A stretch of DNA of 64,000 nucleotides from Rubripirellula sp. Lineage in GTDB: Bacteria > Planctomycetota > Planctomycetia > Pirellulales > Pirellulaceae. Each line of letters starts with the position of its first letter. The first letter of the stretch is position 1. The stretch covers positions 1 to 64,000 of the forward strand of contig JAQWPZ010000264.1 of assembly GCA_029245125.1 (NCBI GenBank), in the 5' to 3' direction. The notes under the pieces were generated by a model. The model was given only the letters and a program-made list of their open reading frames with translations, searched no databases and had not been told where the DNA came from. Made by a program: the position numbers and the translations under genes. Shown here in pieces: positions 1-64,000 of the stretch.

Positions 1-257
1 AGGCTGCCGTTCCGGCCGCGCGGTCGCTCAAGCCGAATCTCCTCTGCAGTGAAATCCCAACACTCCTCCGGGGGCTTGCCATCAAGAGTTTGCCAGAATC
101 CAGCTTGAGTCCAATCGGTATCGGCTGCTGCTGTCGGGGCGGCGGTTTCGTTTTCTTGTGCGGACACAACAACGTTGGTCGCGGACAAACTAGCGATGAA
201 AATTCCGGAGGCAAGAAATCCGGTCAACGAAAATCTAGGGCAGGGAAGTCGTCGCAT
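1..257 (-). CDS. secreted protein, truncated at window edge (DUF1080-like)
   Basis: An open frame on the minus strand runs off the left edge, so only about 85 N-terminal residues are visible. It begins MRRLPCPRFSLTG and carries a hydrophobic signal-peptide core ending near VVVSAQE. The mature part (EECWDFTAEEIRLERPRGRNG) resembles the start of the 3-keto-disaccharide hydrolase / DUF1080 fold, where W, EI.L and GGSL-like residues recur. That assignment is inferred from a short stretch. An in-frame ATG at 299 would add 14 residues; neither start has a clear ribosome binding site. Confidence 0.5.
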   Translation of the reverse strand, partial: MRRLPCPRFSLTGFLASGIFIASLSATNVVVSAQENETAAPTAAADTDWTQAGFWQTLDGKPPEECWDFTAEEIRLERPRGRNGS

Positions 258-446
258 TGTCAGTGTCTTTGCAATCAGGCGGGTGCAAAACAGCGACATC
301 GGTTGGAGTGTCGATTGAACAGAAGCCAGTCACCGATGTCACAGAAACTTCGAAGAGCTTAATTGGCGAAGAGCCGATTGTGTGGCAACGGTCCAAAAAG
401 AACAGGCACCATCCAGGAAAAGAGTGCCTGTAAAAATAGCGGTGGA

Positions 447-641
447 TTAACGCCGCAAGCTTTTGCGGAGAGAGTTTGGCGTTTCGAATCCCTCGAGATC
501 TGTCACCAACGAATCCAGTTCGTGGCCAAGCCACGTTCCGAAGGCCTCTTTGGATTCGTCTGACAGCGTAGCCGTCAATTCGAACCAATGGTCCCCACCC
601 AATGTCGGGGGGGGTGTTCGATGATCGCTTGAGGTAGTCAT
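447..641 (-). CDS. small hypothetical protein, 64 aa
   Basis: A 64-residue frame starting MTTSSDHRTPPP with an acidic, amphipathic middle (SDESKEAFGTWLGHELDSL) and a basic end (SLRKSLRR). Its composition looks like a real soluble protein rather than an antisense artefact, and it lies in the same direction as the truncated secreted gene to its left. GGAG occurs about 13 bases before the ATG. I do not recognise the family and assign no function. Confidence 0.5.
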   Translation of the reverse strand: MTTSSDHRTPPPTLGGDHWFELTATLSDESKEAFGTWLGHELDSLVTDLEGFETPNSLRKSLRR

Positions 642-1253
642 CGGAGTAGTGCTCCGTAATTATGCAGTGCGGCGGGGTTTTCTCTTACACGCCAAACCAA
701 TCTGGACCGCCAGATGTTTGGCTGCCTTCGCAAAGGCTCTCCAGCCATTGAGAGCCAGAGCAGTTGATCTAGGTTCATTGCAAGCAATGTGCCGAATCCA
801 GCCGAAAGTAACGTTGTCGTCCTAAGTCGTTGATGTGGAGGGGTTTATCGATTTTGAATTCAAGACCAAGGAATTCAGGTTGTCGCAAAAAGCGAACGCA
901 TCTGTTGCGATTTGCCGACGCGGCAGACACGTACGCAACGTATCGGCCAAAATGACGGGTCCTCTCTATTTTATCTCAGGCAGCCGTCAACCTCGACTGA
1001 TTTCGGGCCGACTTGCGGTGGAGTTCGCATTCCGACGCGAGCTTCGTTCGGTTGGGATCTTCGTTTCGATCCGGCAAGTTCTGTGGGTGGCGAATTGGCG
1101 AGTTCGTGATAAACGGCAGAATTTATCAGCAGAAGTTCCCAAGATTGGCTGAACTGCCGCGAATGGTGTTTTGTGAGGCGGAAAGGTGCGAGACCCAGAC
1201 ACCATATTTCAAAATTCACCGCCCGAATCAGCCACCATTTTGAGGGGATCACA
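642..1253. other. intergenic, no gene seen
   Basis: About 610 bases between two divergent genes. Short frames exist on both strands but have arginine- and serine-rich compositions typical of noise. No tRNA, repeat or strong hairpin is visible. It probably contains the promoters of the small protein on the left and the coiled-coil protein on the right. Confidence 0.55.
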
Positions 1254-2063
1254 ATGCTTAAAAAAGCTCTTATGACGGGGGGTGTGATTGCACTTCTGTC
1301 CACCGTGACTTTAGCGACTCCTTTGTACAGCTACGCCCGATGCGGGGTGAATTGGCTGCGAAGTTCGGCCAACGATGCGATGCCGATGGAGTGGGAGCTT
1401 AAGCGAGCACGTCAGTTGATTGCTGATCTTCGACCCGAGATTGAGAGCAATGCGAAGCGAATTGCTCAGGAGAAAGTTCAGGTTGCTCGCTTGGAAAAAC
1501 AACTCGGTGAAACCGATGATCGGCTAGTGAAAGCTCAGTCAGACATCCAGCGTCTGACCAATGATTTGGATGGTGAGAACGAGTACTACACGTATGCCGG
1601 ACGGACCTACACATCGACTCAGGTCAAAAGCGATCTCAGCAATCGGTTCAAGCGTTACAAGACCCGTCGTGCAACCGCGGACAAGTTGGAGCAGATGCTG
1701 TCTGCCCGTCAGTCGTCGCTGAAAGCAGCACATGAGCGCATGGACGCCATGTTGAGTGCCAAGCGGCAGTTGGAAGTCGAAGTTGAAAATCTGCAGGCAC
1801 GACTCGGTGCGTTGCGAGTTGCCCAGACCAGCAGCCAACTAAACCTGGACGATAGTCAGTTGTCACGCACTCGAGAACTGCTTGACGAAATCGCAACGCG
1901 AATCGATGTTGAAGAAGAAACGATGAGCGTCGACGTTGAGTATTTTGGTGAGATCGATCTCGACGAGCCAAGCGAAGAAGATTTGCTCGATGAGATTACC
2001 AGTTATTTTCAAGGCACCGAGACTGTCCCAGCGGGCAGTTTGGTATCGATCGAACTTAACTGA
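1254..2063 (+). CDS. secreted coiled-coil protein
   Basis: A 269-residue protein starting MLKKALMTGGVIALL, a typical signal peptide, cleaved probably after the LATPLYSYA stretch. The start is supported by GAGGGG about 6 bases before the ATG; the frame extends upstream without such a signal. Residues from about 45 to 225 are rich in E, K, R, Q and L in heptad-like spacing, so a long coiled coil is likely. A conserved-looking YYTYAGRTY patch lies in the middle and the C-terminus is acidic. I recall similar coiled-coil proteins in other planctomycetes, but no role is known to me. It probably acts outside the cytoplasmic membrane. Confidence 0.75.
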   Translation: MLKKALMTGGVIALLSTVTLATPLYSYARCGVNWLRSSANDAMPMEWELKRARQLIADLRPEIESNAKRIAQEKVQVARLEKQLGETDDRLVKAQSDIQRLTNDLDGENEYYTYAGRTYTSTQVKSDLSNRFKRYKTRRATADKLEQMLSARQSSLKAAHERMDAMLSAKRQLEVEVENLQARLGALRVAQTSSQLNLDDSQLSRTRELLDEIATRIDVEEETMSVDVEYFGEIDLDEPSEEDLLDEITSYFQGTETVPAGSLVSIELN

Positions 2064-2115
2064 TTGACCTTGACTGGTTGAACTGGAAGCATCCTCTGAC
2101 ACAGCAGGCTGATTC

Positions 2116-2694
2116 GTGTCAGCAAGACAATCCTCCGAATCGAACATCACACCTCCAGTCCCGTGCTGGAGGCTTTGGGTGGACGGTTGCGGAGGTTTTT
2201 TGTTGCTAGCTGATGGCCCGTGGACCGTTGGCGGGTGGAGCCAGGGACCGAAAGCGGATGTTTGTGTGCGAGCCGATTGGCCGCGAAAGGCCGGAATCAT
2301 CGAGCGGTCCGGCGAAGATTACTTCTGGATCGACGAAAAGAAGCCGAGGCGGCCAGAACTGATTCAGAGTGGCAAGGCACTTCCTGTGCAGGGATCAGCA
2401 GTGATGACGCTGCGAAAACCGAGTCCACTCAGTAATTCTGCTGTCTTAGCACTCCAGGCTCCGCATCGCTTTGATGACCACATTGATGCTGTGGTGCTTG
2501 CTGGGGACACCGTATTGATTGGCCCGAGTGACGATTGTCACATTACCTACCAGGGAATTCCAAACCGGGTGATTGTCATGCGCAAGGATGATCGCTGGCT
2601 GGCGAAGGAGGGTTCGAGTGGCGACTTTCAGCGATTGCAGCCAGGTGAACGGATGATGCTTGACAATCTCGCAATTACGTTGGAAAAGGCATGA
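2116..2694 (+). CDS. FHA-like protein preceding a Ser/Thr kinase
   Basis: 192 residues, GTG start, no signal peptide. The chain seems to hold two beta-rich halves: one with PWTVGGWSQGPKADVCV followed by RKAGIIERSGEDYFW, the second with DTVLIGPSDDCHITYQ followed by RVIVMRKDDRWLAK. Both recall the forkhead-associated layout (an IG.. turn, a spaced D, then a strand with R and W). The canonical GR and SRxH signatures are missing, so these would be degenerate FHA folds; this is inference. The stop codon overlaps the kinase start by 4 bases (ATGA), so the two are translationally coupled and probably partners. Confidence 0.6.
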   Translation: MSARQSSESNITPPVPCWRLWVDGCGGFLLLADGPWTVGGWSQGPKADVCVRADWPRKAGIIERSGEDYFWIDEKKPRRPELIQSGKALPVQGSAVMTLRKPSPLSNSAVLALQAPHRFDDHIDAVVLAGDTVLIGPSDDCHITYQGIPNRVIVMRKDDRWLAKEGSSGDFQRLQPGERMMLDNLAITLEKA

Positions 2695-4970
2695 AGACGC
2701 CTCGGCTCCAGTCGTTCGGGGGGGAAACGCCCGAAGAGGATACAACTTGCGCGCCCGATTCTGATGCGATGACGGCCTTAAACAATAGACAAGAACCGGC
2801 AACAGCCGTCATTTCGCGTGATGCTTCTCCCGGGATAAAACATCTCATGACTCTACTTCTCGATAAACTAAAAGTTGGTGGAAATGCCACCGCCAAAACT
2901 CCCGATCTAAAGGGTGCGATGGCTGATGTCTCCCATTACAGTGTCCTTTCTGTTGCGGAGCAGGGGCCGCAGCGCCTTTCCGCCGGAGATGAGGTTTTGC
3001 AGGAAACCCAGTTGCTGAACGGCACGCCGAATTCCCAAGTTATGACCTATACCTATCCACCCGGATCGACACCGCTGGCTCCGTACACCATTCGCAGGGG
3101 AGTTGGGCTGGGCGGTTTTGGCGAAGTCTATTTCGCCGTCAGCCAAGCGGGGAAGGAAGTCGCACTCAAGCGGATTCAACGGAATCTGGAAGTGGAGCTG
3201 CGAGGGGTTTCACATTGCTTGAATTTGAAACATCCCAACCTCGTTTCACTGTTCGATGTTTGTGAAGACGAAAAAGGCCAGTCCTGGGTCGTGATGGAAT
3301 ACGTTGCAGGTTTGAATCTGCGGCAAATTCTTGACCAAGCACCCGACGGATTACCGGAGGAGGAAGCCCGACGCTGGTTCTCGGGGATTGCCGCAGGTGT
3401 CAATCATTTGCATTCAGCCGGCTTGGTACATCGAGACCTCAAGCCTGGCAATATCTTTGATGACCTGGGGATCGTCAAAGTGGGTGATTACGGGTTGAGC
3501 AAATTCATCTCGGCGTCGCACCGCGGTGGGCACACCGAGAGTGTTGGTACGTTTCATTACATGGCTCCCGAGATTGGGCGTGGTCAGTATGGCCGCGAAA
3601 TCGATGTCTACGCCTTGGGTGTGATTCTTTACGAATTATTGACTGGTCGAGTTCCCTTTGATGGTGAGAGTTGTCACGAGATCATCGTCAAGCATCTCAC
3701 GGCGAAAGCCGACTTGCGTGATGTTCGGCAACCCTACCGCAGTGTGATTGCGAAGTGTTTGGCAAAAGACCCTGCTGAGCGATTCTCCAATGTGAGTGAA
3801 TTGCTGGCAGCGTTAGGGATCAAAGGCAGTTCCATGCTGGGGCATACAGAAGGGATCCCAGTCGCAGAAGTGGTTGAGACGGAAGAGCCACTCGAGGCGA
3901 TTCTTGTCGATGAGCGATCGCCTCGAGACGTGGCATCAAGCAGCTCCCAACCTGTCTCGGGCTCAGCCGCGAGAACCAGTCATGAGGAGCCCATTGCCCG
4001 GGCGGTCAAGCAAAGCTTGGGTGATTTGGATCGCTGGTGGATGACGCTCGATCGGTCACCCGGTCTCAAGGTGATTGTGGTGATTGCCGCGATCACCATC
4101 GGGCTCATGAATACTCACTGGCTGCTGCCATTGCTGGCGTTTTTGGCTGTTATTTACGTTCCGTATTACATCGTTCGACAGATGTCGCTACTTGGGCGTA
4201 AGCAGCCAACCTATGCGGAGGCGCAGCGTGTCGCGACCGCGACGAGGGTTTCTGCTCGCCCGATCACGCGGCAACAATGGCGTAGTTCGATTCGGAATGA
4301 ACTGCGAACCAAGCGTTCCTTGGTCAGGGTTGCCGAACTCAATACATCGTGGATCGCAGCGACTTGTACGACTGCTGGTTTGGGCTTGGCCGCTGCAATG
4401 ATCGGATTGCAAAATGAAACGATTGATGCAATGACGATCGCGCCCTTTGGATGGGTGACGTTGGTCGTTTTGGCCTCGTCATTGGGAATGTTGGCGATCG
4501 GCAAGTTGTGGGAGCGAGAAGATGGTGAAGGCTTGCCACGTCGTTTCGTGCTCGCTGGTGTCGGTGCGGGTGTCGGGGCGGTGGCTTATGCTCTCAGTCA
4601 ATTTTTGATGCTGCCCTTGGGACAAGGTTTAGTGCGTGATGTCGACGCGACTCAACTGCCGAATGCTCTGTATCGTGACGGAGCACCTGTCGCATCGGGA
4701 ATGATGGCTCACTTTGCTTTGCTGTTCGCGATGCTGCGTTGGTGGAAGTCGGTGGATCCATTGCGACGGACTCGCTTGAGCCTCTGGTCAATCACCGTGG
4801 TTGTGGTGGCAGAGTGGGTGGTGCATCAATTCATCCCAATTCCTCAGCCCGCTGGCATGCTGGTCGCTGGCGGAACGGCCATTGTTGTTCAGTTGTCGGC
4901 ACCTTGGATCAATCCTCGAGTGCCGCGTGAAAAGTCGCTCAATTCTGTTGCTGGGAGTCCAATCGTATGA
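2691..4970 (+). CDS. membrane Ser/Thr protein kinase
   Basis: 759 residues. A long polar N-terminus (1-125) precedes a Hanks-type kinase domain at about 130-385. Visible motifs are GLGGFGEVYF (P-loop), VALKRI (ATP lysine), HRDLKPGN (catalytic loop), GDYG in place of DFG, and MAPEIG (activation segment). Gly in DFG is kept, but Phe is Tyr. A polar linker follows, then roughly seven or eight hydrophobic segments from about residue 459 to 745, so the enzyme is polytopic with its kinase in the cytoplasm. It overlaps both neighbours by 4 bases, as the middle gene of a three-gene set. Kinase activity is likely because all catalytic residues are present; substrate unknown. Confidence 0.88.
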   Translation: MKTPRLQSFGGETPEEDTTCAPDSDAMTALNNRQEPATAVISRDASPGIKHLMTLLLDKLKVGGNATAKTPDLKGAMADVSHYSVLSVAEQGPQRLSAGDEVLQETQLLNGTPNSQVMTYTYPPGSTPLAPYTIRRGVGLGGFGEVYFAVSQAGKEVALKRIQRNLEVELRGVSHCLNLKHPNLVSLFDVCEDEKGQSWVVMEYVAGLNLRQILDQAPDGLPEEEARRWFSGIAAGVNHLHSAGLVHRDLKPGNIFDDLGIVKVGDYGLSKFISASHRGGHTESVGTFHYMAPEIGRGQYGREIDVYALGVILYELLTGRVPFDGESCHEIIVKHLTAKADLRDVRQPYRSVIAKCLAKDPAERFSNVSELLAALGIKGSSMLGHTEGIPVAEVVETEEPLEAILVDERSPRDVASSSSQPVSGSAARTSHEEPIARAVKQSLGDLDRWWMTLDRSPGLKVIVVIAAITIGLMNTHWLLPLLAFLAVIYVPYYIVRQMSLLGRKQPTYAEAQRVATATRVSARPITRQQWRSSIRNELRTKRSLVRVAELNTSWIAATCTTAGLGLAAAMIGLQNETIDAMTIAPFGWVTLVVLASSLGMLAIGKLWEREDGEGLPRRFVLAGVGAGVGAVAYALSQFLMLPLGQGLVRDVDATQLPNALYRDGAPVASGMMAHFALLFAMLRWWKSVDPLRRTRLSLWSITVVVVAEWVVHQFIPIPQPAGMLVAGGTAIVVQLSAPWINPRVPREKSLNSVAGSPIV

Positions 4971-5596
4971 GTGGTTCAATGAAGCAATCTTCGTATTGGT
5001 TGATCTTGTTGGTGCTCGCACCGTGTAGCACGCTGTTGGCCGGTACTTTAGTTGGCTTGGCAGGGGCTAAAGCATTTGCAGAACAGACTGCAGACGACAA
5101 CTCGGCGACGCCGCTGTCAGTGGCTCCACTCGATCACGTGGAATATCCCGCTGAACGGCCGGCGTGGATTGACCAGGCTGTTGATGCCGACGACCAAGTT
5201 GCGACGGTCGTGGTGGTTTCAGGGCCCAGTGATACGATGGATCAGAGTCTTGAAGAGTTGTCCGTCATGCAGCGAGCGGCCGTCAATGCAGTGATCGTGC
5301 AGGTCTCTGGTCATGAAGACGCCGATGCGGTGTTTTCGATCAGTGATGACGAGATTGATCGAGATCTCGTCACGCGGCGATACGATGGCGAGCTATTACA
5401 GGGTGACACGCCAAAGTACGAGCACGCTGTTGAATTGCAATTTAGTTTCGAACTGCGTCGGGCGATAGTAGCTGCTAAAGACAACATCGAAGTGCGATAT
5501 CGTCTCGGTGCGATTGGTGTGATGACCTTCGGTGGCTTTCTGACGTTACTCGGTAGCTCTGCATTGATCGGCTTCAAACTGCGTCGAAATCCCTGA
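4967..5596 (+). CDS. membrane-anchored protein of kinase operon
   Basis: 209 residues. The N-terminus has a hydrophobic stretch (SSYWLILLVLAPCSTLL) ending in an AFA-type cleavage region, then about 120 polar, acidic residues, and a second hydrophobic segment near the C-terminus (VMTFGGFLTLLGSSALIGF) followed by KLRRNP. This predicts a domain outside the membrane with a C-terminal anchor. The start overlaps the kinase stop by 4 bases. I do not recognise the family; coupling suggests it works with the kinase, for example as an extracytoplasmic partner, but this is inference. Confidence 0.7.
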   Translation: MSGSMKQSSYWLILLVLAPCSTLLAGTLVGLAGAKAFAEQTADDNSATPLSVAPLDHVEYPAERPAWIDQAVDADDQVATVVVVSGPSDTMDQSLEELSVMQRAAVNAVIVQVSGHEDADAVFSISDDEIDRDLVTRRYDGELLQGDTPKYEHAVELQFSFELRRAIVAAKDNIEVRYRLGAIGVMTFGGFLTLLGSSALIGFKLRRNP

Positions 5597-5777
5597 ACAA
5601 CAGTTTCGCAGTAAAGTTGGATTTCAGTTTTTTCGTCACGGTCGCTGAGGCCGTTGCGTGAAATCTCCCGCATTTGGTACGCCAGTTTGGGTTGGTGGTT
5701 TGGTTGGAATCAAACCGCAAACGAACTGGTGCTTCAGGCTGGACGTTGCAATTGAACTTGAAACGGTTCGGGGCCTA

Positions 5778-7685
5778 CTATGTCCAACGCCGTAGCCACT
5801 GTTCGAGTATCAACAAACTCCACAACCGATAGCCGTGGTTTTGCTGGCCGGTCTCGTGCGATTCGACCATTTCAGAAATGAACTCGCGTCGAAAGTAGGG
5901 TAGGATCCGGGCGTCGGGTGCGAGCAGCGTCTCATGAACCATCGGTTTCAATTCTTTTCGAAACCAGCCTCCGATCGGAATCCCAAACCCCATTTTCTTC
6001 CTTGTGAAAATGGATTTTGGAATCATTGATCCGAACGTGTTTTGCATCAACAATTTTCCGCGACGGCCCTTGAATTTAAGCTGCACCGGAAGTGAGGCGG
6101 CGAATTCCACTAGTCGATGGTCGAGCATTGGCTGCCGAACCTCTAATCCGTGTGCCATCGATGCAATGTCAACCTTGGTGCATAAGTCGCATGGCAAGTA
6201 AGACAAAATGTCTGAGATTGATGCGCGCGAGACCACATCGCGTCCCTCGGTTCGGGCCCAGATTGCATCGAGGAATTCAAATGGGTCGTCACCCGGGAGT
6301 TCAGCTAGGAAATCATCCGTGTAAGCATCAGCCCGCATCGATTCGGGGAAGATCTGTAGCCAGTTGAGATAGCGGCGGGCATCTGGTTGGTCAATTGCTT
6401 CCAGGAAACGCTTGCCGCGGCGAACGATCGAACGCCGTCCGTTGGAATCTGGCAAGCGTTGCACCAAGCCTCTACCTGGCATTTTGTGAATTGGAAAAAA
6501 CCGGCGAATCACACGACTGAGCCATAACGCGTAGTAGCGTTCGTAGCCTGCGAATAATTCGTCTCCGCCATCACCTGACAAAGCTACGGTGACTTCTTTG
6601 CGGGTCAATTCTGACAAGTACCAAGTCGGGACCGCGGAAGAGTCAGCGAACGGTTCGTCGTAGTGCCAAACGAGCTTCTCGATGATATCGATGCCACTTG
6701 GCATCACTTCGAACCGTTGATGTTTGGTTCCTAAGTGTTCAGCCACTTGCGCGGCATAAGCTGTTTCATCAAAGTCAGCAACAGGGAAGCCGATGCTGAA
6801 AGTTCGCACCGGGTCTGCGGTTTGAGATTGCGCGATTGCGGTGATCAATGAAGAGTCAACGCCACCCGATAAGAATGCACCCAACGGCACATCACTTTGC
6901 ATTCGCAGCTTCACTGAATCAGTGAGCAATTCACGGAAATTTTCACATGCATCAGCCTGGCTGATCGGTCGTTCCAAGGTCGGGTCAAAGTCCCAATACC
7001 GGCTGACTGAAACTTGACCGTTTTCAAAGACGGCGAAGTGTCCGGGTGCCAGTTTTCGGACGTTTTTCCAAATGGAGCCTGGATGCGGGATGTACCCGTA
7101 CATCAGGAATTCATCGATCGCGCCGGGATCGATCTGTTCGCAGACGCCTTCGACCTCTGCTAAACACTTCAGTTCGCTGCCGAAGACGAGGCGATTATCT
7201 TGTGTAGCGTAGTAGAGAGGTTTTTGGCCGATTCGATCACGTGCCAGCACGAGTCGGTTCCGACCGGCATCCCAGATGGCGACCGCGAACATCCCGTTGA
7301 GTTGTTTGAAGCAGTCGGTGCCAATGTCCTCGTACAGGTGCAGGATCGTTTCGCCATCCCCGTGACTCGCGAATTTGTGGCCTCGACCTTCCAGGCGATG
7401 TCGCAGCGTTTGATAGTTGTAGATTTCGCCATTGAAAACCATCCGGACGGTATTGTCTTCATTGGCCATTGGTTGACGAGCACCGTCGACGTCAATGATG
7501 CTGAGCCGACGAAAGCCCAGTCCCACCGAGACTGGATGACCATATGCATCACGTTGGTCCGCGCCGATCCATGTTTGGGAGTCGTCCGGGCCGCGGTGGG
7601 CAATCGCATCAGTCATCTGACCCAGCAATGCTGGTGAGATCGCATGTCGATTTTCACGCCACACAGCACCCGTGATTCCGCACAT
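5778..7685 (-). CDS. asnB: asparagine synthase (glutamine-hydrolysing)
   Basis: 635 residues. The chain starts MCGITGAV, so after Met removal Cys is the N-terminal nucleophile of a class II glutamine amidotransferase; HRGPDD, RRLSIID and FNGEIYNY are the usual landmarks. The C-terminal half has the ATP pyrophosphatase loop SGGVDSS (about 274) and GDGGDELFAGY. Family members transfer glutamine nitrogen to aspartate or to another carboxylate; several act in polysaccharide gene clusters. No such cluster is adjacent, so the neighbourhood does not refine the substrate. Length is normal. The gene stands alone, divergent from the PSCyt1 gene. Confidence 0.9.
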   Translation of the reverse strand: MCGITGAVWRENRHAISPALLGQMTDAIAHRGPDDSQTWIGADQRDAYGHPVSVGLGFRRLSIIDVDGARQPMANEDNTVRMVFNGEIYNYQTLRHRLEGRGHKFASHGDGETILHLYEDIGTDCFKQLNGMFAVAIWDAGRNRLVLARDRIGQKPLYYATQDNRLVFGSELKCLAEVEGVCEQIDPGAIDEFLMYGYIPHPGSIWKNVRKLAPGHFAVFENGQVSVSRYWDFDPTLERPISQADACENFRELLTDSVKLRMQSDVPLGAFLSGGVDSSLITAIAQSQTADPVRTFSIGFPVADFDETAYAAQVAEHLGTKHQRFEVMPSGIDIIEKLVWHYDEPFADSSAVPTWYLSELTRKEVTVALSGDGGDELFAGYERYYALWLSRVIRRFFPIHKMPGRGLVQRLPDSNGRRSIVRRGKRFLEAIDQPDARRYLNWLQIFPESMRADAYTDDFLAELPGDDPFEFLDAIWARTEGRDVVSRASISDILSYLPCDLCTKVDIASMAHGLEVRQPMLDHRLVEFAASLPVQLKFKGRRGKLLMQNTFGSMIPKSIFTRKKMGFGIPIGGWFRKELKPMVHETLLAPDARILPYFRREFISEMVESHETGQQNHGYRLWSLLILEQWLRRWT

Positions 7686-8019
7686 CCATCGTTCCTACTG
7701 GGTAACAGGTTTGCTTGAGACTTCGAGTATGACTGGCGTTGCCCAGGGGGGATAGTCAGGAGTTGAAGTTCAGCAGGTGATCGGCCGCCGGTGCCGAGAA
7801 TCGGCACGAAATGCTTGCCAAATCACATCGATTTCACGACTTTGTTACACACCGTCGGGTGCGCGACCGGCGTGCTGAATTAGTGAATTCATCTCTGGCC
7901 GTCATTCCCTCCAATCCAAATATTCAAGCTGGGAAGCAAGATGATCGGCAAGTTCCCTGGATTTTGTTTAAGCTATTGCGATTGGACTCCCCGCGTTTTC
8001 ATCAAACCCCACCTGGAAA
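7686..8019. other. divergent intergenic region
   Basis: 334 bases between asparagine synthase (minus) and the PSCyt1 gene (plus), so it must carry both promoters. The only clear structure is the inverted repeat at 7791-7807. The frame at 7811-8032 has no coding character. Confidence 0.55.
7791..7807. promoter_or_regulatory. perfect 7-bp inverted repeat
   Basis: GTGCCGA, loop GAA, TCGGCAC. It lies about 105 bases before the asparagine synthase start and 212 bases before the PSCyt1 start. It could be a regulator site or a short RNA hairpin; nothing in the sequence decides between these. Confidence 0.3.
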
Positions 8020-10926
8020 ATGCGTTTGCTAATTGGTTTCGCCCTCGTGATTGTGGGCCTGATTTCGCCTGCCATCGTCATTGCTGACAGTGGACTCACC
8101 TTTGAACGAGATGTTCGTCCGTTGCTCAAGGCTCATTGCTTCCACTGTCACGGTGAAGCGGGCTTGAGTGAGGGGGAACTCGATCTCCGCCTGCGGCGTT
8201 GGATCATCGCTGGTGGTGATTCTGGGACCGCGGTCCATCCCGGTGATCCCGATGCATCGTTACTACTGCAACGAGTGCTGGACGGTGAGATGCCGCCGGG
8301 CGAGACGAAACTGAGCGATGCTGAAACTGGTGTTTTGCGGGAGTGGATCGCAGAGGGAGCGGTGACTGCTCGCGATGAACCAGAGTTGCTCGAGAGTGGT
8401 GATTATTTCACCGAGGAGGAACGGAGTTTTTGGTCGTTTCAACCGATTCGACGCCCATCCGTTCCGGATGCCGATGACCCACGTCTCAAGAACCCAGTCG
8501 ATGCTTTTGTTTTCGATCGTTTGCGGCGTAGCGAGTTGGATTTTTCGGAGCAGGCTGATCGAGCAACCCTCATTCGGCGGTTGGCGTTCGACCTTTGGGG
8601 CTTGCCACCTGATCCGGGGATGGTCGAAGCGTTCGTCGGTGACGAGCATCCGATGGCTTATGAAAATCTGGTTGACCGTTTGTTGGCGTCGCCACGGTAT
8701 GGTGAGCGATGGGGACGGCATTGGCTGGATGTCGCTGGTTACGCCGACTCAGATGGTTTCGCTACTGCCGATCGGGAGCGGGAGTTTGCATATTTCTATC
8801 GCGATTACGTGATCGACAGCACCAACGCAGACAAGCCTCTCGATCAGTTCATTTGCGAACAGTTGGCTGGCGATGAATTGGCTGGCGATGACAATGCCGC
8901 TGCAGGAAAGAGCGGGGAGGGCTGGGACCGCCAAAGAATTGAACGCCTGGCAGCAACAGGTTTTTTGCGAATGGCACCGGATGGAACCGGAACTGGTGGC
9001 GTCGACGTGCAAGAGGCTGCCAACGAAAATATTGCTGACACAATCAACATCGTGTCGACTTCATTACTCGGCTTGACGGTCGGTTGTGCTCGCTGCCACG
9101 ATCATCGCTACGACCCAATAAGCCAATTAGATTACTATCGCCTGCGTGCTGTTTTTGCACCCGCGCTCGATTGGAAGCAGTGGAAGAAACCGAGTCAAAG
9201 ACGTGTCTCGCTTTACAGTCCGCAGGACAAGCAGCAACGGGCAAAAGTTGAGGCAGAAGCCAAGCAAGCCGAAGAGGCAAGACGAACTCGCCAACAAGAA
9301 CACATCGACCGAACACTGTTCGAAGAATTGCTTGTCGTTCCCGATCATGTGAGAGATTCGCTGCGTGCGGCATTTCGCGCGGAGAAAGCAAAACGAACAG
9401 ATGAACAAGTAGGCTTGCTCGAAGAATACCCGAGCGTCGGCAATATCTCGCCAGGTTCACTTTACTTGTATGCCCAGCAACGCTCCAGAAGAGCCGGTGA
9501 CATCGAAAAGGCGGCCCAGCAACGCGAGGATCGGTACATCAAGCAGGCTCGAGAGATTCAGCTGGCAAGCGTTCCTGCTGAAATTCAGGAGCCATTAAGG
9601 AAAACGTTAGACGCGAATCCAGCGGATCGGTCTGAGTCTCAGCAGACGCTCGCAACACAATATGAACATGTGTTCGTGACTGCCACTTCCTTGAAAGATG
9701 TGATGCCGGAGGCTGCCGAGGATGTTCGGCAATATCGGCAGGCGGCTTTAGTGTGCCGTCAGCAAGATGCCAAAACGGAGTTAGCGAAGCTTGCAGCGGA
9801 AATAGCAGCGATCCGGGCGGAAGCACCCAAAGAAAGGTTTCTGCGCGTGTTGACCGAACCCGCTGATCATGCACCGCCCACTTTCCTGTTCGTTCGCGGT
9901 GACCATAACCAGCCAGGCAAGCAGGTCGAGCCAAATGAATTGACGGTTTTAAATGCGAACCAGTCAATCAAAATTCCTCGCGACGATGCCGGTCGTGCGA
10001 CGACCGGCAGACGGCTGGCCTACGCCAAGCACCTGACCAGTGGTTCACACCCGCTGCTGGCGAGGGTTTTGGTGAATCGAGTTTGGTTGCACCACTTCGG
10101 GCGTGGGTTGGTCGCGACACCTGGAGATTTTGGATCGCTTGGGGCAGCTCCAACACACCCCGAGTTACTCGATTGGTTGGCTTCTGAGTTAATGGACAGG
10201 GAATGGAGTCTAAAGCAAGTTCATCGATTGATAGTGTTGTCGACGACGTATCAGCAATCTTCTCGTCGCTCCAGCGAACTGGATCGGGTTGACCCTCAGA
10301 ATCGACTTCTTGCACGCATGTCAGTGCGACGACTCGAATCGGAGGCGGTGCGTGATGCGATGTTGGTTGCCAGTGGCATGATTTCAAATCGAATGCATGG
10401 TGAGCCTGTTCCGGTAAGGGAAGATAAAGTTGGGCAAATCGTATTAGGCAAAGAGATGCTCGACGGTGAGCGAAAGCCAAGTGGGGCTGAACCCGAGTTT
10501 GAAGGCATGGGGCGGCGTAGTCTCTATGTCCAGGTTCGTCGTTCTCGTCCACTTGCGGTGCTTGAAACCTTCGATCTCGCAACTGTATCGCCAAATTGTG
10601 TCCGTCGAAATTATTCGAACGTTGCGACGCAATCGTTGTTCATGCTGAATAGCGCTTTTGTGATTAACCGCGCAGAGCAGTTGGCTGACCGGATCGAACG
10701 GTCCAGTGGCGATCTCCGCCAGCAGCTGCAACTGGGATGGAGGATTTGTTTCTCGAGGTCTCCTTCGACGGAGGTGCTGGTTGATTTATTGTCCTTTGTC
10801 GACCGCCAAACGAGCGTGTTTCAGGCACGGGACGCCAAGTTGTCCATTGATGCGGCACAGCACTTAGCCTTGGCAACGGCGTGCCAAGCGATGCTCAGCT
10901 CGAATCAATTTATTTATATCGATTAA
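8020..10926 (+). CDS. PSCyt1-DUF1549-DUF1553 domain secreted protein
   Basis: 968 residues with signal peptide MRLLIGFALVIVGLISPA. A planctomycete cytochrome-type domain follows with CFHCH at 40-44 (CxxCH haem-binding pattern) and the GEMPPG motif. Next is DUF1549 with FGLWGLPP-like and ERWGRHWLDVAGY sequences and a second CxxCH in CARCHDHRYDP. A charged, helical insert rich in K, E, Q and R spans about 400-470. DUF1553 closes the chain (LVNRVWLHHFGRGLV, THPELLDWLA). The family is a planctomycete speciality of unknown biochemistry, often linked to polysaccharide breakdown. The DUF1501 gene starts 27 bases downstream, the usual pairing. Confidence 0.92.
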   Translation: MRLLIGFALVIVGLISPAIVIADSGLTFERDVRPLLKAHCFHCHGEAGLSEGELDLRLRRWIIAGGDSGTAVHPGDPDASLLLQRVLDGEMPPGETKLSDAETGVLREWIAEGAVTARDEPELLESGDYFTEEERSFWSFQPIRRPSVPDADDPRLKNPVDAFVFDRLRRSELDFSEQADRATLIRRLAFDLWGLPPDPGMVEAFVGDEHPMAYENLVDRLLASPRYGERWGRHWLDVAGYADSDGFATADREREFAYFYRDYVIDSTNADKPLDQFICEQLAGDELAGDDNAAAGKSGEGWDRQRIERLAATGFLRMAPDGTGTGGVDVQEAANENIADTINIVSTSLLGLTVGCARCHDHRYDPISQLDYYRLRAVFAPALDWKQWKKPSQRRVSLYSPQDKQQRAKVEAEAKQAEEARRTRQQEHIDRTLFEELLVVPDHVRDSLRAAFRAEKAKRTDEQVGLLEEYPSVGNISPGSLYLYAQQRSRRAGDIEKAAQQREDRYIKQAREIQLASVPAEIQEPLRKTLDANPADRSESQQTLATQYEHVFVTATSLKDVMPEAAEDVRQYRQAALVCRQQDAKTELAKLAAEIAAIRAEAPKERFLRVLTEPADHAPPTFLFVRGDHNQPGKQVEPNELTVLNANQSIKIPRDDAGRATTGRRLAYAKHLTSGSHPLLARVLVNRVWLHHFGRGLVATPGDFGSLGAAPTHPELLDWLASELMDREWSLKQVHRLIVLSTTYQQSSRRSSELDRVDPQNRLLARMSVRRLESEAVRDAMLVASGMISNRMHGEPVPVREDKVGQIVLGKEMLDGERKPSGAEPEFEGMGRRSLYVQVRRSRPLAVLETFDLATVSPNCVRRNYSNVATQSLFMLNSAFVINRAEQLADRIERSSGDLRQQLQLGWRICFSRSPSTEVLVDLLSFVDRQTSVFQARDAKLSIDAAQHLALATACQAMLSSNQFIYID

Positions 10927-10953
10927 TCATTCGTTAGGGCCGGATAGAAAACG

Positions 10954-12390
10954 ATGCCAATCTTTGGTCAAACCTGTTTGAAACGACGCCATTTCTTGGC
11001 CTCTGCTGCGATGAGCGCTGGGCCGTTGCTGATTGCGAATCAATTAGCGGAACAAGCATCAGCAAAGGTCAAAAAACCGAATCTGGAAAAACCAGCATTC
11101 GATTTGCAACCCAAGCAACCTACTCATCAGCCACGTGCGAAGGCGATGATATCTCTGTTCATGCAAGGTGGACCCAGCCAGATTGATTTGCTTGATCCCA
11201 AGCCGCTGCTGAATAAGCTGCATCTGCAAAAGTTCCCTGGAAAGATCAAGTACGACAATGCCGCTCAGGCCAGTTCGAAGGTGTTTGGATCGCCTTGGAA
11301 GTTTGCGAAGTACGGTGAGCATGGGACAGATGTTTCAGAATTGCTGCCGCATTTTTCGACGATCACTGACGATGCGTTAGTGATTCGTTCAATGCACACG
11401 GGTGTGAATAATCACGGCCAATCGATCCACGCCATGAATGCGGGGCGGCCTCAGTCGGGGCGTCCGGGTTTGGGGAGCTGGCTGACTTATGCTCTCGGTG
11501 CCCAAAGCGATAGCTTGCCGGCTTACATCGCGATGACAGATCCCAAGGGCCTGCCAGTGGAAGGGGTTTTGAATTGGTCCAACGGTTTTCTTCCTTCGCT
11601 CTTTCAAGGCACCGTGATCCGACCGGTAGAGCCGCGGATACTGAATCTGCAGCCGCCACCTGAATTCTCGGGTGAGATACAAGCTAACTACTTAGGCTTG
11701 CTGCAGTCACTCAATCGTCGGCATTTGGAGCGTCGCAAGGGAGAGCATGAATTGCAGGCACGGATTTCAAACTTTGAACTCGCTGAAAGAATGCAGTTCG
11801 CCGCTGATGAAGCGACCGACCTCAGCTTGGAATCTGAAGCGACTCATCGAATGTATGGTATCGATGAGGAGCCAACACGTGAATTTGGACAGCGCTGTTT
11901 GATCGCCCGGCGGCTGATTGAACGCGGTGTGCGTTTTGTTCAGCTGTTTACGAAGAATCAATATTGGGATCATCACGGTGGAATCGTGAAATCACTTCCC
12001 GCTGCGTGTAAGAAAATTGACAAGCCAGCGGCGGCACTCGTGAAAGATCTCAAGCAACGTGGTTTGTTGGAGGACACCGTTGTGCATTGGGGTGGAGAAA
12101 TGGGCCGTTTGCCCGTCATTCAAAATGAGACCAATATTGGCCGTGATCACAACACATACGGATTTTCGATGTGGGTGGCCGGTGGTGGATTTCGGTCCGG
12201 AGTTTATGGTGCCACCGATGAGTTTGGGCATCACGCTGTAGATGATGTTGTGAATCACTTCGATTACCACGCGACCCTGTTGCATTTATTTGGAATGGAT
12301 CCGGAGGGTGTATCCTTCGATTTGAATGGTCGAGAACAATCACTGTTGGATGGTCAGCCAGGCAAACGTATCGAAGGTCTGCTTGCCTAG
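10954..12390 (+). CDS. DUF1501 domain protein, Tat-exported
   Basis: 478 residues. A twin-arginine signal (KRRHFLASAA) at about 10-20 indicates export of a folded protein. The body shows DUF1501 landmarks: MQGGPSQIDLLDPK, GNNHGQSIH-like region, LGSWLTYALG, QRCLIARRLIERGVRFVQL, and a C-terminal WGGEMGRLP...GRDHNTYGF stretch. The fold is related to sulfatase/alkaline phosphatase proteins, but the activity is not established. It forms an operon with the PSCyt1 protein 27 bases upstream and with the hydrolase 27 bases downstream. Confidence 0.92.
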   Translation: MPIFGQTCLKRRHFLASAAMSAGPLLIANQLAEQASAKVKKPNLEKPAFDLQPKQPTHQPRAKAMISLFMQGGPSQIDLLDPKPLLNKLHLQKFPGKIKYDNAAQASSKVFGSPWKFAKYGEHGTDVSELLPHFSTITDDALVIRSMHTGVNNHGQSIHAMNAGRPQSGRPGLGSWLTYALGAQSDSLPAYIAMTDPKGLPVEGVLNWSNGFLPSLFQGTVIRPVEPRILNLQPPPEFSGEIQANYLGLLQSLNRRHLERRKGEHELQARISNFELAERMQFAADEATDLSLESEATHRMYGIDEEPTREFGQRCLIARRLIERGVRFVQLFTKNQYWDHHGGIVKSLPAACKKIDKPAAALVKDLKQRGLLEDTVVHWGGEMGRLPVIQNETNIGRDHNTYGFSMWVAGGGFRSGVYGATDEFGHHAVDDVVNHFDYHATLLHLFGMDPEGVSFDLNGREQSLLDGQPGKRIEGLLA

Positions 12391-12417
12391 GGATTACCAG
12401 CGAGAGAGGAACGATTG

Positions 12418-13467
12418 ATGCGGATCACAGACGCGATGGTTCTAATCTGCTTGGTTGCTGCAGCTTGTTTCGGAGTGGCGAATGACTCTTTTTCCGCTCA
12501 GGATGTGACGCAGGCTCCTGGAAATCGTGAGCAACCAGCAGCTGCGAAGCTTCATGTTCAACTTGTTTGCCAGGTACGCCCGCTCAATCGTCAGCGGGTC
12601 AGCATTCGCTCAAGTGTTGACGGAACAGAGCAGCCAGCGATTTTGATTTTGCCGCCGGTTCATCGAGCTGGTGACTCGGAGAAAGTACCCCTGGTGATCA
12701 ACTTGCACTCATGGAGTGCTGACTTCAATCAACGAACTCCGTTGGAGCAGTTGGTGACCGATCAAGGTTGGATTTTTTTGGCACCCAACTTTCGGGGGCC
12801 GAATTCACAGCCTGAAGCCTGTGGCTCACTGCTCGCGCAGCAGGACATTTTAGATGCTGTGCAATGGGCAATTGATCGGCACGATGCTGATTCGGATCGT
12901 GTCTACCTGACCGGTTCTTCGGGCGGTGGTCATATGACTCTGTTGATGGTTGCACGGCATCCACAGGTATGGAAGGCGGCCAGTGCCTGGGTGGGGATTA
13001 GCGACCTGGCAGCATGGCACAAGCGTCATCGAGGGGCGCGTTACGGCAACATGCTTGAGGCTTGTTGCCAGGGATCGCCTGGCGAGTCGATTGAAATCGA
13101 CAAACAGTATGCGGCCAGAAGCCCGCTGACGTTTCTGGGGGCAGCACAAAAAGTGCCGGTCGATATCGCCGCAGGAATTCAGGATGGGCATCAGGGGAGC
13201 GTGCCGGTCGCACATTCGATCTGGGCTTTCAATGCAATCGCCAAGGCGACTGGAACACCGCTGGTCAGTCAACAGGAGATAACACTGATCTCTGAACCGG
13301 CTGGTCGGCTGGAGTCACCCCAGCCGAGCGATGAAGGCTTCGATGAAGCATTTGGTCGTCAGCATTACCTCCGCCGACGTAGCGGGGCCGCCAGATTAAC
13401 GATTTTTGAGGGGGGGCATGAAGGGATTCCCGGGGCGGTGATCGAGTGGTTTCAGAGTCACCTCTGA
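12418..13467 (+). CDS. secreted alpha/beta hydrolase (prolyl-oligopeptidase-like esterase)
   Basis: 349 residues. A signal peptide (MVLICLVAAACFGVA) is followed by an alpha/beta-hydrolase core: VPLVINLHSWSAD, WIFLAPNFRGPN, the nucleophile elbow LTGSSGGGH (Ser about 167), and a late GGHEGIPGA with the probable catalytic His. The ATG at 12418 sits about 8 bases after GAGAGAGGA and is preferred over the overlapping TTG at 12415. It is the third gene of the PSCyt1/DUF1501 operon, so it may act on the same extracellular substrate, perhaps as a carbohydrate esterase or peptidase; the substrate is not readable from sequence. Confidence 0.82.
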   Translation: MRITDAMVLICLVAAACFGVANDSFSAQDVTQAPGNREQPAAAKLHVQLVCQVRPLNRQRVSIRSSVDGTEQPAILILPPVHRAGDSEKVPLVINLHSWSADFNQRTPLEQLVTDQGWIFLAPNFRGPNSQPEACGSLLAQQDILDAVQWAIDRHDADSDRVYLTGSSGGGHMTLLMVARHPQVWKAASAWVGISDLAAWHKRHRGARYGNMLEACCQGSPGESIEIDKQYAARSPLTFLGAAQKVPVDIAAGIQDGHQGSVPVAHSIWAFNAIAKATGTPLVSQQEITLISEPAGRLESPQPSDEGFDEAFGRQHYLRRRSGAARLTIFEGGHEGIPGAVIEWFQSHL

Positions 13468-13556
13468 TTAGTGGAAAAATGAACAAGTGGACTTGTGTTC
13501 ACTGCCTGGGTTCGATAACTTTTCGTGGTCAACCACATTTCACACGGGAGGTATTT

Positions 13557-14141
13557 ATGTTGGTTTTGTCGCGAAAAGAGGGGCAGACGATTGAGTTACC
13601 CGAACTCCAGGTCGTCGTTCGCGTCATTGCTGTGCAACGCAGCCGGGTGCAAGTTGGAATCGAGGCACCGCAGCAAATTACCGTGCATCGCGGTGAAGTT
13701 GTTCGCAAAATGACGGATCAGGGGCAGTCGCCCGAAATGTCTAAAGAGTCAGCTAAAGAGGCCGTTTCGCCATCGAAGAAGGCGGCTCGGTGTCCCGATG
13801 AGGCTGAGCAGGCTAGTCACGACTGGAATCCGAACGGTGGCCGCGGAACGCCGAATGGAATTCCCCGCGAAGAGGCGAGTCGTGTGCTGGACGAACTAAC
13901 ACGGCTTGAGGCGGAATTGTCGGCAGTTGCCGAGTTGGCTGAACCGAGGAGTCGCGGAATCGCGCAACGGGTAACAGCAGATGCGATTCAGCGGATCGAA
14001 GGCATTAGTCGCTCGGTCCGCCTTTTAATTCGGCAGCCTCCTGAATCGCAACCGATTGCTGACCTCATGAAGGTCCGCACTGACGTGCTTGATCGATTGC
14101 GTGAGCGGACGCAACCTCTGCCGCTGGAATGTTGCGATTGA
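13557..14141 (+). CDS. csrA: CsrA-family regulator with long C-terminal extension
   Basis: 194 residues. The first ~55 form a complete CsrA RNA-binding domain: MLVLSRKEGQTIELP at the N-terminus with the key Arg, VRVIAVQRSRVQVGIEAP, and VHRGEV. The start is fixed by GGGAGG 7 bases upstream and by the family N-terminus. CsrA proteins are usually 55-70 residues; here about 140 more follow, first a polar S/K/P/G-rich linker, then an apparently helical region (about 105-190) rich in Leu, Glu and Arg. CsrA binds GGA motifs in mRNA leaders. The extension is unassigned and could mediate oligomerisation or partner binding. Confidence 0.88.
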   Translation: MLVLSRKEGQTIELPELQVVVRVIAVQRSRVQVGIEAPQQITVHRGEVVRKMTDQGQSPEMSKESAKEAVSPSKKAARCPDEAEQASHDWNPNGGRGTPNGIPREEASRVLDELTRLEAELSAVAELAEPRSRGIAQRVTADAIQRIEGISRSVRLLIRQPPESQPIADLMKVRTDVLDRLRERTQPLPLECCD

Positions 14142-14203
14142 ATCGATTTAGATTTCGTCGCCTTCACGATAGGATCACTGCTCAGCCAAATTAAATCGAT
14201 TCA
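14139..14203. terminator. 12-bp inverted repeat between convergent genes
   Basis: Arms TGAATCGATTTA (14139-14150) and TAAATCGATTCA (14192-14203) are perfect complements separated by 41 bases. The first arm includes the csrA stop codon and the second ends six bases before the stop of the convergent esterase. There is no T tract, so it may be a bidirectional terminator, a 3' end stabiliser or a protein-binding site. Confidence 0.4.
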
Positions 14204-14208
14204 GGCAA

Positions 14209-16245
14209 TCAAGGCATCCACGACTCGTTGAAAAAACCGGCGGCACGGATCTCGCCAGGTAGTTGGTTGGTGGGACCGTTGGTCACATCAAGTAATGCCC
14301 AATCGGGAAGCTTGGGGGTCTGGCGAGCGTTGTTCAGGTAATCGTATTCCCGAAACGTAAATCCACTGTTGATGACCACATAGCGGTTCGGATTCAGTGG
14401 ATTTGGGTAGATCAGGACCGGCACATGATGTTTGCGATCGACTTCGAATTCGCCCAACGTAATTCGCTGTGCTTCCCATTGCAGTGGAAGTTCGCCAGAG
14501 ATGAGTTGAATGATGCGATTCGAATCAGGGTCACCAAATAGAATCAGGTTCGCCGAGTCCATATCGTCAGCAGTCACCTCGGTGTCTAATTTTTTGCGGA
14601 TGTCGCCTCGGAAATGTTTTCGCCAGTGGTGCATCGCATGAAGTGATTCTGATTCCACCCATTTTTCGACGACCTCATCTTCGGAATGGCCGCTTGGTAG
14701 CACAAACAAAAACGAATCCATAAAGGCATCATCGATGGGGCCCTGCAATCCGGGTCGTTTGCGAAGCGTGGATTCACTCGATGCGGGGGTCCAATGATCA
14801 TCTTGCTTGACGAGTTCCCAATTCCAAGATTGGTCTGACCGTACTAGCGGACCAGCCAGTTGATCGCCATCGATATCGACCGTGACTTGGCCGGTTCGTT
14901 TGCCTGGCCATTGTCCGGGACCGAACTCAAATGCGATTCGTGTCACATTTTCGGTGGTTGCACGTAACATCTCAGTGTCGACTTTGGCTTCGACAGTTGC
15001 GGGTGTCCAGTGGCTCTGCAGGCCCGTGAGTTGGACCCAGTGCATGCTGGGATAGCGCAGAGTCGTGGTGGTAAATTGAATGTGGCTGGGTACGGATGGG
15101 CGAACAGCATTTGCCAACGCCCTCATGCGTTGTTCAATTTCGAGTTTTGATTCCGCATGGATTTTGTGACCAGTCTGCGGGCCGATTACGTGGACCAAAT
15201 CAATCCCGATTGATTCAAGGCGTTTCTGCATCACGTCGGCCGCTTGCTTTTGGCGGTCGATCTCTCCGCTGTAAGCGATGGTCGGGCAGTGGCTTAAATT
15301 GATTGCCCATGGTGGGCAATCGTAAAGTTGCCACAGTCTCTGTTGGAATTGAGGCGCAGTGGAACGAACGTCTTCATCTTGAAACGAGGCCAGGAATTCG
15401 GGTGTTTCAGAAAAGCCCGCGCCCGGATTGGCCGCGAACCAGCGATCGGCATAGTGCGTTGCAAACTGCCAGCACGCAGCACCGCCCATCGAGAATCCTC
15501 TCACGCTGATTCTGTTCTTATCAATTGGCAATTTTGATTGCACGTATTCCGCAGCTTCGAGGACATCAACTTCGCCAGCGAATTTGAAGGCGTTGCTGTA
15601 GCGTCCGTAGGGATGCAAGACGATCGTGTCATCGGGTGTGTACTGTCCGAGGTCGCGGGACTGCTTGTTTAAGAATGTTACTTCGCTGAGTTTTTCACCA
15701 CGGCCATGGAACCAGATATCCAATCTTCTTGGCCGGGCATCTGCCGATCCGAACCCTGCCGGTATGACGAGTCCGTAAGGCTGGATCGATCCATCAATTT
15801 TGCTGGTGTATCCACCGATGACGAGTTGCGGCTGTTTGGAAGGTTCAATCCCAACCACCTCCGTCCAAGATCCTCCCTGCTGAATGATTTCGATTCGGCG
15901 GGCCGCTTCGTCAAGCAAAACAGAAGCCTGTTCTGGTTCTTGGGCTTTGTAGAATTGGTGGAATTCAATCACCATTTCGACAGCACGAGGAAAGACAAGA
16001 ACCTCGCTTTCCAGCACTGCAATCGATGGATCTTTTTTCAAAGCGGATTTCCATTGCGTGCGAAGAACGCGGCAACGCCAATCCAAGGCTTCGATGACAG
16101 TCGGCGAAATTTCAATCCCGGCGGGTGGTATCGGCCGCACCTGATCGGGTCGGTTGTCGGCAGGGCCGTCTGCCCTGGCGTCACCAATGCAGAGGGCGAG
16201 AGCGGTTACGCCGAAGAAAAAATGCAACGGGAATTTTAGAACCAT
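14209..16245 (-). CDS. large secreted alpha/beta hydrolase (prolyl oligopeptidase-like)
   Basis: 678 residues with signal peptide MVLKFPLHFFFGVTALALC. The middle contains an alpha/beta-hydrolase with LDIWFHGRGEKLSE, NRISVRGFSMGGAA (nucleophile Ser about 249), a D in the CPTIAYSGEID strand region, and the likely catalytic His in GPQTGHKIHAES. The C-terminal ~250 residues form a second, beta-rich part of unknown type. Domain order and size fit planctomycete secreted peptidase/esterase proteins. The gene stands alone and converges with csrA. Substrate unknown. Confidence 0.8.
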   Translation of the reverse strand: MVLKFPLHFFFGVTALALCIGDARADGPADNRPDQVRPIPPAGIEISPTVIEALDWRCRVLRTQWKSALKKDPSIAVLESEVLVFPRAVEMVIEFHQFYKAQEPEQASVLLDEAARRIEIIQQGGSWTEVVGIEPSKQPQLVIGGYTSKIDGSIQPYGLVIPAGFGSADARPRRLDIWFHGRGEKLSEVTFLNKQSRDLGQYTPDDTIVLHPYGRYSNAFKFAGEVDVLEAAEYVQSKLPIDKNRISVRGFSMGGAACWQFATHYADRWFAANPGAGFSETPEFLASFQDEDVRSTAPQFQQRLWQLYDCPPWAINLSHCPTIAYSGEIDRQKQAADVMQKRLESIGIDLVHVIGPQTGHKIHAESKLEIEQRMRALANAVRPSVPSHIQFTTTTLRYPSMHWVQLTGLQSHWTPATVEAKVDTEMLRATTENVTRIAFEFGPGQWPGKRTGQVTVDIDGDQLAGPLVRSDQSWNWELVKQDDHWTPASSESTLRKRPGLQGPIDDAFMDSFLFVLPSGHSEDEVVEKWVESESLHAMHHWRKHFRGDIRKKLDTEVTADDMDSANLILFGDPDSNRIIQLISGELPLQWEAQRITLGEFEVDRKHHVPVLIYPNPLNPNRYVVINSGFTFREYDYLNNARQTPKLPDWALLDVTNGPTNQLPGEIRAAGFFNESWMP

Positions 16246-16390
16246 GGTGGTTTCTCGCGAGCGATGTCAGCGACACCTTAATCGGACGTCAGAAATCGGT
16301 GTCCTAGCCCCACTTGTTGTCCTGGATCAGCTAAAACAGTGGACTAGATCATAACTGTAGCTGGTGCCGATAAAAGGAATTCAAGACAAG

Positions 16391-17287
16391 ATGGCGGTGA
16401 TTCTGCTTGCGGACGATAGTCCCACTCACACAGCGCTCATGCGTTCGCTTTTGGAAGAAGCGTCGCACGAGGTTTATTGTGTTGGCGACGGGCTGCAGGT
16501 GATGCACGCGTTGGGTGAATCGGTTCCCGACTTGGTGGTAACCGATCTGCGGATGCCTGAAATGAACGGAATGGAGGTGGTCCAAGAGATTGCGGCGCGA
16601 TACGCCACGATCCCAACCGTGGTCGTGACAGCGCCTGGGTCGGAGAATCTCGCCGTTGATGCTTTAGCGCTGGGTGCGGCGAACTTCGTGCCCAAGAATT
16701 CGCTGAGGGTGCTTTTGGATCATGTTGTTTGCCAAACATTACAGCTTTCACAAGCTGATGCCCTCTTTGACTCGCTGTCGGGAAAGTTGCTGCATCCTGA
16801 GTTTAGTATGACGCTGAGCAATCAGTTGGTATCGATACGGCCAGCGGTGACTTACTTCATTCAATCTTTGGCAGCGGCAAAGTGCATGGATCGAACGCAG
16901 CGGATTCGCGCTGCAACGGCCGTGACGAGCGCTCTTTTTAATGCAATATGTTTCGGTAATCTAGAGATCAAGGAAGAGGAAGCTCTGATCAGTCGAATTC
17001 TGTCGGGCGAGGAAAGTGGCCACCAAGAACTGCGTGACCTCGCCGATCAAGATGCCTACCAAGAACGACATGTTTCACTGAAGGTGTCAATTGGAGAACA
17101 CGACACTCGCGTGCTCGTCTCGCACAACGGTCCGGGGCGATCGATGCGAACAATTCCCGCACCCGGAACTCCCGAGTCGTTTGAGCTAGAGCAGTGCCGT
17201 GGTTTGATGCTGATTACCAGCGTGATGGACGACGTGAAGTTCCAGTCGGACTACAGCGAAGTTGTGATGGTCAAGCAACACGCCTGA
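16391..17287 (+). CDS. response regulator with C-terminal anti-sigma kinase-type ATPase domain
   Basis: 298 residues. An N-terminal receiver domain has the acidic pair in LLADDS, the phosphoacceptor Asp in VTDLRMPEMNG (about residue 53), VVVTA and the conserved Lys in NFVPK. After a helical linker the C-terminal ~140 residues show an HATPase-like pattern: VTSALFNAICFGN (N-box-like), RVLVSHNGPG (D/NxGxG-like) and RGLMLITSVMDDVKF, which matches the end of RsbW-type anti-sigma kinases. The ATG is preferred over a GTG at 16364. The architecture suggests signal-controlled partner switching; no anti-sigma antagonist gene is adjacent. Confidence 0.78.
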   Translation: MAVILLADDSPTHTALMRSLLEEASHEVYCVGDGLQVMHALGESVPDLVVTDLRMPEMNGMEVVQEIAARYATIPTVVVTAPGSENLAVDALALGAANFVPKNSLRVLLDHVVCQTLQLSQADALFDSLSGKLLHPEFSMTLSNQLVSIRPAVTYFIQSLAAAKCMDRTQRIRAATAVTSALFNAICFGNLEIKEEEALISRILSGEESGHQELRDLADQDAYQERHVSLKVSIGEHDTRVLVSHNGPGRSMRTIPAPGTPESFELEQCRGLMLITSVMDDVKFQSDYSEVVMVKQHA

Positions 17288-17356
17288 TCGAAATGGAGTT
17301 CGATATGGAAGCGACGCCAACCTTTTTTGGTTGGTCGTCTGAAACGAACTTTCCTG

Positions 17357-18397
17357 TTAAGTCGCTTGCGGTTGAATGACGACTTTGATTTGTTCTGGAT
17401 CGCCTGCGTACAAGCGGTCAAACCAGAGTGGCCCGTCAGTGAGCGATATTTTCGCTGTGACTAAGGGGGCGACATTGATGATGCCACGATTCATTAAGTC
17501 AATGCATTCAGGGTATTCACCGTTGCATCCGCAGGTGCCACGCAAAGTCACCTCGCGGGTGACGACGGATTGAAGTGGTAGTTCAATTGTCGGCGCTACG
17601 TTTCCGATCAAGGTGACATGACCACCTTTTCGCACCGATTCAATCGCGGTTGTGATTGTCGGTGTCGCTCCCACCACTTCGTAAGCAAGGTCCGCACCCT
17701 TCCCACCAGTCAATTCACGGACTCGGGCTGGGATATCCTCTTGATCACTGCGAAGGCCGTGGTCGGCGCCAAGTGATTTGGCAACTTCAAGGCGTTTGTC
17801 GTTGATGTCGACCGCTATTATTTGTGTCGCACCCGCCGCTCGTGCGGCTTGCAGGGTCAACAATCCAATCATGCCTGTTCCGACAACGACAGCGGTGTCG
17901 CCAAGTCGCGTGGGAGTCACGTTCGTAGCATGAACGGCGACCGAAACGGCTTCGATCAACGCCGCATGCTCGAACGGCAGCGTTTCGGGCAGTTCATAGA
18001 TAATCCGACGGGGAACGCTGATGCGTTCTGCGAATGCCCCGTGCCGGCGGTATTCACCGCAGGAAACACCTAGGACCATGCGGTTATCGCACAGGTTCGC
18101 ATCTCCACGACGGCAAAAATCGCACTGGCCGCAAGACACCATCGAATCAAATGTGACGCGAGTGCCCTCCGCTAGATCGGTCACATTTTGACCGGTTGCC
18201 ACCACGTGTCCAGCAGCTTCATGTCCCATCACGAGAGGCGGGATACGGCGGCCAGTGCTGCCGTCGTATCCATGGATGTCGCTTCCGCAAATGCCGCAGG
18301 CTTCGACCTGGATGAGTACATCGTCAGGACCGACTTGGGGTTCTTCCACCTCGGTGACTTCCATCTTCTTGTATTCGGTCAGTAGCATCGCCTTCAT
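17357..18397 (-). CDS. zinc-dependent alcohol dehydrogenase (MDR family)
   Basis: 346 residues. Catalytic zinc ligands are in GICGSD and GHEAAGHV; the structural zinc loop SCGQCDFCRRGDANLC has the four cysteines. The Rossmann motif is VVGTGMIGLL, followed by an acidic IIAVDIN strand end typical of NAD preference. Such enzymes oxidise sugar alcohols, threonine or similar secondary alcohols; sequence alone does not choose. ATG at 18397 has GAGG about 8 bases upstream and is preferred over TTG at 18415. It is divergent from the sulfatase across about 280 bases. Confidence 0.9.
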   Translation of the reverse strand: MKAMLLTEYKKMEVTEVEEPQVGPDDVLIQVEACGICGSDIHGYDGSTGRRIPPLVMGHEAAGHVVATGQNVTDLAEGTRVTFDSMVSCGQCDFCRRGDANLCDNRMVLGVSCGEYRRHGAFAERISVPRRIIYELPETLPFEHAALIEAVSVAVHATNVTPTRLGDTAVVVGTGMIGLLTLQAARAAGATQIIAVDINDKRLEVAKSLGADHGLRSDQEDIPARVRELTGGKGADLAYEVVGATPTITTAIESVRKGGHVTLIGNVAPTIELPLQSVVTREVTLRGTCGCNGEYPECIDLMNRGIINVAPLVTAKISLTDGPLWFDRLYAGDPEQIKVVIQPQAT

Positions 18398-18677
18398 GTC
18401 GCACCTCGGATCCAAGTTGCTATCGTCAGTCAGTGAAATCGCGTGGAGTTTAGCACAGCATTCAGGAGTCGTCTTGGTGGGCGCTGCTGAAGCCGTCAGC
18501 TGGCAGCAAATCGCCAGTTTTTTCTATAGAGGTGTGCGATCCATTCGTCAGAGATTTTGCCGCAGCGTTGGACTTCATCTATCTGGTACGGACAAATCTG
18601 GGTGCGAGGTAGTTACACTAGAACGGCCGCAGGGTATTCGTCTCTTGCCTCCATCCTTTAGTACTCCTTTGGTGACC

Positions 18678-20195
18678 ATGTTGCGACCGCTTCGCCGAAT
18701 AATGATTTTCGCATTGAGTTCCGTCCTGCTGTTTTCTGGCTTGCTTCACGCGGCCGATCCGCCCAACGTTTTGATTGTCACCGTGGACGATATGAGCGCA
18801 GATTCACTCGGCTCTTTTGGTTGTTCTCTGCGAGGAACCTCACCGAACATCGATTCATTTGCAAAGCAGTCGATGCGTTTCAATCATGCACACGTCATTG
18901 TTGGTAATTGCATGCCGGGACGTAATATCATGTGGTCAGGATTGTTTTCGCACGTGAATGGTGTGGAAGGTTTTGTCCAGAATCGAGATCCTGATTACTT
19001 GGTGCTTTGTGATTTAGCGAAATCTGCCGGCTACTTTGCGGCAATTCGTGGCAAGGTCAGCCATTCAACGCCGTACCTGCCATATGGCTGGGATGCGATT
19101 CTCGATAGCGACGAGTCTGGCAAGAAATATCACAACAAGGATGCGGAAGGTTATGGCGCATCGACGCGTCAAGGAATTGCAATGGCGAAGCGGGCAGGTA
19201 AGCCGTTTTGTTTGATGGTCAATATTTCTGATCCACACAAACCTTTCTATGCACAGGGAAAAGGGGGCGCGACGGTTGATGATCGCCACGTACCCAGTCG
19301 CGTCTTTGAAGCATCGGAAGTGCCGGTGCCCGGTTTTCTTCCCGAAGACATGCCGATCCGAAAAGAGCTCGCTCATTACTATTCGTCTGTCCGGCGAGCA
19401 GATGACTGCTTCGGCGAAATCATGAAAGCGTTGCAGGCCTCAGGTCAGGCAGAGAATACATTTGTGATGTTCTTGTCCGACCATGGAATGCCACTGCCGT
19501 TTGCGAAGACGCAGTTGTATCACCACAGCACGCATACTCCACTGATGGTTCGCTGGCCCGGTGTGACCAAGCCAAATAGTGTCGATGAGCAGCATATGGT
19601 TTCGGCAGTTGACTTTGTCCCGACCTTGTTAGACGTGATGCAACACGAACATCCACAGGCGGATCGTCTGCAAGGAAAGTCATTTGCCTCGCTGATTCGA
19701 GGTGGGAGTCAGGCGGGACGAGATTTTGTGATTCTTCAATACAACGAAAATTCAGGGCGAAATCGACATCCAATGCGCGGCATTCACACGCCGCGTTACC
19801 TCTACCTCTACAACGCATGGAGTGATGGGGAACGGAAATTTGCGACGGCCACCACTGGAACAGTAACCTATCGCCAAATGGTGAAGCGGGCAGCTCAGGA
19901 GGATGACATTGCCGCACGTTTGCACCTGTTCGATCATCGAGTCGTCGAAGAATTGTTCGATGTCGAGAACGACCCAGACTGTCTGAATAATTTGGTGAGC
20001 GATCCAAAAATGCAGGACACAAAGTCGGAGCTTAGGAAGCAGTTGGCAAAGTCGTTAGGGGAGTTGAAAGATCCGATTGCTCCGCTGCTGGTCAATTTCG
20101 AAGATGACGCACTACGCAATGAATACATGGCGAAGGAAGATGCCCGAGCTGCTGCGGCGCGTCGGAATCGTGTGAAGAGAAAGCGGAGTCCTTGA
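18678..20195 (+). CDS. secreted sulfatase (formylglycine-dependent)
   Basis: 505 residues. The signal peptide is MLRPLRRIMIFALSSVLLF...HAAD. Calcium-binding aspartates are in VTVDDMS. The maturation motif CMPGR begins at Cys78 and fits CxPxR, the target of formylglycine-generating enzyme. SDHG and YHHSTHTPLMVRWPG supply the remaining active-site landmarks. The frame continues 141 codons upstream over the start of the divergent dehydrogenase, but only the ATG at 18678 gives a signal peptide. Sulfatases are abundant in marine planctomycetes and release sulfate from algal polysaccharides; the exact substrate is not evident. Confidence 0.9.
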   Translation: MLRPLRRIMIFALSSVLLFSGLLHAADPPNVLIVTVDDMSADSLGSFGCSLRGTSPNIDSFAKQSMRFNHAHVIVGNCMPGRNIMWSGLFSHVNGVEGFVQNRDPDYLVLCDLAKSAGYFAAIRGKVSHSTPYLPYGWDAILDSDESGKKYHNKDAEGYGASTRQGIAMAKRAGKPFCLMVNISDPHKPFYAQGKGGATVDDRHVPSRVFEASEVPVPGFLPEDMPIRKELAHYYSSVRRADDCFGEIMKALQASGQAENTFVMFLSDHGMPLPFAKTQLYHHSTHTPLMVRWPGVTKPNSVDEQHMVSAVDFVPTLLDVMQHEHPQADRLQGKSFASLIRGGSQAGRDFVILQYNENSGRNRHPMRGIHTPRYLYLYNAWSDGERKFATATTGTVTYRQMVKRAAQEDDIAARLHLFDHRVVEELFDVENDPDCLNNLVSDPKMQDTKSELRKQLAKSLGELKDPIAPLLVNFEDDALRNEYMAKEDARAAAARRNRVKRKRSP

Positions 20196-20282
20196 TCTCG
20201 GTTGTGTTTGGTCCGCGTCGAGGGGCGATGCGATCAGCCCTCGATGGGGAACCAATCCAACGCAACCGTTCCAATCTTCCTA

Positions 20283-20339
20283 CCTTGCAGAGAGGCAAGG
20301 ATTTGGATCTTAGTAACACAGTGTGGCGTTGCCACACTG
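20283..20339. terminator. paired hairpins between convergent genes
   Basis: CCTTGC-AGAGAG-GCAAGG (20283-20300) is followed by CAGTGTGGC-GTT-GCCACACTG (20319-20339), a perfect 9-bp stem. They lie between the sulfatase and the oppositely oriented kinase. No long T tract follows, so a terminator role is inferred from position only. Confidence 0.45.
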
Positions 20340-20355
20340 GTTCGCTCCTGCTTCG

Positions 20356-23127
20356 CTACTCTGTGGGCGAAAGATCGTCCAGTTTTTTTCTTAGTCGTTG
20401 AAGTTGGATTCGCGCTAGTGGGGTGAGCTTCTGCGAAGCGTTCGCAGGCCGCACCAGGGTGAGGGCGCGTTCCAGGTTGGCGGTTGCGTCGGCTGGGTCA
20501 TCCAGCTGCAGTTTGAGGTCGGCCATCGATTCCAGTGCGGCTGCCTGGTAGGTTCGATAAACACGCAGTTCTGGGACTAGTGTTCGCAATTTGTTGTAGT
20601 GCCCAATCGCTTCGCTGAGATTTTCCTCAGCTTCCTGCAGTGATTGATTTCGTTGTTGATATTGGGCAAGTCCTTCGAGCGAGCGGGCGCGAAGTGCCCG
20701 GTATCGCGTCTGGTTTGGGTCATGCTGCATCAATAGCATGCTGAGTTCGTTTGCTCGTCGTGCCCGACGCATTGGATTCCATCCGATAGCTTCGGCACTC
20801 GAAAGCGTCATCGCTAGTTCGTAGCGAGCATCGTCGGAGCGTGGATTTTCTTGAAGCAATTGCTCGAAAAGTTCGATCGAACGACGTATCGCAAGTTCTG
20901 ATATTCTGTGCTGGTTAGCGCGGCTTGCCACCTTTGATTTTATTCGGAATGCACGTGCGATTTCGGCCAGCAGTTTGGAATCGTTAGGCGACTTCGAGAG
21001 GAGTTGTTCCAGCGTCTGGATTGCCTCGTTAGCAGCCGCCAACTCGTCTTCGTTTCGCATGCGTAGCATGGTGCCGATTGGACTTCGTTTGAAGCGAAAC
21101 GTTTTTGTTTCTGGAAGGTTTAATGAATCGTCTAAGCCGACACGAACACTTAGCGATGCATACAAGCGGTGTGCTCTTGCATACTGGAAGGCTCCTTCTG
21201 GTGACTTGAGAACACTGTCTGATGTTTCCAGTTGAGTAACAGTATCGGCGAACATTTGCATCGCCCTACCGATCTGACCTCGCAGGCTTAGGATGGCCGC
21301 CAGCTCATTCATGATTTCTGCCTGAGCCAGAATGGGTTGCAAATCATCCGGACGGGCGGTCGCCATTTGGTTGTATCGCTCCATCGCATCGGTGTAGGCT
21401 CGATCCGCTTCGCGAAGTTTGCCGAGCGTGGCGTAGACATCGCCTGCACGACGTGCGGCCAATGCAGATTCGGCCAGCAGGTCCTCACTGTTGTTGGCTG
21501 CGAGTTCATCAAAGAAGCCGAGCAGTGATTGGAGCATCCTTGCATCTGCGGGGGTGACATTGGGGGTTGTTCGGTCGGTCACGTCACCCGCAAAATCGGC
21601 ATCGGCATGGATCCCCCGATTCGTAACATTTTGCATGACCTGATCAAAGGCTGTCAGCGCAACTTGTAAGTTTGTTTCCGCACGAACACGCTGGGATTCC
21701 GCTTGTTCAAGCGCCGTGGTGCGTTCTTGCAACGATTGGCGAGCGTTGGATTCCGCCACGCTTGCTAAGGCCAATGAATCACTCGTGCGCCAATAGCCGA
21801 TTGCCGAGACGGCTGCTAAGGCAATTAGCAGCAGGAAGGTTGAGACAGTCATGCTTGCGGCTGCTGGTTCACGTCGGGACCAACGGATCAATCGTTCGAC
21901 CGGTCCAATTCGGCGAGCCGAAATTGGATGGCCAGAGAGGAAACATTTTAAGTCGTCTCGTAGTTCACCAGCCGTTGAATAACGCTTGGCTGGTTCGGCA
22001 GCTAACGATTTTTGAACGATTGTTTCGAGATCGCGTGGGATCTGGGTGCTGAATTTTCGAGGGGAGGTGTGGACGCCCGATCCAGCATTCCGAATGACCT
22101 CGGCTGTCGTGCGACCCTGGATCGCCGCTTGTCCAACGAGCATCTCGTAGATTGTGAGGCCAACGCCGTATACTTCGCTTCGGGCATCGTAGCTCCCGCC
22201 TAGGGATTCAGGCGACATATATTGTGGTGTGCCCAGTAAGTCGCCGGTGCGAGTCACCTCTTTCGCCTCATTGATTTTGGCTAATCCAAAATCAGCGATC
22301 CAAACGCGATCTTCATTATCGATCAGCAAGTTGGCGGGTTTAATATCACGGTGCAGAATCCCTTGCTCGTGTGCGTATTGCAACGCATCGCAGATCGATG
22401 CACCAATTTGTGCTACCCAATGAATGTATTTAGGCGATTGCATCTCTGGTGAATCTGAACGGGGCGTGCCCTCGGCTGTCGTGCCTTGCGTGGCGGCTAA
22501 TTCGATCTCGCCTGCCGTTTGATCCAAACCCTCATCGACGGTAACTGGATCGGGTTCCGTTTTGCCCATGCGGCGTTGTAGCCACTCACGCAGGCTATCG
22601 CCATCAATGTAGTCCATCACGTAGTAGTGGAATCCACAATCATGGCCAACGCCGAATACCGGTACGATGTTGGAATGTCGCAATCTCGCAGCTGCTCTGG
22701 CCTCTCGCTGGAATCGTTGTAGATCCTTGGATTGTTCGAGCGCACGCGAGGCGAGGACTTTTAGTGCGACCCGCCGTGATAAGGGTTGGTGAATGGCTTC
22801 GAAGACAACCCCCATGCCTCCCCGGCCAATTTGACGAATGATTTTGTAGTCATCTAGATGATCGATTTGAGCCAAGCTTGCGAATGTGGAGGATGAGGAC
22901 GAGCTTGATTGAATCGCTGAAGATTTTAGCCCCTCGATCATTGCAATTGATTCCAGCAGTGATCTGAGTTGGCCTGTTGGATCACCATGCTTGGTGATGG
23001 TGTCCTCAATCGATGGATGTTCACCGCGGCGGAGCGCGGTGGAAAACGATTCCGCGATGGCATCCAATTCTTGCTGACTATGGTCGCTTTGCTGATTGCC
23101 GTCCGAAGGATCCATCGAATCACTCAT
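20356..23127 (-). CDS. Ser/Thr protein kinase with TPR-like extracytoplasmic region
   Basis: 923 residues. The kinase domain (about 95-400) shows IGRGGMGVVFEA, VALKVL, HRDIKPANLL, ADFGLAK and GTPQYMSPES, all catalytic motifs intact. A polar, acidic insert of about 60 residues sits between the hinge and the catalytic loop. One membrane segment (STFLLLIALAAVSAIGYW, about 425-445) is followed by a long helical, Ala/Leu/Arg-rich part with TPR-like spacing. ATG at 23127 overlaps the end of the upstream ECF sigma gene by 8 bases, so the two are coupled. An alternative upstream start exists but would sit deep inside the sigma gene. Confidence 0.9.
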   Translation of the reverse strand: MSDSMDPSDGNQQSDHSQQELDAIAESFSTALRRGEHPSIEDTITKHGDPTGQLRSLLESIAMIEGLKSSAIQSSSSSSSTFASLAQIDHLDDYKIIRQIGRGGMGVVFEAIHQPLSRRVALKVLASRALEQSKDLQRFQREARAAARLRHSNIVPVFGVGHDCGFHYYVMDYIDGDSLREWLQRRMGKTEPDPVTVDEGLDQTAGEIELAATQGTTAEGTPRSDSPEMQSPKYIHWVAQIGASICDALQYAHEQGILHRDIKPANLLIDNEDRVWIADFGLAKINEAKEVTRTGDLLGTPQYMSPESLGGSYDARSEVYGVGLTIYEMLVGQAAIQGRTTAEVIRNAGSGVHTSPRKFSTQIPRDLETIVQKSLAAEPAKRYSTAGELRDDLKCFLSGHPISARRIGPVERLIRWSRREPAAASMTVSTFLLLIALAAVSAIGYWRTSDSLALASVAESNARQSLQERTTALEQAESQRVRAETNLQVALTAFDQVMQNVTNRGIHADADFAGDVTDRTTPNVTPADARMLQSLLGFFDELAANNSEDLLAESALAARRAGDVYATLGKLREADRAYTDAMERYNQMATARPDDLQPILAQAEIMNELAAILSLRGQIGRAMQMFADTVTQLETSDSVLKSPEGAFQYARAHRLYASLSVRVGLDDSLNLPETKTFRFKRSPIGTMLRMRNEDELAAANEAIQTLEQLLSKSPNDSKLLAEIARAFRIKSKVASRANQHRISELAIRRSIELFEQLLQENPRSDDARYELAMTLSSAEAIGWNPMRRARRANELSMLLMQHDPNQTRYRALRARSLEGLAQYQQRNQSLQEAEENLSEAIGHYNKLRTLVPELRVYRTYQAAALESMADLKLQLDDPADATANLERALTLVRPANASQKLTPLARIQLQRLRKKLDDLSPTE

Positions 23128-23797
23128 CAATGAGGCCTTGTTGTTTGTGGGTATTCTTGGAGTCCTCAGGCACATCCTCATCTGCATGAAATTGTTTCAT
23201 CAATTCCCCGAGTCTCGTCATTGCTCGCAAGTAGCGTTTACTGGATGCCGAAGGTTTGATCCCTAGCACTTGGGCGGTATCAAGATTTGAAAGTTCTTCG
23301 AAATGTCGCAAAGCGATGACTTCTCGGTCGATCGGATCCATCTCGTTTAAGACAGTTTCCAGGCGTTCGATGCGTTCTGCCTGGGCCACAATTTCTGACA
23401 TCGATATCATCGGCCCCGCAAGTTTTGCGGCTAATGCCAACGAGGTGTTAGGCGAGATCGTTTGTTGAAGCGACACCTCTTTGCGGATGTCTCGCATCTC
23501 CGTTTTAAAATGGCGACGGTGAAGATCGATCAACTGCTGACCCACGATCAAACGCAACCAAAGAAAAGGTGGCATCTCGGGATGGTTCGAAAAATGATCG
23601 AGACGCTTTGCTGCTGCAATGAACGTTTCTTGCATCACATCTGAATCGGAGACTCTCGCTGCTAATCGGTAATCGAGTCGAAATCGAACGATTCGTTCCA
23701 GCTGTTGTCGGAAATGCGAGAATACATCAGCCAGTGCCTGTGGATCGCCACCACGCATTCGCTCGACGATTTCAGGAGCAAGATTCAATTCCGACAT
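23120..23797 (-). CDS. ECF-type RNA polymerase sigma factor
   Basis: 225 residues. Region 2 is visible as MRGGDPQALADVFSHF and RVSDSDVMQETFIAAAKRL; region 4 as MDPIDREVIALRHFEELSN followed by a helix-turn-helix (DTAQVLGIKPSASSKRYLRA). The pairing of such sigma factors with a Ser/Thr kinase gene is frequent in planctomycetes and replaces the usual anti-sigma partner. Here the stop overlaps the kinase start by 8 bases. I infer that the kinase controls this sigma factor by phosphorylation. Confidence 0.9.
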   Translation of the reverse strand: MSELNLAPEIVERMRGGDPQALADVFSHFRQQLERIVRFRLDYRLAARVSDSDVMQETFIAAAKRLDHFSNHPEMPPFLWLRLIVGQQLIDLHRRHFKTEMRDIRKEVSLQQTISPNTSLALAAKLAGPMISMSEIVAQAERIERLETVLNEMDPIDREVIALRHFEELSNLDTAQVLGIKPSASSKRYLRAMTRLGELMKQFHADEDVPEDSKNTHKQQGLIDE

Positions 23798-24249
23798 GCA
23801 TCGCTAACAAAGAGGGGAACAAGGCTATCGTTTGAACGCCGGTGACGACGGAGTGTTTCGCTTTCAGGGCCGATCGCGGCCAGCATTGCGAGATGGATTT
23901 GGTGCAGGAAAGGTGGCTTTGGTGCGTTTCGTGGGCCGACGTAAAATCGCCTTTAGAAGATCGGCTGGCGATTCGATTTTGAACTGGCTGCAGGATTTTG
24001 GCCAGCGTAATCCCGATCAAGAAGATGTTAGCCTCGCCCAACAGAGGGGCTTTCCCAAAGGTGGGGTAGGAGATCTGTGGCGGCAAAATACGGAAATCCC
24101 CGTCCTTTGATGGTCCGGCGTCCCGTTTAGGTAAGAGGAGTCGTGTTTTGCCCGATGAAAATGATCCTTGGTGGGTTATCGCTGCTATAAGTTTGTAGCG
24201 GGGTTTTGGCACTCTTTTTCCTGCATTTACTTCTACAGGGTGGCGACAG
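23798..24249. other. divergent intergenic region, no gene seen
   Basis: 452 bases between the ECF sigma gene (minus) and the second PSCyt1 gene (plus). Frames on both strands lack coding character. No tRNA or strong hairpin is visible. It should contain both promoters. Confidence 0.55.
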
Positions 24250-26988
24250 ATGGATTGGAATGGACCCGTTTCGAAAGCGATCGTCTCGCTGGCTTGCGCC
24301 GTGATGATCGCTCCGGTGGTGGCGGCCGAGCCCATTTCAGCGGATCAGCAGGCGTTTTTCGAAGCCAAGATACGTCCTGTTCTTATCAAAGAGTGCTACG
24401 GCTGCCACAGCAACAAGGCTGGCAACGTACGTGGTGGTTTGCGGCTGGACACGAAGCAACTGACGTTGCTTGGTGGAAGCTCGGGGCCGGCGGTAGTGCC
24501 TGGCAGCCCTGAGGACAGTTTGCTGTACACGGCGATGTTGCATGAGGACTTTGAGATGCCACCGCGACGGAGATTGGCGGGTGACGTGATCGCTGATTTC
24601 CAACGATGGATTGAGATGGGGGCACCCGACCCACGCGAAACACAGATGGCAGAGATTCGGGCGACGATCTCTGGAGCAGACATCCAGCAGGCTAAAGAAA
24701 CGTTCTGGGCTTACCAGCATCCGCAGGACCATTCGGCTCCTAAGGTGAGTCACGAATCCTGGTCACGGACGAAGACGGATCGATTCATTCTGGCAAAACT
24801 GGAAGCAGAGGGATTGAAGCCAGCAGGCGACGCGGATGCACATCACATCTTGCGTCGGCTCTGCTTTGATTTAGTCGGTTTGCCACCCACGCCCGCCCAA
24901 CTCATTTTTTTTACGGAGCAATTCCAGCAGAACCCAGATCAAGCGATTTCTGTCGTCGTGGATCGATTGCTTGAAAGTAAGTATTTCGGTGAACGGTGGG
25001 GCCGACACTGGATGGATGTCGCACGATACGCGGAATCAACGGGTCGCGAGGTCAACATGACCTATCCACATGCGTGGCGGTATCGCGACTACGTGATTGA
25101 CGCTTTCAATGCGGATAAGCCGTTTGATCGCTTTGTGCAGGAGCAGATTGCGGGGGATTTGCTGCCGGCAAATAGTGATCAGAAATGGTCCGAGAATTTG
25201 ATTGCGACGACGTTCTTGGCGATGGGGCCAAAGAATGTGAACGAACAGAATCGTGTGCAATTTTCCGCTGACCTGATTGACGAACAGATTGACGCGACGA
25301 CGCGGGTCTTTTTGGGGATGTCTGTGGCATGTGCACGCTGTCACGATCACAAATTTGATGCGATTCCTCAAGCTGATTATTACGCCATGGCCGGGATTTT
25401 CGGCAGCATGACAACTTACTTTGGCAACCCACCCTCGGAGTTTGGTTCCTTTAGTTCGGCGCAAGCACGTCGCAGCAGTAGCTTGTTGTTAGTGCCGGTC
25501 GAAGATCCGAATCCCTACGATAAAAGTTACACAGGAAGTGAATTGACCGAGTTGCGGTCAGAGATCACCGACCTCATCAGTCAACTCGCCAATCTGCGGC
25601 GAAATCGGCAACAGTCCAGTGGGCAAAATGCCGCTCGTGATCGGTTACGCATTACGAACCAAATTGCACAGGCGTCGGCAAAGTTGGCGGTCGTTGATGA
25701 GTCAGGTAATCCACGTACTTATTGCATGGGTGTTCAGGAAACTCAGACGCCTGGTGATGCGAGATTGCTTGTTCGAGGTGAGATTGACCAACCAGCCCAA
25801 CGGATTGATCGCGGGTTTCCGCAGGTCTTATGCGATCACTCACCCCGGTTTGAGACCGACAGCAGTGGGCGTTTGGAACTCGCTCGGTGGATTGGAAGCA
25901 ACGAAAATTCACTGACTGCACGAGTGATGGTCAATCGGATTTGGCAACACTTGATTGGTCAGGGATTGGTCCGATCCACCGAAAACTTCGGGGTCACAGG
26001 TCAATCGCCAAGCCACCCCGATCTGCTCGATCACTTGGCGGTGAGATTTGTCGAATCGGGTTGGTCGGTCAAAACGATTGTGAAGGAAATTGCAACTAGT
26101 CGTGTCTATCGTGTCGCGTCGGAGTATGACGAATCAAGCCATCACCAGGATCCCGACAATGCGTGGTTGTGGCGGGCACATCCCAGGCGATTAGACGCAG
26201 AAGCAATTCGCGACGCCATCCTGAGTATCAGCGGTGAAGTGGATCATGAGCGGCCTCGCGGTTCAGAAGTTGCCAAGGCAGGTTACGTTCGTGTTCGTGA
26301 TGGATTCTTGGGTGATCCACGTGAATTAGCACAACGGGCGATGGAGCAAGCTCGTGCTGAGATGCAGGGCGACATGCGGCAGCGATTTGCAGGCGGTCAG
26401 AATGGTCAACGTGGTTCCTTTGGTGGGCGTCCTGGTTCCTCTGGGGGGCGTCCTGGTGCGCGTGGCCGTTTCAATCCACGCGGTCAGGGAAGAGCAGGGC
26501 AAGCCGCTGGATTTGATCGCTCGACTGCACAGGCGAGGATGGCGGAAACAATGCAGCGGATTTCCAATCAATACACGAATCAACTGAACATGGAAGATGC
26601 GAAGTTCCGCAGTGTTTATCTGCCGATGGTTCGCGATCAAGAGCCGAGATCGTTAGTCGTTTTCGACCTCGCCGATACCAGTGCGGTGACGGGTACGCGA
26701 GAATCTTCCAATACTGCCAATCAAGCGCTGTACATGATGAACAATCGGTTTGTCATCGATTCAAGTGATTCATTCGCCCGCCGGTTGATTCGCGAGCACT
26801 CGGCGAACGGAGAGCGTATCGAGGCGGCGTTCGAGTTGACTTACGGAAGAAAGCCGACTCGTGGAGAGCGATCCGCAGCGATCGGCTTCATTAAAAAGTT
26901 CCAGTCTCAAGGCGGCAGTGGTCAGCAGACGTTGTCTGCACTCTGCCAGAGTCTGTTCGCTTCGGCCGAATTTCGGTACATCGATTAG
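24250..26988 (+). CDS. PSCyt1-DUF1549-DUF1553 protein with Arg-Gly-rich insert
   Basis: 912 residues; the N-terminal signal reads IVSLACAVMIAPVVAAE. PSCyt1 has CYGCH at 49-53 and EMPPRR; DUF1549 has LVGLPPTP, ERWGRHWMDVARYAES and a second CxxCH in CARCHDHKFDA; DUF1553 has MVNRIWQHLIGQGLV and PSHPDLLDHLA. Between about residues 713 and 755, inside the DUF1553 part, lies a low-complexity stretch of Gly, Arg, Gln and Ser (GGRPG, RGRFNPRG) absent from the first copy at 8020-10926. The DUF1501 gene starts 22 bases downstream. Function of the family is not established. Confidence 0.92.
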   Translation: MDWNGPVSKAIVSLACAVMIAPVVAAEPISADQQAFFEAKIRPVLIKECYGCHSNKAGNVRGGLRLDTKQLTLLGGSSGPAVVPGSPEDSLLYTAMLHEDFEMPPRRRLAGDVIADFQRWIEMGAPDPRETQMAEIRATISGADIQQAKETFWAYQHPQDHSAPKVSHESWSRTKTDRFILAKLEAEGLKPAGDADAHHILRRLCFDLVGLPPTPAQLIFFTEQFQQNPDQAISVVVDRLLESKYFGERWGRHWMDVARYAESTGREVNMTYPHAWRYRDYVIDAFNADKPFDRFVQEQIAGDLLPANSDQKWSENLIATTFLAMGPKNVNEQNRVQFSADLIDEQIDATTRVFLGMSVACARCHDHKFDAIPQADYYAMAGIFGSMTTYFGNPPSEFGSFSSAQARRSSSLLLVPVEDPNPYDKSYTGSELTELRSEITDLISQLANLRRNRQQSSGQNAARDRLRITNQIAQASAKLAVVDESGNPRTYCMGVQETQTPGDARLLVRGEIDQPAQRIDRGFPQVLCDHSPRFETDSSGRLELARWIGSNENSLTARVMVNRIWQHLIGQGLVRSTENFGVTGQSPSHPDLLDHLAVRFVESGWSVKTIVKEIATSRVYRVASEYDESSHHQDPDNAWLWRAHPRRLDAEAIRDAILSISGEVDHERPRGSEVAKAGYVRVRDGFLGDPRELAQRAMEQARAEMQGDMRQRFAGGQNGQRGSFGGRPGSSGGRPGARGRFNPRGQGRAGQAAGFDRSTAQARMAETMQRISNQYTNQLNMEDAKFRSVYLPMVRDQEPRSLVVFDLADTSAVTGTRESSNTANQALYMMNNRFVIDSSDSFARRLIREHSANGERIEAAFELTYGRKPTRGERSAAIGFIKKFQSQGGSGQQTLSALCQSLFASAEFRYID

Positions 26989-27010
26989 TTCTATCTGAGG
27001 TAAACAGCTG

Positions 27011-28408
27011 ATGTATTCTCGACGTGACCTGTTGCAATCTATGTCTGCAGGCTTTGGTTACCTGGCGTTCGCTGGGCTCAGTAGCACGCTCTCTCGATCT
27101 GCTCGCGCGGTCGATGCCGCGGCCGGGTCGGGGAATCCATTGATGCCTCGGATCCCACATTTTCCTGCTCGAGCGAAACGCGTGATCTTTCTTTGCATGC
27201 AGGGTGGCCCATCCCATGTGGACACGTTTGACTACAAGCCGCAGTTGGTGAAGGACCATGGTAAGCAAGGGAAATATGGTGGATCACTGCTGAAATCACC
27301 TTGGGAGTTTCGCCAGCGGGGCGAAAGCGGACTCTGGATATCTGAATTGTTTCCCGAAGTCGCGCGGCATGCTGACGACCTTTGCCTGATTCGTTCGATG
27401 CAATGTGATCAACCGGTTCATCCCGGTGCGATGACGCAAATGCACACCGGGACGGCGCAATTCATTCGCCCATCGCTTGGCGCCTGGGCCTTGTACGGTC
27501 TTGGAACCGAGAATGACAGCTTGCCCGGATTCATTTCTTTGAGTCCGCCAGCCGGAAGCTCTCGAAACTTTGGCAGTTCGTTTCTGCCTGCGATTTACGG
27601 CGGAACCAAGGTTGGGCGTTCGGGGATGCGAGCGGCAGCCAGGTTTCAAAACCGTGGTGCTGGGGAATCCGTGCCTGATATTGCCAATGCGAAGCTCTCC
27701 GAAGGCCAGCAGCGAAGTCAATTGGATCTGATCCAATCGCTGAACCGCGAGAAACTTCGGCGCGATAAATATCAGCCAGGAGTGGAGGGTGTGATCGAAT
27801 CATACGAGCTGGCATTCCGGATGCAGGATGCGATGCCTGAATTGATGGACCTCAGTGGTGAAAGTGAATCGACCTTGGCGTTGTATGGTGCAGATCAAGG
27901 GCCTGCTCAAAGCTTCGGGAAACAGTGCCTGCTTGCTCGTCGCTTTGTCGAAGCTGGAGTGCGTTTTGTCGAAATTACCCACGGCAACTGGGATCAGCAT
28001 GCGAATTTGGCAAATGATCATGAAGCTCGAGCTACGGCATGTGACCAACCGATTGCCGGATTGCTGCAAGACTTGAAACAGCGTGATCTATTGAAGGATA
28101 CGCTGGTGATATGGGGCGGAGAGTTCGGGCGTACGCCTGCCGCACAAAACGGTGATGGTCGAAATCATAACAATCGCGGTTACACCACGTGGATGGCAGG
28201 CGGCGGTGTTAAAGGTGGGTACAGCTATGGGGCAACCGATGAGCATGGCTATGAATCGGTTGAGCAGAAATGCCATATTCATGATTGGCATGCCACCATT
28301 TTGCATCTGCTTGGTCTAGATCATGAGCGTTTGACCTACCGATATGCCGGTCGTGACTTTCGCTTGACGGATGTTCACGGAACAGTCGCCTCCGAAATCC
28401 TGGCTTAG
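27011..28408 (+). CDS. DUF1501 domain protein, Tat-exported
   Basis: 465 residues. A twin-arginine signal SRRDLLQSMSAGFG occupies the start. Family landmarks are FLCMQGGPSHVDTFDYK, MQCDQPVHPGAMTQMHTG, LGAWALYGLG, KQCLLARRFVEAGVRFVEI, and WGGEFGRTP...GRNHNNRGYTTWMAGGG. It shares the layout of the DUF1501 protein at 10954 but is clearly divergent, so the two loci are unlikely to be a recent duplication. It is the second gene of its operon. Confidence 0.92.
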   Translation: MYSRRDLLQSMSAGFGYLAFAGLSSTLSRSARAVDAAAGSGNPLMPRIPHFPARAKRVIFLCMQGGPSHVDTFDYKPQLVKDHGKQGKYGGSLLKSPWEFRQRGESGLWISELFPEVARHADDLCLIRSMQCDQPVHPGAMTQMHTGTAQFIRPSLGAWALYGLGTENDSLPGFISLSPPAGSSRNFGSSFLPAIYGGTKVGRSGMRAAARFQNRGAGESVPDIANAKLSEGQQRSQLDLIQSLNREKLRRDKYQPGVEGVIESYELAFRMQDAMPELMDLSGESESTLALYGADQGPAQSFGKQCLLARRFVEAGVRFVEITHGNWDQHANLANDHEARATACDQPIAGLLQDLKQRDLLKDTLVIWGGEFGRTPAAQNGDGRNHNNRGYTTWMAGGGVKGGYSYGATDEHGYESVEQKCHIHDWHATILHLLGLDHERLTYRYAGRDFRLTDVHGTVASEILA

Positions 28409-28731
28409 CGACGTTAGTTTGGACAGGCGAGCGTAAGCGGTTCCAAAAGGATTGGTGAGGCGTTTGTGCGTGCACCGTCGTTGATCATTCAGCGTGAAAG
28501 CCTTGCTGGGGCCGCGTCAGTGGTGCTGATCCACTGAAGTCTCGGTAATCTTGCGTTGATGGCAGCCCTGTTTTGGAGCAAGGCGAAGTTTGAGTTCGTC
28601 AGCCGTTGCAATCAAGGCGACCTGTGTGATTCACCTCGTTCACGCACATCCCTTGGAGATTTCAGGCAGCTTGGCTGAGAACGCAACTGGCATTGGGTGA
28701 GCTTCGCTTCCGCTCTCTTGATCAACAGTTC
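28409..28731. other. convergent intergenic region, nothing seen
   Basis: 323 bases between the DUF1501 gene and moeA, which converge. I find no credible frame, no clear terminator hairpin and no repeat. Confidence 0.5.
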
Positions 28732-29940
28732 CTATGCTTCCCAGCTGTAGTAGGGCCAGGGGCCTTTGCCAGTCTGGCCGCTTGCTACCTCGACGAAGCC
28801 ACTGCTTTGACCCAGTGAAACCAAGTCACCAGATCCTTGGCTAATCACAACTTCGGCAAGACCGGCATCACTCAGTTGCACCAACTTTAACCAATGCAGC
28901 GGGATCGTTTTGTCACCAGGGTTTTTCAAGCCGACGACGGGGCAGGGTGGGTTCCATTGAGTTTGTCCGCTGATCTTTGCGAGCAGCGGCATTGCTAAAC
29001 GCCGACATCCAACGGTCGCGCTGACGGGATTCCCGGGTAGACCGAAGATCAGTTTGCCATCTTTTGTCGCGGCGCCGAGGACTGGTTTTCCAGGGCGTAT
29101 TGGTAAGCCATGGAAGACAATTTCGCCGCCCAGATCACGGATCACATCAGGAACGTAATCATAGTTCCCCATCGAAACACCGCCGGTCAACAGAACCGCA
29201 TCCGATTTCTCAAGGTGATTTTCCAAGACTGATCGCAGCGTATTTTGCTGGTCGTCCGCATGATCGACAGCGTGAAGTTTGGCCCATGGAATTGGATCGA
29301 GCAGCGCGGAGAGCGAGGCTCGGTTGCTGTCACGAAGTTGCCAGGGTTTGGGTGTGGTTCCTGCTTGAACTCCTACCTCATCGCCCGTGGTGATAATGCT
29401 GGTAGTAACAGGGGCATAGACATCTGCCTCGTCGCAGCCAAAATTCGCCATGGTTGCCCGATGGGCTGCCGTGAGGCGGATTCCCGAGTTTAGGACGATA
29501 CTGCCAGCGGTCGCGTTTTCACCGGTACGACGAATGTGTTCACCAGCTTGGCACTGCATGGCTGATTCACGCAGTCGGATATTTAGTTCGGATTCATCGG
29601 TATCTTCGCGTTTGATCACCAGATCTGCTTCGGGTGGAACGATCGCGCCGGTGAAAATACGGACTGCAGAATTGAGTTCGAGAGAGGGCGGCGGGCCGCC
29701 CGGTGCGCTCTCGGCAGTGACCGCGATTGGCTGCGTGGTTTGGCGTTCGGATAGTCGGATTGCGTATCCGTCCATTGCGGAGACATCCGCTGCGGGGCTG
29801 TCACGATCTGCCACCACTGCCGAGGCGAGAATACGGCCAACAAGATTGGTTGACCGTTCAATGCCTTGCACGGTCGCCAGTTTCTCTGCGAGTGCTTCGA
29901 GTGCACGATCGGGATGATCAAAGCGAAACTTGGGAGCCAC
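28732..29940 (-). CDS. moeA: molybdopterin molybdenumtransferase
   Basis: 402 residues, GTG start. Visible MoeA features are DVSAMDGYAIR, IFTGAIVPPEADLVIKRED, ITTGDEV, the molybdopterin-binding DAVLLTGGVSMGNYDYV, FHGLPIRPGKPVLGA and FGLPGNPVSATV. MoeA inserts molybdenum into adenylylated molybdopterin. The start lies 23 bases inside the end of mobA, indicating coupled expression. Last gene of the siroheme/Moco operon. Confidence 0.95.
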   Translation of the reverse strand: MAPKFRFDHPDRALEALAEKLATVQGIERSTNLVGRILASAVVADRDSPAADVSAMDGYAIRLSERQTTQPIAVTAESAPGGPPPSLELNSAVRIFTGAIVPPEADLVIKREDTDESELNIRLRESAMQCQAGEHIRRTGENATAGSIVLNSGIRLTAAHRATMANFGCDEADVYAPVTTSIITTGDEVGVQAGTTPKPWQLRDSNRASLSALLDPIPWAKLHAVDHADDQQNTLRSVLENHLEKSDAVLLTGGVSMGNYDYVPDVIRDLGGEIVFHGLPIRPGKPVLGAATKDGKLIFGLPGNPVSATVGCRRLAMPLLAKISGQTQWNPPCPVVGLKNPGDKTIPLHWLKLVQLSDAGLAEVVISQGSGDLVSLGQSSGFVEVASGQTGKGPWPYYSWEA

Positions 29941-30508
29941 GTTGTAAATCCTCCGGCGTGTTCATGTTGCGACATGAATTGGTTGGCAGTGGGACGCAAA
30001 GATGGGGTTGGCCGCTGATCCAACGATAAAGGCTGCGATCCTCTGCGTTGGAAAGGGTCTCGAGTGCCGTTGCGAACTGGGTTGGGTAGATTGCGACCAA
30101 AGGTTCCAAACGGTTTTCAGTCCCTGAAACCGCAGCCACGATTTGGTGCCGATGTTCTTGCCAAAGATCGTAAAGGCATTTCAAATCATCGGTCTTGAGC
30201 AACGGCATGTCGACTGGGGTGATGAACACCGCATCGAAGGAGTTGCAACAGGCGTGTTGTAAAGCCGATGCGACGCCGCAGGCTGGGCCGCCCGATCGGG
30301 TTTGGTCGGCGAGTACCAGTTGATCGGTCGCGGTGGACAGTTTGCCTGCCAAGCAAACTTGGTCGCAAAGGGGAGACAGTTGGTCGATGGCATGACGCCA
30401 GAATGTTCCGCTTCGGTTGTGCGGCAAGGTTGCTTTTTCACGGCCCATTCGGCGTGACTGTCCCCCGCAGAGAACCGTTCCGAGTAGACGCAGTTCGTTC
30501 GTGCTCAC
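29918..30508 (-). CDS. mobA: molybdenum cofactor guanylyltransferase
   Basis: 196 residues. The nucleotide-binding signature VLCGGQSRRMGREKATL is at the N-terminus, followed by GGPACGVASAL and ITPVDMPLL (metal-binding Asp). MobA attaches GMP to molybdopterin to make the bis-MGD cofactor of DMSO-reductase-type enzymes. The GTG start (30508) overlaps the stop of the upstream gene (GTGA) and has GGAAAAG just before it; a longer frame from 30646 would run inside that gene and is rejected. Confidence 0.92.
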   Translation of the reverse strand: MSTNELRLLGTVLCGGQSRRMGREKATLPHNRSGTFWRHAIDQLSPLCDQVCLAGKLSTATDQLVLADQTRSGGPACGVASALQHACCNSFDAVFITPVDMPLLKTDDLKCLYDLWQEHRHQIVAAVSGTENRLEPLVAIYPTQFATALETLSNAEDRSLYRWISGQPHLCVPLPTNSCRNMNTPEDLQRGSQVSL

Positions 30509-30819
30509 GATGATTTCTTTTCCACCACATCTTCCACCCATGATTTGGCTCGCATCATGGGTGGGAATCCAATGGTCGGCGCCGAAACCAGGGCAACGTG
30601 CCGTAGGTCCTCGGGGGAGCAGCCTGCCTCGAGTGCTTTTCGGCAATGGGAGTGGGCGGCACCTTCGAGGCCAGCACCGATTGAAATCGCCAGCTTGACC
30701 AATGAGATCTCTCGATCGGAAAGGGGACCTGCTCCCCGTGCTGCTTGTCCAAAAGATTCGTAAGCTTGCATGAACTCGGGGTTCGTTTCATGCATGCGTT
30801 GATAGGATCGGGGAATCAT
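30505..30819 (-). CDS. carboxymuconolactone decarboxylase family protein
   Basis: 104 residues. The pattern SDREISLVKLAISIGAGLEGAAHSHCRKALEAGCSPEDL, written here in pieces, fits the CMD/AhpD helical fold: SLVKLAISIGAG, then HSHCRKAL with one conserved Cys, then EDLRHVALV. The usual CxxC of AhpD peroxidases is absent; only one Cys is in the active position. It overlaps the upstream and downstream genes by about 4 bases each. A role in the cofactor operon is not known; family members act as peroxidases or decarboxylases. Confidence 0.85.
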   Translation of the reverse strand: MIPRSYQRMHETNPEFMQAYESFGQAARGAGPLSDREISLVKLAISIGAGLEGAAHSHCRKALEAGCSPEDLRHVALVSAPTIGFPPMMRAKSWVEDVVEKKSS

Positions 30820-32312
30820 GACGACGCCTTTCGGAGAGATTCGATCAATGCATCAATGGTGTAGGGATCGGCTTCTGTGGTCACTTGCAGGCCGATCTCT
30901 TTGACGCGGTCAGATGTAACGGGGCTTAGCGTCGCGATCTTCATTTTCTTCATCGCATCGCCGAACAGTGTGAAAGCGTTGGTTGCACTGACCCGACTGG
31001 TCAGCGTGATCCAGTCAATCTTTTCTGCTTGTGCTAACTCGATGATCGTAGGATCTGCCTGGCAAACGTCCAGATGCTGGTAGGTTACCAGCTGCGTTAC
31101 GTTTGCACCGGCTTGTTGCAGAGCGGGTGATAATTCATCACGACCACGACTTGCACGAATGATGAGAACGTTCTTGTCTTGAACCTTACCTGTCAATGAT
31201 TCAGCCAACGACTCCGCACGAAAGTCTGGAGGAACAATGTCGGCGCGCAGATGAAACTCGCTCAGGCTATCGGCTGTTTTTTCTCCGACTGCGGCGATTT
31301 CAAGATTACCCATGCAGCGAAGGTCGTTCCCAATGGCGAGGATTCGGTTGCAAAAAGATTGAACGCCGTTGCGGCTGCAAAAGACAATGAGGTCGAAGTT
31401 GGAGAGCGTTTCAATCGTGGTGTCCACAGTGGTCCAGTCGTCCAGGGGCTGGATCTCGATTACAGGTTGGACAAGTACCTGAGCCCCGAGTTGCCTTAGG
31501 GGGTCGGCCAACGTTTCTGCCTGATCGGCGGGTCGGGTAACTAAGACCGTTTGACCGAGCAGCGGTCGGCTCTGTGCCCAATGGACTGCGTCCGCAAGTT
31601 CGGTCACAGGCCCGATGATGACGATCACGGGTGGTCGCAATTGGGTAGCCGGGGTCAGTTGATCTGCTATCTCGTCCAAGCGGCAGCGGATCACCTGCTG
31701 ATCGGGCAAGGTACAACGCCGGATGATTGCCGCTGGGGTATCGGCCGATTTGCCTGCCGACAGCAAAGCACCGGTCCAAGATCGAGCCGTTGTGACACCC
31801 ATGTAGACCACAAGCGTGCCAGGGAATCGGGCGAGGGCATCCCAATCAAGGGCCGACTGGGCCTTTCCAGGTTCTTCGTGCCCGGTAATCAGGGCGACGG
31901 CGGACGCGAGGCCGCGATGGGTGACCGGGATGCCGGCGAAAGATCCGGCAGCGAGGGCAGTCGTGATTCCGGGGACCACTTCCATCGGGATTCCTGCCTG
32001 CTGCAGGGCAGCCACTTCCTCGGCAGTTCGGGCGAACACGGCTGGATCGCCCCCTTTTAGCCGGGCAACACGGCGACCAGCACCCGCATGTTGCAGCATT
32101 TCCTCAATGATTTCCCCCTGCTTCCAGATTCTGGACTGGCCATGTTTTCCAACGCAAATGTGTTCAGCGTTGGTGGCGTGCTGGAGCAGGGCAGGGTTAC
32201 AAAGTCCGTCATAGAGGACCACATCGGCCTGACGTAGCAGTTCTGCCCCCCGTAATGTCAACATTCCGGGGTCGCCGGGGCCAGCACCAATCAGAAAAAC
32301 ACGACCATTCAT
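30816..32312 (-). CDS. cobA-hemD: uroporphyrinogen-III C-methyltransferase / uroporphyrinogen-III synthase fusion
   Basis: 498 residues. The first ~245 form a SUMT-type methyltransferase: FLIGAGPGDPGMLTLRG, VVLYDGLCNP, RLKGGDPAVFARTAEE, VPGITTALA and PVTHRGLA. The rest is a HemD synthase: GQTVLVTRPADQAE, IVFCSRNGVQSF, AAVGEKTADSL and LTSRVSATNAF. Together they turn hydroxymethylbilane into precorrin-2, the branch to siroheme and cobalamin. ATG at 32312 is chosen because the family starts directly with this strand; the longer frame adds 61 arginine-rich residues. First gene of the operon to moeA. Confidence 0.93.
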   Translation of the reverse strand: MNGRVFLIGAGPGDPGMLTLRGAELLRQADVVLYDGLCNPALLQHATNAEHICVGKHGQSRIWKQGEIIEEMLQHAGAGRRVARLKGGDPAVFARTAEEVAALQQAGIPMEVVPGITTALAAGSFAGIPVTHRGLASAVALITGHEEPGKAQSALDWDALARFPGTLVVYMGVTTARSWTGALLSAGKSADTPAAIIRRCTLPDQQVIRCRLDEIADQLTPATQLRPPVIVIIGPVTELADAVHWAQSRPLLGQTVLVTRPADQAETLADPLRQLGAQVLVQPVIEIQPLDDWTTVDTTIETLSNFDLIVFCSRNGVQSFCNRILAIGNDLRCMGNLEIAAVGEKTADSLSEFHLRADIVPPDFRAESLAESLTGKVQDKNVLIIRASRGRDELSPALQQAGANVTQLVTYQHLDVCQADPTIIELAQAEKIDWITLTSRVSATNAFTLFGDAMKKMKIATLSPVTSDRVKEIGLQVTTEADPYTIDALIESLRKASS

Positions 32313-32488
32313 GCGGGTATTGTGACCGGAGAAGGGATAATGGGACACTCCGTGTCTACAAATCGCCGAGATCGTCGCGGAATCGACTCTGGACAGGTAG
32401 CGATACAGTCGCCATACTGCGCGGCCCGGAAAAGACTTTTTTACCCGATTGCCTGAGTTTGACGCACTGCCGTGCGTTCTATTTACCC

Positions 32489-32752
32489 ATGCCAAATACT
32501 GCCAGCGCCAAGAAGCGACTTCGTCAGAACGAGAAAAAACGATTGCATAATCGGTCTGAAAAGAGCAAGATGCGAACGCAAATCCGAAAACTTCGCGATG
32601 CGGTCAAGGCTGGCGATACCGATCAGGTCCAAAGTGACTACCGCGCTGCTCAAAAGAGCATCGATAAAGCAGCGAGCAAGAATCTGATCCACCGAAATGC
32701 AGCAGCTCGCACCAAGAGTCGACTGAGCAAGCTGGTAAAGACTTTGTCTTAA
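32489..32752 (+). CDS. rpsT: 30S ribosomal protein S20
   Basis: 87 residues, MPNTASAKKRLRQNEKKRL at the start and a highly basic helical body ending SRLSKLVKTLS, typical of bS20 in size and composition. S20 binds 16S rRNA early in assembly of the small subunit. No Shine-Dalgarno-like purine stretch precedes the ATG (CGTTCTATTTACCC); S20 genes are often autoregulated at translation, so a weak site is plausible. Monocistronic, divergent from cobA-hemD. Confidence 0.95.
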   Translation: MPNTASAKKRLRQNEKKRLHNRSEKSKMRTQIRKLRDAVKAGDTDQVQSDYRAAQKSIDKAASKNLIHRNAAARTKSRLSKLVKTLS

Positions 32753-32787
32753 TCGGTGATCTGAGGTTTTCTCGGAATATTCTTCAC

Positions 32788-32829
32788 GCTCAGCGTCTTC
32801 CGCTCAGCACCTCCTGCTCAGCGTCTTCC
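32788..32829. repeat. three 14-bp tandem repeats after rpsT
   Basis: Units GCTCAGCGTCTTCC (32788), GCTCAGCACCTCCT (32802) and GCTCAGCGTCTTCC (32816) are contiguous; the outer two are identical and the middle one differs at 4 positions. They lie 36 bases after the rpsT stop. Confidence 0.8.
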
Positions 32830-32832
32830 GCA

Positions 32833-32856
32833 CAGGGCCGCATCGAAGCGGCCCTG
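32833..32856. terminator. strong GC hairpin between rpsT and dapL
   Basis: CAGGGCCGC, loop ATCGAA, GCGGCCCTG: a perfect 9-bp stem, mostly GC, between convergent genes. No T tract follows on either strand, so it could be a bidirectional or factor-assisted terminator. Confidence 0.5.
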
Positions 32857-32908
32857 ACTGGCATCGTTTCCCGGATTCGGATTCGGCTCTGCCCGGCCTA
32901 GTGGCAGG

Positions 32909-34174
32909 CTATGCCCAAATCAAGCCTGCATCGCCGAGACGTTTTTTGGTTTCCGCCATCAAGGCTTCTTCTTCGGCTGGCGTTTCGGCGACATAAGTGA
33001 CGCTGAATCTCAGGTACGGACCAGCGTCATCCCACGGCACGGTGACGATCCCAAACTGCTCGATCAGATATCGCGTAGCGTCTTCCGCCTTGGCGAATGT
33101 CTCGCCCGCTTGGTTTCCCGAGGGTGCTTTCGCGTACAAGAAATAGGTTCCGCCCGGCATTTCGCATTCGAATCCACATTCGCGAAGTGTGGCAACCAGC
33201 ATTTCTAAGCGGCGGCGGTACTTTTGATTGACGTGTTGGGGAATCGTATCGTCGTCCAATGCCGCAGCTGCTGCCTTTTGTGTCGCGATAAATTGGCCGC
33301 TATCACTATTGTCTTTGACATCGGCGAAGGCGGAGACGATTCGCTCATGTCCACAAACGAATCCCATTCGCCAGCCAATCATGTCATAGCCTTTACTCAG
33401 CGAATGGACTTCCACACCCACGTCTTTGGCTCCGGGGGTTTCCAGGAAGCTCATTGGCTTTCCATCAAAAGTGAGCATGATGTGGGCTGCATCTTGCACC
33501 ACGATGAACTGCTTCTCCTTGGCCAATGCGACGACTTTCTCGAAAAAGTCGGGAGTTGCCGTGCGGCCGGTTGGTGAGTTCGGATAATTCAGCACCAGCA
33601 TCTTGGCTCGTCGGTAGATGTCATCTGGAACCGAGTCGAGATCGGGCAGGAAGTTGTTTTCTTCCAAGAGCGGTAGCCTGAAAACTTCACCGCCGTAGTA
33701 GCGGGTGTGGGTGCCGGCAACTGGATATCCCGGAACAGTCATCAGGGTGACATCGCCCGGGTTAATAAAGCAAGCTGGCAGCATGGCATAGGCAGGTTTG
33801 CTCCCGATGCAGTGGTTGATTTCTGTGGCGGGATCGAGCGTCACGCCGAATTGCCGTTGCATGAAGCCGGCTGCTGCCTGTTTGAATTCGGCGACACCGT
33901 TATCCGCGTAGCCTCGGTTTTCAGGGCAATTGACTTCGGATTCCATTACTTTCCGGACCGACTCAGCGGCCATGGAGTCGTTTTCTCCGATGCCGAAGTC
34001 AAGGAGTTTGCGGTCTGGATGGTCGCTCAATGCTTTCCGCTTAGCTCGCTTGATTTTCTCGAACTTGTAGATTTCGGTGTCTTTGCCGTAACCGGCCCCA
34101 CCAATGCGTTCTGCGAACAGAGACTGGAAATAGGGGTCAGCGGCCGTGGAGGGATCTTTGGTGGCGTTGGACAT
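32909..34174 (-). CDS. dapL: LL-diaminopimelate aminotransferase
   Basis: 421 residues, fold type I PLP enzyme. Landmarks are LDFGIGENDSMAAESV, PENRGYADNGVAEFK, NHCIGSKPAYAM, LNYPNSPTGRTA, VVQDAAHIMLTFDG and the PLP-lysine motif SLSKGYDMIGWRMGF. DapL converts tetrahydrodipicolinate directly to LL-diaminopimelate, bypassing the succinylase route, and supplies lysine and peptidoglycan precursors. The ENRGYADNG stretch supports DapL over a generic aspartate aminotransferase. The start is the ATG at 34174. Confidence 0.88.
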   Translation of the reverse strand: MSNATKDPSTAADPYFQSLFAERIGGAGYGKDTEIYKFEKIKRAKRKALSDHPDRKLLDFGIGENDSMAAESVRKVMESEVNCPENRGYADNGVAEFKQAAAGFMQRQFGVTLDPATEINHCIGSKPAYAMLPACFINPGDVTLMTVPGYPVAGTHTRYYGGEVFRLPLLEENNFLPDLDSVPDDIYRRAKMLVLNYPNSPTGRTATPDFFEKVVALAKEKQFIVVQDAAHIMLTFDGKPMSFLETPGAKDVGVEVHSLSKGYDMIGWRMGFVCGHERIVSAFADVKDNSDSGQFIATQKAAAAALDDDTIPQHVNQKYRRRLEMLVATLRECGFECEMPGGTYFLYAKAPSGNQAGETFAKAEDATRYLIEQFGIVTVPWDDAGPYLRFSVTYVAETPAEEEALMAETKKRLGDAGLIWA

Positions 34175-34301
34175 GGCATATCAGGCAGTGAAGGGGGGAC
34201 AAATGCGGCCGATTAGCCTACGCCGCGTCACGATCATTCGGCAAGGGTGCAGCGTGGAGGGCGGTCTTCGATCGAGCGGTCGCAGGGTACAATTGCCAAC
34301 T

Positions 34302-35027
34302 ATGAGCGAATCGAACCAAGGCGACGAAAAAGATCCGATGCGGGTACGCTACGAAGAACTGGCCGAACTGGCTGGTTCGTTAGCGCATGAGATCAAGAAT
34401 CCGCTTTCGGTGATCCACATGAACATTGATTTGTTGAGTGAGGACATTCAGGAAATCGACTCGCCCATCAGTCGGCGTTCTCTCGACCGCGTTGACATCG
34501 TTCGGGGGCAGTGCGAGCGAATGGAGGCGCTGCTACGCGACTTTCTTCGCTACACACGTTTGAGGGACATCGACCTTGTGCCAGGAAGCCTCAATGACCA
34601 AGTCAAGACGGTGCTGCGAGCTTATCAGGCACAGGCTGATGCCGATGAGATTGATGTCGAGCAATATCTCGATCCCGACCTTCCTGCCATCCTCTTGCAC
34701 AGTGATTCTCTGCAGGCCGCACTGATGAATCTGGTCAAGAATGCGCTGGAGGCGATGGAGCAGGGTGGTCAGTTGATGGTGCGAACTTATCCAACGCGAA
34801 AGTCAGTCGCATTGGATTTGATTGATACGGGTCGCGGTGTTGATGACAATACCGTGTTGCACATGTTTGAGCCCTTCTACAGCACGAAGGAAGGTGGTTC
34901 GGGGCTAGGCTTGCCGACTGCGCGAAAAATCATCGAGGCCCATGGTGGCCGGATCAGTGTGCAGAGTGAGGTCGGACGCGGGACGAAGTTCATGCTTGAG
35001 TTCCCAATCCCCAAGCGGCTTACGTAG
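34302..35027 (+). CDS. soluble sensor histidine kinase
   Basis: 241 residues, no membrane segment or recognisable sensor domain. The phosphoacceptor motif is LAGSLAHEIKNPLSVIH; the ATPase part has ALMNLVKNALEAME (N-box), IDTGRGVDD (G1), FEPFYSTKEGGSGLGLPTARKI (F/G2). The layout matches NtrB-like minimal kinases. The frame extends 52 codons upstream, over the start of dapL, but ATG at 34302 is the first with a sensible N-terminus. No response regulator gene is adjacent, so it is an orphan kinase here. Confidence 0.88.
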   Translation: MSESNQGDEKDPMRVRYEELAELAGSLAHEIKNPLSVIHMNIDLLSEDIQEIDSPISRRSLDRVDIVRGQCERMEALLRDFLRYTRLRDIDLVPGSLNDQVKTVLRAYQAQADADEIDVEQYLDPDLPAILLHSDSLQAALMNLVKNALEAMEQGGQLMVRTYPTRKSVALDLIDTGRGVDDNTVLHMFEPFYSTKEGGSGLGLPTARKIIEAHGGRISVQSEVGRGTKFMLEFPIPKRLT

Positions 35028-35055
35028 TCCCTCGTTGGCCGATCCCCGGTTTGAC

Positions 35056-35103
35056 CAGTTCGCTACCGAATCAGTTCGCTACCGAAACAGTTCGCTACCG
35101 AAC
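35056..35103. repeat. three 16-bp tandem repeats between convergent genes
   Basis: CAGTTCGCTACCGAA occurs three times in tandem, followed by T, A and C, giving 16-bp units at 35056, 35072 and 35088. Each copy has TTCG...CGAA inverted arms. The array starts 28 bases after the histidine kinase stop and ends 33 bases before the GH57 stop. Confidence 0.9.
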
Positions 35104-35136
35104 GGGCCACCTTGCCTGTCGCGAGGTGACCGGGGT

Positions 35137-37308
35137 TCACAGTTGGATCGTTTCCTGTTGTCCGAGTGTTTCGGCCTTTTCCTCGCAGGCGGAAGTGAGG
35201 TCGATTTGTACTGCCCAGCGCCCCTCGGCGTCGGCTGTGACGATCCAGTGTGGCTGCACGCAAACGCTTTGGTGGACCAATTCGAATCCTGCTTCGCTTT
35301 GGCTCACGGTTTCGACGGGGAAGGCCCAGATGCCACTGGGGCGATCAAATTGCAGCGAGACATCGATTCCAAGCCAACGATCCGCGAGGCTGAGAGCTTT
35401 TGCATCGTGTAGGTCAAGTTGTTGACCAAGTTGGCCGAGCTGATTTCCTTGGGCGTCACTGAAGTAACGGTCGTCGGCACCGGATGGCAAGCCGGCGAAA
35501 TTCCATTCGATTGCGAAATGCAGAGGTTTGCCGGGGGGCAGATTCTCTAGCAGATAAGCGACGGATAGTCGGTCACTCCCGGCAACCATCGTGACCGCCT
35601 TGGTGATCGTGATTGGGATTCCCCAGGCGTTTCCATCGCGTCTCATTTGAACCTGAACGCGATCGGAACCCCGTCGCAATTTGGCTTCAAACGGTAACTC
35701 GACGAAATCACCACGCTCCATCGCTTCGGATTTTGCCACGGCTTCGAGGGTGGCGTCGTTATCGTAGAAGTGATCCATCAGGCTCTTGCGAGCGAAGTGA
35801 TCGTAGTGCAGTCGTTTATCGAGATCGGCTTGCTTGAACACGACACGATCGTGAATGCTGGCGACATCCTCATCGCCCTGATTGGGTCCCGCCAGCACTT
35901 TGCGGTGATAGCTTTCGGGACGTCGCATCAAGGTCGCGAGCAAATTATGGCCAATGCCACGCACATCCAGTTCGTACATTCGCCCACCGAGTCCGGGGGC
36001 GAACCACGCGCATAGTTGTTCGTTGCTGAGCTTGACTTCTTGCAGGCCGTCGAAATTGTAATCGTCGGCAGTCGCTTGAACCGTTTGTGGGCTTCCGCCA
36101 CTGATGCGGTCGAGTTGTGTATCGGCCTCGATCAGATGGTAGTAAATGGCGTTGCGAAGATGCGGCAGATAGATCCCTCCAAATGCACCGTGCCAGTAGG
36201 GGCAGTTGCATTGACCGCGATAGAGGTGGTCTTTGATCTCTGCGAGCTGTCCCACGGCAATCCCAGATGCTTCCAGTTCGGCCAATCGGCGACTGACGTG
36301 CATCATGCGGGCATACATTTCATTTGTCTCGACGTACTTTGTTTTGAAGTTACGCCAATAGCCGCCACGAACAAATGACCGCAGGTCTTGCCATCGTGCG
36401 TGATCTTCCATGTCGTGCACGACATCATCGAACAATTCCTGGGCTTCGACCGGCAGCGCCCATTCGGTCATCTCTCGGTAGCTGCAATCAGGAAGGTAAA
36501 CTTTACCAGCTGGTGGTGTTTGTTCGGTCGCTTCCGCAAGCGTTGCCGTCTTCAGCCAGTCTTGGTTATCGCAGAGAGCATCGAAAAACGATCGCAACCA
36601 GCCTTGTTCGTACACATGTGCCTTCGTGTCCGGCCAAGTCCCGAACTTTTCACCATCGTCCCCGAAGGTCAACACAGCGCCCGGACTTTGGGTGGCTACC
36701 TCACGGCAGTACTGAATAGTGTCTGACGGAGGGCAAAACGGAATCATGTAACGCAAGCGTTCTGATCCGGGGAAAATCTTCAACACGCGTCCGTCGTCTT
36801 CAGTAATGAAATAGTTGGTCAACTGTTCATCACGAAGGCCAGCGGCGCGGAAATGAAAATCATCCAGGATCGTGTATTGAATTCCCGCGTCGACGACGTC
36901 GCTAGTTAGCGAGGATTCCCACACTCGTTCGGGTGTCCACATTCCAGCGGGTGTAGCGCCTAGATTTTCTTCCAGCCATGCACCGTACGATTGAATTTGC
37001 CCGATCCGATCGTTCTGGGGCAGCATCGTTAGGATGGGTTCGTATTGAGGGCCGCCAACAATTTCGATTCGCCCCAATTCGACCAGTCCTCGAATTCGTT
37101 CCAGATATTCGGGGTGTCGTTCCGCGAGCCACATCATCAGTGGTCCCGATGTGTGGAGCGAAATTTTGAGCGGATCGTAGCCTTCAAAGACATCTAAGAA
37201 GGGTAGGTAACTGTCTTGGTAAGCCTGCTCAAACACCCCATCAAAGTTGCCAACCGGTTGGTGATTGTGGAGGACCAGGCAAAGATAAGCTTGCGGCTTC
37301 ATAGTCAT
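35137..37308 (-). CDS. glycoside hydrolase family 57 (alpha-amylase / 4-alpha-glucanotransferase type)
   Basis: 723 residues. GH57 regions seen are LVLHNHQPVGNF (region 1), GGPQYEPILTMLP (region 2), GMWTPERVWESSL with the nucleophile Glu near residue 126 (region 3) and TFGDDGEKFGTWP with the acid/base Asp near 216 (region 4). The C-terminal half is the beta-rich DUF1925/1926-type part of glucanotransferases. Two in-frame ATGs (37308, 37302) are equally good; there is no clear ribosome site. It shares direction with galT-like and glgA genes, which points to alpha-glucan or glycogen metabolism in the cytoplasm. Confidence 0.9.
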   Translation of the reverse strand: MTMKPQAYLCLVLHNHQPVGNFDGVFEQAYQDSYLPFLDVFEGYDPLKISLHTSGPLMMWLAERHPEYLERIRGLVELGRIEIVGGPQYEPILTMLPQNDRIGQIQSYGAWLEENLGATPAGMWTPERVWESSLTSDVVDAGIQYTILDDFHFRAAGLRDEQLTNYFITEDDGRVLKIFPGSERLRYMIPFCPPSDTIQYCREVATQSPGAVLTFGDDGEKFGTWPDTKAHVYEQGWLRSFFDALCDNQDWLKTATLAEATEQTPPAGKVYLPDCSYREMTEWALPVEAQELFDDVVHDMEDHARWQDLRSFVRGGYWRNFKTKYVETNEMYARMMHVSRRLAELEASGIAVGQLAEIKDHLYRGQCNCPYWHGAFGGIYLPHLRNAIYYHLIEADTQLDRISGGSPQTVQATADDYNFDGLQEVKLSNEQLCAWFAPGLGGRMYELDVRGIGHNLLATLMRRPESYHRKVLAGPNQGDEDVASIHDRVVFKQADLDKRLHYDHFARKSLMDHFYDNDATLEAVAKSEAMERGDFVELPFEAKLRRGSDRVQVQMRRDGNAWGIPITITKAVTMVAGSDRLSVAYLLENLPPGKPLHFAIEWNFAGLPSGADDRYFSDAQGNQLGQLGQQLDLHDAKALSLADRWLGIDVSLQFDRPSGIWAFPVETVSQSEAGFELVHQSVCVQPHWIVTADAEGRWAVQIDLTSACEEKAETLGQQETIQL

Positions 37309-37568
37309 TAGCTTGAGAATGCAAATCGAGTCGAACAGTCGACGCCTACCGATTGTAGGCGTGTGGGGCCATGTACCGAATGGTCCTCCGCCATGAATTG
37401 AGACGTTCATCCGAAAAACAGCGGCGGGTTAGACTCCGCACTCGTTACCGTCGCGGAGATCGCCCTAGCCGATAAGGACAACGCAGATGTCTTTATCGGC
37501 GACCGATAGCACTCAAATCAATCGAAACTGGGAAGCTGATCTGGGCTTGGAAGCAGTTTTTTCAGGCA

Positions 37569-38705
37569 CTAGAGATAGCGGGGGTCTTCCGCACGGGCGC
37601 AAGCCGCTAATTTCGAGGCTGAATCCTCGGGCAGGATCGGGTTGATCATGCACTGGCTGCTCCATTCAAAGCCAGCCACTTGAGTCATTCTGGGGAAAAT
37701 ATCGATCCACCAGTGGAATGACTCGGGGGTGTCCTTCATTGCCGGTGGGCGGGTCTGAAGGCAATAGTTGTAAGCGGTGCCGGGACGCAGTTTTTCCAGC
37801 CATGAAACAACTCTGCCGACGAGGCGTGAAACGGATTCGAGCTGGCCTTCATCCAGATTCTCGAAGCAGTCCTGATGCTCTTGTGTCGTGACTCGGACCA
37901 GCATTGGAATATGACTGGCAAACGGGCAGAATGCGACCAAGGCATTGTCTGCCCAGACGATCCGCTGTTTTGATTTGAGCTCACCCCGGACCAAGTCGCA
38001 CATCAGGCAGCAACCGGTGGAAGCGCGATGGCGACTCATCAGGTCAAGCGAATCCTTGATCTGGGCTGGCAGGCGATTGGTCGCAATGAGTTGGCTATGG
38101 CTGTGGCTTAGCGAGGCACCCGCACGTCCGCCGACATTCTTAAAGACGCTGAGATATGAGACTCCGCTCGTCGATCGCCAGTACTGAAGTCGATCGCGAT
38201 AGGCGCGGAAAACCAAATTGAGTTCTGCCAGATCCAAATCGGTCAGCGACTCTACATGCTGGCGGGATTCGATGATGACTTCATGGCCGCCTCCGATACC
38301 AGATCGTTGGAAAAGGTTCGCATCGACTCTTTTTTGGGGCGCCGGTTTGATCTCGTCGACGGCGGGGAATTTGTTCGGGACCACCCGAACGGACCAGTCT
38401 GGATTGGATATTTCCTGACCCACCTGGCTGATTTCAAAGCTTGAGTCTTCCGTCGAGATCCGACCACACCAGACTGGATCGGGTGTGGCTTCTTCGTTGC
38501 CCGGGCAGAAAGGACACTCCAAACTGGACTCAGCCCGGACATCGCTATCGACGAACTCGTCCGGCCGCCCTGTTCTTTGCGGTGAGAAGATGGTCCAGTT
38601 GCCAGTCAGTGGGTCGAGTCGTGACTCCGCGGTCGGGTCGCCGCGAACAACTCCTCGCCCATCGCCCGGTGTGACCAACGGCACGTGCTTGGTGGGTTGG
38701 ATCAT
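37569..38705 (-). CDS. galT: galactose-1-phosphate uridylyltransferase family protein
   Basis: 378 residues. GalT features: RLDPLTGNWTIFSPQR, CPFCPGNE (zinc cysteines), VRVVPNKFPA, GGHEVIIES, the active-site SHSHSQ (HxHxQ, about 200), and CLMCD. GalT moves UMP between UDP-glucose and galactose-1-phosphate; some relatives instead use ADP or act as sugar nucleotide phosphorylases, and the glycogen context leaves that open. ATG at 38705 (GGAG 12 bases before) is preferred; an upstream start at 38903 would overlap glgA and add an arginine-rich tail. Confidence 0.83.
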   Translation of the reverse strand: MIQPTKHVPLVTPGDGRGVVRGDPTAESRLDPLTGNWTIFSPQRTGRPDEFVDSDVRAESSLECPFCPGNEEATPDPVWCGRISTEDSSFEISQVGQEISNPDWSVRVVPNKFPAVDEIKPAPQKRVDANLFQRSGIGGGHEVIIESRQHVESLTDLDLAELNLVFRAYRDRLQYWRSTSGVSYLSVFKNVGGRAGASLSHSHSQLIATNRLPAQIKDSLDLMSRHRASTGCCLMCDLVRGELKSKQRIVWADNALVAFCPFASHIPMLVRVTTQEHQDCFENLDEGQLESVSRLVGRVVSWLEKLRPGTAYNYCLQTRPPAMKDTPESFHWWIDIFPRMTQVAGFEWSSQCMINPILPEDSASKLAACARAEDPRYL

Positions 38706-38865
38706 CGATTCGGGGGCTCCATCGCGATGACGTGGTCTCGCCGCTTGGGGCGACACAGGAACATCAGTTTGAACCGGTTTCGGAGGCCTAATCGTACCGC
38801 ATCGCGTTGGTTTGTCTTCTTCGATTCGTCTAGAAACTCCGTTTTGCCCGCTAGTGGGACACGAC

Positions 38866-40350
38866 CTACTTTGGCTGGGATTTAAGGGCCAAAGTTTTCG
38901 CATAAAGCGAGGTGTATTGCTCGGCGCTTTTCTTCCAGGACCAGTCTTGAGACATGCCGGTGGTCACCAATTGGTCCCAGATCAAAGGCTGGTGGTAGCG
39001 GATATGTAGTGCCCGTCCAATCGCTTCGTCCAGGGCATTCGGGTGAAGCTTCCGAATATGGAATCCTGTGGCCGTTTCGTCGGCAATCGTTTGCTCATTG
39101 CAGTCGGTAACTGTGTCGGCTAACCCCCCGGTCGGCGTGACGACCGGCACTGCGCCGTACCGCAGGCTGTAAAGTTGGTTTAAACCGCAAGGTTCGTAGT
39201 GGCTCGGCATCAGAAAAATATCGGAGCTAGCCTCAATTCGATGTGCCAGTTCATCACTGAAGCCGACATGGAGAGCGAAACGACCGGGGAACTGTTCTCT
39301 TAAGTCTCGAAGTTCCTGCTCGTAACGGGGATCTCCACTGCCCAGTACGATCCATTGAATCGGACGATTCTCGCTCAGGTGCCAACGCAGAACAGGCAGG
39401 ATAAGATCCCAGCCCTTCTGGTCAGCCAAGCGTCCCACCAAGCCAATCAGCGGGATTTCGTTGTTCAGCTCTAGATCGTATCGCTGTTGAATCGCTGCTT
39501 TGTTGAGTTGCTTACCCTCGCGCCAATTTTCAACGTCGTAGTTCGCGGTCAGTTTTTTATCGGATGATGGGTCCCAGATATTGCGATCAATGCCGTTGGT
39601 GATTCCGGTCAATCGATCGGCCACGCTTTCAAGCACCCCATCGAGTCCACAGCCGTGATTCTGGGTGCGGATTTCTTCGGAGTATCGCGGACTGACCGTG
39701 GTCACTGCGTCCGCAGTCGCGATGCCCGTTTTTAGGTAGTTCAGCTGATCGTAATACTCGAACTCATTATGGTTGAAGTGCTTCCAATCTAAGCCGGTCC
39801 ACCGAAAAGCATCTTTTGAAAATTGTCCCTGATAGGCCAGGTTGTGGATCGTAAAAATGGTGGCAGCCTTTTTCATCCAGCGTCGTTGCTGTGCAGCCAT
39901 CAACGCTGGCACTAGGCCGCTCTGCCAGTCGTTGCAATGTACGATGTCGACAGACCAACCGATTCGCTCGATCGCCAACAGCGCGGCACGACAAAAGAAT
40001 GCAAATCGTTCGGCGTTATCCGGGTAGTCACCGTCTGGCGTGCCGTATAGAGAATCACGATCAAAATACTGGGGCTGGTCAAGAAACCAAACTGGCACAT
40101 CGCCTTCGGGCAATCGACCAGTCAACAAGCGACAGCCGACCAGTTTATTCGGGCTCATCGAGACCGCGAAGCTATCGTCCGTGGTTTCGACTTCCACCTC
40201 GGCATTTCGAACGCTTCGGAAAGCCGGCATGATCACGGCCGTTCGGTGCCCCATCGCGGCAACCCGGGAGGGAAGAGTGCCGCAGACATCGGCTAGCCCT
40301 CCCGTCTTCGCAAAGGGAACCGCTTCAGAACTTAAATAAACGATATTCAA
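38866..40350 (-). CDS. glgA: glycogen synthase (GT5)
   Basis: 494 residues. The N-terminus NIVYLSSEAVPFAKTGGLADV carries the ADP-glucose-binding KTGG; later DIVHCNDWQ, FTIHNLAYQG, GITNGIDRNIWDP and MPSHYEPCGLNQLYSLRYG are typical. It extends alpha-1,4-glucan from a nucleotide glucose. The start is a TTG at 40350, preceded by AGGT at a good distance; the open frame continues upstream to 40662 but the family begins exactly here. Forms a same-strand group with the GalT-like and GH57 genes. Confidence 0.92.
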   Translation of the reverse strand: MNIVYLSSEAVPFAKTGGLADVCGTLPSRVAAMGHRTAVIMPAFRSVRNAEVEVETTDDSFAVSMSPNKLVGCRLLTGRLPEGDVPVWFLDQPQYFDRDSLYGTPDGDYPDNAERFAFFCRAALLAIERIGWSVDIVHCNDWQSGLVPALMAAQQRRWMKKAATIFTIHNLAYQGQFSKDAFRWTGLDWKHFNHNEFEYYDQLNYLKTGIATADAVTTVSPRYSEEIRTQNHGCGLDGVLESVADRLTGITNGIDRNIWDPSSDKKLTANYDVENWREGKQLNKAAIQQRYDLELNNEIPLIGLVGRLADQKGWDLILPVLRWHLSENRPIQWIVLGSGDPRYEQELRDLREQFPGRFALHVGFSDELAHRIEASSDIFLMPSHYEPCGLNQLYSLRYGAVPVVTPTGGLADTVTDCNEQTIADETATGFHIRKLHPNALDEAIGRALHIRYHQPLIWDQLVTTGMSQDWSWKKSAEQYTSLYAKTLALKSQPK

Positions 40351-40500
40351 GAGTGACCTATTCTCGTCGCAGGTGCTTCGTTTTTCTGAGCGAAAGTGTA
40401 CCTGTGCAGGGAGCGGTTCACCACTGTGGCCACGAGACATTTGGGGACTTCTGGCCCCGCTGGAGTCCTGCCTGCGGCGGTGCTGGAATAAAGTAAACTG

Positions 40501-40521
40501 AAGATGAAGTAGAATCATCTT
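40501..40521. promoter_or_regulatory. 7-bp inverted repeat in divergent promoter region
   Basis: AAGATGA, 7-base spacer, TCATCTT. It lies between the divergent glgA and pseudokinase starts, 37 bases before the latter. It could be a regulator half-site pair; chance is not excluded. Confidence 0.25.
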
Positions 40522-40557
40522 ATTGCTGCATTTCGCGTCTCTTTTCGTTGTGAGCCC

Positions 40558-43500
40558 ATGTCGATCGCCCTGAGCGAATTTTGGACCAGACTGGTACGGG
40601 TGGGGATTACCGATTCCGACGGTTGTAGGGAATTGGCCTCGGTTTACAGCCGCGCGCACCAAGGTACCCCACCGAGCGACGCCAGAAGCCTTGCGAAGTT
40701 CCTAGTGAAAACTGCGGTACTTACAAAGTTTCAAGCGAGATCACTGCTCGCCTCCGAACTCGGCACACTCCGGGTCGGGCCATGGCTGATTCTTCGGGAT
40801 CACGCGAAGGCTCCCTTCGCTAATTGGCTTTCGGTTCGGCACGCTGAAGATGGGCGTACTGGAGTGCTGCTGAGAGCCTCTGGAGAAGCGTTGGCAGGTG
40901 GGCGGGACCTTTGGCTCGAGGCTCATGAGCAAGTTTCCGCGGCGGCACTTCAAGGTTTTGAAGTCGTAAGCGACGATGCGACCACGTCGATCTTTAGTTC
41001 GCTGCCGCCAGGATGCTCACTTGCCGAGTCGACACAGAACGGGGGGGTGATGTCGCCGCAACAGGTGGTTGATGTCGGCATCTCAGTGGCCAACGCCCTG
41101 CATGCCATGCACGCCAGGTCGCTGATTCATGGAGGTCCGCGACTCGACCGCGTTTGGGTTACCTCGAAGGGCAAGGCGATTCTTTTGCGAGACCCTGCTG
41201 GACCGCCCGCGAGTCCTTGGGATGATTTTGGTGGTGGTTGGTTGGATGGCTTGGATCCCCCCAACTCGTATCTTGCTCCAGAGTTCCTTGACCACGCCCA
41301 TCCCTGCGATGTTGGAACTGATATTTACAGTTTGGGATGCTTGTTGTTTCGTTTGCTTACGGGGCGGCCGCCTGTCAAAGCAAAGTCGGTCGAGGATGCC
41401 GTCTCGCTGCACGCTTCCGAAACAGCACCGGAATTAGCAGAAGCTGTTGCAAGAGGCGAAGCAGGTGACCCGCTGTTTCGAGTTCTTGCCTACGCCATGG
41501 CCAAGACCGCTGCGGCTAGGTTTGGCACTGCAGATCAATTGGCGACCGCCCTGCAGGCAACTCGTCCCTTCGTTCAATCACGTTCAGCGACTGATGCGGT
41601 CCCACCGGCTGGATCGTCGCAACCGACTGATTCCCAAACCGCGGCGTCCAGTTCGCGGCGGGCGAAGGATTCAGTAGCAAGCAAGCCACAGCAAGATCAA
41701 CAGAAAAAGTCCGGATCCCCAACCGCAAAGAGCAGCAAGTCAAAGCGGGATTCCCAAGAGGCCAACCCAACCCAAAGTACCAAGCCAAGCCGGGACGCCA
41801 AATCCGACCAGAAAACGAAGCCCGACCAGAAAACGAAGGCACCGCAGAAGACCGAGGACACTGAGAAAGCCAAGTCAATTGCACCCGCTTCTGCGGAGGC
41901 CACCCGTTCAAAGCGTTCGAAGGAAAAAGAGGGTGCCGAGACGAGGTCGCGGAATGCGGCGAAGACGGTTTCCTCCGAGCCCGGTCAACGAAATCAACCG
42001 CCTCGCGAATCAGTGGATGCACCGCAGCTTGCAGGAGACCAGCCTTCTGCTGGAACGAAGATCCCTCCTGTTGTCGACGCGGTTCGAGAAGCACCTGCGA
42101 CTCCTGCTGCGGTCCCGCCGAGTGCTGGCCCCGTCCCGCCGCCAGCGGTCGTGCCACCGACGGTGAGTGAGGCACCACCGATGGTTGATGGTATGCCTGC
42201 AACTCCACCGATCGAGCTCAGTAGCAAGCCTGCGGGCGTGTCGGAGGGTTCGCCGCCGAGTGAGTCTGATCCGCCCCGCCGCCGACGGAAGAAAAAAGAC
42301 CGCAGAGCCCCAATCATTCTGGGTGGACTTTGTGTCGCTGTCCTGGTTCTACTGATTGGCTTGTTGGTTCCGCCTTCGCAAAAAACAAAACCTGAACCGC
42401 GTCGCCGACCGCCGGTGCCCACGACCATTCCTTCGGTAACGAGTCGGTCTCCTGATGATTCAGGAACGATCCCGACTGAAAGCGAGGGGGTCGCAGGGTA
42501 CGAGTTGGTTTCGGATGACCGATTGCTTTTCGTCCCACCATACGCCGCCGAATCGGAGACACCGTCTCTTGAGCTGTTACCACCCGGCCCTGCCGTCATT
42601 CTTAGCTGGAATGTTGCCTCGGTGATCAATACTCCGTCCGGTCAGGATCTGCAGTCTGCTTTGTCGCCCGATCTGGATAACTTGATGCAAAAGGTCGTTG
42701 CGGCCTCTAAGATTCCTTTGGATCAGATCAAACGCTGCACTGTTGCGCTGCATCCTGGAGCGGATGGTTGGCCGGAAGCATCGCTGAGCATCGTGTTAGC
42801 CGAGGCACGCCCCCAAAAAGATTTGATTGAACTGTGGCAGGTTGCTGCTTCACGCACGTCATCCGGTGCCACAATCTACGCAGGTGACTCGGTCGATGGA
42901 GCCGCATACTACTTTCCGAAAACAGAGGAATCGGGTGTGGCCCGTTTTGCTGTCGGTTCAATTCAAAGGATGAGCGAGGTGGCCGAAGCGGAGGGTGGAG
43001 CGATCCCGCTCGCGCGATCGACTGAACGTCTTTGGGGTGCGGCTAGCTCGGAAGCTGACATGGTTGCGTTGATCACGCCGAACTTTTTGTTTGCCGATGG
43101 CCGCGAAATGCTCAGTTCGGTGGTTCCCGAATTGGTCAATCCTTTGAAAACTGTGTTGATCCCCGACGTAGCAGGAGCCTTGTTTACGGTCGATATCGTT
43201 GGTGACCAATGCTATTTGGAAACGAGGTTGGCTCCCAGCGGCGGGACGAGCGAAGCGGCATTACTAAAAAAATTGCGGACTGCCATCGACTTATGGCCGC
43301 AGTGGGCTGAGGATTTTATTGTGACCTCTGTGCCAGATGCTTCATGGCGGCTGCTGGCATCAAGATTGCCCTCCATGATGCGATTCGTTTCAGGTCAATT
43401 CCGTTATGGGATTTCTGGTGGCATCGTTATCGCTAACTCTTATCTGCCAGTAGAGTCGGTTCCCCAGTTGAGCGTCGCCGTCGTTTTTGCGATGAATACA

Positions 43501-43959
43501 ACCGGTCAATCAATGGCTGTTACCCAGGTAAATCCTGAAACCCAGCTTACTGTCGAGGAAATGTTGGAACAGGAGATGTCGGTTTCGTTTGATCAGGAGT
43601 CATTGGAGTTTGCAATTGATGCCATTGTGGGAGCTTTCAATGCTGAGCTTCCCAGAGGTGTGGTTCTGCCACCGGTGCGAATCATTGGCGCTGATTTGGA
43701 ATTGAGTGGGATTACGCAGAACCAGCAGGTGCTTGATTTTGAGAAATCGAATGTAACGCTGCGAAGCGTCCTTACCGATCTAGTTGTCGGTGCAAATCCA
43801 GACAAATCGTCGACCGCGCCCAGTGATTCGAAACAAGCCTTGATTTGGGTTCTTGCGAAAGATCAAGCGGGAAAACCTGAAATTCGAATTACCACCCGGA
43901 AAGTCGCTGCTGGTAAGTACGATTTACCGAGAGAGTTTCAAGCTCCGGATGCGAATTGA
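40558..43959 (+). CDS. membrane-bound Ser/Thr pseudokinase
   Basis: 1133 residues. An N-terminal helical part (LAKFLVKTAVLTKFQARSLLA) is typical of planctomycete kinases. The kinase fold (about 70-330) is recognisable from YLAPEFLDH, GTDIYSLGCLLFRLLTGRPP, but catalysis is lost: no glycine-rich loop, no VAxK lysine (GVLLRAS), IHGGPRLDRV in place of HRDxKPxN, and LLRDPAG in place of DFG. A K/S/T/Q-rich then Pro/Ala-rich linker (about 340-580) leads to one membrane segment (IILGGLCVAVLVLLIGLLV) and a ~525-residue extracytoplasmic part I do not recognise. Probably a scaffold or sensor rather than an enzyme. Confidence 0.85.
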   Translation: MSIALSEFWTRLVRVGITDSDGCRELASVYSRAHQGTPPSDARSLAKFLVKTAVLTKFQARSLLASELGTLRVGPWLILRDHAKAPFANWLSVRHAEDGRTGVLLRASGEALAGGRDLWLEAHEQVSAAALQGFEVVSDDATTSIFSSLPPGCSLAESTQNGGVMSPQQVVDVGISVANALHAMHARSLIHGGPRLDRVWVTSKGKAILLRDPAGPPASPWDDFGGGWLDGLDPPNSYLAPEFLDHAHPCDVGTDIYSLGCLLFRLLTGRPPVKAKSVEDAVSLHASETAPELAEAVARGEAGDPLFRVLAYAMAKTAAARFGTADQLATALQATRPFVQSRSATDAVPPAGSSQPTDSQTAASSSRRAKDSVASKPQQDQQKKSGSPTAKSSKSKRDSQEANPTQSTKPSRDAKSDQKTKPDQKTKAPQKTEDTEKAKSIAPASAEATRSKRSKEKEGAETRSRNAAKTVSSEPGQRNQPPRESVDAPQLAGDQPSAGTKIPPVVDAVREAPATPAAVPPSAGPVPPPAVVPPTVSEAPPMVDGMPATPPIELSSKPAGVSEGSPPSESDPPRRRRKKKDRRAPIILGGLCVAVLVLLIGLLVPPSQKTKPEPRRRPPVPTTIPSVTSRSPDDSGTIPTESEGVAGYELVSDDRLLFVPPYAAESETPSLELLPPGPAVILSWNVASVINTPSGQDLQSALSPDLDNLMQKVVAASKIPLDQIKRCTVALHPGADGWPEASLSIVLAEARPQKDLIELWQVAASRTSSGATIYAGDSVDGAAYYFPKTEESGVARFAVGSIQRMSEVAEAEGGAIPLARSTERLWGAASSEADMVALITPNFLFADGREMLSSVVPELVNPLKTVLIPDVAGALFTVDIVGDQCYLETRLAPSGGTSEAALLKKLRTAIDLWPQWAEDFIVTSVPDASWRLLASRLPSMMRFVSGQFRYGISGGIVIANSYLPVESVPQLSVAVVFAMNTTGQSMAVTQVNPETQLTVEEMLEQEMSVSFDQESLEFAIDAIVGAFNAELPRGVVLPPVRIIGADLELSGITQNQQVLDFEKSNVTLRSVLTDLVVGANPDKSSTAPSDSKQALIWVLAKDQAGKPEIRITTRKVAAGKYDLPREFQAPDAN

Positions 43960-44227
43960 AAAATTGCTGTCGCAGATTTTATGATGCGTTGCAGGGGCCT
44001 ATTGGAATGGAACGATTGGCTTTATGTTTCCGTCCAAGGCAAAGGTTCGGGGTAGGCGACTGGTCAACGCTTACCGAATCGTTCAGGCGGAATAGGAGAG
44101 TTCAGCGTGGTTGGTCGAAGCAATTTGATTTCTATGATTGGAATCTTGATGCTTTTCGGCACCGGTGGGCGACCAAGGGTCTACGGTTCTCCCAGCGGCT
44201 CCTCTTCAAAATCGGCGAATACGAAAC

Positions 44228-45184
44228 ATGTCAGACGTTGACTTTCTCTCGATCAGCGTCGCCACCTTACTGCCGGTGCGGTTTGCTGGAATCGATCTGT
44301 ACCAAAAACAGACCGGATCAGAACGTCTGATTCTCTATCGCAGTGCTGAATACCCAATCACACGCGAGGATCTGGACAGCTTGCGTGTCAGCGGTGTGCA
44401 TCGACTCTTCATTTCAAAAGCGTCACGAACAGACTATCAGAGGTATTTGCGGAAGATCGTCACGGTGGACGATCCACGGTCGATTCCGCTTTCCGCGCGT
44501 ACCAGCGCTCTCAATGAGGTGGTTCGTGACGTTCTTTATTTGGCATTCACAAAGGGCAATGTCGACCAAACAGTGAACGCTGCAAAGCAGCTTGGGGTTT
44601 TGGTAGCGGATATTCTTACCAAGGATGACTTTTCGGCTAGCGACTTGTTCAGAGTGTTGCACGATGACTATGCGACCTTTACTCATTCAGCGAATGTTGC
44701 CTTCTACTGCGGCATCTTGGTGGCTGAGCTTGGATTTTCCCAAACAGAAATCGAGCAGGTCACCACGGGTGGTCTGCTGCACGATCTTGGCAAACTCGAT
44801 ATCGAGGAGGGAATTCTCAGTAAGCCAGGTCCGCTTAGTTTGGAGGAATTCCTCAGGGTTCGGATGTACCCCTACCTCGGCTATCAGAAATTGGTTTCGC
44901 GAGAGGATCTTGTCGAAGGTCAGCTGATGATGGTCTATCAGCACCGCGAGCGATTGGATGGGAAGGGGTATCCGAAGGGGTGCTGCTCCGAGGACATTCA
45001 TCAGTGGGCGAAGATTTGTGCAGTAGTGGATGTTTTTGAAGCCCTGACCAGTCGGCGACCCTACCGTTCGTCGATGACTCATGACGATGCACTGGCCCTG
45101 CAGCAACGGGATATTGGAACAGCATTCGATCCGAATATTTTGGAGTGTTGGGCTTCGATAGTTCAACGTGATTTTCTCAAATGA
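44228..45184 (+). CDS. HD-GYP domain protein (cyclic-di-GMP phosphodiesterase type)
   Basis: 318 residues. An N-terminal ~120-residue part (PVRFAGIDLYQKQTGSERLIL) has no known motif to me. The HD-GYP domain follows: TTGGLLHDLGKLDI (HD pair about 185) and YQHRERLDGKGYP, near the HHExxDGxGYP signature, then VVDVFEALTSRRPYR. Metal ligands look intact, so c-di-GMP hydrolysis is plausible. ATG at 44228 follows an unremarkable leader with no ribosome site. It follows the pseudokinase by about 270 bases on the same strand; a link is possible. Confidence 0.85.
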   Translation: MSDVDFLSISVATLLPVRFAGIDLYQKQTGSERLILYRSAEYPITREDLDSLRVSGVHRLFISKASRTDYQRYLRKIVTVDDPRSIPLSARTSALNEVVRDVLYLAFTKGNVDQTVNAAKQLGVLVADILTKDDFSASDLFRVLHDDYATFTHSANVAFYCGILVAELGFSQTEIEQVTTGGLLHDLGKLDIEEGILSKPGPLSLEEFLRVRMYPYLGYQKLVSREDLVEGQLMMVYQHRERLDGKGYPKGCCSEDIHQWAKICAVVDVFEALTSRRPYRSSMTHDDALALQQRDIGTAFDPNILECWASIVQRDFLK

Positions 45185-45357
45185 TTCAAGCCGGCAATCG
45201 AAATGCTGCTGGAGCGAAAGTGTCGGACCCAGGACGCATTCGTTCTATTTGTGAGCAAGCTCTATTTGCGAGCGAGTTAAATCGCTGAATCAAAGCTGGC
45301 GAAGGTCACGGGTTTTCGGGTTGCTGCTTCCGAGCCGTTCGCAACAGATGTCGCACT

Positions 45358-47075
<1,718 letters not shown>

Positions 47076-47230
47076 TCATTTACTCCGGATTTGGATCGAG
47101 CATCTTAAAAGCACTGGCATCAGCTTAGAAGCCAGGAGATTTGCTGTTAGACTTGATGGATAGCGAATTGGAGAGAGAATTGGTCGCGAAAGGATGTCTT
47201 GATCCCGTGTCATTCAAGTTCAGATCTGTC

Positions 47231-47905
47231 ATGAAGTCGATTGCCGTCGCCCTCGTCGCGTGGGCTTGCTTGGTCTCACAACTGTCGGGAAATGATTCCA
47301 AGCCCCTTCATTCCCGGTCGATACCCAATCTTAAAGTGGGGGATTGGGTTTCTTTATTCAATGGGAAGAACCTCACTGGTTGGACCCAACGCAACGGAAC
47401 AGCAACCTATCGAGTTGAGAATAAGACCATTGTAGGGAAGACAGCCGAGGGTAGCCCAAATTCATTCTTGTGTAGTGACGTGAACTACGGGGATTTCGAG
47501 TTGACTTTCGAAGTCAATGGTCCGCCCGGACTGAACAGCGGCGTTCAGATTCGTTCGCTTAGCAAGAGCGAGTACAAGAATGGACGTGTTCATGGCCCGC
47601 AGATCGAGATTGAAAATGCGCCCGGGGAGAGCGGTTACGTCTATAGCGAGGGAACCGGGCGAGGGTGGATCACGGATGAGCAACCGATCAAGGATGCCTA
47701 TCAAAATGGCCGCTGGAATCGATTTGTCATTCGTGCCAAGGGAGACCGGATTCAGACATGGGTTAATGGCATTGCGGTTGCAGATGTTAGCGACTCGGAA
47801 TCCAGCCAACTTGGTTTCGTCGGATTGCAAGTGCATTCGATACCGAATGATAGTGGTCCGTTTGAAGTTCGTTGGCGTGATATCCGAATTCGACCTCTGC
47901 AGTAA
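47231..47905 (+). CDS. secreted DUF1080 / 3-keto-disaccharide hydrolase-like protein
   Basis: 224 residues with signal peptide MKSIAVALVAWACLVSQLSG. The body is one concanavalin-like domain: WVSLFNGKNLTGWTQ, YRVENKTIVGKT, YGDFELTFEV, LNSGVQIRS, HGPQIEIEN, WNRFVIRAKGDRIQTWVNG and GFVGLQVH, the classic series for DUF1080. Recent family names propose 3-keto-glucoside hydrolysis; I state this as established family knowledge, not seen here. ATG at 47231 gives the signal peptide. Monocistronic, divergent from hemB. Confidence 0.9.
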   Translation: MKSIAVALVAWACLVSQLSGNDSKPLHSRSIPNLKVGDWVSLFNGKNLTGWTQRNGTATYRVENKTIVGKTAEGSPNSFLCSDVNYGDFELTFEVNGPPGLNSGVQIRSLSKSEYKNGRVHGPQIEIENAPGESGYVYSEGTGRGWITDEQPIKDAYQNGRWNRFVIRAKGDRIQTWVNGIAVADVSDSESSQLGFVGLQVHSIPNDSGPFEVRWRDIRIRPLQ

Positions 47906-48189
47906 GATTGTGGGCCAGTCAATGTAGATGGTCCGGTCGTAGCGATTGATCTGATGGGGAAATTGATTCGAGTTCAGTCGTAGGGTTTGACCGGCTCTCG
48001 CGGCTTGTTTGGTATCTGCATTTAATCTGGTTGCAGCGGATACTGTCAGCTGTACCCCGGTGGAATCGGCACTTGCCTCCACAATTCTTGAATCTCTGGA
48101 TGGCGGCTTAACCGCAAGTCGAAGACACCAGCACGCGTTACAAGTAAGTGACGCTTGGAAGTTCTGGTAACCCTCAAGGATGCCGTCTC

Positions 48190-49104
48190 ATGGATGAGCG
48201 AATCCGCAAGATAAGCTGCACGCGGAAATTCTTCGTTTGTGCTGCCGTGTTGGTTGTCCCTGCGATTACGATTGCCGGCGAGCCGACTGGTTCTTCGTTT
48301 CTGCGAGCCCGCTTGGTTTCAGGTTTTGGTGCAGGAACCGACCGTGGCGTCGCCAACTACGCTGCGACGCGAACGACGCGTGACGAACCACCTGCCATTG
48401 CTGCGAGTCAACGTGAGTCTCGCGAATTATCGGTGCGAGTCGCCCCTCCGAACGTTGCCAAATCGTCATCGCATTCACCGTTTGCAATCCGCGTGGCTCG
48501 GCAAATACCCGCCGAATCCCAGCGACCATTTTCGCGACAGGTCACCGATTTTGCCGCGCTGATTCGGAAGGTCGACCCGCAACCTGCTGTGAATCCTGCT
48601 GAAAGGTCGAATGAGTTTGACCGGCGAACTCCCTTTCAGATCCGCTCCATCCAGGTCGATACAGCCCCTGCGGTTCGTCGTATCTCGCTCGGGAATTATG
48701 ATCCGAATCGTCCTGGAGGATTCGATGCCCAAGCGATCGTCCATCTTGCTGAGCCGGTTGATGCGAATTCACTTGACGAAACAAAGCTAGATTCGGCGCG
48801 AGAGAAAGGCACCCAGGGCACGTTCGTGGCCTTGGATGACGTCAAACTTCACTCCTTGCCCGAGACGATGGAAGACCGTCTAGAAATGATCGAGTCTAAA
48901 CCGATTCGGAAAGAAACACCTGGCAGCTATTCGACACCTGCACTGATGGAGGCGCTTGCTGATCCAGAGGTCTCGGGGCTGATTGAAACACTCCCGAAGG
49001 GGGAATTTGAAGAAGAAATTGTGCCAGCTGACGAGGCTGAGAAGGCAGAGGCGGATGATGCTTTCGACGAGATCATTCAGTGGGACTTGTTGCTGTCCGA
49101 GTGA
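48190..49104 (+). CDS. secreted hypothetical protein
   Basis: 304 residues, ATG with AAGGA about 10 bases upstream. A signal peptide (KFFVCAAVLVVPAITIAGE) is followed by a low-hydrophobicity, Arg/Ser/Pro-rich region, then an acidic C-terminus (EEEIVPADEAEKAEADD). No domain is recognised. Composition suggests a largely disordered extracytoplasmic protein. It sits between a DUF1080 gene and a convergent oxidoreductase, which gives no functional clue. Confidence 0.6.
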   Translation: MDERIRKISCTRKFFVCAAVLVVPAITIAGEPTGSSFLRARLVSGFGAGTDRGVANYAATRTTRDEPPAIAASQRESRELSVRVAPPNVAKSSSHSPFAIRVARQIPAESQRPFSRQVTDFAALIRKVDPQPAVNPAERSNEFDRRTPFQIRSIQVDTAPAVRRISLGNYDPNRPGGFDAQAIVHLAEPVDANSLDETKLDSAREKGTQGTFVALDDVKLHSLPETMEDRLEMIESKPIRKETPGSYSTPALMEALADPEVSGLIETLPKGEFEEEIVPADEAEKAEADDAFDEIIQWDLLLSE

Positions 49105-49187
49105 TCCCGCTGCCGCAGTCCACGTCCTCGGATCATTAGATGACGCGAAGTGAGTACGTTGCAAAAACGAATTGCTTGCGTGATGAC

Positions 49188-50471
49188 TCAGTTCACCTGG
49201 ATGGGAACTGACCCGAGAATTCCTTCAGCGATCCGAATACCGCTGTTCATTGCCCCCTGAATACTGGGGGTTTCGCAGTGATCACCCCCGATCCAGACAT
49301 GATCCGGTCCGCCAAAATCGGACGCGCGAATGGAGCGATGGATTGGTTCCAGGTGAGATCGGGGAAGGCCGTAGGGAATCTGGTAGACACTGAGCAGATC
49401 CCAGTTTTCAACGGAATCACCAAACCATTTCTTCAGCTGAGCGCGAATAGATTGGTCGATCAAGGGAAGAACTTTACCTGGTTCGCCCGAGGAAATCAGG
49501 CTGACCGAGATGAGGCATTTTCCTGCCGGAGCGTACTCGGGAGCGACATTGGTGAGTACCGTGAGGGTTTGGATCAGGGCTGTTTCGTCTCCCCGAAGCA
49601 TCAGCAGTTTGCGGTCGTCGGGCGGATGATCGCAGGAGTAATAGGCTGTAGTGGTGGATCCCCAGGGTGTTTCGATGCTGGGAATCTCAAGCAGTCTTGC
49701 TGCAGCATTGCTTTCAGCGGCGACCACGACATCTGTTGCGGTGAGGGTCCTGCCGTTGCTGAGTTGGACTTCGGTGCCGCGTACACTGCTCACGGTGCTT
49801 TGCAGTTGTATCGCGTCGGACGGCATTCGATCGGCAAGTTGTTTTGGAATCTCGGCCATTCCTTTGGCGGGGATCGCAATACCACTATTGGAGAACATGC
49901 GGAAGACAAAATGGAGCATGCGGCTGGACACTTGCAGTGAATCGTTAAGAAATACACCACCGATAAAAGGACGAAAGAAATCTTCTATGATGCGTTTGCT
50001 GAAACCACGTTTCTTCAATTCAGCTTCGGTTGTTTGGTGCGGCCGGTGATACAGTTCGCTGAGTGAACCGCGTTTAGCATCGCGGCGCAGTTGCAGAATT
50101 CGAAAGGCATCTCCGATCGAGGCGACGGGATTCATCGCGGTGGCGATTGCTTGGCTTGGTTTTCGCCATGGATCACCAAGCAGCCTCCATCGGTTGTTAC
50201 AACGAATCAGGGCTCCGGGATCAAAATATCGCAACTGCAATGCATCGTAGTCCAGCATGCTACGACAAGCTGGATAGGCGGTGAGTAAAACTTGAAACCC
50301 CCGATCAAGTTGAAACCCATTCACTCTGTCCGTCGCAACGCGGCCACCAATGCAATCGCTTGCTTCGAGGACAATGACTTTCTTGCCCGCTTCACTCAGG
50401 AGCGCACCGCAAGTCAGGCCAGCTAGGCCCGCGCCGATGATCACAACATCTGCGTTGGTTTTACTATCCAA
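49188..50471 (-). CDS. FAD-dependent amine-oxidase-type oxidoreductase
   Basis: 427 residues. The dinucleotide-binding motif VVIIGAGLAGLTCGALL and the second FAD motif VIVLEASDCIGGRVATD start the chain, and a C-terminal DHVWIGGDHCETPSIQGAMNSG closes the FAD site. The family includes phytoene desaturases, protoporphyrinogen oxidases and amine oxidases; FQLDRGFQVLLTAYPA is common in uncharacterised bacterial members. Substrate cannot be stated. Same direction as the downstream genes from the beta-CASP protein, whose stop is 25 bases upstream of this start. Confidence 0.85.
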   Translation of the reverse strand: MDSKTNADVVIIGAGLAGLTCGALLSEAGKKVIVLEASDCIGGRVATDRVNGFQLDRGFQVLLTAYPACRSMLDYDALQLRYFDPGALIRCNNRWRLLGDPWRKPSQAIATAMNPVASIGDAFRILQLRRDAKRGSLSELYHRPHQTTEAELKKRGFSKRIIEDFFRPFIGGVFLNDSLQVSSRMLHFVFRMFSNSGIAIPAKGMAEIPKQLADRMPSDAIQLQSTVSSVRGTEVQLSNGRTLTATDVVVAAESNAAARLLEIPSIETPWGSTTTAYYSCDHPPDDRKLLMLRGDETALIQTLTVLTNVAPEYAPAGKCLISVSLISSGEPGKVLPLIDQSIRAQLKKWFGDSVENWDLLSVYQIPYGLPRSHLEPIHRSIRASDFGGPDHVWIGGDHCETPSIQGAMNSGIRIAEGILGSVPIQVN

Positions 50472-50496
50472 CTTTGATCCTCAGGTTGGCTCGGGG

Positions 50497-51831
50497 TTAA
50501 ACGATCTTATAGCCACGCTTGGTCAATTCGGCTGCCAGCGTTTTCTTCGGCTGATACTCACCATGTACCAATCGAATTTCTTTCGGAGCTTGCTGCATTC
50601 CCTCGACAAACTCAATCAGATCTGCCTGATCACCGTGTGCGGAGTATCCGTTGATTCGGTGTACGTCCGCTTCGATATCATATCGGCGGCCATCGAGGCG
50701 AACCCAGTCATTCCCACGGCTGATCAACTGACCGGGAGTCCCGCTGGCTTGGTAACCAACAAAGACCAAGTCCGTCGATTTTTCTCCAATCAGTCGTTTC
50801 AGGTAGTTAACGACCCGTCCCCCGGTACACATCCCACTCCCCGCCACCACGATCGCGGGCAAGCGATGCTGGGTGATGTAATCAAGCGTATCGCGGTGTT
50901 CGCGATGGTCGTTCACGGTTGTCAAATTCTCGAACACGAGCGGTTGGTCATCGGTCCGCATTAAGTGTTGCGCTTCAATGCCCCAGTACTCTTTCATCTC
51001 TTTGTAGAGTTCGGTAAATCTCGAGGCGAGCGGTGAGTCGACGATCACGTCGACCTGTTTCATCAGTGACCGACCCTCGCTTTGTTGCACGTGATTGAAG
51101 ATGGCATTCATTTCGTACAGAAGGGCCTGTGTTCGTCCCAAGCTGAATGCTGGGATGATTGTGACGCCGCGGTCGTGCAGAGTGCGACGCAGGACTTTCT
51201 CGAGTGTTTCCTGACGATCTTCAGGAGACTCGTGAAGACGATCCCCATAGGTGCTTTCCAAGACCAGTAAGTCCGCTTTTTCAGGCGGCATTGGTTTTCG
51301 CAACAGGGGATCACTGCCGGTTCCGACATCACCGGAGAAGACCACGCGTTCGCCAGTCGGTAAATCAACATCAAAAATGGTCGAGCCGAGGACATGTCCG
51401 GCGGGTTGCAGGCGGATTTTGACGCCATCTTCGATCACGGTCCACTCGCCATAAGGTAGTGGTCGAAGCAACTTGCCGATGTGCTGTAGAAATTTCTTGA
51501 TTAGTTTTCGCGATCGGGTGAAGCCGATCCGCAGTGCATCTTCCATCACCAAGGGCAGCAATCGAGCGGTTGGTCGGCTGCAGTAGATTGGGCGATCGAA
51601 TCCAGCCGCTAACAAATAGGGCATCCGGCCAACGTGATCGATGTGGACATGAGTAAGCAACAGGCATTCGATGCCTTCTAGCGAGAATTGAATCTCGGGG
51701 TTTGGATGTTTTTTTGCATCATCGCCCTGGAAGATCCCGCAATCGACCAGCAAACTCTTCTTGCGAGCCCATGAGAGTTGGTGGCAGGAACCGGTAACAC
51801 CCTCGTGGGCGCCGTGATGAGTCAATTTCAT
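50497..51831 (-). CDS. beta-CASP metallo-beta-lactamase fold ribonuclease-like protein
   Basis: 444 residues. Zinc motif LTHVHIDHVGRMPYL (HxHxDH), VFSGDVG, VLESTYGDRLH, IPAFSLGRTQ and VAGSGMCTGGRV mark the MBL plus beta-CASP layout; the C-terminal RMM/KH-like ending has INGYSAHGDQ and LVHGE. Bacterial relatives are YSH1/CPSF73-like RNases, some annotated as exoribonucleases. All metal ligands appear present. It is likely an RNA-processing hydrolase in the cytoplasm. Followed after 25 bases by the FAD oxidoreductase. Confidence 0.9.
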   Translation of the reverse strand: MKLTHHGAHEGVTGSCHQLSWARKKSLLVDCGIFQGDDAKKHPNPEIQFSLEGIECLLLTHVHIDHVGRMPYLLAAGFDRPIYCSRPTARLLPLVMEDALRIGFTRSRKLIKKFLQHIGKLLRPLPYGEWTVIEDGVKIRLQPAGHVLGSTIFDVDLPTGERVVFSGDVGTGSDPLLRKPMPPEKADLLVLESTYGDRLHESPEDRQETLEKVLRRTLHDRGVTIIPAFSLGRTQALLYEMNAIFNHVQQSEGRSLMKQVDVIVDSPLASRFTELYKEMKEYWGIEAQHLMRTDDQPLVFENLTTVNDHREHRDTLDYITQHRLPAIVVAGSGMCTGGRVVNYLKRLIGEKSTDLVFVGYQASGTPGQLISRGNDWVRLDGRRYDIEADVHRINGYSAHGDQADLIEFVEGMQQAPKEIRLVHGEYQPKKTLAAELTKRGYKIV

Positions 51832-51866
51832 AGGGAGTGATTTGATTCAATCATGAAACCAGGTGC

Positions 51867-52265
51867 TTATTGCTTCAGATAGCCCGCGCTGGTTTGGAAA
51901 TATCGACGGCGTCGCTGCTGCGGTTGATCACTAGCTGCGGTGGCGGCTTCAAGATCGGCCAAGTTGGCTTGGCAGTAGCGGCACCCGATGACCTGGAGAT
52001 GGAATCGAATGTAATCGGCCGGATCAGGTTCAAGTGTTCCTAGTGCGTATTGGCCGAGTTCCGTTCGGTCGGGACACGACAAGCGAGCACGTCGCCAGAT
52101 GGCACCGAGGGTATGCAGGCCCGCAGACTCTCTGCCACGAGCGTCGATCAATTGGCTTCGCAACTCTGCGTTGGTGCGAAGCTCATGCTCTAATTCACTG
52201 CAACGCCCTGCGGGGAGAGCCTCGTCAAGGAATGCCGTTAGTTCAGCTTCAGAGAAATTTCGCAT
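51867..52265 (-). CDS. zinc-finger anti-sigma-like protein
   Basis: 132 residues from ATG at 52265; a TTG at 52280 would overlap fabF by 4 bases. The N-terminal half (SEAELTAFLDEALPAGRCSELEHEL) and the central CPDRTELGQYALGTL...HLQVIGCRYCQ place Cys, His and CxxC in an anti-sigma zinc-binding-like arrangement (HxxxCxxC relative). There is no transmembrane segment and no sigma gene beside it. It sits at the end of the acyl-chain operon, so it might regulate it; that is inference. Confidence 0.62.
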   Translation of the reverse strand: MRNFSEAELTAFLDEALPAGRCSELEHELRTNAELRSQLIDARGRESAGLHTLGAIWRRARLSCPDRTELGQYALGTLEPDPADYIRFHLQVIGCRYCQANLADLEAATAASDQPQQRRRRYFQTSAGYLKQ

Positions 52266-52276
52266 ATTCGCTTCGA

Positions 52277-53560
52277 TCAATCTTCAAATCGGCTCAGGCA
52301 AAGCGTCACATTCTGGCCACCAAAACCAAAGCTGTTGTTCAGTGCATAACGCACTGAAGCTTCTCGTGCTTCGTTCGGTATGTAATCGAGATCACAATCG
52401 GGATCAGGATTTTCGTAATTGATTGTCGGCGGCAGGACAGAGTCACGGATAGCCAGCAAGCAGACGATCATTTCGGTCACACCGGCCGCCGCGATCAAGT
52501 GGCCCATCATACTCTTCGTACTACTGACGGGAATCTTGAGAGCCGCATCGCCAAAGACTTCTCGACAAGCTAAAGATTCGACTCTGTCGTTGACGGTGGT
52601 GCTCGTTCCGTGGGCATTCACGTACTCGATATCGTCTGGTTTCAAGCCCGCATCGGCGATCGCCATCCGCATCGCGGCGATTCCCCCGTGTCCATCGGGG
52701 GGAATGTCGGTGATTCGGTAGGCATCCGCTGTGGTCCCGTAGCCAGCGATTTCACCGTAGATTCGGGCGCCGCGTTGCTGAGCTGCTTCCAATTCTTCCA
52801 AGATGACCATCCCGGAGCCTTCACCCAGGACGAAGCCGTTGCGAAGTCGGTCAAAGGGCCGGCTGGCCTTGGTGGGTTCCTCGTTACTTTCGCTTAACGC
52901 GGTTAGTAAGTTGAAACCGGTGACGCCGAAAGGGTGAATCATGCTATGGGTTCCACCGGCGAGCATTACGTCGGCGTCACCTCGACGGATGATTTCGGTG
53001 GCTTCTCCAACGGCTTGGCTGCTCGCAGCACAAGCGGTCAAACAGTTCAGGTTTGGACCTTGAGCATTGAACATGGTCGCCAAGTGAGCGGCGGGCATGT
53101 TGGGTTCCTGTTCGAGTTCCATTGCAGGATCGAGCAGTTCGAGTCCGGTCGCAATGAACTTGCTGGCGTTGTATTCACCATCCTTCATCGCCGCAGCCAT
53201 CATTCGACTGAAGGTCATGAAGTCCTGATTGCCTTCGCCACTGCCCAGGTAAACGCCGAACCGGGTTGGATCGTTGATCGAGTCAGCGACGCCGCTGTCG
53301 GCAACCGCTTGTTTGGCAGCACCGACCGCAAACCTCGTGTGGCGACCTCGGTTTTTCCATTCATCAACACTTTCGCCGCAGGCTGCGACATCCCAATTTT
53401 TGACCTCGGCGCTGATTTTGGTGGGGAACCCACTGGCATCGAACAACGTGGTTTTCGCGACGCCGCTTTTGCCCTCCTTGAGACCAGACCAAACCGTTTC
53501 CGGGTCGTGGCCCATAGGGTTAATCGTTCCAATGCCGGTAATGACGACGCGACGACGCAT
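52277..53560 (-). CDS. fabF: beta-ketoacyl-ACP synthase II (FabF-type)
   Basis: 427 residues. Start RRRVVITGIGTINPMG; active-site Cys in LNCLTACAASSQAVGEA, His in VNAHGTSTTVND, His in STKSMMGHLIAAAGV, and the FGFGGQN end. All Cys-His-His residues are present. It condenses malonyl-ACP with acyl-ACP. The gene follows two dehydratase-like proteins and an ACP on the same strand. Whether it is the housekeeping FabF or serves a special acyl product is not decided here; the partner set suggests a dedicated system. Confidence 0.92.
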   Translation of the reverse strand: MRRRVVITGIGTINPMGHDPETVWSGLKEGKSGVAKTTLFDASGFPTKISAEVKNWDVAACGESVDEWKNRGRHTRFAVGAAKQAVADSGVADSINDPTRFGVYLGSGEGNQDFMTFSRMMAAAMKDGEYNASKFIATGLELLDPAMELEQEPNMPAAHLATMFNAQGPNLNCLTACAASSQAVGEATEIIRRGDADVMLAGGTHSMIHPFGVTGFNLLTALSESNEEPTKASRPFDRLRNGFVLGEGSGMVILEELEAAQQRGARIYGEIAGYGTTADAYRITDIPPDGHGGIAAMRMAIADAGLKPDDIEYVNAHGTSTTVNDRVESLACREVFGDAALKIPVSSTKSMMGHLIAAAGVTEMIVCLLAIRDSVLPPTINYENPDPDCDLDYIPNEAREASVRYALNNSFGFGGQNVTLCLSRFED

Positions 53561-53623
53561 GGGGATGCTTTGGGCGAAGAGAAAACGGAAACAGTCTATT
53601 AAACGACAGGTTGTGGATTTGGG

Positions 53624-54130
53624 CTACAGATTGGCGTGATCGGGAATGGGATCACCATTACGATCGACGGCAACATGGAAAAAATTCATCAGACGCAGCA
53701 TGGCCCTTAAATCACCCGGCTTGAACAAAGGTCCATCCATGAATCGATCCGGTTCTAGGAATGCGAACATAAGTTCGATTTCCGCCTGCAGAACTTCACC
53801 ACGGTAACTCGTGGTCGTCACGGTTGCCCCATCCGGCTGGATTCCATCCAACTTGACCGTATAGCGAAGTTGATCGCCGGGGCGTGCTACTTGGTGAAAC
53901 GCTGCCTTTCCAACTTTTGCGAGTACGACGCGTTTATCAAACGCAAAATGCTCAGCCACCAGGATGCCACCCATCTGTGCCATACCCTCGATAATGACCG
54001 TGGGTGGCAAGTAGGGAAAACCTGGCTGGTATTCGTCTAGGACTTCTTCATCGAGGGCAACATTTTTGATGCCCTTTGCATGACTGCCGCTGACGAACTC
54101 CGTAAAACGATCGACCCAAAACCAACGCAT
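53624..54130 (-). CDS. hotdog dehydratase-like protein, catalytic His replaced
   Basis: 168 residues, FabZ-related. Where FabZ has an HFPGxPVMPG motif, this protein reads DEYQPGFPYLPPTVIIEGMAQ; the catalytic His position is Tyr, while the Glu in the IEGMAQ helix is kept. The rest (RVVLAKVGKAAFHQVARPGDQLRY) matches a single hotdog domain. Loss of His predicts no dehydration, so it may be a thioesterase-like, binding or inactive partner. About 70 bases separate it from the ACP gene upstream. Confidence 0.82.
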   Translation of the reverse strand: MRWFWVDRFTEFVSGSHAKGIKNVALDEEVLDEYQPGFPYLPPTVIIEGMAQMGGILVAEHFAFDKRVVLAKVGKAAFHQVARPGDQLRYTVKLDGIQPDGATVTTTSYRGEVLQAEIELMFAFLEPDRFMDGPLFKPGDLRAMLRLMNFFHVAVDRNGDPIPDHANL

Positions 54131-54199
54131 GGACGAAAATACAAAAAGATGAAAGGGGATAGATTCGATCGACGACAGATTCTGGGGCTCTCCCAGATT

Positions 54200-54580
54200 T
54201 CAGCTCAACTTGCTACCGACGTAGGCGCAAAGGTCACCGACCGTCAGCAAGTTACCGAAGTCTTGAACTTTCGGACTCTTTTCGAACTCTTCCAAATTGG
54301 CCCAAGGCATGCGGCGTTTGAGTTCGGCTATGCCATCGGCGGTAACCACTCCGTCTAGAACGTATTGGCTGTTCGTCAAAATGTCTTCTGGCGACAATTC
54401 CTCACGAGGGATCGTGATGTCGAATGCCTTCTCTAGTTTGAACACGATGTCGAGAAAATCGATCGACTCGGCACCCAAGTCGCCGACTAGCGTGGCCTCG
54501 GAGGTCACTTCGTCGTCATCGACTCCCAGCGCGTCCATCAATGATTCTTGGACCTTCTTGAAAATTTCGTCGTCGGACAT
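54200..54580 (-). CDS. acpP: acyl carrier protein
   Basis: 126 residues. The core (about 1-75) is an ACP: IFKKVQESLMDAL, GDLGAESIDFLDIVFKLE with the phosphopantetheine Ser in ESID, and FDITIPREEL. It is longer than the usual 75-80 residues; about 45 further residues (to YVGSKLS) form an unassigned helical extension. AAGGA lies 7 bases before the ATG. It sits between the two hotdog proteins, so it probably carries their substrates. Confidence 0.9.
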   Translation of the reverse strand: MSDDEIFKKVQESLMDALGVDDDEVTSEATLVGDLGAESIDFLDIVFKLEKAFDITIPREELSPEDILTNSQYVLDGVVTADGIAELKRRMPWANLEEFEKSPKVQDFGNLLTVGDLCAYVGSKLS

Positions 54581-54642
54581 GTCGGTTCCTTATCCTGTCT
54601 TCAGGGGTGTTTTAGATGGAGAAAAGTTTGGTGGTTTTGCCG

Positions 54643-55155
54643 TCATTTGCACAACGGGACATCACCGAACAGTTCGTGAAATTGTTTTTGGCTTCTACTG
54701 CGGACGTCCTCATCGGTGTCCAAACGCTCCGGTTCTTCGGTACCACAGCGTTCAAGAATTAACCGAGCCGAGACGGTTGTCCGCCCCTGTTTCGTGGCCG
54801 TTGCTTTGACTGTCGTCCGATTTCCGACCGTTTTGATTGACTCCGCAGTGATTTCCAGGGTCTCCCCCGGTGAAAGGAAGTCGCCAAATTTGACGCTTCG
54901 GACTTCTCGGAGCAACACCAATGGGGTGCGAAAATCATCACCGGTGCGAATCATCCACATCGCAGCCTGCTGAAGGGCTTCGAGCATCATGACGCCGGGC
55001 ATCACCGGAAACCGCGGGAAGTGGTCTTTTAAGTAATCTTCTTCACTGCGCAGCGTTCTCTCAGCTGTCAGCCGGACCCCCGGCTGGAGCGATGTAATTC
55101 GATCGAGTTGACAGTACTTCATGTGAATTCGGAGAACCTGGGTCGGCATTACCAT
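54643..55155 (-). CDS. fabZ: 3-hydroxyacyl-ACP dehydratase (FabZ-type)
   Basis: 170 residues. The catalytic pattern DHFPRFPVMPGVMMLEALQQ has both His and Glu, as in active FabZ. The rest is a single hotdog domain (LVLLREVRSVKFGDFLSPGE) with a polar C-terminal tail. First gene of the operon toward fabF. Two in-frame ATGs (55155, 55149) exist; AGG lies just before the first. It dehydrates 3-hydroxyacyl-ACP, presumably on the adjacent ACP. Confidence 0.88.
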   Translation of the reverse strand: MVMPTQVLRIHMKYCQLDRITSLQPGVRLTAERTLRSEEDYLKDHFPRFPVMPGVMMLEALQQAAMWMIRTGDDFRTPLVLLREVRSVKFGDFLSPGETLEITAESIKTVGNRTTVKATATKQGRTTVSARLILERCGTEEPERLDTDEDVRSRSQKQFHELFGDVPLCK

Positions 55156-55246
55156 TGGCCTGGTTCGCCAATACCATAGGACGGGACAAAATTTGCCTCA
55201 ACCGTGAATTCCATGCTTTCGGATGGTTTCCGCTAACTGATTCCGC

Positions 55247-55783
55247 CTACGGCCCCTCATCCTGGCTCGCAGAAGCCCTCATTTCGGGCTCAGAAGGCGT
55301 GATCTCGGTGTGTTCCATCCGCTTGGCTTGGACGATAACAAGCACGCCACCCATCAGCAGACTCGCACCGAGCAGCCGGAGCGACGAAATGGGCGCCTTT
55401 GGGTTTCCCAGCCAGCCGTAGTGGTCGAGGGCCAATGCGGCTGCTGTCTGACCGCACATAATCGCGGCAAACCATGGCAGCGAGCCGACTCGTGGGACAA
55501 GGATTAGGGATGTGGTCACCATCACCACCCCAATTGCACCGCTACACCAAGCCCACCACGGCATTTCCGTCACCGGCGAATTGAATCGTGGAGGGAAATT
55601 TCCACTCAACATGGTGATTAGGAGAATGATTGCCGTCCCGCTGGCAAATGAAATCACCGTCGCTTGGAGGGGGTGCTCGAGATGCCGGGCCAAGTAGCCA
55701 TTCACACTCGGTTGGGTCCCTAATAACCCACCGGCAAATAGGCCAATGAAGATAGCGATGAGGAGGAGGCCGATACCTTGCAC
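55247..55783 (-). CDS. DMT-type membrane protein (DUF606/YdcZ family)
   Basis: 178 residues, GTG start, four or five hydrophobic segments (GIGLLLIAIFIGLFAGGLLG, VISFASGTAIILLITML, WAWCSGAIGVVMVTTSLI, LGASLLMGGVLVIVQ) and the GxQPSVNGYLARHL turn typical of DUF606. The family is a short EamA/DMT-like transporter of unknown substrate. It starts 7 bases after panD, so it is probably co-transcribed. Confidence 0.85.
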   Translation of the reverse strand: MQGIGLLLIAIFIGLFAGGLLGTQPSVNGYLARHLEHPLQATVISFASGTAIILLITMLSGNFPPRFNSPVTEMPWWAWCSGAIGVVMVTTSLILVPRVGSLPWFAAIMCGQTAAALALDHYGWLGNPKAPISSLRLLGASLLMGGVLVIVQAKRMEHTEITPSEPEMRASASQDEGP

Positions 55784-55790
55784 GCGTTTC

Positions 55791-56201
55791 TTAGCGGCCG
55801 GGGGCCGTGCTCCGTTGTTGGGGACCCGCTAATTCAGGGCCGCAGTGAGTAATTTGGTTGGATTCGTCAACAAAGATCAATTTTGGCCGATGTTCGGCAA
55901 TCTTTTCCTGGGCGATCAGCACGTAGCTGGCCAGGATGACCTGATCGCCTGGGCGAATCAGATGGGCGGCGGCCCCGTTAGCGCAAATGTCATTTGAGCC
56001 GGGCAGACCCGCAATCGCATAGGTTTCTAGCCGTGTCCCACGCGTCACGTTCCAGATATGCACCGATTCGTATGGGTGAATCTCAGCTGCCTCCAGCAAT
56101 TCTGGTGGGATCGTGACGCTGCCTTCGTAGTTCACATCCGCGCCCGTCACCGTACCGCGATGGATCTTAGCGGCAAGCATTTTTCGATAGCTACCGTTCA
56201 T
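55791..56201 (-). CDS. panD: aspartate 1-decarboxylase
   Basis: 136 residues. IHRGTVTGADVNYEGSVTI contains the self-cleaving Gly-Ser bond, at residues 27-28 here against 24-25 in the Escherichia coli protein; NGAAAHLIRPGDQVILASY is the other signature. Cleavage yields the pyruvoyl cofactor; the enzyme makes beta-alanine for pantothenate and CoA. ATG at 56201 has AAGGG close upstream; ATG at 56180 is also possible. CoA supply fits loosely with the neighbouring ACP genes, but no strict operon is seen. Confidence 0.93.
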   Translation of the reverse strand: MNGSYRKMLAAKIHRGTVTGADVNYEGSVTIPPELLEAAEIHPYESVHIWNVTRGTRLETYAIAGLPGSNDICANGAAAHLIRPGDQVILASYVLIAQEKIAEHRPKLIFVDESNQITHCGPELAGPQQRSTAPGR

Positions 56202-56442
56202 GGCCCTTTCATCTCAACAGATAGTTGCTCGCAACAGGAATCTGGTCTCACCAGAAAGACCGACTCAGCCCTTTATCCTACACCCCGTCGGTCGGATTCG
56301 GCCAGGACAAGGCCAGTTGGAGGAGTATGGCGAGATTGAAGCCTGGTGGTGACAAATCAATATTGAAAGATCCATGTGCCAGCAGACTGATGCGGTTCGT
56401 TCACCATCCCGCGGGCACATTTTCTGTTCTGGTCCGTTCAGA

Positions 56443-56817
56443 TCACGACCCCAAAAATGGTGCCAGCAGCGCATGGGTGGCTGGATCACCAATGGCGAGC
56501 TTGCCAAAGCCGGGCACACAGCCTTCGCTGGCAGCTTGTTCTTGGTGCTCGGGAAAGTTGGTGACCAACATGACCGGGACCGACGACAAGTCTGGATCGG
56601 CTTTGATCGCTTTGATAACGTCGATCCCGTCGCTGTAGTCACGATCTAGTTTGCGATTGACGGTGACCAGATCGATGTCGCCCGCTCGCAGTAGATCAAG
56701 CGTATCCTCGGTTCCATGCGATTGCCGCACTTCCGCACCGAATTGTTGTTCCGCCATGGAGCGAATGGCATTGAAATCGGGACCGCAGTTTCCGCAGTCT
56801 AGCAATACTTTTGGCAT
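56443..56817 (-). CDS. small receiver-like protein with Asn at phosphoacceptor position
   Basis: 124 residues, start MPKVLLDCGNCGPDFN with AGAGG upstream. A receiver-like alpha/beta pattern continues with GAEVRQSHGTEDTLDLL and DIDLVTVNRKLDRDYSDGID; the position of the phosphorylated Asp appears to be Asn. The C-terminus has VPVMLVTNFPEHQE and GFGK. I recall the VNRKLD..YSDG pattern from other planctomycete proteins, so it is probably family-typical. Likely a non-phosphorylated output or binding module. Confidence 0.7.
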   Translation of the reverse strand: MPKVLLDCGNCGPDFNAIRSMAEQQFGAEVRQSHGTEDTLDLLRAGDIDLVTVNRKLDRDYSDGIDVIKAIKADPDLSSVPVMLVTNFPEHQEQAASEGCVPGFGKLAIGDPATHALLAPFLGS

Positions 56818-56943
56818 GAACCTCTGCTTTGATGTCAGATGGGAAGACCCGCCCAAGGAAACGAATTTTGCCGACAACCCAGTCATCGGCAAAACTTCGT
56901 TCGATCATAAACTCAGTGTCAGATCACAGAATCAGGAAAGCGT

Positions 56944-59256
56944 TTACTTTTTGATCCCGATCGAGAAGAGCTTGTCCTTGGTGCTAATGAAGAGTTTGTC
57001 ATTGGCTGCGACGGGTGTGCTGTAGACACTGCTACCCATGTTGATTTCCTCGACTGGTTCAACATGTTCGACACCGAATTCGAAGATTGCCACATCACCG
57101 TCCTCGTCACCGATGAAAACGTGATCAGCAGCGATCAGAGGGCTGCCCCAGCTCTGAGCCAGCATGTCATAAGTGAAGTGCACGATCGGCATGCCGTCCT
57201 CGGTCCCATTAGCATCCAGGCAGTGCACCAATCCTGAGAAATCGGCGACGTACAACACATCGTCTTTGATGGCTACGGTTCCGATTGTTCGGTGCATCTC
57301 TTCTTCGAAGTCGATTTCGCCATCCTTGTTACCGTCGTTCATGCTGTAGTGCCAAACGACTCCCGAATTCGGATTGTCGATCTCGACCTCGCCTTTTTCT
57401 TCCTCGACGGCTTGAATCCGTTTGTGTGCAATCGGTACCCGTTCCCCTGCGTCGTTGATTTTCACAGCCAGGGTTGGGGAGATATCACCGCGCATCGTTG
57501 GATTGATGCACCACAGATGGCCTTCGCCTTCGCCGTGTTCGGGATCTTGTCCGACAGCGATATAGACATAGTCTCCGTAGGCAACAGGTGTCGCAATCAA
57601 GTTGTTACGTGTTCCCTCGCCACCGAGGACCCACTTGCTGGTCTTGGGATTGCAATCGAACTTCCAAAGCAGTTCCGGTTTTCCGTCATTTCCGCGGTTT
57701 GCGACAAAACTGTAGAGGATGCCATCGCCACCGGCGAATAAAACTTGGGGGACACCGTCGAACACGCCCACCGTTGGACTCGACCACTGACCGTGCAGGA
57801 TGTTTTTGGCAGGCGATCGGTCGGTCCACAATACTTCGCCAGTGTTTTTGTCCATGCACAAAAAGCTGGGGGCATCTGGCGCAGGCAGGTTGTAGTGCGA
57901 TTCGTCTAGGCCATTGCCAGTGTTGACAAGCAACAGGTCGCCATAGCTGGTGACGCTGCACGAGCACATGTTGTGTTGGCTAATTCCCATATCGGGACCC
58001 ATCATGTCATAGACCCAAATGACATCGGCATCGCGTTTGTCGTTGATGCCGAGCGCCTTCATGAATTTGATTCGCGGTCCAATCTGCCGAATGGTCAAGG
58101 TTCGTTGAACTCCGCCGAAATTACCGGTTGCTTTCCAATGCTTGCCAGCTTCAACGATTTCGATAGTTGCATCACCTTCGAGAGCAGCACCGGCATCTGC
58201 CAGGGCTTTTTTGGCTGCGTCGGATAAGGTCGCCGCGGCCAAGCCTTCGAGAGTGGCTGCGTGACCGGCTGCCGCTGGACCCGCGTTCATGATCGCCGCA
58301 ACGGAAACCATTTCGCTGGTAACTGGTCCATCATCTTCATCGTCGTAGAAGCCGGCCGTATCGAGACAGCGGACTTCGCCACGACTGGTGACAAACCACA
58401 TCCGATCGCCCTCTACCAGCGGAGCACAACAAATTCCCTGCAGCGGCCAATCGTGGACACGGCCGGTGATCAATTTTTCGCTGCTGTGTTGCCACAGAAA
58501 GTCACCAGTCTCTTCGTCGAATGCGAGTAGGCAGCCCAGGTCGACCTTTGAGGGGTATCGCTTCAGATGACCGGCTCCGTTGTTGGTGCCGACAAAGACT
58601 CTGCCGTTAGCGATAACGGGGTTGCCATACGTTTGGCTGCCGAGGTTTGCGAACCAATTGATGTTTAACGCTCGGCTGGCATCCCAGTCGCCGGTTCGCC
58701 GATCAAACTTTCCGATGTTCCATTCCAGAGGTACTTCTTTGACGCCTGGCACATTGTTTTTTTCACGAGTACCACCCCACTGCGGCCAATCGCCACCCGC
58801 TTCCATGATTTTTTTGGGGGCATCAACATCTGCAACTTTGGTGACCAGAACATCTGCAACTTTGGTGACCAGCGTGGACGCTGTTGAGGTAGCCTCGTCG
58901 ACAATAGCTGCTCCGTCTGTCGCATTCGGACTCGCACGCGTTTGCTCCGGGCTTACCGTATCTCCCTCGGGGCTTGGCGCGTCGGTCTCAGTCGCGTCAG
59001 TCTCAGTCGCGTCGGTCTCAGTCGCGTCGGTGGTGGAATCGTCGCTTGCGGGCTCCGCCTCTGGAGCATCATCCTGAGTAGCATCCGTCTCCGTCGCATT
59101 GGTCTCCGTCGCATTGGTCTCCGGTGGGTCGACATTGGCGGCGTCGACCTGGACCTCATCTGACGGCTTGCACCCGCCGAGCGTCACCGTGGAAATGCTG
59201 CCCAGCACCAACGCGACGAGCAGAAGGGTCCAAGCGGAGAGTTCTTTCTTTTGCAT
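56944..59256 (-). CDS. beta-propeller (PQQ-like) lipoprotein with T-E-T-D-A repeats
   Basis: 770 residues. The signal WTLLLVALVLGSISTVTLGGC ends in a lipobox, predicting a lipid-anchored Cys. A disordered acidic region with repeated TETDATETDA follows (about 40-100), then VTKVADV repeats, then a WD40/PQQ-type beta-propeller from about 150 (GDWPQWGGTRE, LLAFDEETGDFLWQHS, MWFVTSRGEVRCLDT, CMDKNTGEVLW). A perfect EF-hand-like loop DGNKDGEIDFEE lies near residue 640. Such planctomycete propellers are usually without demonstrated dehydrogenase activity. Same direction as the second propeller gene upstream, 116 bases away. Confidence 0.88.
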   Translation of the reverse strand: MQKKELSAWTLLLVALVLGSISTVTLGGCKPSDEVQVDAANVDPPETNATETNATETDATQDDAPEAEPASDDSTTDATETDATETDATETDAPSPEGDTVSPEQTRASPNATDGAAIVDEATSTASTLVTKVADVLVTKVADVDAPKKIMEAGGDWPQWGGTREKNNVPGVKEVPLEWNIGKFDRRTGDWDASRALNINWFANLGSQTYGNPVIANGRVFVGTNNGAGHLKRYPSKVDLGCLLAFDEETGDFLWQHSSEKLITGRVHDWPLQGICCAPLVEGDRMWFVTSRGEVRCLDTAGFYDDEDDGPVTSEMVSVAAIMNAGPAAAGHAATLEGLAAATLSDAAKKALADAGAALEGDATIEIVEAGKHWKATGNFGGVQRTLTIRQIGPRIKFMKALGINDKRDADVIWVYDMMGPDMGISQHNMCSCSVTSYGDLLLVNTGNGLDESHYNLPAPDAPSFLCMDKNTGEVLWTDRSPAKNILHGQWSSPTVGVFDGVPQVLFAGGDGILYSFVANRGNDGKPELLWKFDCNPKTSKWVLGGEGTRNNLIATPVAYGDYVYIAVGQDPEHGEGEGHLWCINPTMRGDISPTLAVKINDAGERVPIAHKRIQAVEEEKGEVEIDNPNSGVVWHYSMNDGNKDGEIDFEEEMHRTIGTVAIKDDVLYVADFSGLVHCLDANGTEDGMPIVHFTYDMLAQSWGSPLIAADHVFIGDEDGDVAIFEFGVEHVEPVEEINMGSSVYSTPVAANDKLFISTKDKLFSIGIKK
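58825..58872. repeat. two 24-bp direct repeats in lipoprotein gene
   Basis: A 24-base unit (58825-58848) recurs exactly at 58849-58872 and encodes a repeated LVTKVADV-type octapeptide. It is part of the low-complexity N-terminal region of the propeller lipoprotein. Confidence 0.9.
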
Positions 59257-59305
59257 GGTTACTTAACGGTTTTAGTTGAGAGAGTTGTTTTTCGTGATCG
59301 TGAGC

Positions 59306-59326
59306 TGACCGCCCGTGCGGCGGTCA
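59306..59326. terminator. hairpin between the two beta-propeller genes
   Basis: TGACCGCC, loop CGTGC, GGCGGTCA, a perfect 8-bp stem located after the stop of the upstream minus-strand gene (59373) and before the start of the lipoprotein gene (59256). Without a clear T tract it is a weak terminator candidate. Confidence 0.4.
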
Positions 59327-59372
59327 ATTCGATTGCCGATGTCGGCAGACGGGGGCTTAACAATGCCAGCCA

Positions 59373-61616
59373 CTAAGGCTGGTCTGAGTTGGCGACAACT
59401 TCGAGGTTGTCCAAGTAAAGTTCAGCGACTTTGGCGTTTCCGTAAAGGCCTGGACTGGCTGCCAGGTTTGGCGATTCATCTCGAGCGGTGATCGTCCATT
59501 CCTTTGGTTCGGATTCATCACGCGGCCAGACCTTTCCTCTTAGAATGGCCACAGCGGCGGGCGGTTCGCTTTCGATGTCGACCCGAAACTTCATGCGATA
59601 CCAAGTGTCTTCTTTCCAGGCAAACGGTAATTGCGAATCGAGTCTCAGTTGGGCCGACCAGGTGCGAATCTGCAATTGCTGACTCTCTCCCATCAGGTCC
59701 AGCACGTAGCCCTGATTCGTAAGTCCGATGTCTGGTAACTGGTCACTCATGCGAGCTCCCATCACATCGGAGCTGATCGTGTATTCAGACAGGTCACTAT
59801 GGCCCATCCAGGCGCGACTGCGGGCACCTTTGGGAATGGTGGTGATTTTGGTCAGGGCAGGGGAGCCATCCACTTCGCGGATGATATGGCGATAACGCGC
59901 ACCGACCCACGACAGTGGTGGATCACTGAGATCATCGAAAGTGAACTTCCAAGGCAAATCAGGAACCACTCGGACTCGCGTTGTTCCCGTTACATCGCCG
60001 ACCGTTGCTGAAATCGTGGCGGCGGTGTGTTTTCCATCACTGACAGCGGTAAAGGTCGATCCGTTGATTGACCCGGGGCCTTCGACGCTAAAACTGATTT
60101 CTGCAGGGTCGGCTAGCTTTTGACCCAATTGGTTGAAAGCGTAGGTGGACAGTTCAATGCTTTGGCCTGGTCGCAGTAACTGCTCCGCCGGGAAAATTTG
60201 CAACTGTGCGACATCAGGGTTTTCACTGACCGGCGTTTCCTCGCCCATGTTATCAGCAATATTAGCAGACGCTTGTTCGCCTTCGTCCGTGCCCACGCAG
60301 TAGAGGGCGGTCGTGCTAGGGAAATACAACCGACCGTCGGCAACGATCGGCGAGCCGGCGAAGCCGGTATCCCTCACGCGGCCTTTGTTGATTACCTCGA
60401 ATCCGTCTTCTGTCGGTTCGATGATTGCCCATCGACCGTTCTCCGTCAGCACGTAGATCTTGTTATCGGCGTGCAGCAACGCAGCCCGCTGCCGGCTTCC
60501 GACGAACGCCTTGCGTTCCACAATCGGTTCGCCTGTTTCGGCGTCAAAGATCCACATTTTGCAGCGGTCATCGACGACGTACAGCCGACCGTCGATGAAG
60601 ACTGGCTCACTGTAGCCAACGACGACCTCCATTTGTTTCCACAATTCCTCGACCTTGGTGTTGTCGCCAGCACCGCTGACGTTCAACGCCACGACAGCAC
60701 CCATTACGTTGTTGTAAGGCGCGACATTCTCTTCGCTGTGGCTGGCAAAGACGGTGTTGCCTACCACTAATGGTGTCGCAAAGATGCCTCGCATCGACAT
60801 GTCGTAGTGCCACAGTTGTTTACCGGTTCGCGGTTGGAATCCCCAGATGGATCCATCACCGGCGCCCATCACCAACTGCCTTTGACCGTTAATGGTGACG
60901 AGGCTGGGGGCGGAGTAGGTCGTGTCGTAAGGTAAATCACGTGTGCCACCAAACCAACGAACCATTCCAGTTCGTTTGTCCATGGCGATCAACCGATGAT
61001 TTGGTTTAGCCGATTGACCCCAATTGATGATGATGCCGCTAATGATCACCAAATCTTCGTGAATGATCGGGAAATTGGTTCGGCCTCCGTAGGTGCTCAG
61101 CATCCCAAACTGCTCGTGCAGTGGAATCTTCCAAATGGTTTCCCCTGTCTCTCCGTTGATGCATTGAAAGATATCGCAGGAGCCCAACGCGTAGACGTTT
61201 CCGGTTTCGGGGTCACCCACGACACTGCTCCAGCCAACCCGTTCGGCAGGCACATCTGACAGCCAGACGTTGTAGCGATTTTCCCAAATCGTCTCGCCGG
61301 TTTTGGCATTCAAGCAAACAACCCGTTCGCCTTCGCGTGGTGTTCCTGGTTCCGCTCGCTGAATGGTGTAAAGACGTCCATTCATCACGATGGGTGTGCA
61401 GGGCCCGCCAATATCATCTCGGCTCCACAGCACATTGCTGCCCTCTCCGCCATTGGGATCCCAGTCGTCGGGTAATCCAGTTACCTCCGCGGTGCCATCG
61501 AAATGAGGGCCTCGCCAATAGGGCCAATCACCCGCCGTGCTGGCCGTGGACAAGATGGCGGTGCCCAGGAGGGCGACGATCAGTCGACAACTCGACGGAT
61601 AGAAACAGAATTGCAT
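59373..61616 (-). CDS. secreted PQQ-like beta-propeller protein with C-terminal beta domain
   Basis: 747 residues. Signal peptide RLIVALLGTAILSTASTAGD; then propeller blades beginning DWPYWRGPHFDG, VVCLNAKTGETIWENR, GSCDIFQCINGETGETIWK, AMDKRTGMVRWFGGTR, MWIFDAETGEPIVE. From about residue 450 an Ig-like part (LLRPGQSIELSTYAFNQLG) and a jelly-roll-like end follow. ATG at 61616 gives the signal; GTG at 61655 is possible. These repeats bind no visible cofactor site I can name. It is the upstream gene of a pair with the lipoprotein. Confidence 0.87.
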   Translation of the reverse strand: MQFCFYPSSCRLIVALLGTAILSTASTAGDWPYWRGPHFDGTAEVTGLPDDWDPNGGEGSNVLWSRDDIGGPCTPIVMNGRLYTIQRAEPGTPREGERVVCLNAKTGETIWENRYNVWLSDVPAERVGWSSVVGDPETGNVYALGSCDIFQCINGETGETIWKIPLHEQFGMLSTYGGRTNFPIIHEDLVIISGIIINWGQSAKPNHRLIAMDKRTGMVRWFGGTRDLPYDTTYSAPSLVTINGQRQLVMGAGDGSIWGFQPRTGKQLWHYDMSMRGIFATPLVVGNTVFASHSEENVAPYNNVMGAVVALNVSGAGDNTKVEELWKQMEVVVGYSEPVFIDGRLYVVDDRCKMWIFDAETGEPIVERKAFVGSRQRAALLHADNKIYVLTENGRWAIIEPTEDGFEVINKGRVRDTGFAGSPIVADGRLYFPSTTALYCVGTDEGEQASANIADNMGEETPVSENPDVAQLQIFPAEQLLRPGQSIELSTYAFNQLGQKLADPAEISFSVEGPGSINGSTFTAVSDGKHTAATISATVGDVTGTTRVRVVPDLPWKFTFDDLSDPPLSWVGARYRHIIREVDGSPALTKITTIPKGARSRAWMGHSDLSEYTISSDVMGARMSDQLPDIGLTNQGYVLDLMGESQQLQIRTWSAQLRLDSQLPFAWKEDTWYRMKFRVDIESEPPAAVAILRGKVWPRDESEPKEWTITARDESPNLAASPGLYGNAKVAELYLDNLEVVANSDQP

Positions 61617-61679
61617 CAGAAGTCTCGGGAGAATCACTGGTTGGGTAGGAATCACTGGTCAGAAAAACCTAATGGCAAG

Positions 61680-62069
61680 TTAGTCAAAATGCTCGTCCGA
61701 AGGGTCAAAATTCGGGGTGCATAAAATTAACACCCTCATTTGCCCGACGGCGCGATGCCGAACACCGGGTGGGATCATTACGGCTGTCATGGGTGCGACT
61801 GGGTGCAGGGACCCATCGAGCTCGATCGAAGCCCCCGCGTCGCATTCGAGCACAATGTAAATCTCAGCTTGTTTTTTGTGGTAATGACGTTTTGCATCGA
61901 TGCTGATCTGCGTCAAATGCACGGTCCCGGGGTAGTCATCTCGATCCGCAAATGCCCTTCGGGCAGTCCCGCATGGACAGGGGATTTCTGGCAAACTGCT
62001 CAGATCGATGAGTTGGGGTAGAGAGGACACGTGGTAAAAGACGGCCTTGAAATGTGGCTGGCGAATCAC
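61680..62069 (-). CDS. cupin-domain protein
   Basis: 129 residues. The cupin metal motif is visible as RHYHKKQAEIYIVLE (HxHx(n)E) and MIPPGVRHRAVG (second His). One double-stranded beta-helix barrel is expected, binding a metal. The start is uncertain: GTG at 62069 or GTG at 62030, neither with a strong ribosome site. Cupins of this size are sugar isomerases, dioxygenases or binding proteins; substrate unknown. Confidence 0.72.
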   Translation of the reverse strand: MIRQPHFKAVFYHVSSLPQLIDLSSLPEIPCPCGTARRAFADRDDYPGTVHLTQISIDAKRHYHKKQAEIYIVLECDAGASIELDGSLHPVAPMTAVMIPPGVRHRAVGQMRVLILCTPNFDPSDEHFD

Positions 62070-62673
62070 GCAGGTGATAAAGGCGGGGGAGAGCGGAGCC
62101 GATCAATACCCTCCTGTCAGGTGGTCTGCAGGCCGTTTTACGCTGGATCAGCACTCCTTGCACCAGTTTATACCGATTACTCCGGCTACGCCACGCGCGG
62201 GTGTCAAGGATTGCTGGTTGTACGGCATCGCCGTTTCTCTTGCTCAATCGTTAAAGCTTTCCAAGCGGGCAAAAATCCCATGGAACATTTATCACCGGAC
62301 AAACCAAGGTCGATACCGTTACAGACCCAGAGGAACGAACGCGGCACACCAGCCGCTTCTGCCTGACGGGGACCCAGAGGCCTGACATCGGATGTCAAGC
62401 CTATTGGTGCACAGAACTGAACGTGAATCCTTCTGAGGGCATTCGAAGCTCTCGGGGATGAGTTATGTCGAACTGAACGAAGTCGGCGGGCCGGGTGTCC
62501 GCACCCGACCCGTTAGTGTTCGGCGAAGAATGATTTCGAGATGCGCTCGCCGGCGACTTCGTCCGCCGACTGCATCTCCCGATCTGAAATACTCATGCCG
62601 AGGAAAGATTGATCGAGCTTTCTGGCACCACGACAAACGACCCGCAATAGTGAGAAAGGGAGACGTGGCTCCA
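62070..62673. other. intergenic region with structured leader
   Basis: 604 bases between the cupin (minus) and the Cys-rich gene (plus). The open frame from 62458 that reads into the Cys-rich gene has arginine-rich, non-native composition before 62674. It holds a perfect 7-bp inverted repeat TGACATC-G-GATGTCA at 62383-62397 and the hairpins at 62487-62578. No tRNA is seen. Confidence 0.5.
62487..62578 (+). promoter_or_regulatory. structured 5' leader of the Cys-rich gene
   Basis: Two hairpins precede the gene. The first pairs CGGG/CCCG and CGGGTG-TCCG-CACCCG (62487-62512). The second pairs GAGATGC (62538-62544) with GCATCTC (62572-62578) and, inside, GGCGAC with GTCCGCC around a TTC loop. 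If transcribed they form a compact leader ending about 95 bases before the ATG. No known riboswitch class is recognised. Confidence 0.4.
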
Positions 62674-63375
62674 ATGAAGCGGACAATAATGACAATGATG
62701 GTCGTACTCGGTTGCTGTATCAGCACTCAGAGTTATGGCTTTGACCTGTTGGACCGAATGCTCGGTATCAAAGGCTGCGGCAGCGCAAGTGCTTGCTGCG
62801 ATGATGGATGTGACTCAGCATGCGAGCCCGCATGTGGATGTGAAGAGCCAGCTTGTGGCTGCGAAGAAGTAGCTTGCTGTGCAGAGCCAACTTGCTGTGC
62901 AGAGCCAACCTGCTGTGCAGAGCCAACTTGTGGTGCACCAGCATGCTGTGACACCGCTTGCGATCCTTGTGGAAAGCGTTCCGGCGGTTTGCTCTCGAAG
63001 CTGTTCAAGTGCAACCTTTGCGATAGCGGCTGCGACAGCGGTTGCGACAGCTGCGAGCCAGCCTGTGGCTGCGAAGTTGCAGATTGTTGCGAAGAGCCAG
63101 CTTGCTGCGACAGCGGTTGCGACAGTGGTTGCAGCAAGAAGTCGGGCGGTCTGCTTTCCAAGCTGTTCGGTCACATGAAGATGAAAAGCAACTCGTGCGA
63201 CTCATGCTGTGAGCCAGCCTGCGGTTGCGAGCCAGCTTGCGGTTGCGAAGCTGGTTGCACGACTGCTCCTGCACAGATGGAAGCTGCTCCCATGCCGGAG
63301 CCAGTTGTCGATCCAAGTGCGAGCTTGACTACAACGCGTCGCGTCATTCAGGCCAGTGCTGTTTACGTCCGCTAA
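62674..63375 (+). CDS. secreted cysteine-rich modular protein
   Basis: 233 residues. Signal peptide MKRTIMTMMVVLGCC...QSYGF; ATG has GGGAG about 12 bases upstream. About 41 cysteines follow the signal, in CxxxC, CGCE, CCAEPT and CDSGC patterns. The same block occurs twice with a short amphipathic lead (SGGLLSKLF) followed by a Cys cluster, and a related lead DLLDRMLGI opens the mature chain, suggesting three modules. The C-terminus is Cys-free (PVVDPSASLTTTRR). Planctomycete walls contain Cys-rich proteins, so disulfide-linked surface structure is a reasonable inference. No family name is certain. Confidence 0.8.
   Translation: MKRTIMTMMVVLGCCISTQSYGFDLLDRMLGIKGCGSASACCDDGCDSACEPACGCEEPACGCEEVACCAEPTCCAEPTCCAEPTCGAPACCDTACDPCGKRSGGLLSKLFKCNLCDSGCDSGCDSCEPACGCEVADCCEEPACCDSGCDSGCSKKSGGLLSKLFGHMKMKSNSCDSCCEPACGCEPACGCEAGCTTAPAQMEAAPMPEPVVDPSASLTTTRRVIQASAVYVR
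62874..62927. repeat. three 18-bp tandem repeats inside the Cys-rich gene
   Basis: TTGCTGTGCAGAGCCAAC occurs at 62874 and 62892, with a one-base variant at 62910. It encodes the repeated CCAEPT hexapeptide. Near-identity at DNA level suggests recent expansion by slippage. Confidence 0.9.
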
Positions 63376-63420
63376 TTTAGCGGAGCCGTAAACACGCTGA
63401 AACCTTCAGGCGTGAGCATC

Positions 63421-63460
63421 AAACGACCCGATGAGCTTTGCTCTTCGGGTCGTTTTTTTT
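63421..63460 (+). terminator. intrinsic terminator of the Cys-rich gene
   Basis: AAACGACCCGA pairs with TCGGGTCGTTT and is followed by a run of T to 63460, the classic rho-independent form. Two further hairpins lie before it at 63361-63393 (overlapping the stop codon) and 63393-63414. Confidence 0.85.
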
Positions 63461-63940
63461 GCGTTCTCGGCACACAGAAACCAATTGCCCGAATCCAGCG
63501 TATTGCCCGTCCCGGGCTAGTTCAGAACTGTCGCTATTTCTCGAGAACCCGATTTCGCTCTGGAGTCGGCGGGCGTCGATCCGGCCGTGCTCAAGCAGTA
63601 TTCCGGGGAGAAGTCGTTGTTCTGGATGCGGTTCAATCGCTTTCACACCTCAGTAAACGCGGGCAGTTTGGTCTCAATCGCCCCCCGTTCTTGCGGTCAC
63701 CTAATCCAGTTCAAAATCATTGGTTTGATGAGTCGGCTGGCGGAAGGGTTGTTTGTTTGCGTTGGCTCGATTCAGAGTTGCCGTCGTCACCTGAGTGAAT
63801 GCTTGCTTCTCGATCACTCGTCGAGAAACTTCTCTGACGGGTCTGGGAATCCGCCGCGAATGTGTGAAACCCAGAATCCGCATTGACGATCCCCACCCAA
63901 ATTTCCTAGTGATAGTGTCGACCAAGCCCCGGGAGTGAGG
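63461..63940. other. intergenic, no gene seen
   Basis: 480 bases between the terminator and lpxB. Frames present on both strands lack coding character. No repeat or RNA gene is visible; the lpxB promoter should be within it. Confidence 0.5.
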
Positions 63941-64000
63941 ATGTCCACGATCTTTTTTTCAGTCGGCGAGCCCAGCGGTGACCAGCACGCTGCCCGTTTG
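63941..64000 (+). CDS. lpxB: lipid-A-disaccharide synthase, truncated at window edge
   Basis: Only the first 20 codons are visible: MSTIFFSVGEPSGDQHAARL, which matches the conserved LpxB N-terminus (FFSVGEPSGDxHGA). GAGTGAGG directly precedes the ATG. LpxB condenses UDP-diacylglucosamine with lipid X to make the lipid A disaccharide, implying lipopolysaccharide in this organism. The rest lies outside the window. Confidence 0.8.
   Translation, partial: MSTIFFSVGEPSGDQHAARL

Follow-up and report, generated by a model that had tools for sequence, protein, structure and literature searches.

Few bacterial pseudokinases have an established role, and the described systems closest to the protein analysed here include three of them. 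EssB/YukC of type VIIb secretion is a bitopic protein with a cytoplasmic pseudokinase in which the motifs and the glycine loop are degraded, and it has a folded extracellular part and a role in assembly, according to the sections of PMC12599244 and PMC9600267 that deal with it. The corresponding sections of PMC12599244 describe the mainly actinobacterial ActPs3/MviN pseudokinase domain, which is linked to the membrane, does not bind ATP and serves in recruitment. They also describe the mainly proteobacterial GLW family, in which GLW replaces HRD, a hydrophobic residue replaces the Lys, and a transmembrane (TM) segment follows the kinase domain. The kinase study of Planctomycetota assigned functional class by the residues K, D and D, and its main text never uses the word pseudokinase (PMC11032199). 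A literature search over titles and the beginnings of abstracts in one paper collection found no study of the pseudokinase family presented below, and none of the passages retrieved from PMC1262709 concerned it.

The window, that is, the whole analysed stretch of 64,000 nucleotides from Rubripirellula sp., carries on its plus strand, as do all features given here, a gene at 40558–43959 that starts with ATG and encodes 1133 residues. The product comprises an N-terminal module (residues 1–68; 40558–40761), a kinase-like region (residues 69–345; 40762–41592), a low-complexity linker rich in Pro, Lys and Ser (residues 346–583; 41593–42306), a TM segment (residues 586–604; 42313–42369), a conserved extracytoplasmic domain (residues 651–1006; 42508–43575) and an STN-like domain running from GITQNQ to ITTR (residues 1007–1115; 43576–43902). 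The TM segment, with a mean hydropathy of 3.16, is the single hydrophobic segment of the chain. Its N side is rich in Arg and Lys and strongly positive, and in 76 of the 86 kinase-bearing orthologues the best hydrophobic segment has more K/R on its N side. The open reading frame, the Pkinase match and the one TM segment bear out the sequence-only reading of a membrane protein with a kinase-like region. A pseudogene or frame error is ruled out by the 1133 open codons, the orthologues across the order and the low dN/dS; the genome itself holds a single full-length match to the protein. With a probability of roughly 0.56, sequence evidence points to a bitopic inner-membrane protein of planctomycete envelope assembly, the cytoplasmic half of which would be a non-catalytic docking or dimerisation scaffold. 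The core of the protein would be the extracytoplasmic domain with its STN-like end. The kinase domain in the cytoplasmic half, a relative of the usual Ser/Thr kinases of planctomycetes that is catalytically impaired throughout Pirellulales, would have been retained as a docking or dimerisation module that probably does not bind ATP.

The relationship to ordinary kinases is seen in both parts of the N-terminal half. The N-terminal module of the window protein is helical in a low-confidence model, and a profile hidden Markov model (HMM) built from 57 orthologue modules matches the active kinases L003 (1.8e-10) and L004 (1.1e-7) and a gene in L155 (2.8e-8). The kinase-like region matches, at 6.3e-28, an HMM built from 12 active kinases of planctomycetes. 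In Pfam, at E values up to 10, the sole matches of the protein are Pkinase (PF00069, 9.8e-10, with the best stretch at residues 237–288) and PK_Tyr_Ser-Thr (0.0025, below the cut-off). The gene ranks lowest above the cut-off among the PF00069 matches of its own genome, at 32.2 bits against up to 199.4. The family alignment and hmmalign both place the retained fold motifs, from APE (residues 240–242) to DIYSLG (255–260), at 41275–41337, as had been claimed from the sequence. The features DxYxLG and APE, like the PF00069 match, identify the fold by sequence; a structure model of the kinase part, with a pLDDT of 37, does not confirm it. Profile searches of the PDB gave no credible match. The residues expected of an active Hanks-type Ser/Thr kinase are largely replaced. 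The alignments put Leu105 (40870–40872) at the position of the ATP-binding Lys, where hmmalign places a gap; three alignments agree on H191-G192-G193 (41128–41136) as the HRD equivalent, and neither the Asn nor the glycine loop is retained. The sequence-only reading that every catalytic motif is lost is overstated: the glycine loop, the ATP-binding Lys and the HRD Asp are indeed gone, but the DFG Asp may be displaced instead (see below). Kinase alignments A2 and A4, which placed the motifs wrongly, were left out.

The part of the protein C-terminal to the membrane, about 529 residues long, had been described as an unrecognised domain of some 525 residues. It is not entirely unrecognised, since profile comparison makes the final ~110 residues STN-like. 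For the conserved domain at residues 651–1006, Pfam offered nothing credible. Aligned by hhalign, the family's STN-like end and the STN-like domain of a frequent neighbour, a zinc ribbon-TM-STN-like protein, give a probability of 93.8%. Pfam STN (PF07660) is matched by six of 23 family members, the window protein not among them (best 1.1e-4), and by eight of 22 partner domains (best 7.6e-7). The profile alignments used part of the available set (A1, 37 of 45 chosen; A6, 23 of 125; A7, 22 of 63), and an AlphaFold2 model of the STN-like part from two sequences reached a pLDDT of 34. The STN-like end appears to be a divergent domain of the secretin/TonB type, and it would probably meet other STN-bearing proteins, for example this neighbour.

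From 142 loci, 131 orthologues were recovered, 86 of them with a kinase-like region; the remaining 11 loci were left uncounted for want of a tblastn match in the search box, though an earlier search had matched each genome. A scan of genome contigs gave one locus only, L039. The inner half proved to be exchangeable. It is a pseudokinase in most Pirellulales, is absent in several lineages and is represented by a zinc ribbon in f21, a family from the same class; the kinase is missing from all 28 f7 loci, and a zinc-ribbon motif takes its place in all 19 recovered f21 proteins. Some kinase-less orthologues begin with a lipobox-like or signal-like segment right before the outer domain. The kinase-less f7 loci together with these starts indicate that the outer domain is located outside and can occur independently of the kinase. 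A tree was built on 134 outer domains, from 115 of the 131 orthologues and 19 of 20 f21 loci, and requires six inner-module changes in all; which module came first is a point we infer. Rows shorter than 400 or longer than 620 residues, rows cut at the 3' end, three loci with unclear 5' ends (L101, L123, L175), rows cut at the 5' end without a kinase match and longer rows without one (L153, L126) were kept out of the tree. L107 and L141 were rejected as true kinase losses and look like frame breaks, because an upstream open reading frame that overlaps each of them (by 124 and 303 bp, respectively) carries the N-terminal module; L107 remained a row in the tree.

These exchanges bear on the earlier suggestion of a scaffold or ligand sensor. 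Signalling via the kinase cannot be the general job, since the kinase is absent in f7, replaced by a zinc ribbon in f21 and missing from the lipoprotein-like forms. A receptor whose outer domain binds a ligand, with the pseudokinase as a non-catalytic switch that changes shape or partner, would suit the bitopic layout, the conserved outer domain and the purifying selection on the pseudokinase in one pair. It is nonetheless rather unlikely given the same f7, f21 and lipoprotein-like forms, and Pfam gave no credible match of the outer domain to a ligand-binding family. Of the two roles, the scaffold is favoured.

Selection on the gene had also been proposed, and dN/dS against L039, a single pair, is 0.18 in the kinase-like region, far from 1; yet the outer half is better conserved, at 0.086 in the outer domain and 0.061 in the STN-like domain, and the linker is the most variable part (0.42). 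That the kinase region is a drifting remnant of a fusion followed by inactivation and occasional deletion, with the outer domain as the sole working part, would agree with this weaker constraint and with the several losses on the tree, as well as with L153, which has the N-terminal module and no kinase, and L126, where the kinase match is weak (0.0023). Besides the dN/dS, shared replacements make such drift quite improbable: in the family alignment 83 of 90 sequences have Gly instead of the HRD Arg (79 of 86 by hmmalign), and 87 of 90 have Pro in place of the DFG Gly (59 of 86 by hmmalign, with Gly in 10).

Catalytic impairment is common to the Pirellulales orthologues. Orthologues with intact catalytic residues were sought, and none of the 86 that bear a kinase-like region has all three of ATP-binding Lys, HRD Asp and DFG Asp, which supports the sequence-only reading of a pseudokinase. 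The C-lobe motif residues P, E, D and G are retained in 82–84 of 86. The loss is less consistent than had been supposed from the one sequence: the HRD Asp is retained in 15 of 86 and the ATP-binding Lys in four of 86 by hmmalign (three of 90 in the family alignment), and L078 and L136 retain Lys, HGD and Asn. At the DFG site the window protein reads R211-D212-P213-A214 (RDPAG; R211–P213 at 41188–41196), with an Asp no more than one residue away from where the DFG Asp would stand. The family alignment sets R-D-P against D-F-G, with D212 at the F position, whereas phmmer against PknB and hmmalign to the 12 active kinases set D212 opposite the DFG Asp. Counted from the His, two active references out of three place the DFG Asp at +20, but L005 places it at +21. 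In the window protein these two positions hold R and D, respectively, and a D at +21 occurs in 17 of 86 orthologues. The spacing was dropped as proof of loss and does not settle the matter, because L005 is active with its Asp at +21. A literal DFG at residues 223–225 was rejected as a displaced motif and taken as chance, because only the window protein and L039 have it among 11 near relatives compared. The DFG motif is gone, and loss of the DFG Asp is not certain; displacement, which the sequence-only reading had named as the alternative to loss, is possible for this Asp as D212, but the other residues stay lost. Residual nucleotide binding or unusual catalysis with displaced residues such as D212, as PMC12599244 reports for SelO and SidJ, would draw on the two alignments of three that place D212 opposite the DFG Asp, on L005 and on the orthologues with retained residues, but has a low probability given the four losses in the window protein and an orthologue set in which the three residues never occur together.

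The sequence-only reading had placed the gene divergent from glgA and before an HD-GYP protein. Pfam backs both the divergent glgA and the downstream HD-domain gene, but this context is local: glgA adjoins 10 of 131 orthologues, and HD-GYP matches occur in five of 131 stretches, four directly downstream, with none in the L039 stretch. An operon logic built on these two genes was discarded on the same counts. Other window neighbours, identified by reading, are presumably galT, a methyltransferase and hemB. In 77 of 131 loci the next gene downstream encodes the zinc ribbon-TM-STN-like protein. This gene is not in the window and adjoins none of the 32 f8 loci, and the best partner-profile matches anywhere in f8 genomes are weak (~1e-14 to 1e-26), with the exception of G167 (2.7e-49). 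The candidate in the window's own genome, L179, is on another contig and in a single-sequence search resembles the query over the zinc ribbon only. The partner is not obligate. Tentatively, at somewhat less than even odds, the proteins could form a Planctomycetota-specific envelope machine of bitopic subunits with a cytosolic zinc ribbon and an extracytoplasmic STN-like domain, in which the Pirellulales subunit would have a kinase domain as a permanent structural part instead of the zinc ribbon. If true, this would add a further pseudokinase family to the seven bacterial ones that have been reviewed, and intermediates of its decay would be visible in living species.

One family across an order thus includes members that keep Lys, Asp and Asn, depleted members and members without the domain, so that the order of catalytic loss and the need for a dead domain can be tested by comparison and deletion. 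The gene marks a conserved envelope protein, and planctomycete kinase counts based on K, D and D would miss its family. MviN is a polytopic flippase; the window protein has one TM segment and no MviN match in Pfam. The GLW family differs at the HRD site, where the present family has HG, with HGG in the window and Gly at the Arg column in the 83 of 90 sequences noted above. Unlike EssB/YukC, the window protein has a low-complexity linker before the TM segment and an STN-like outer end; its Pfam matches are to kinase families only, and no type VII secretion genes were recognised among the neighbours examined. Secretins and TonB receptors carry STN (PF07660) at the N terminus, as the Pfam name indicates, whereas the window protein, which has one TM segment, carries its STN-like domain C-terminally. 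With the active Ser/Thr kinases of Planctomycetota it has the N-terminal module in common.

The pseudokinase gene (40558–43959, + strand) encodes 1133 residues and is present as one full-length copy in its genome. Pfam returned weak kinase matches alone (Pkinase, 9.8e-10, best stretch residues 237–288), and a phmmer search of the PDB matched residues 151–331 to PknB of M. tuberculosis at 2.3e-9. Scored with PF00069, it ranks last among the genes above the cut-off in its own genome, with 32.2 bits against a maximum of 199.4. The N-terminal module of ~68 residues (40558–40761) has no Pfam match; it is shared with L003 and L004, two active kinases encoded in the same genome, which suggests that the protein derives from an ordinary planctomycete kinase. 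Structure prediction from two near-identical sequences gave no usable fold for the window protein.

Alignment with three active kinases from the same genome places Leu105 at the position of the ATP-binding lysine and H191-G192-G193 at the HRD motif. The catalytic Asn and the glycine loop are missing; APE and DIYSLG are retained. The loss of the Lys, the HRD Asp and the glycine loop in the sequence-only reading is thereby borne out, but the loss of the DFG Asp, which it also claimed, depends on the alignment. The stretch in question is R211-D212-P213-A214. The family alignment sets R-D-P against D-F-G, whereas phmmer and hmmalign place D212 on the DFG Asp. An Asp occurs at +20 from the His in two of the three active references; the third, L005, has T at +20 and D at +21, and the window has R at +20 and D at +21. 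Because this active kinase is spaced as the window is, the distance from the His cannot settle the matter. D is found at +20 in 2 and at +21 in 17 of 86 orthologues. At the DFG Gly position, the family alignment shows Pro in 87/90 orthologues; hmmalign shows Pro in 59/86 and Gly in 10/86. The DFG motif of the window is gone, and its Asp may survive.

A search with the outer half (residues 625–1133) matched 144 of the 196 Pirellulales genomes, and a 37-member profile matched 165/196 at E ≤ 1e-3, 146 of them at E ≤ 1e-30. Sixteen of the 19 weaker genomes belong to one family, f17, which has no strong match among the matches listed. The nearest named relative, at locus L039, is a Rubripirellula of the same order. 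An orthologue was recovered at 131 of 142 loci examined (L001, L021, L039 and 139 newly fetched stretches), and 86 of the 131 contain a kinase-like region by an HMM of 12 active planctomycete kinases (E < 1e-3). In these 12 the chosen columns hold the Lys, the HRD Asp, the Asn and the DFG Asp; since selection was by an HRD-type motif, an independent control is given by the Lys and DFG columns only. The Lys, HRD Asp and DFG Asp occur together in none of the 86 kinase-like orthologues. Singly, the Lys is retained in 4 and the HRD Asp in 15, and a DFG Asp could be fitted in 14. L078 and L136, both of family f3, retain the Lys, HGD and the Asn, and L136 has GFP in place of DFG; judged by these residues, the two are possible intermediates in the loss of catalysis, differing mainly at DFG.

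The window protein has one hydrophobic segment, which starts at residue 586 and is flanked on its N side by a stretch rich in Arg and Lys. Positive charge is greater on this side in 76/86 kinase-like orthologues, and a clear segment is wanting in 7/86, some of which are cut sequences. A lipobox-like pattern was found in 4 of 34 kinase-less orthologues, one of which (L069) has an ordinary transmembrane segment, as do most members of family f7. By eye, L139, L121 and L157 have a short hydrophobic start ending in a lipobox-like Cys; the kinase-less orthologues with a lipobox-like start are L150, L157, L167, L129, L139 and L121. The outer domain may thus be a lipoprotein in some lineages, and these starts, independently of charge, support a location of the C-terminal half outside the membrane.

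Pfam gave no credible match for residues 651–1006 in any of 37 members, with scattered matches of 0.01–1 besides STN. The last ~110 residues carry an invariant Asn and Thr-Thr in GITxNQ and ITTR motifs, and match STN in 6/23 members (best 1.1e-4) and FecR_C in 3. This end aligns by hhalign with the domain of a zinc ribbon-TM-STN-like protein often encoded next to orthologues, here called the partner (probability 93.8, E 1.7e-7); the partner's domain matches STN in 8/22 (best 7.6e-7). The end can be called STN-like in the sense of profile resemblance. In a single pairwise comparison, with L039, dN/dS was 0.42 in the linker, against 0.10 and 0.18 in the N-terminal module and kinase-like part that precede it, and 0.086 and 0.061 in the outer domain and STN-like end that follow; with L040 and L041, synonymous sites were saturated in most parts.

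By sequence, the inner half is exchangeable: kinase-like, zinc ribbon or nothing. The kinase-like part is absent from 28/28 f7 loci and from a few in f1, f2 and f8 among the 131; L107 and L141 are probably frame breaks, and three f8 rows have uncertain 5' ends. L153, in which the N-terminal module and outer domain are retained and the kinase is unmatched, seems to have undergone a deletion of just the kinase. Across 392 genomes sampled from the phylum, the 37-member profile matched 27 from f21, a family of the same class and perhaps of the Planctomycetales, at 8.2e-48 or better; the best match outside the order and f21 was 1.0e-10. The gene was recovered at 19 of 20 fetched f21 loci (L212–L230), and in all 19 an N-terminal CxxC...CxxC motif replaces the kinase; Pfam matched zinc ribbons just below the cut-off in the one protein checked. 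On a tree built from the outer domains of 134 proteins (83 with a kinase-like part, 32 without one and 19 with a zinc ribbon; the short, kinase-less L166 and L167 lie outside it), six inner-module changes are required. These read as a single exchange of kinase and zinc ribbon between the two groups plus at most five losses of the kinase, or four without L107. The tree was built by a quick method, with support below 80 on 29/131 inner branches, and is rooted on f21 by placement, so it cannot say which module came first.

In 77/131 loci, a gene on the same strand, whose product has an N-terminal CxxC...CxxC motif, begins no more than 450 bp downstream; 52 are without it and 2 are at a contig end. 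The downstream protein of L076 has a LysW-type zinc ribbon above the cut-off, and that of L050 scores below the cut-offs of both the zinc ribbon and the STN models that it matches. The gene does not adjoin in 32/32 f8 loci and 17/36 f1 loci, the window included, whose genome encodes a zinc ribbon-TM protein (L179) on contig C31. A profile built from 26 partner proteins has matches at E ≤ 1e-3 in 195/196 genomes of the order, frequently more than one per genome; the partner family, or its parts, is therefore wide. Frames of ~1300 residues match in several genomes of f17, itself without a strong match to the pseudokinase protein. A second zinc-ribbon gene lies downstream in 13/19 f21 loci; of two such proteins checked, one matched DUF1559 and the other, weakly, FecR_C. 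Upstream, where 1 kb was present in 120/131 loci, a glutamate dehydrogenase-type gene (one member checked by Pfam) is the divergent neighbour in 56, within 1 kb in 55 (e.g. L102:6327–7562). In the window this place is occupied by glgA. The divergent glgA and following HD-GYP gene (44165–45184) of the sequence-only reading prove to be local context, as glgA adjoins 10/131 orthologues and the HD-GYP protein is matched in 5/131 stretches, directly downstream in 4, among them L040 and L041 from two genomes of the same genus. L039 has no match to it; a methyltransferase match on the opposite strand begins 96 bp past its pseudokinase gene.

What can be said of function we infer from these patterns. 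As the best conserved part, and in some orthologues the one part present, the outer domain would perform the main task of the protein. Since the inner half varies between dead kinase, zinc ribbon and complete absence, catalysis or specific signalling through it is not general, and a docking or dimerising module is the role that would fit the pseudokinase best. The linkage of the two genes, and the STN-like domain common to their products, suggest that the protein would bind its zinc ribbon-STN neighbour, a proposal weakened by the f8 loci, which lack an adjoining gene.

A review of bacterial pseudokinases describes seven families, and "planctomyc" does not occur in its text (PMC12599244). A 2024 study of Planctomycetota kinases defines the functional class by K-D-D, and "pseudokinase" does not occur in its main text (PMC11032199). 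Among the papers returned by a search for planctomycete pseudokinases, judged by title and abstract start, none concerns this family. It is therefore treated as new, and filed under a known kind, the transmembrane pseudokinases of bacteria, among which the exchange of its inner module is unusual; it may also belong, unnamed, to one of the 42 kinase families of the underlying classification. The docking or dimerising role proposed here resembles those that the review describes for EssB/YukC and MviN (PMC12599244); the contacts of YukC are described in the abstract of PMC9600267.
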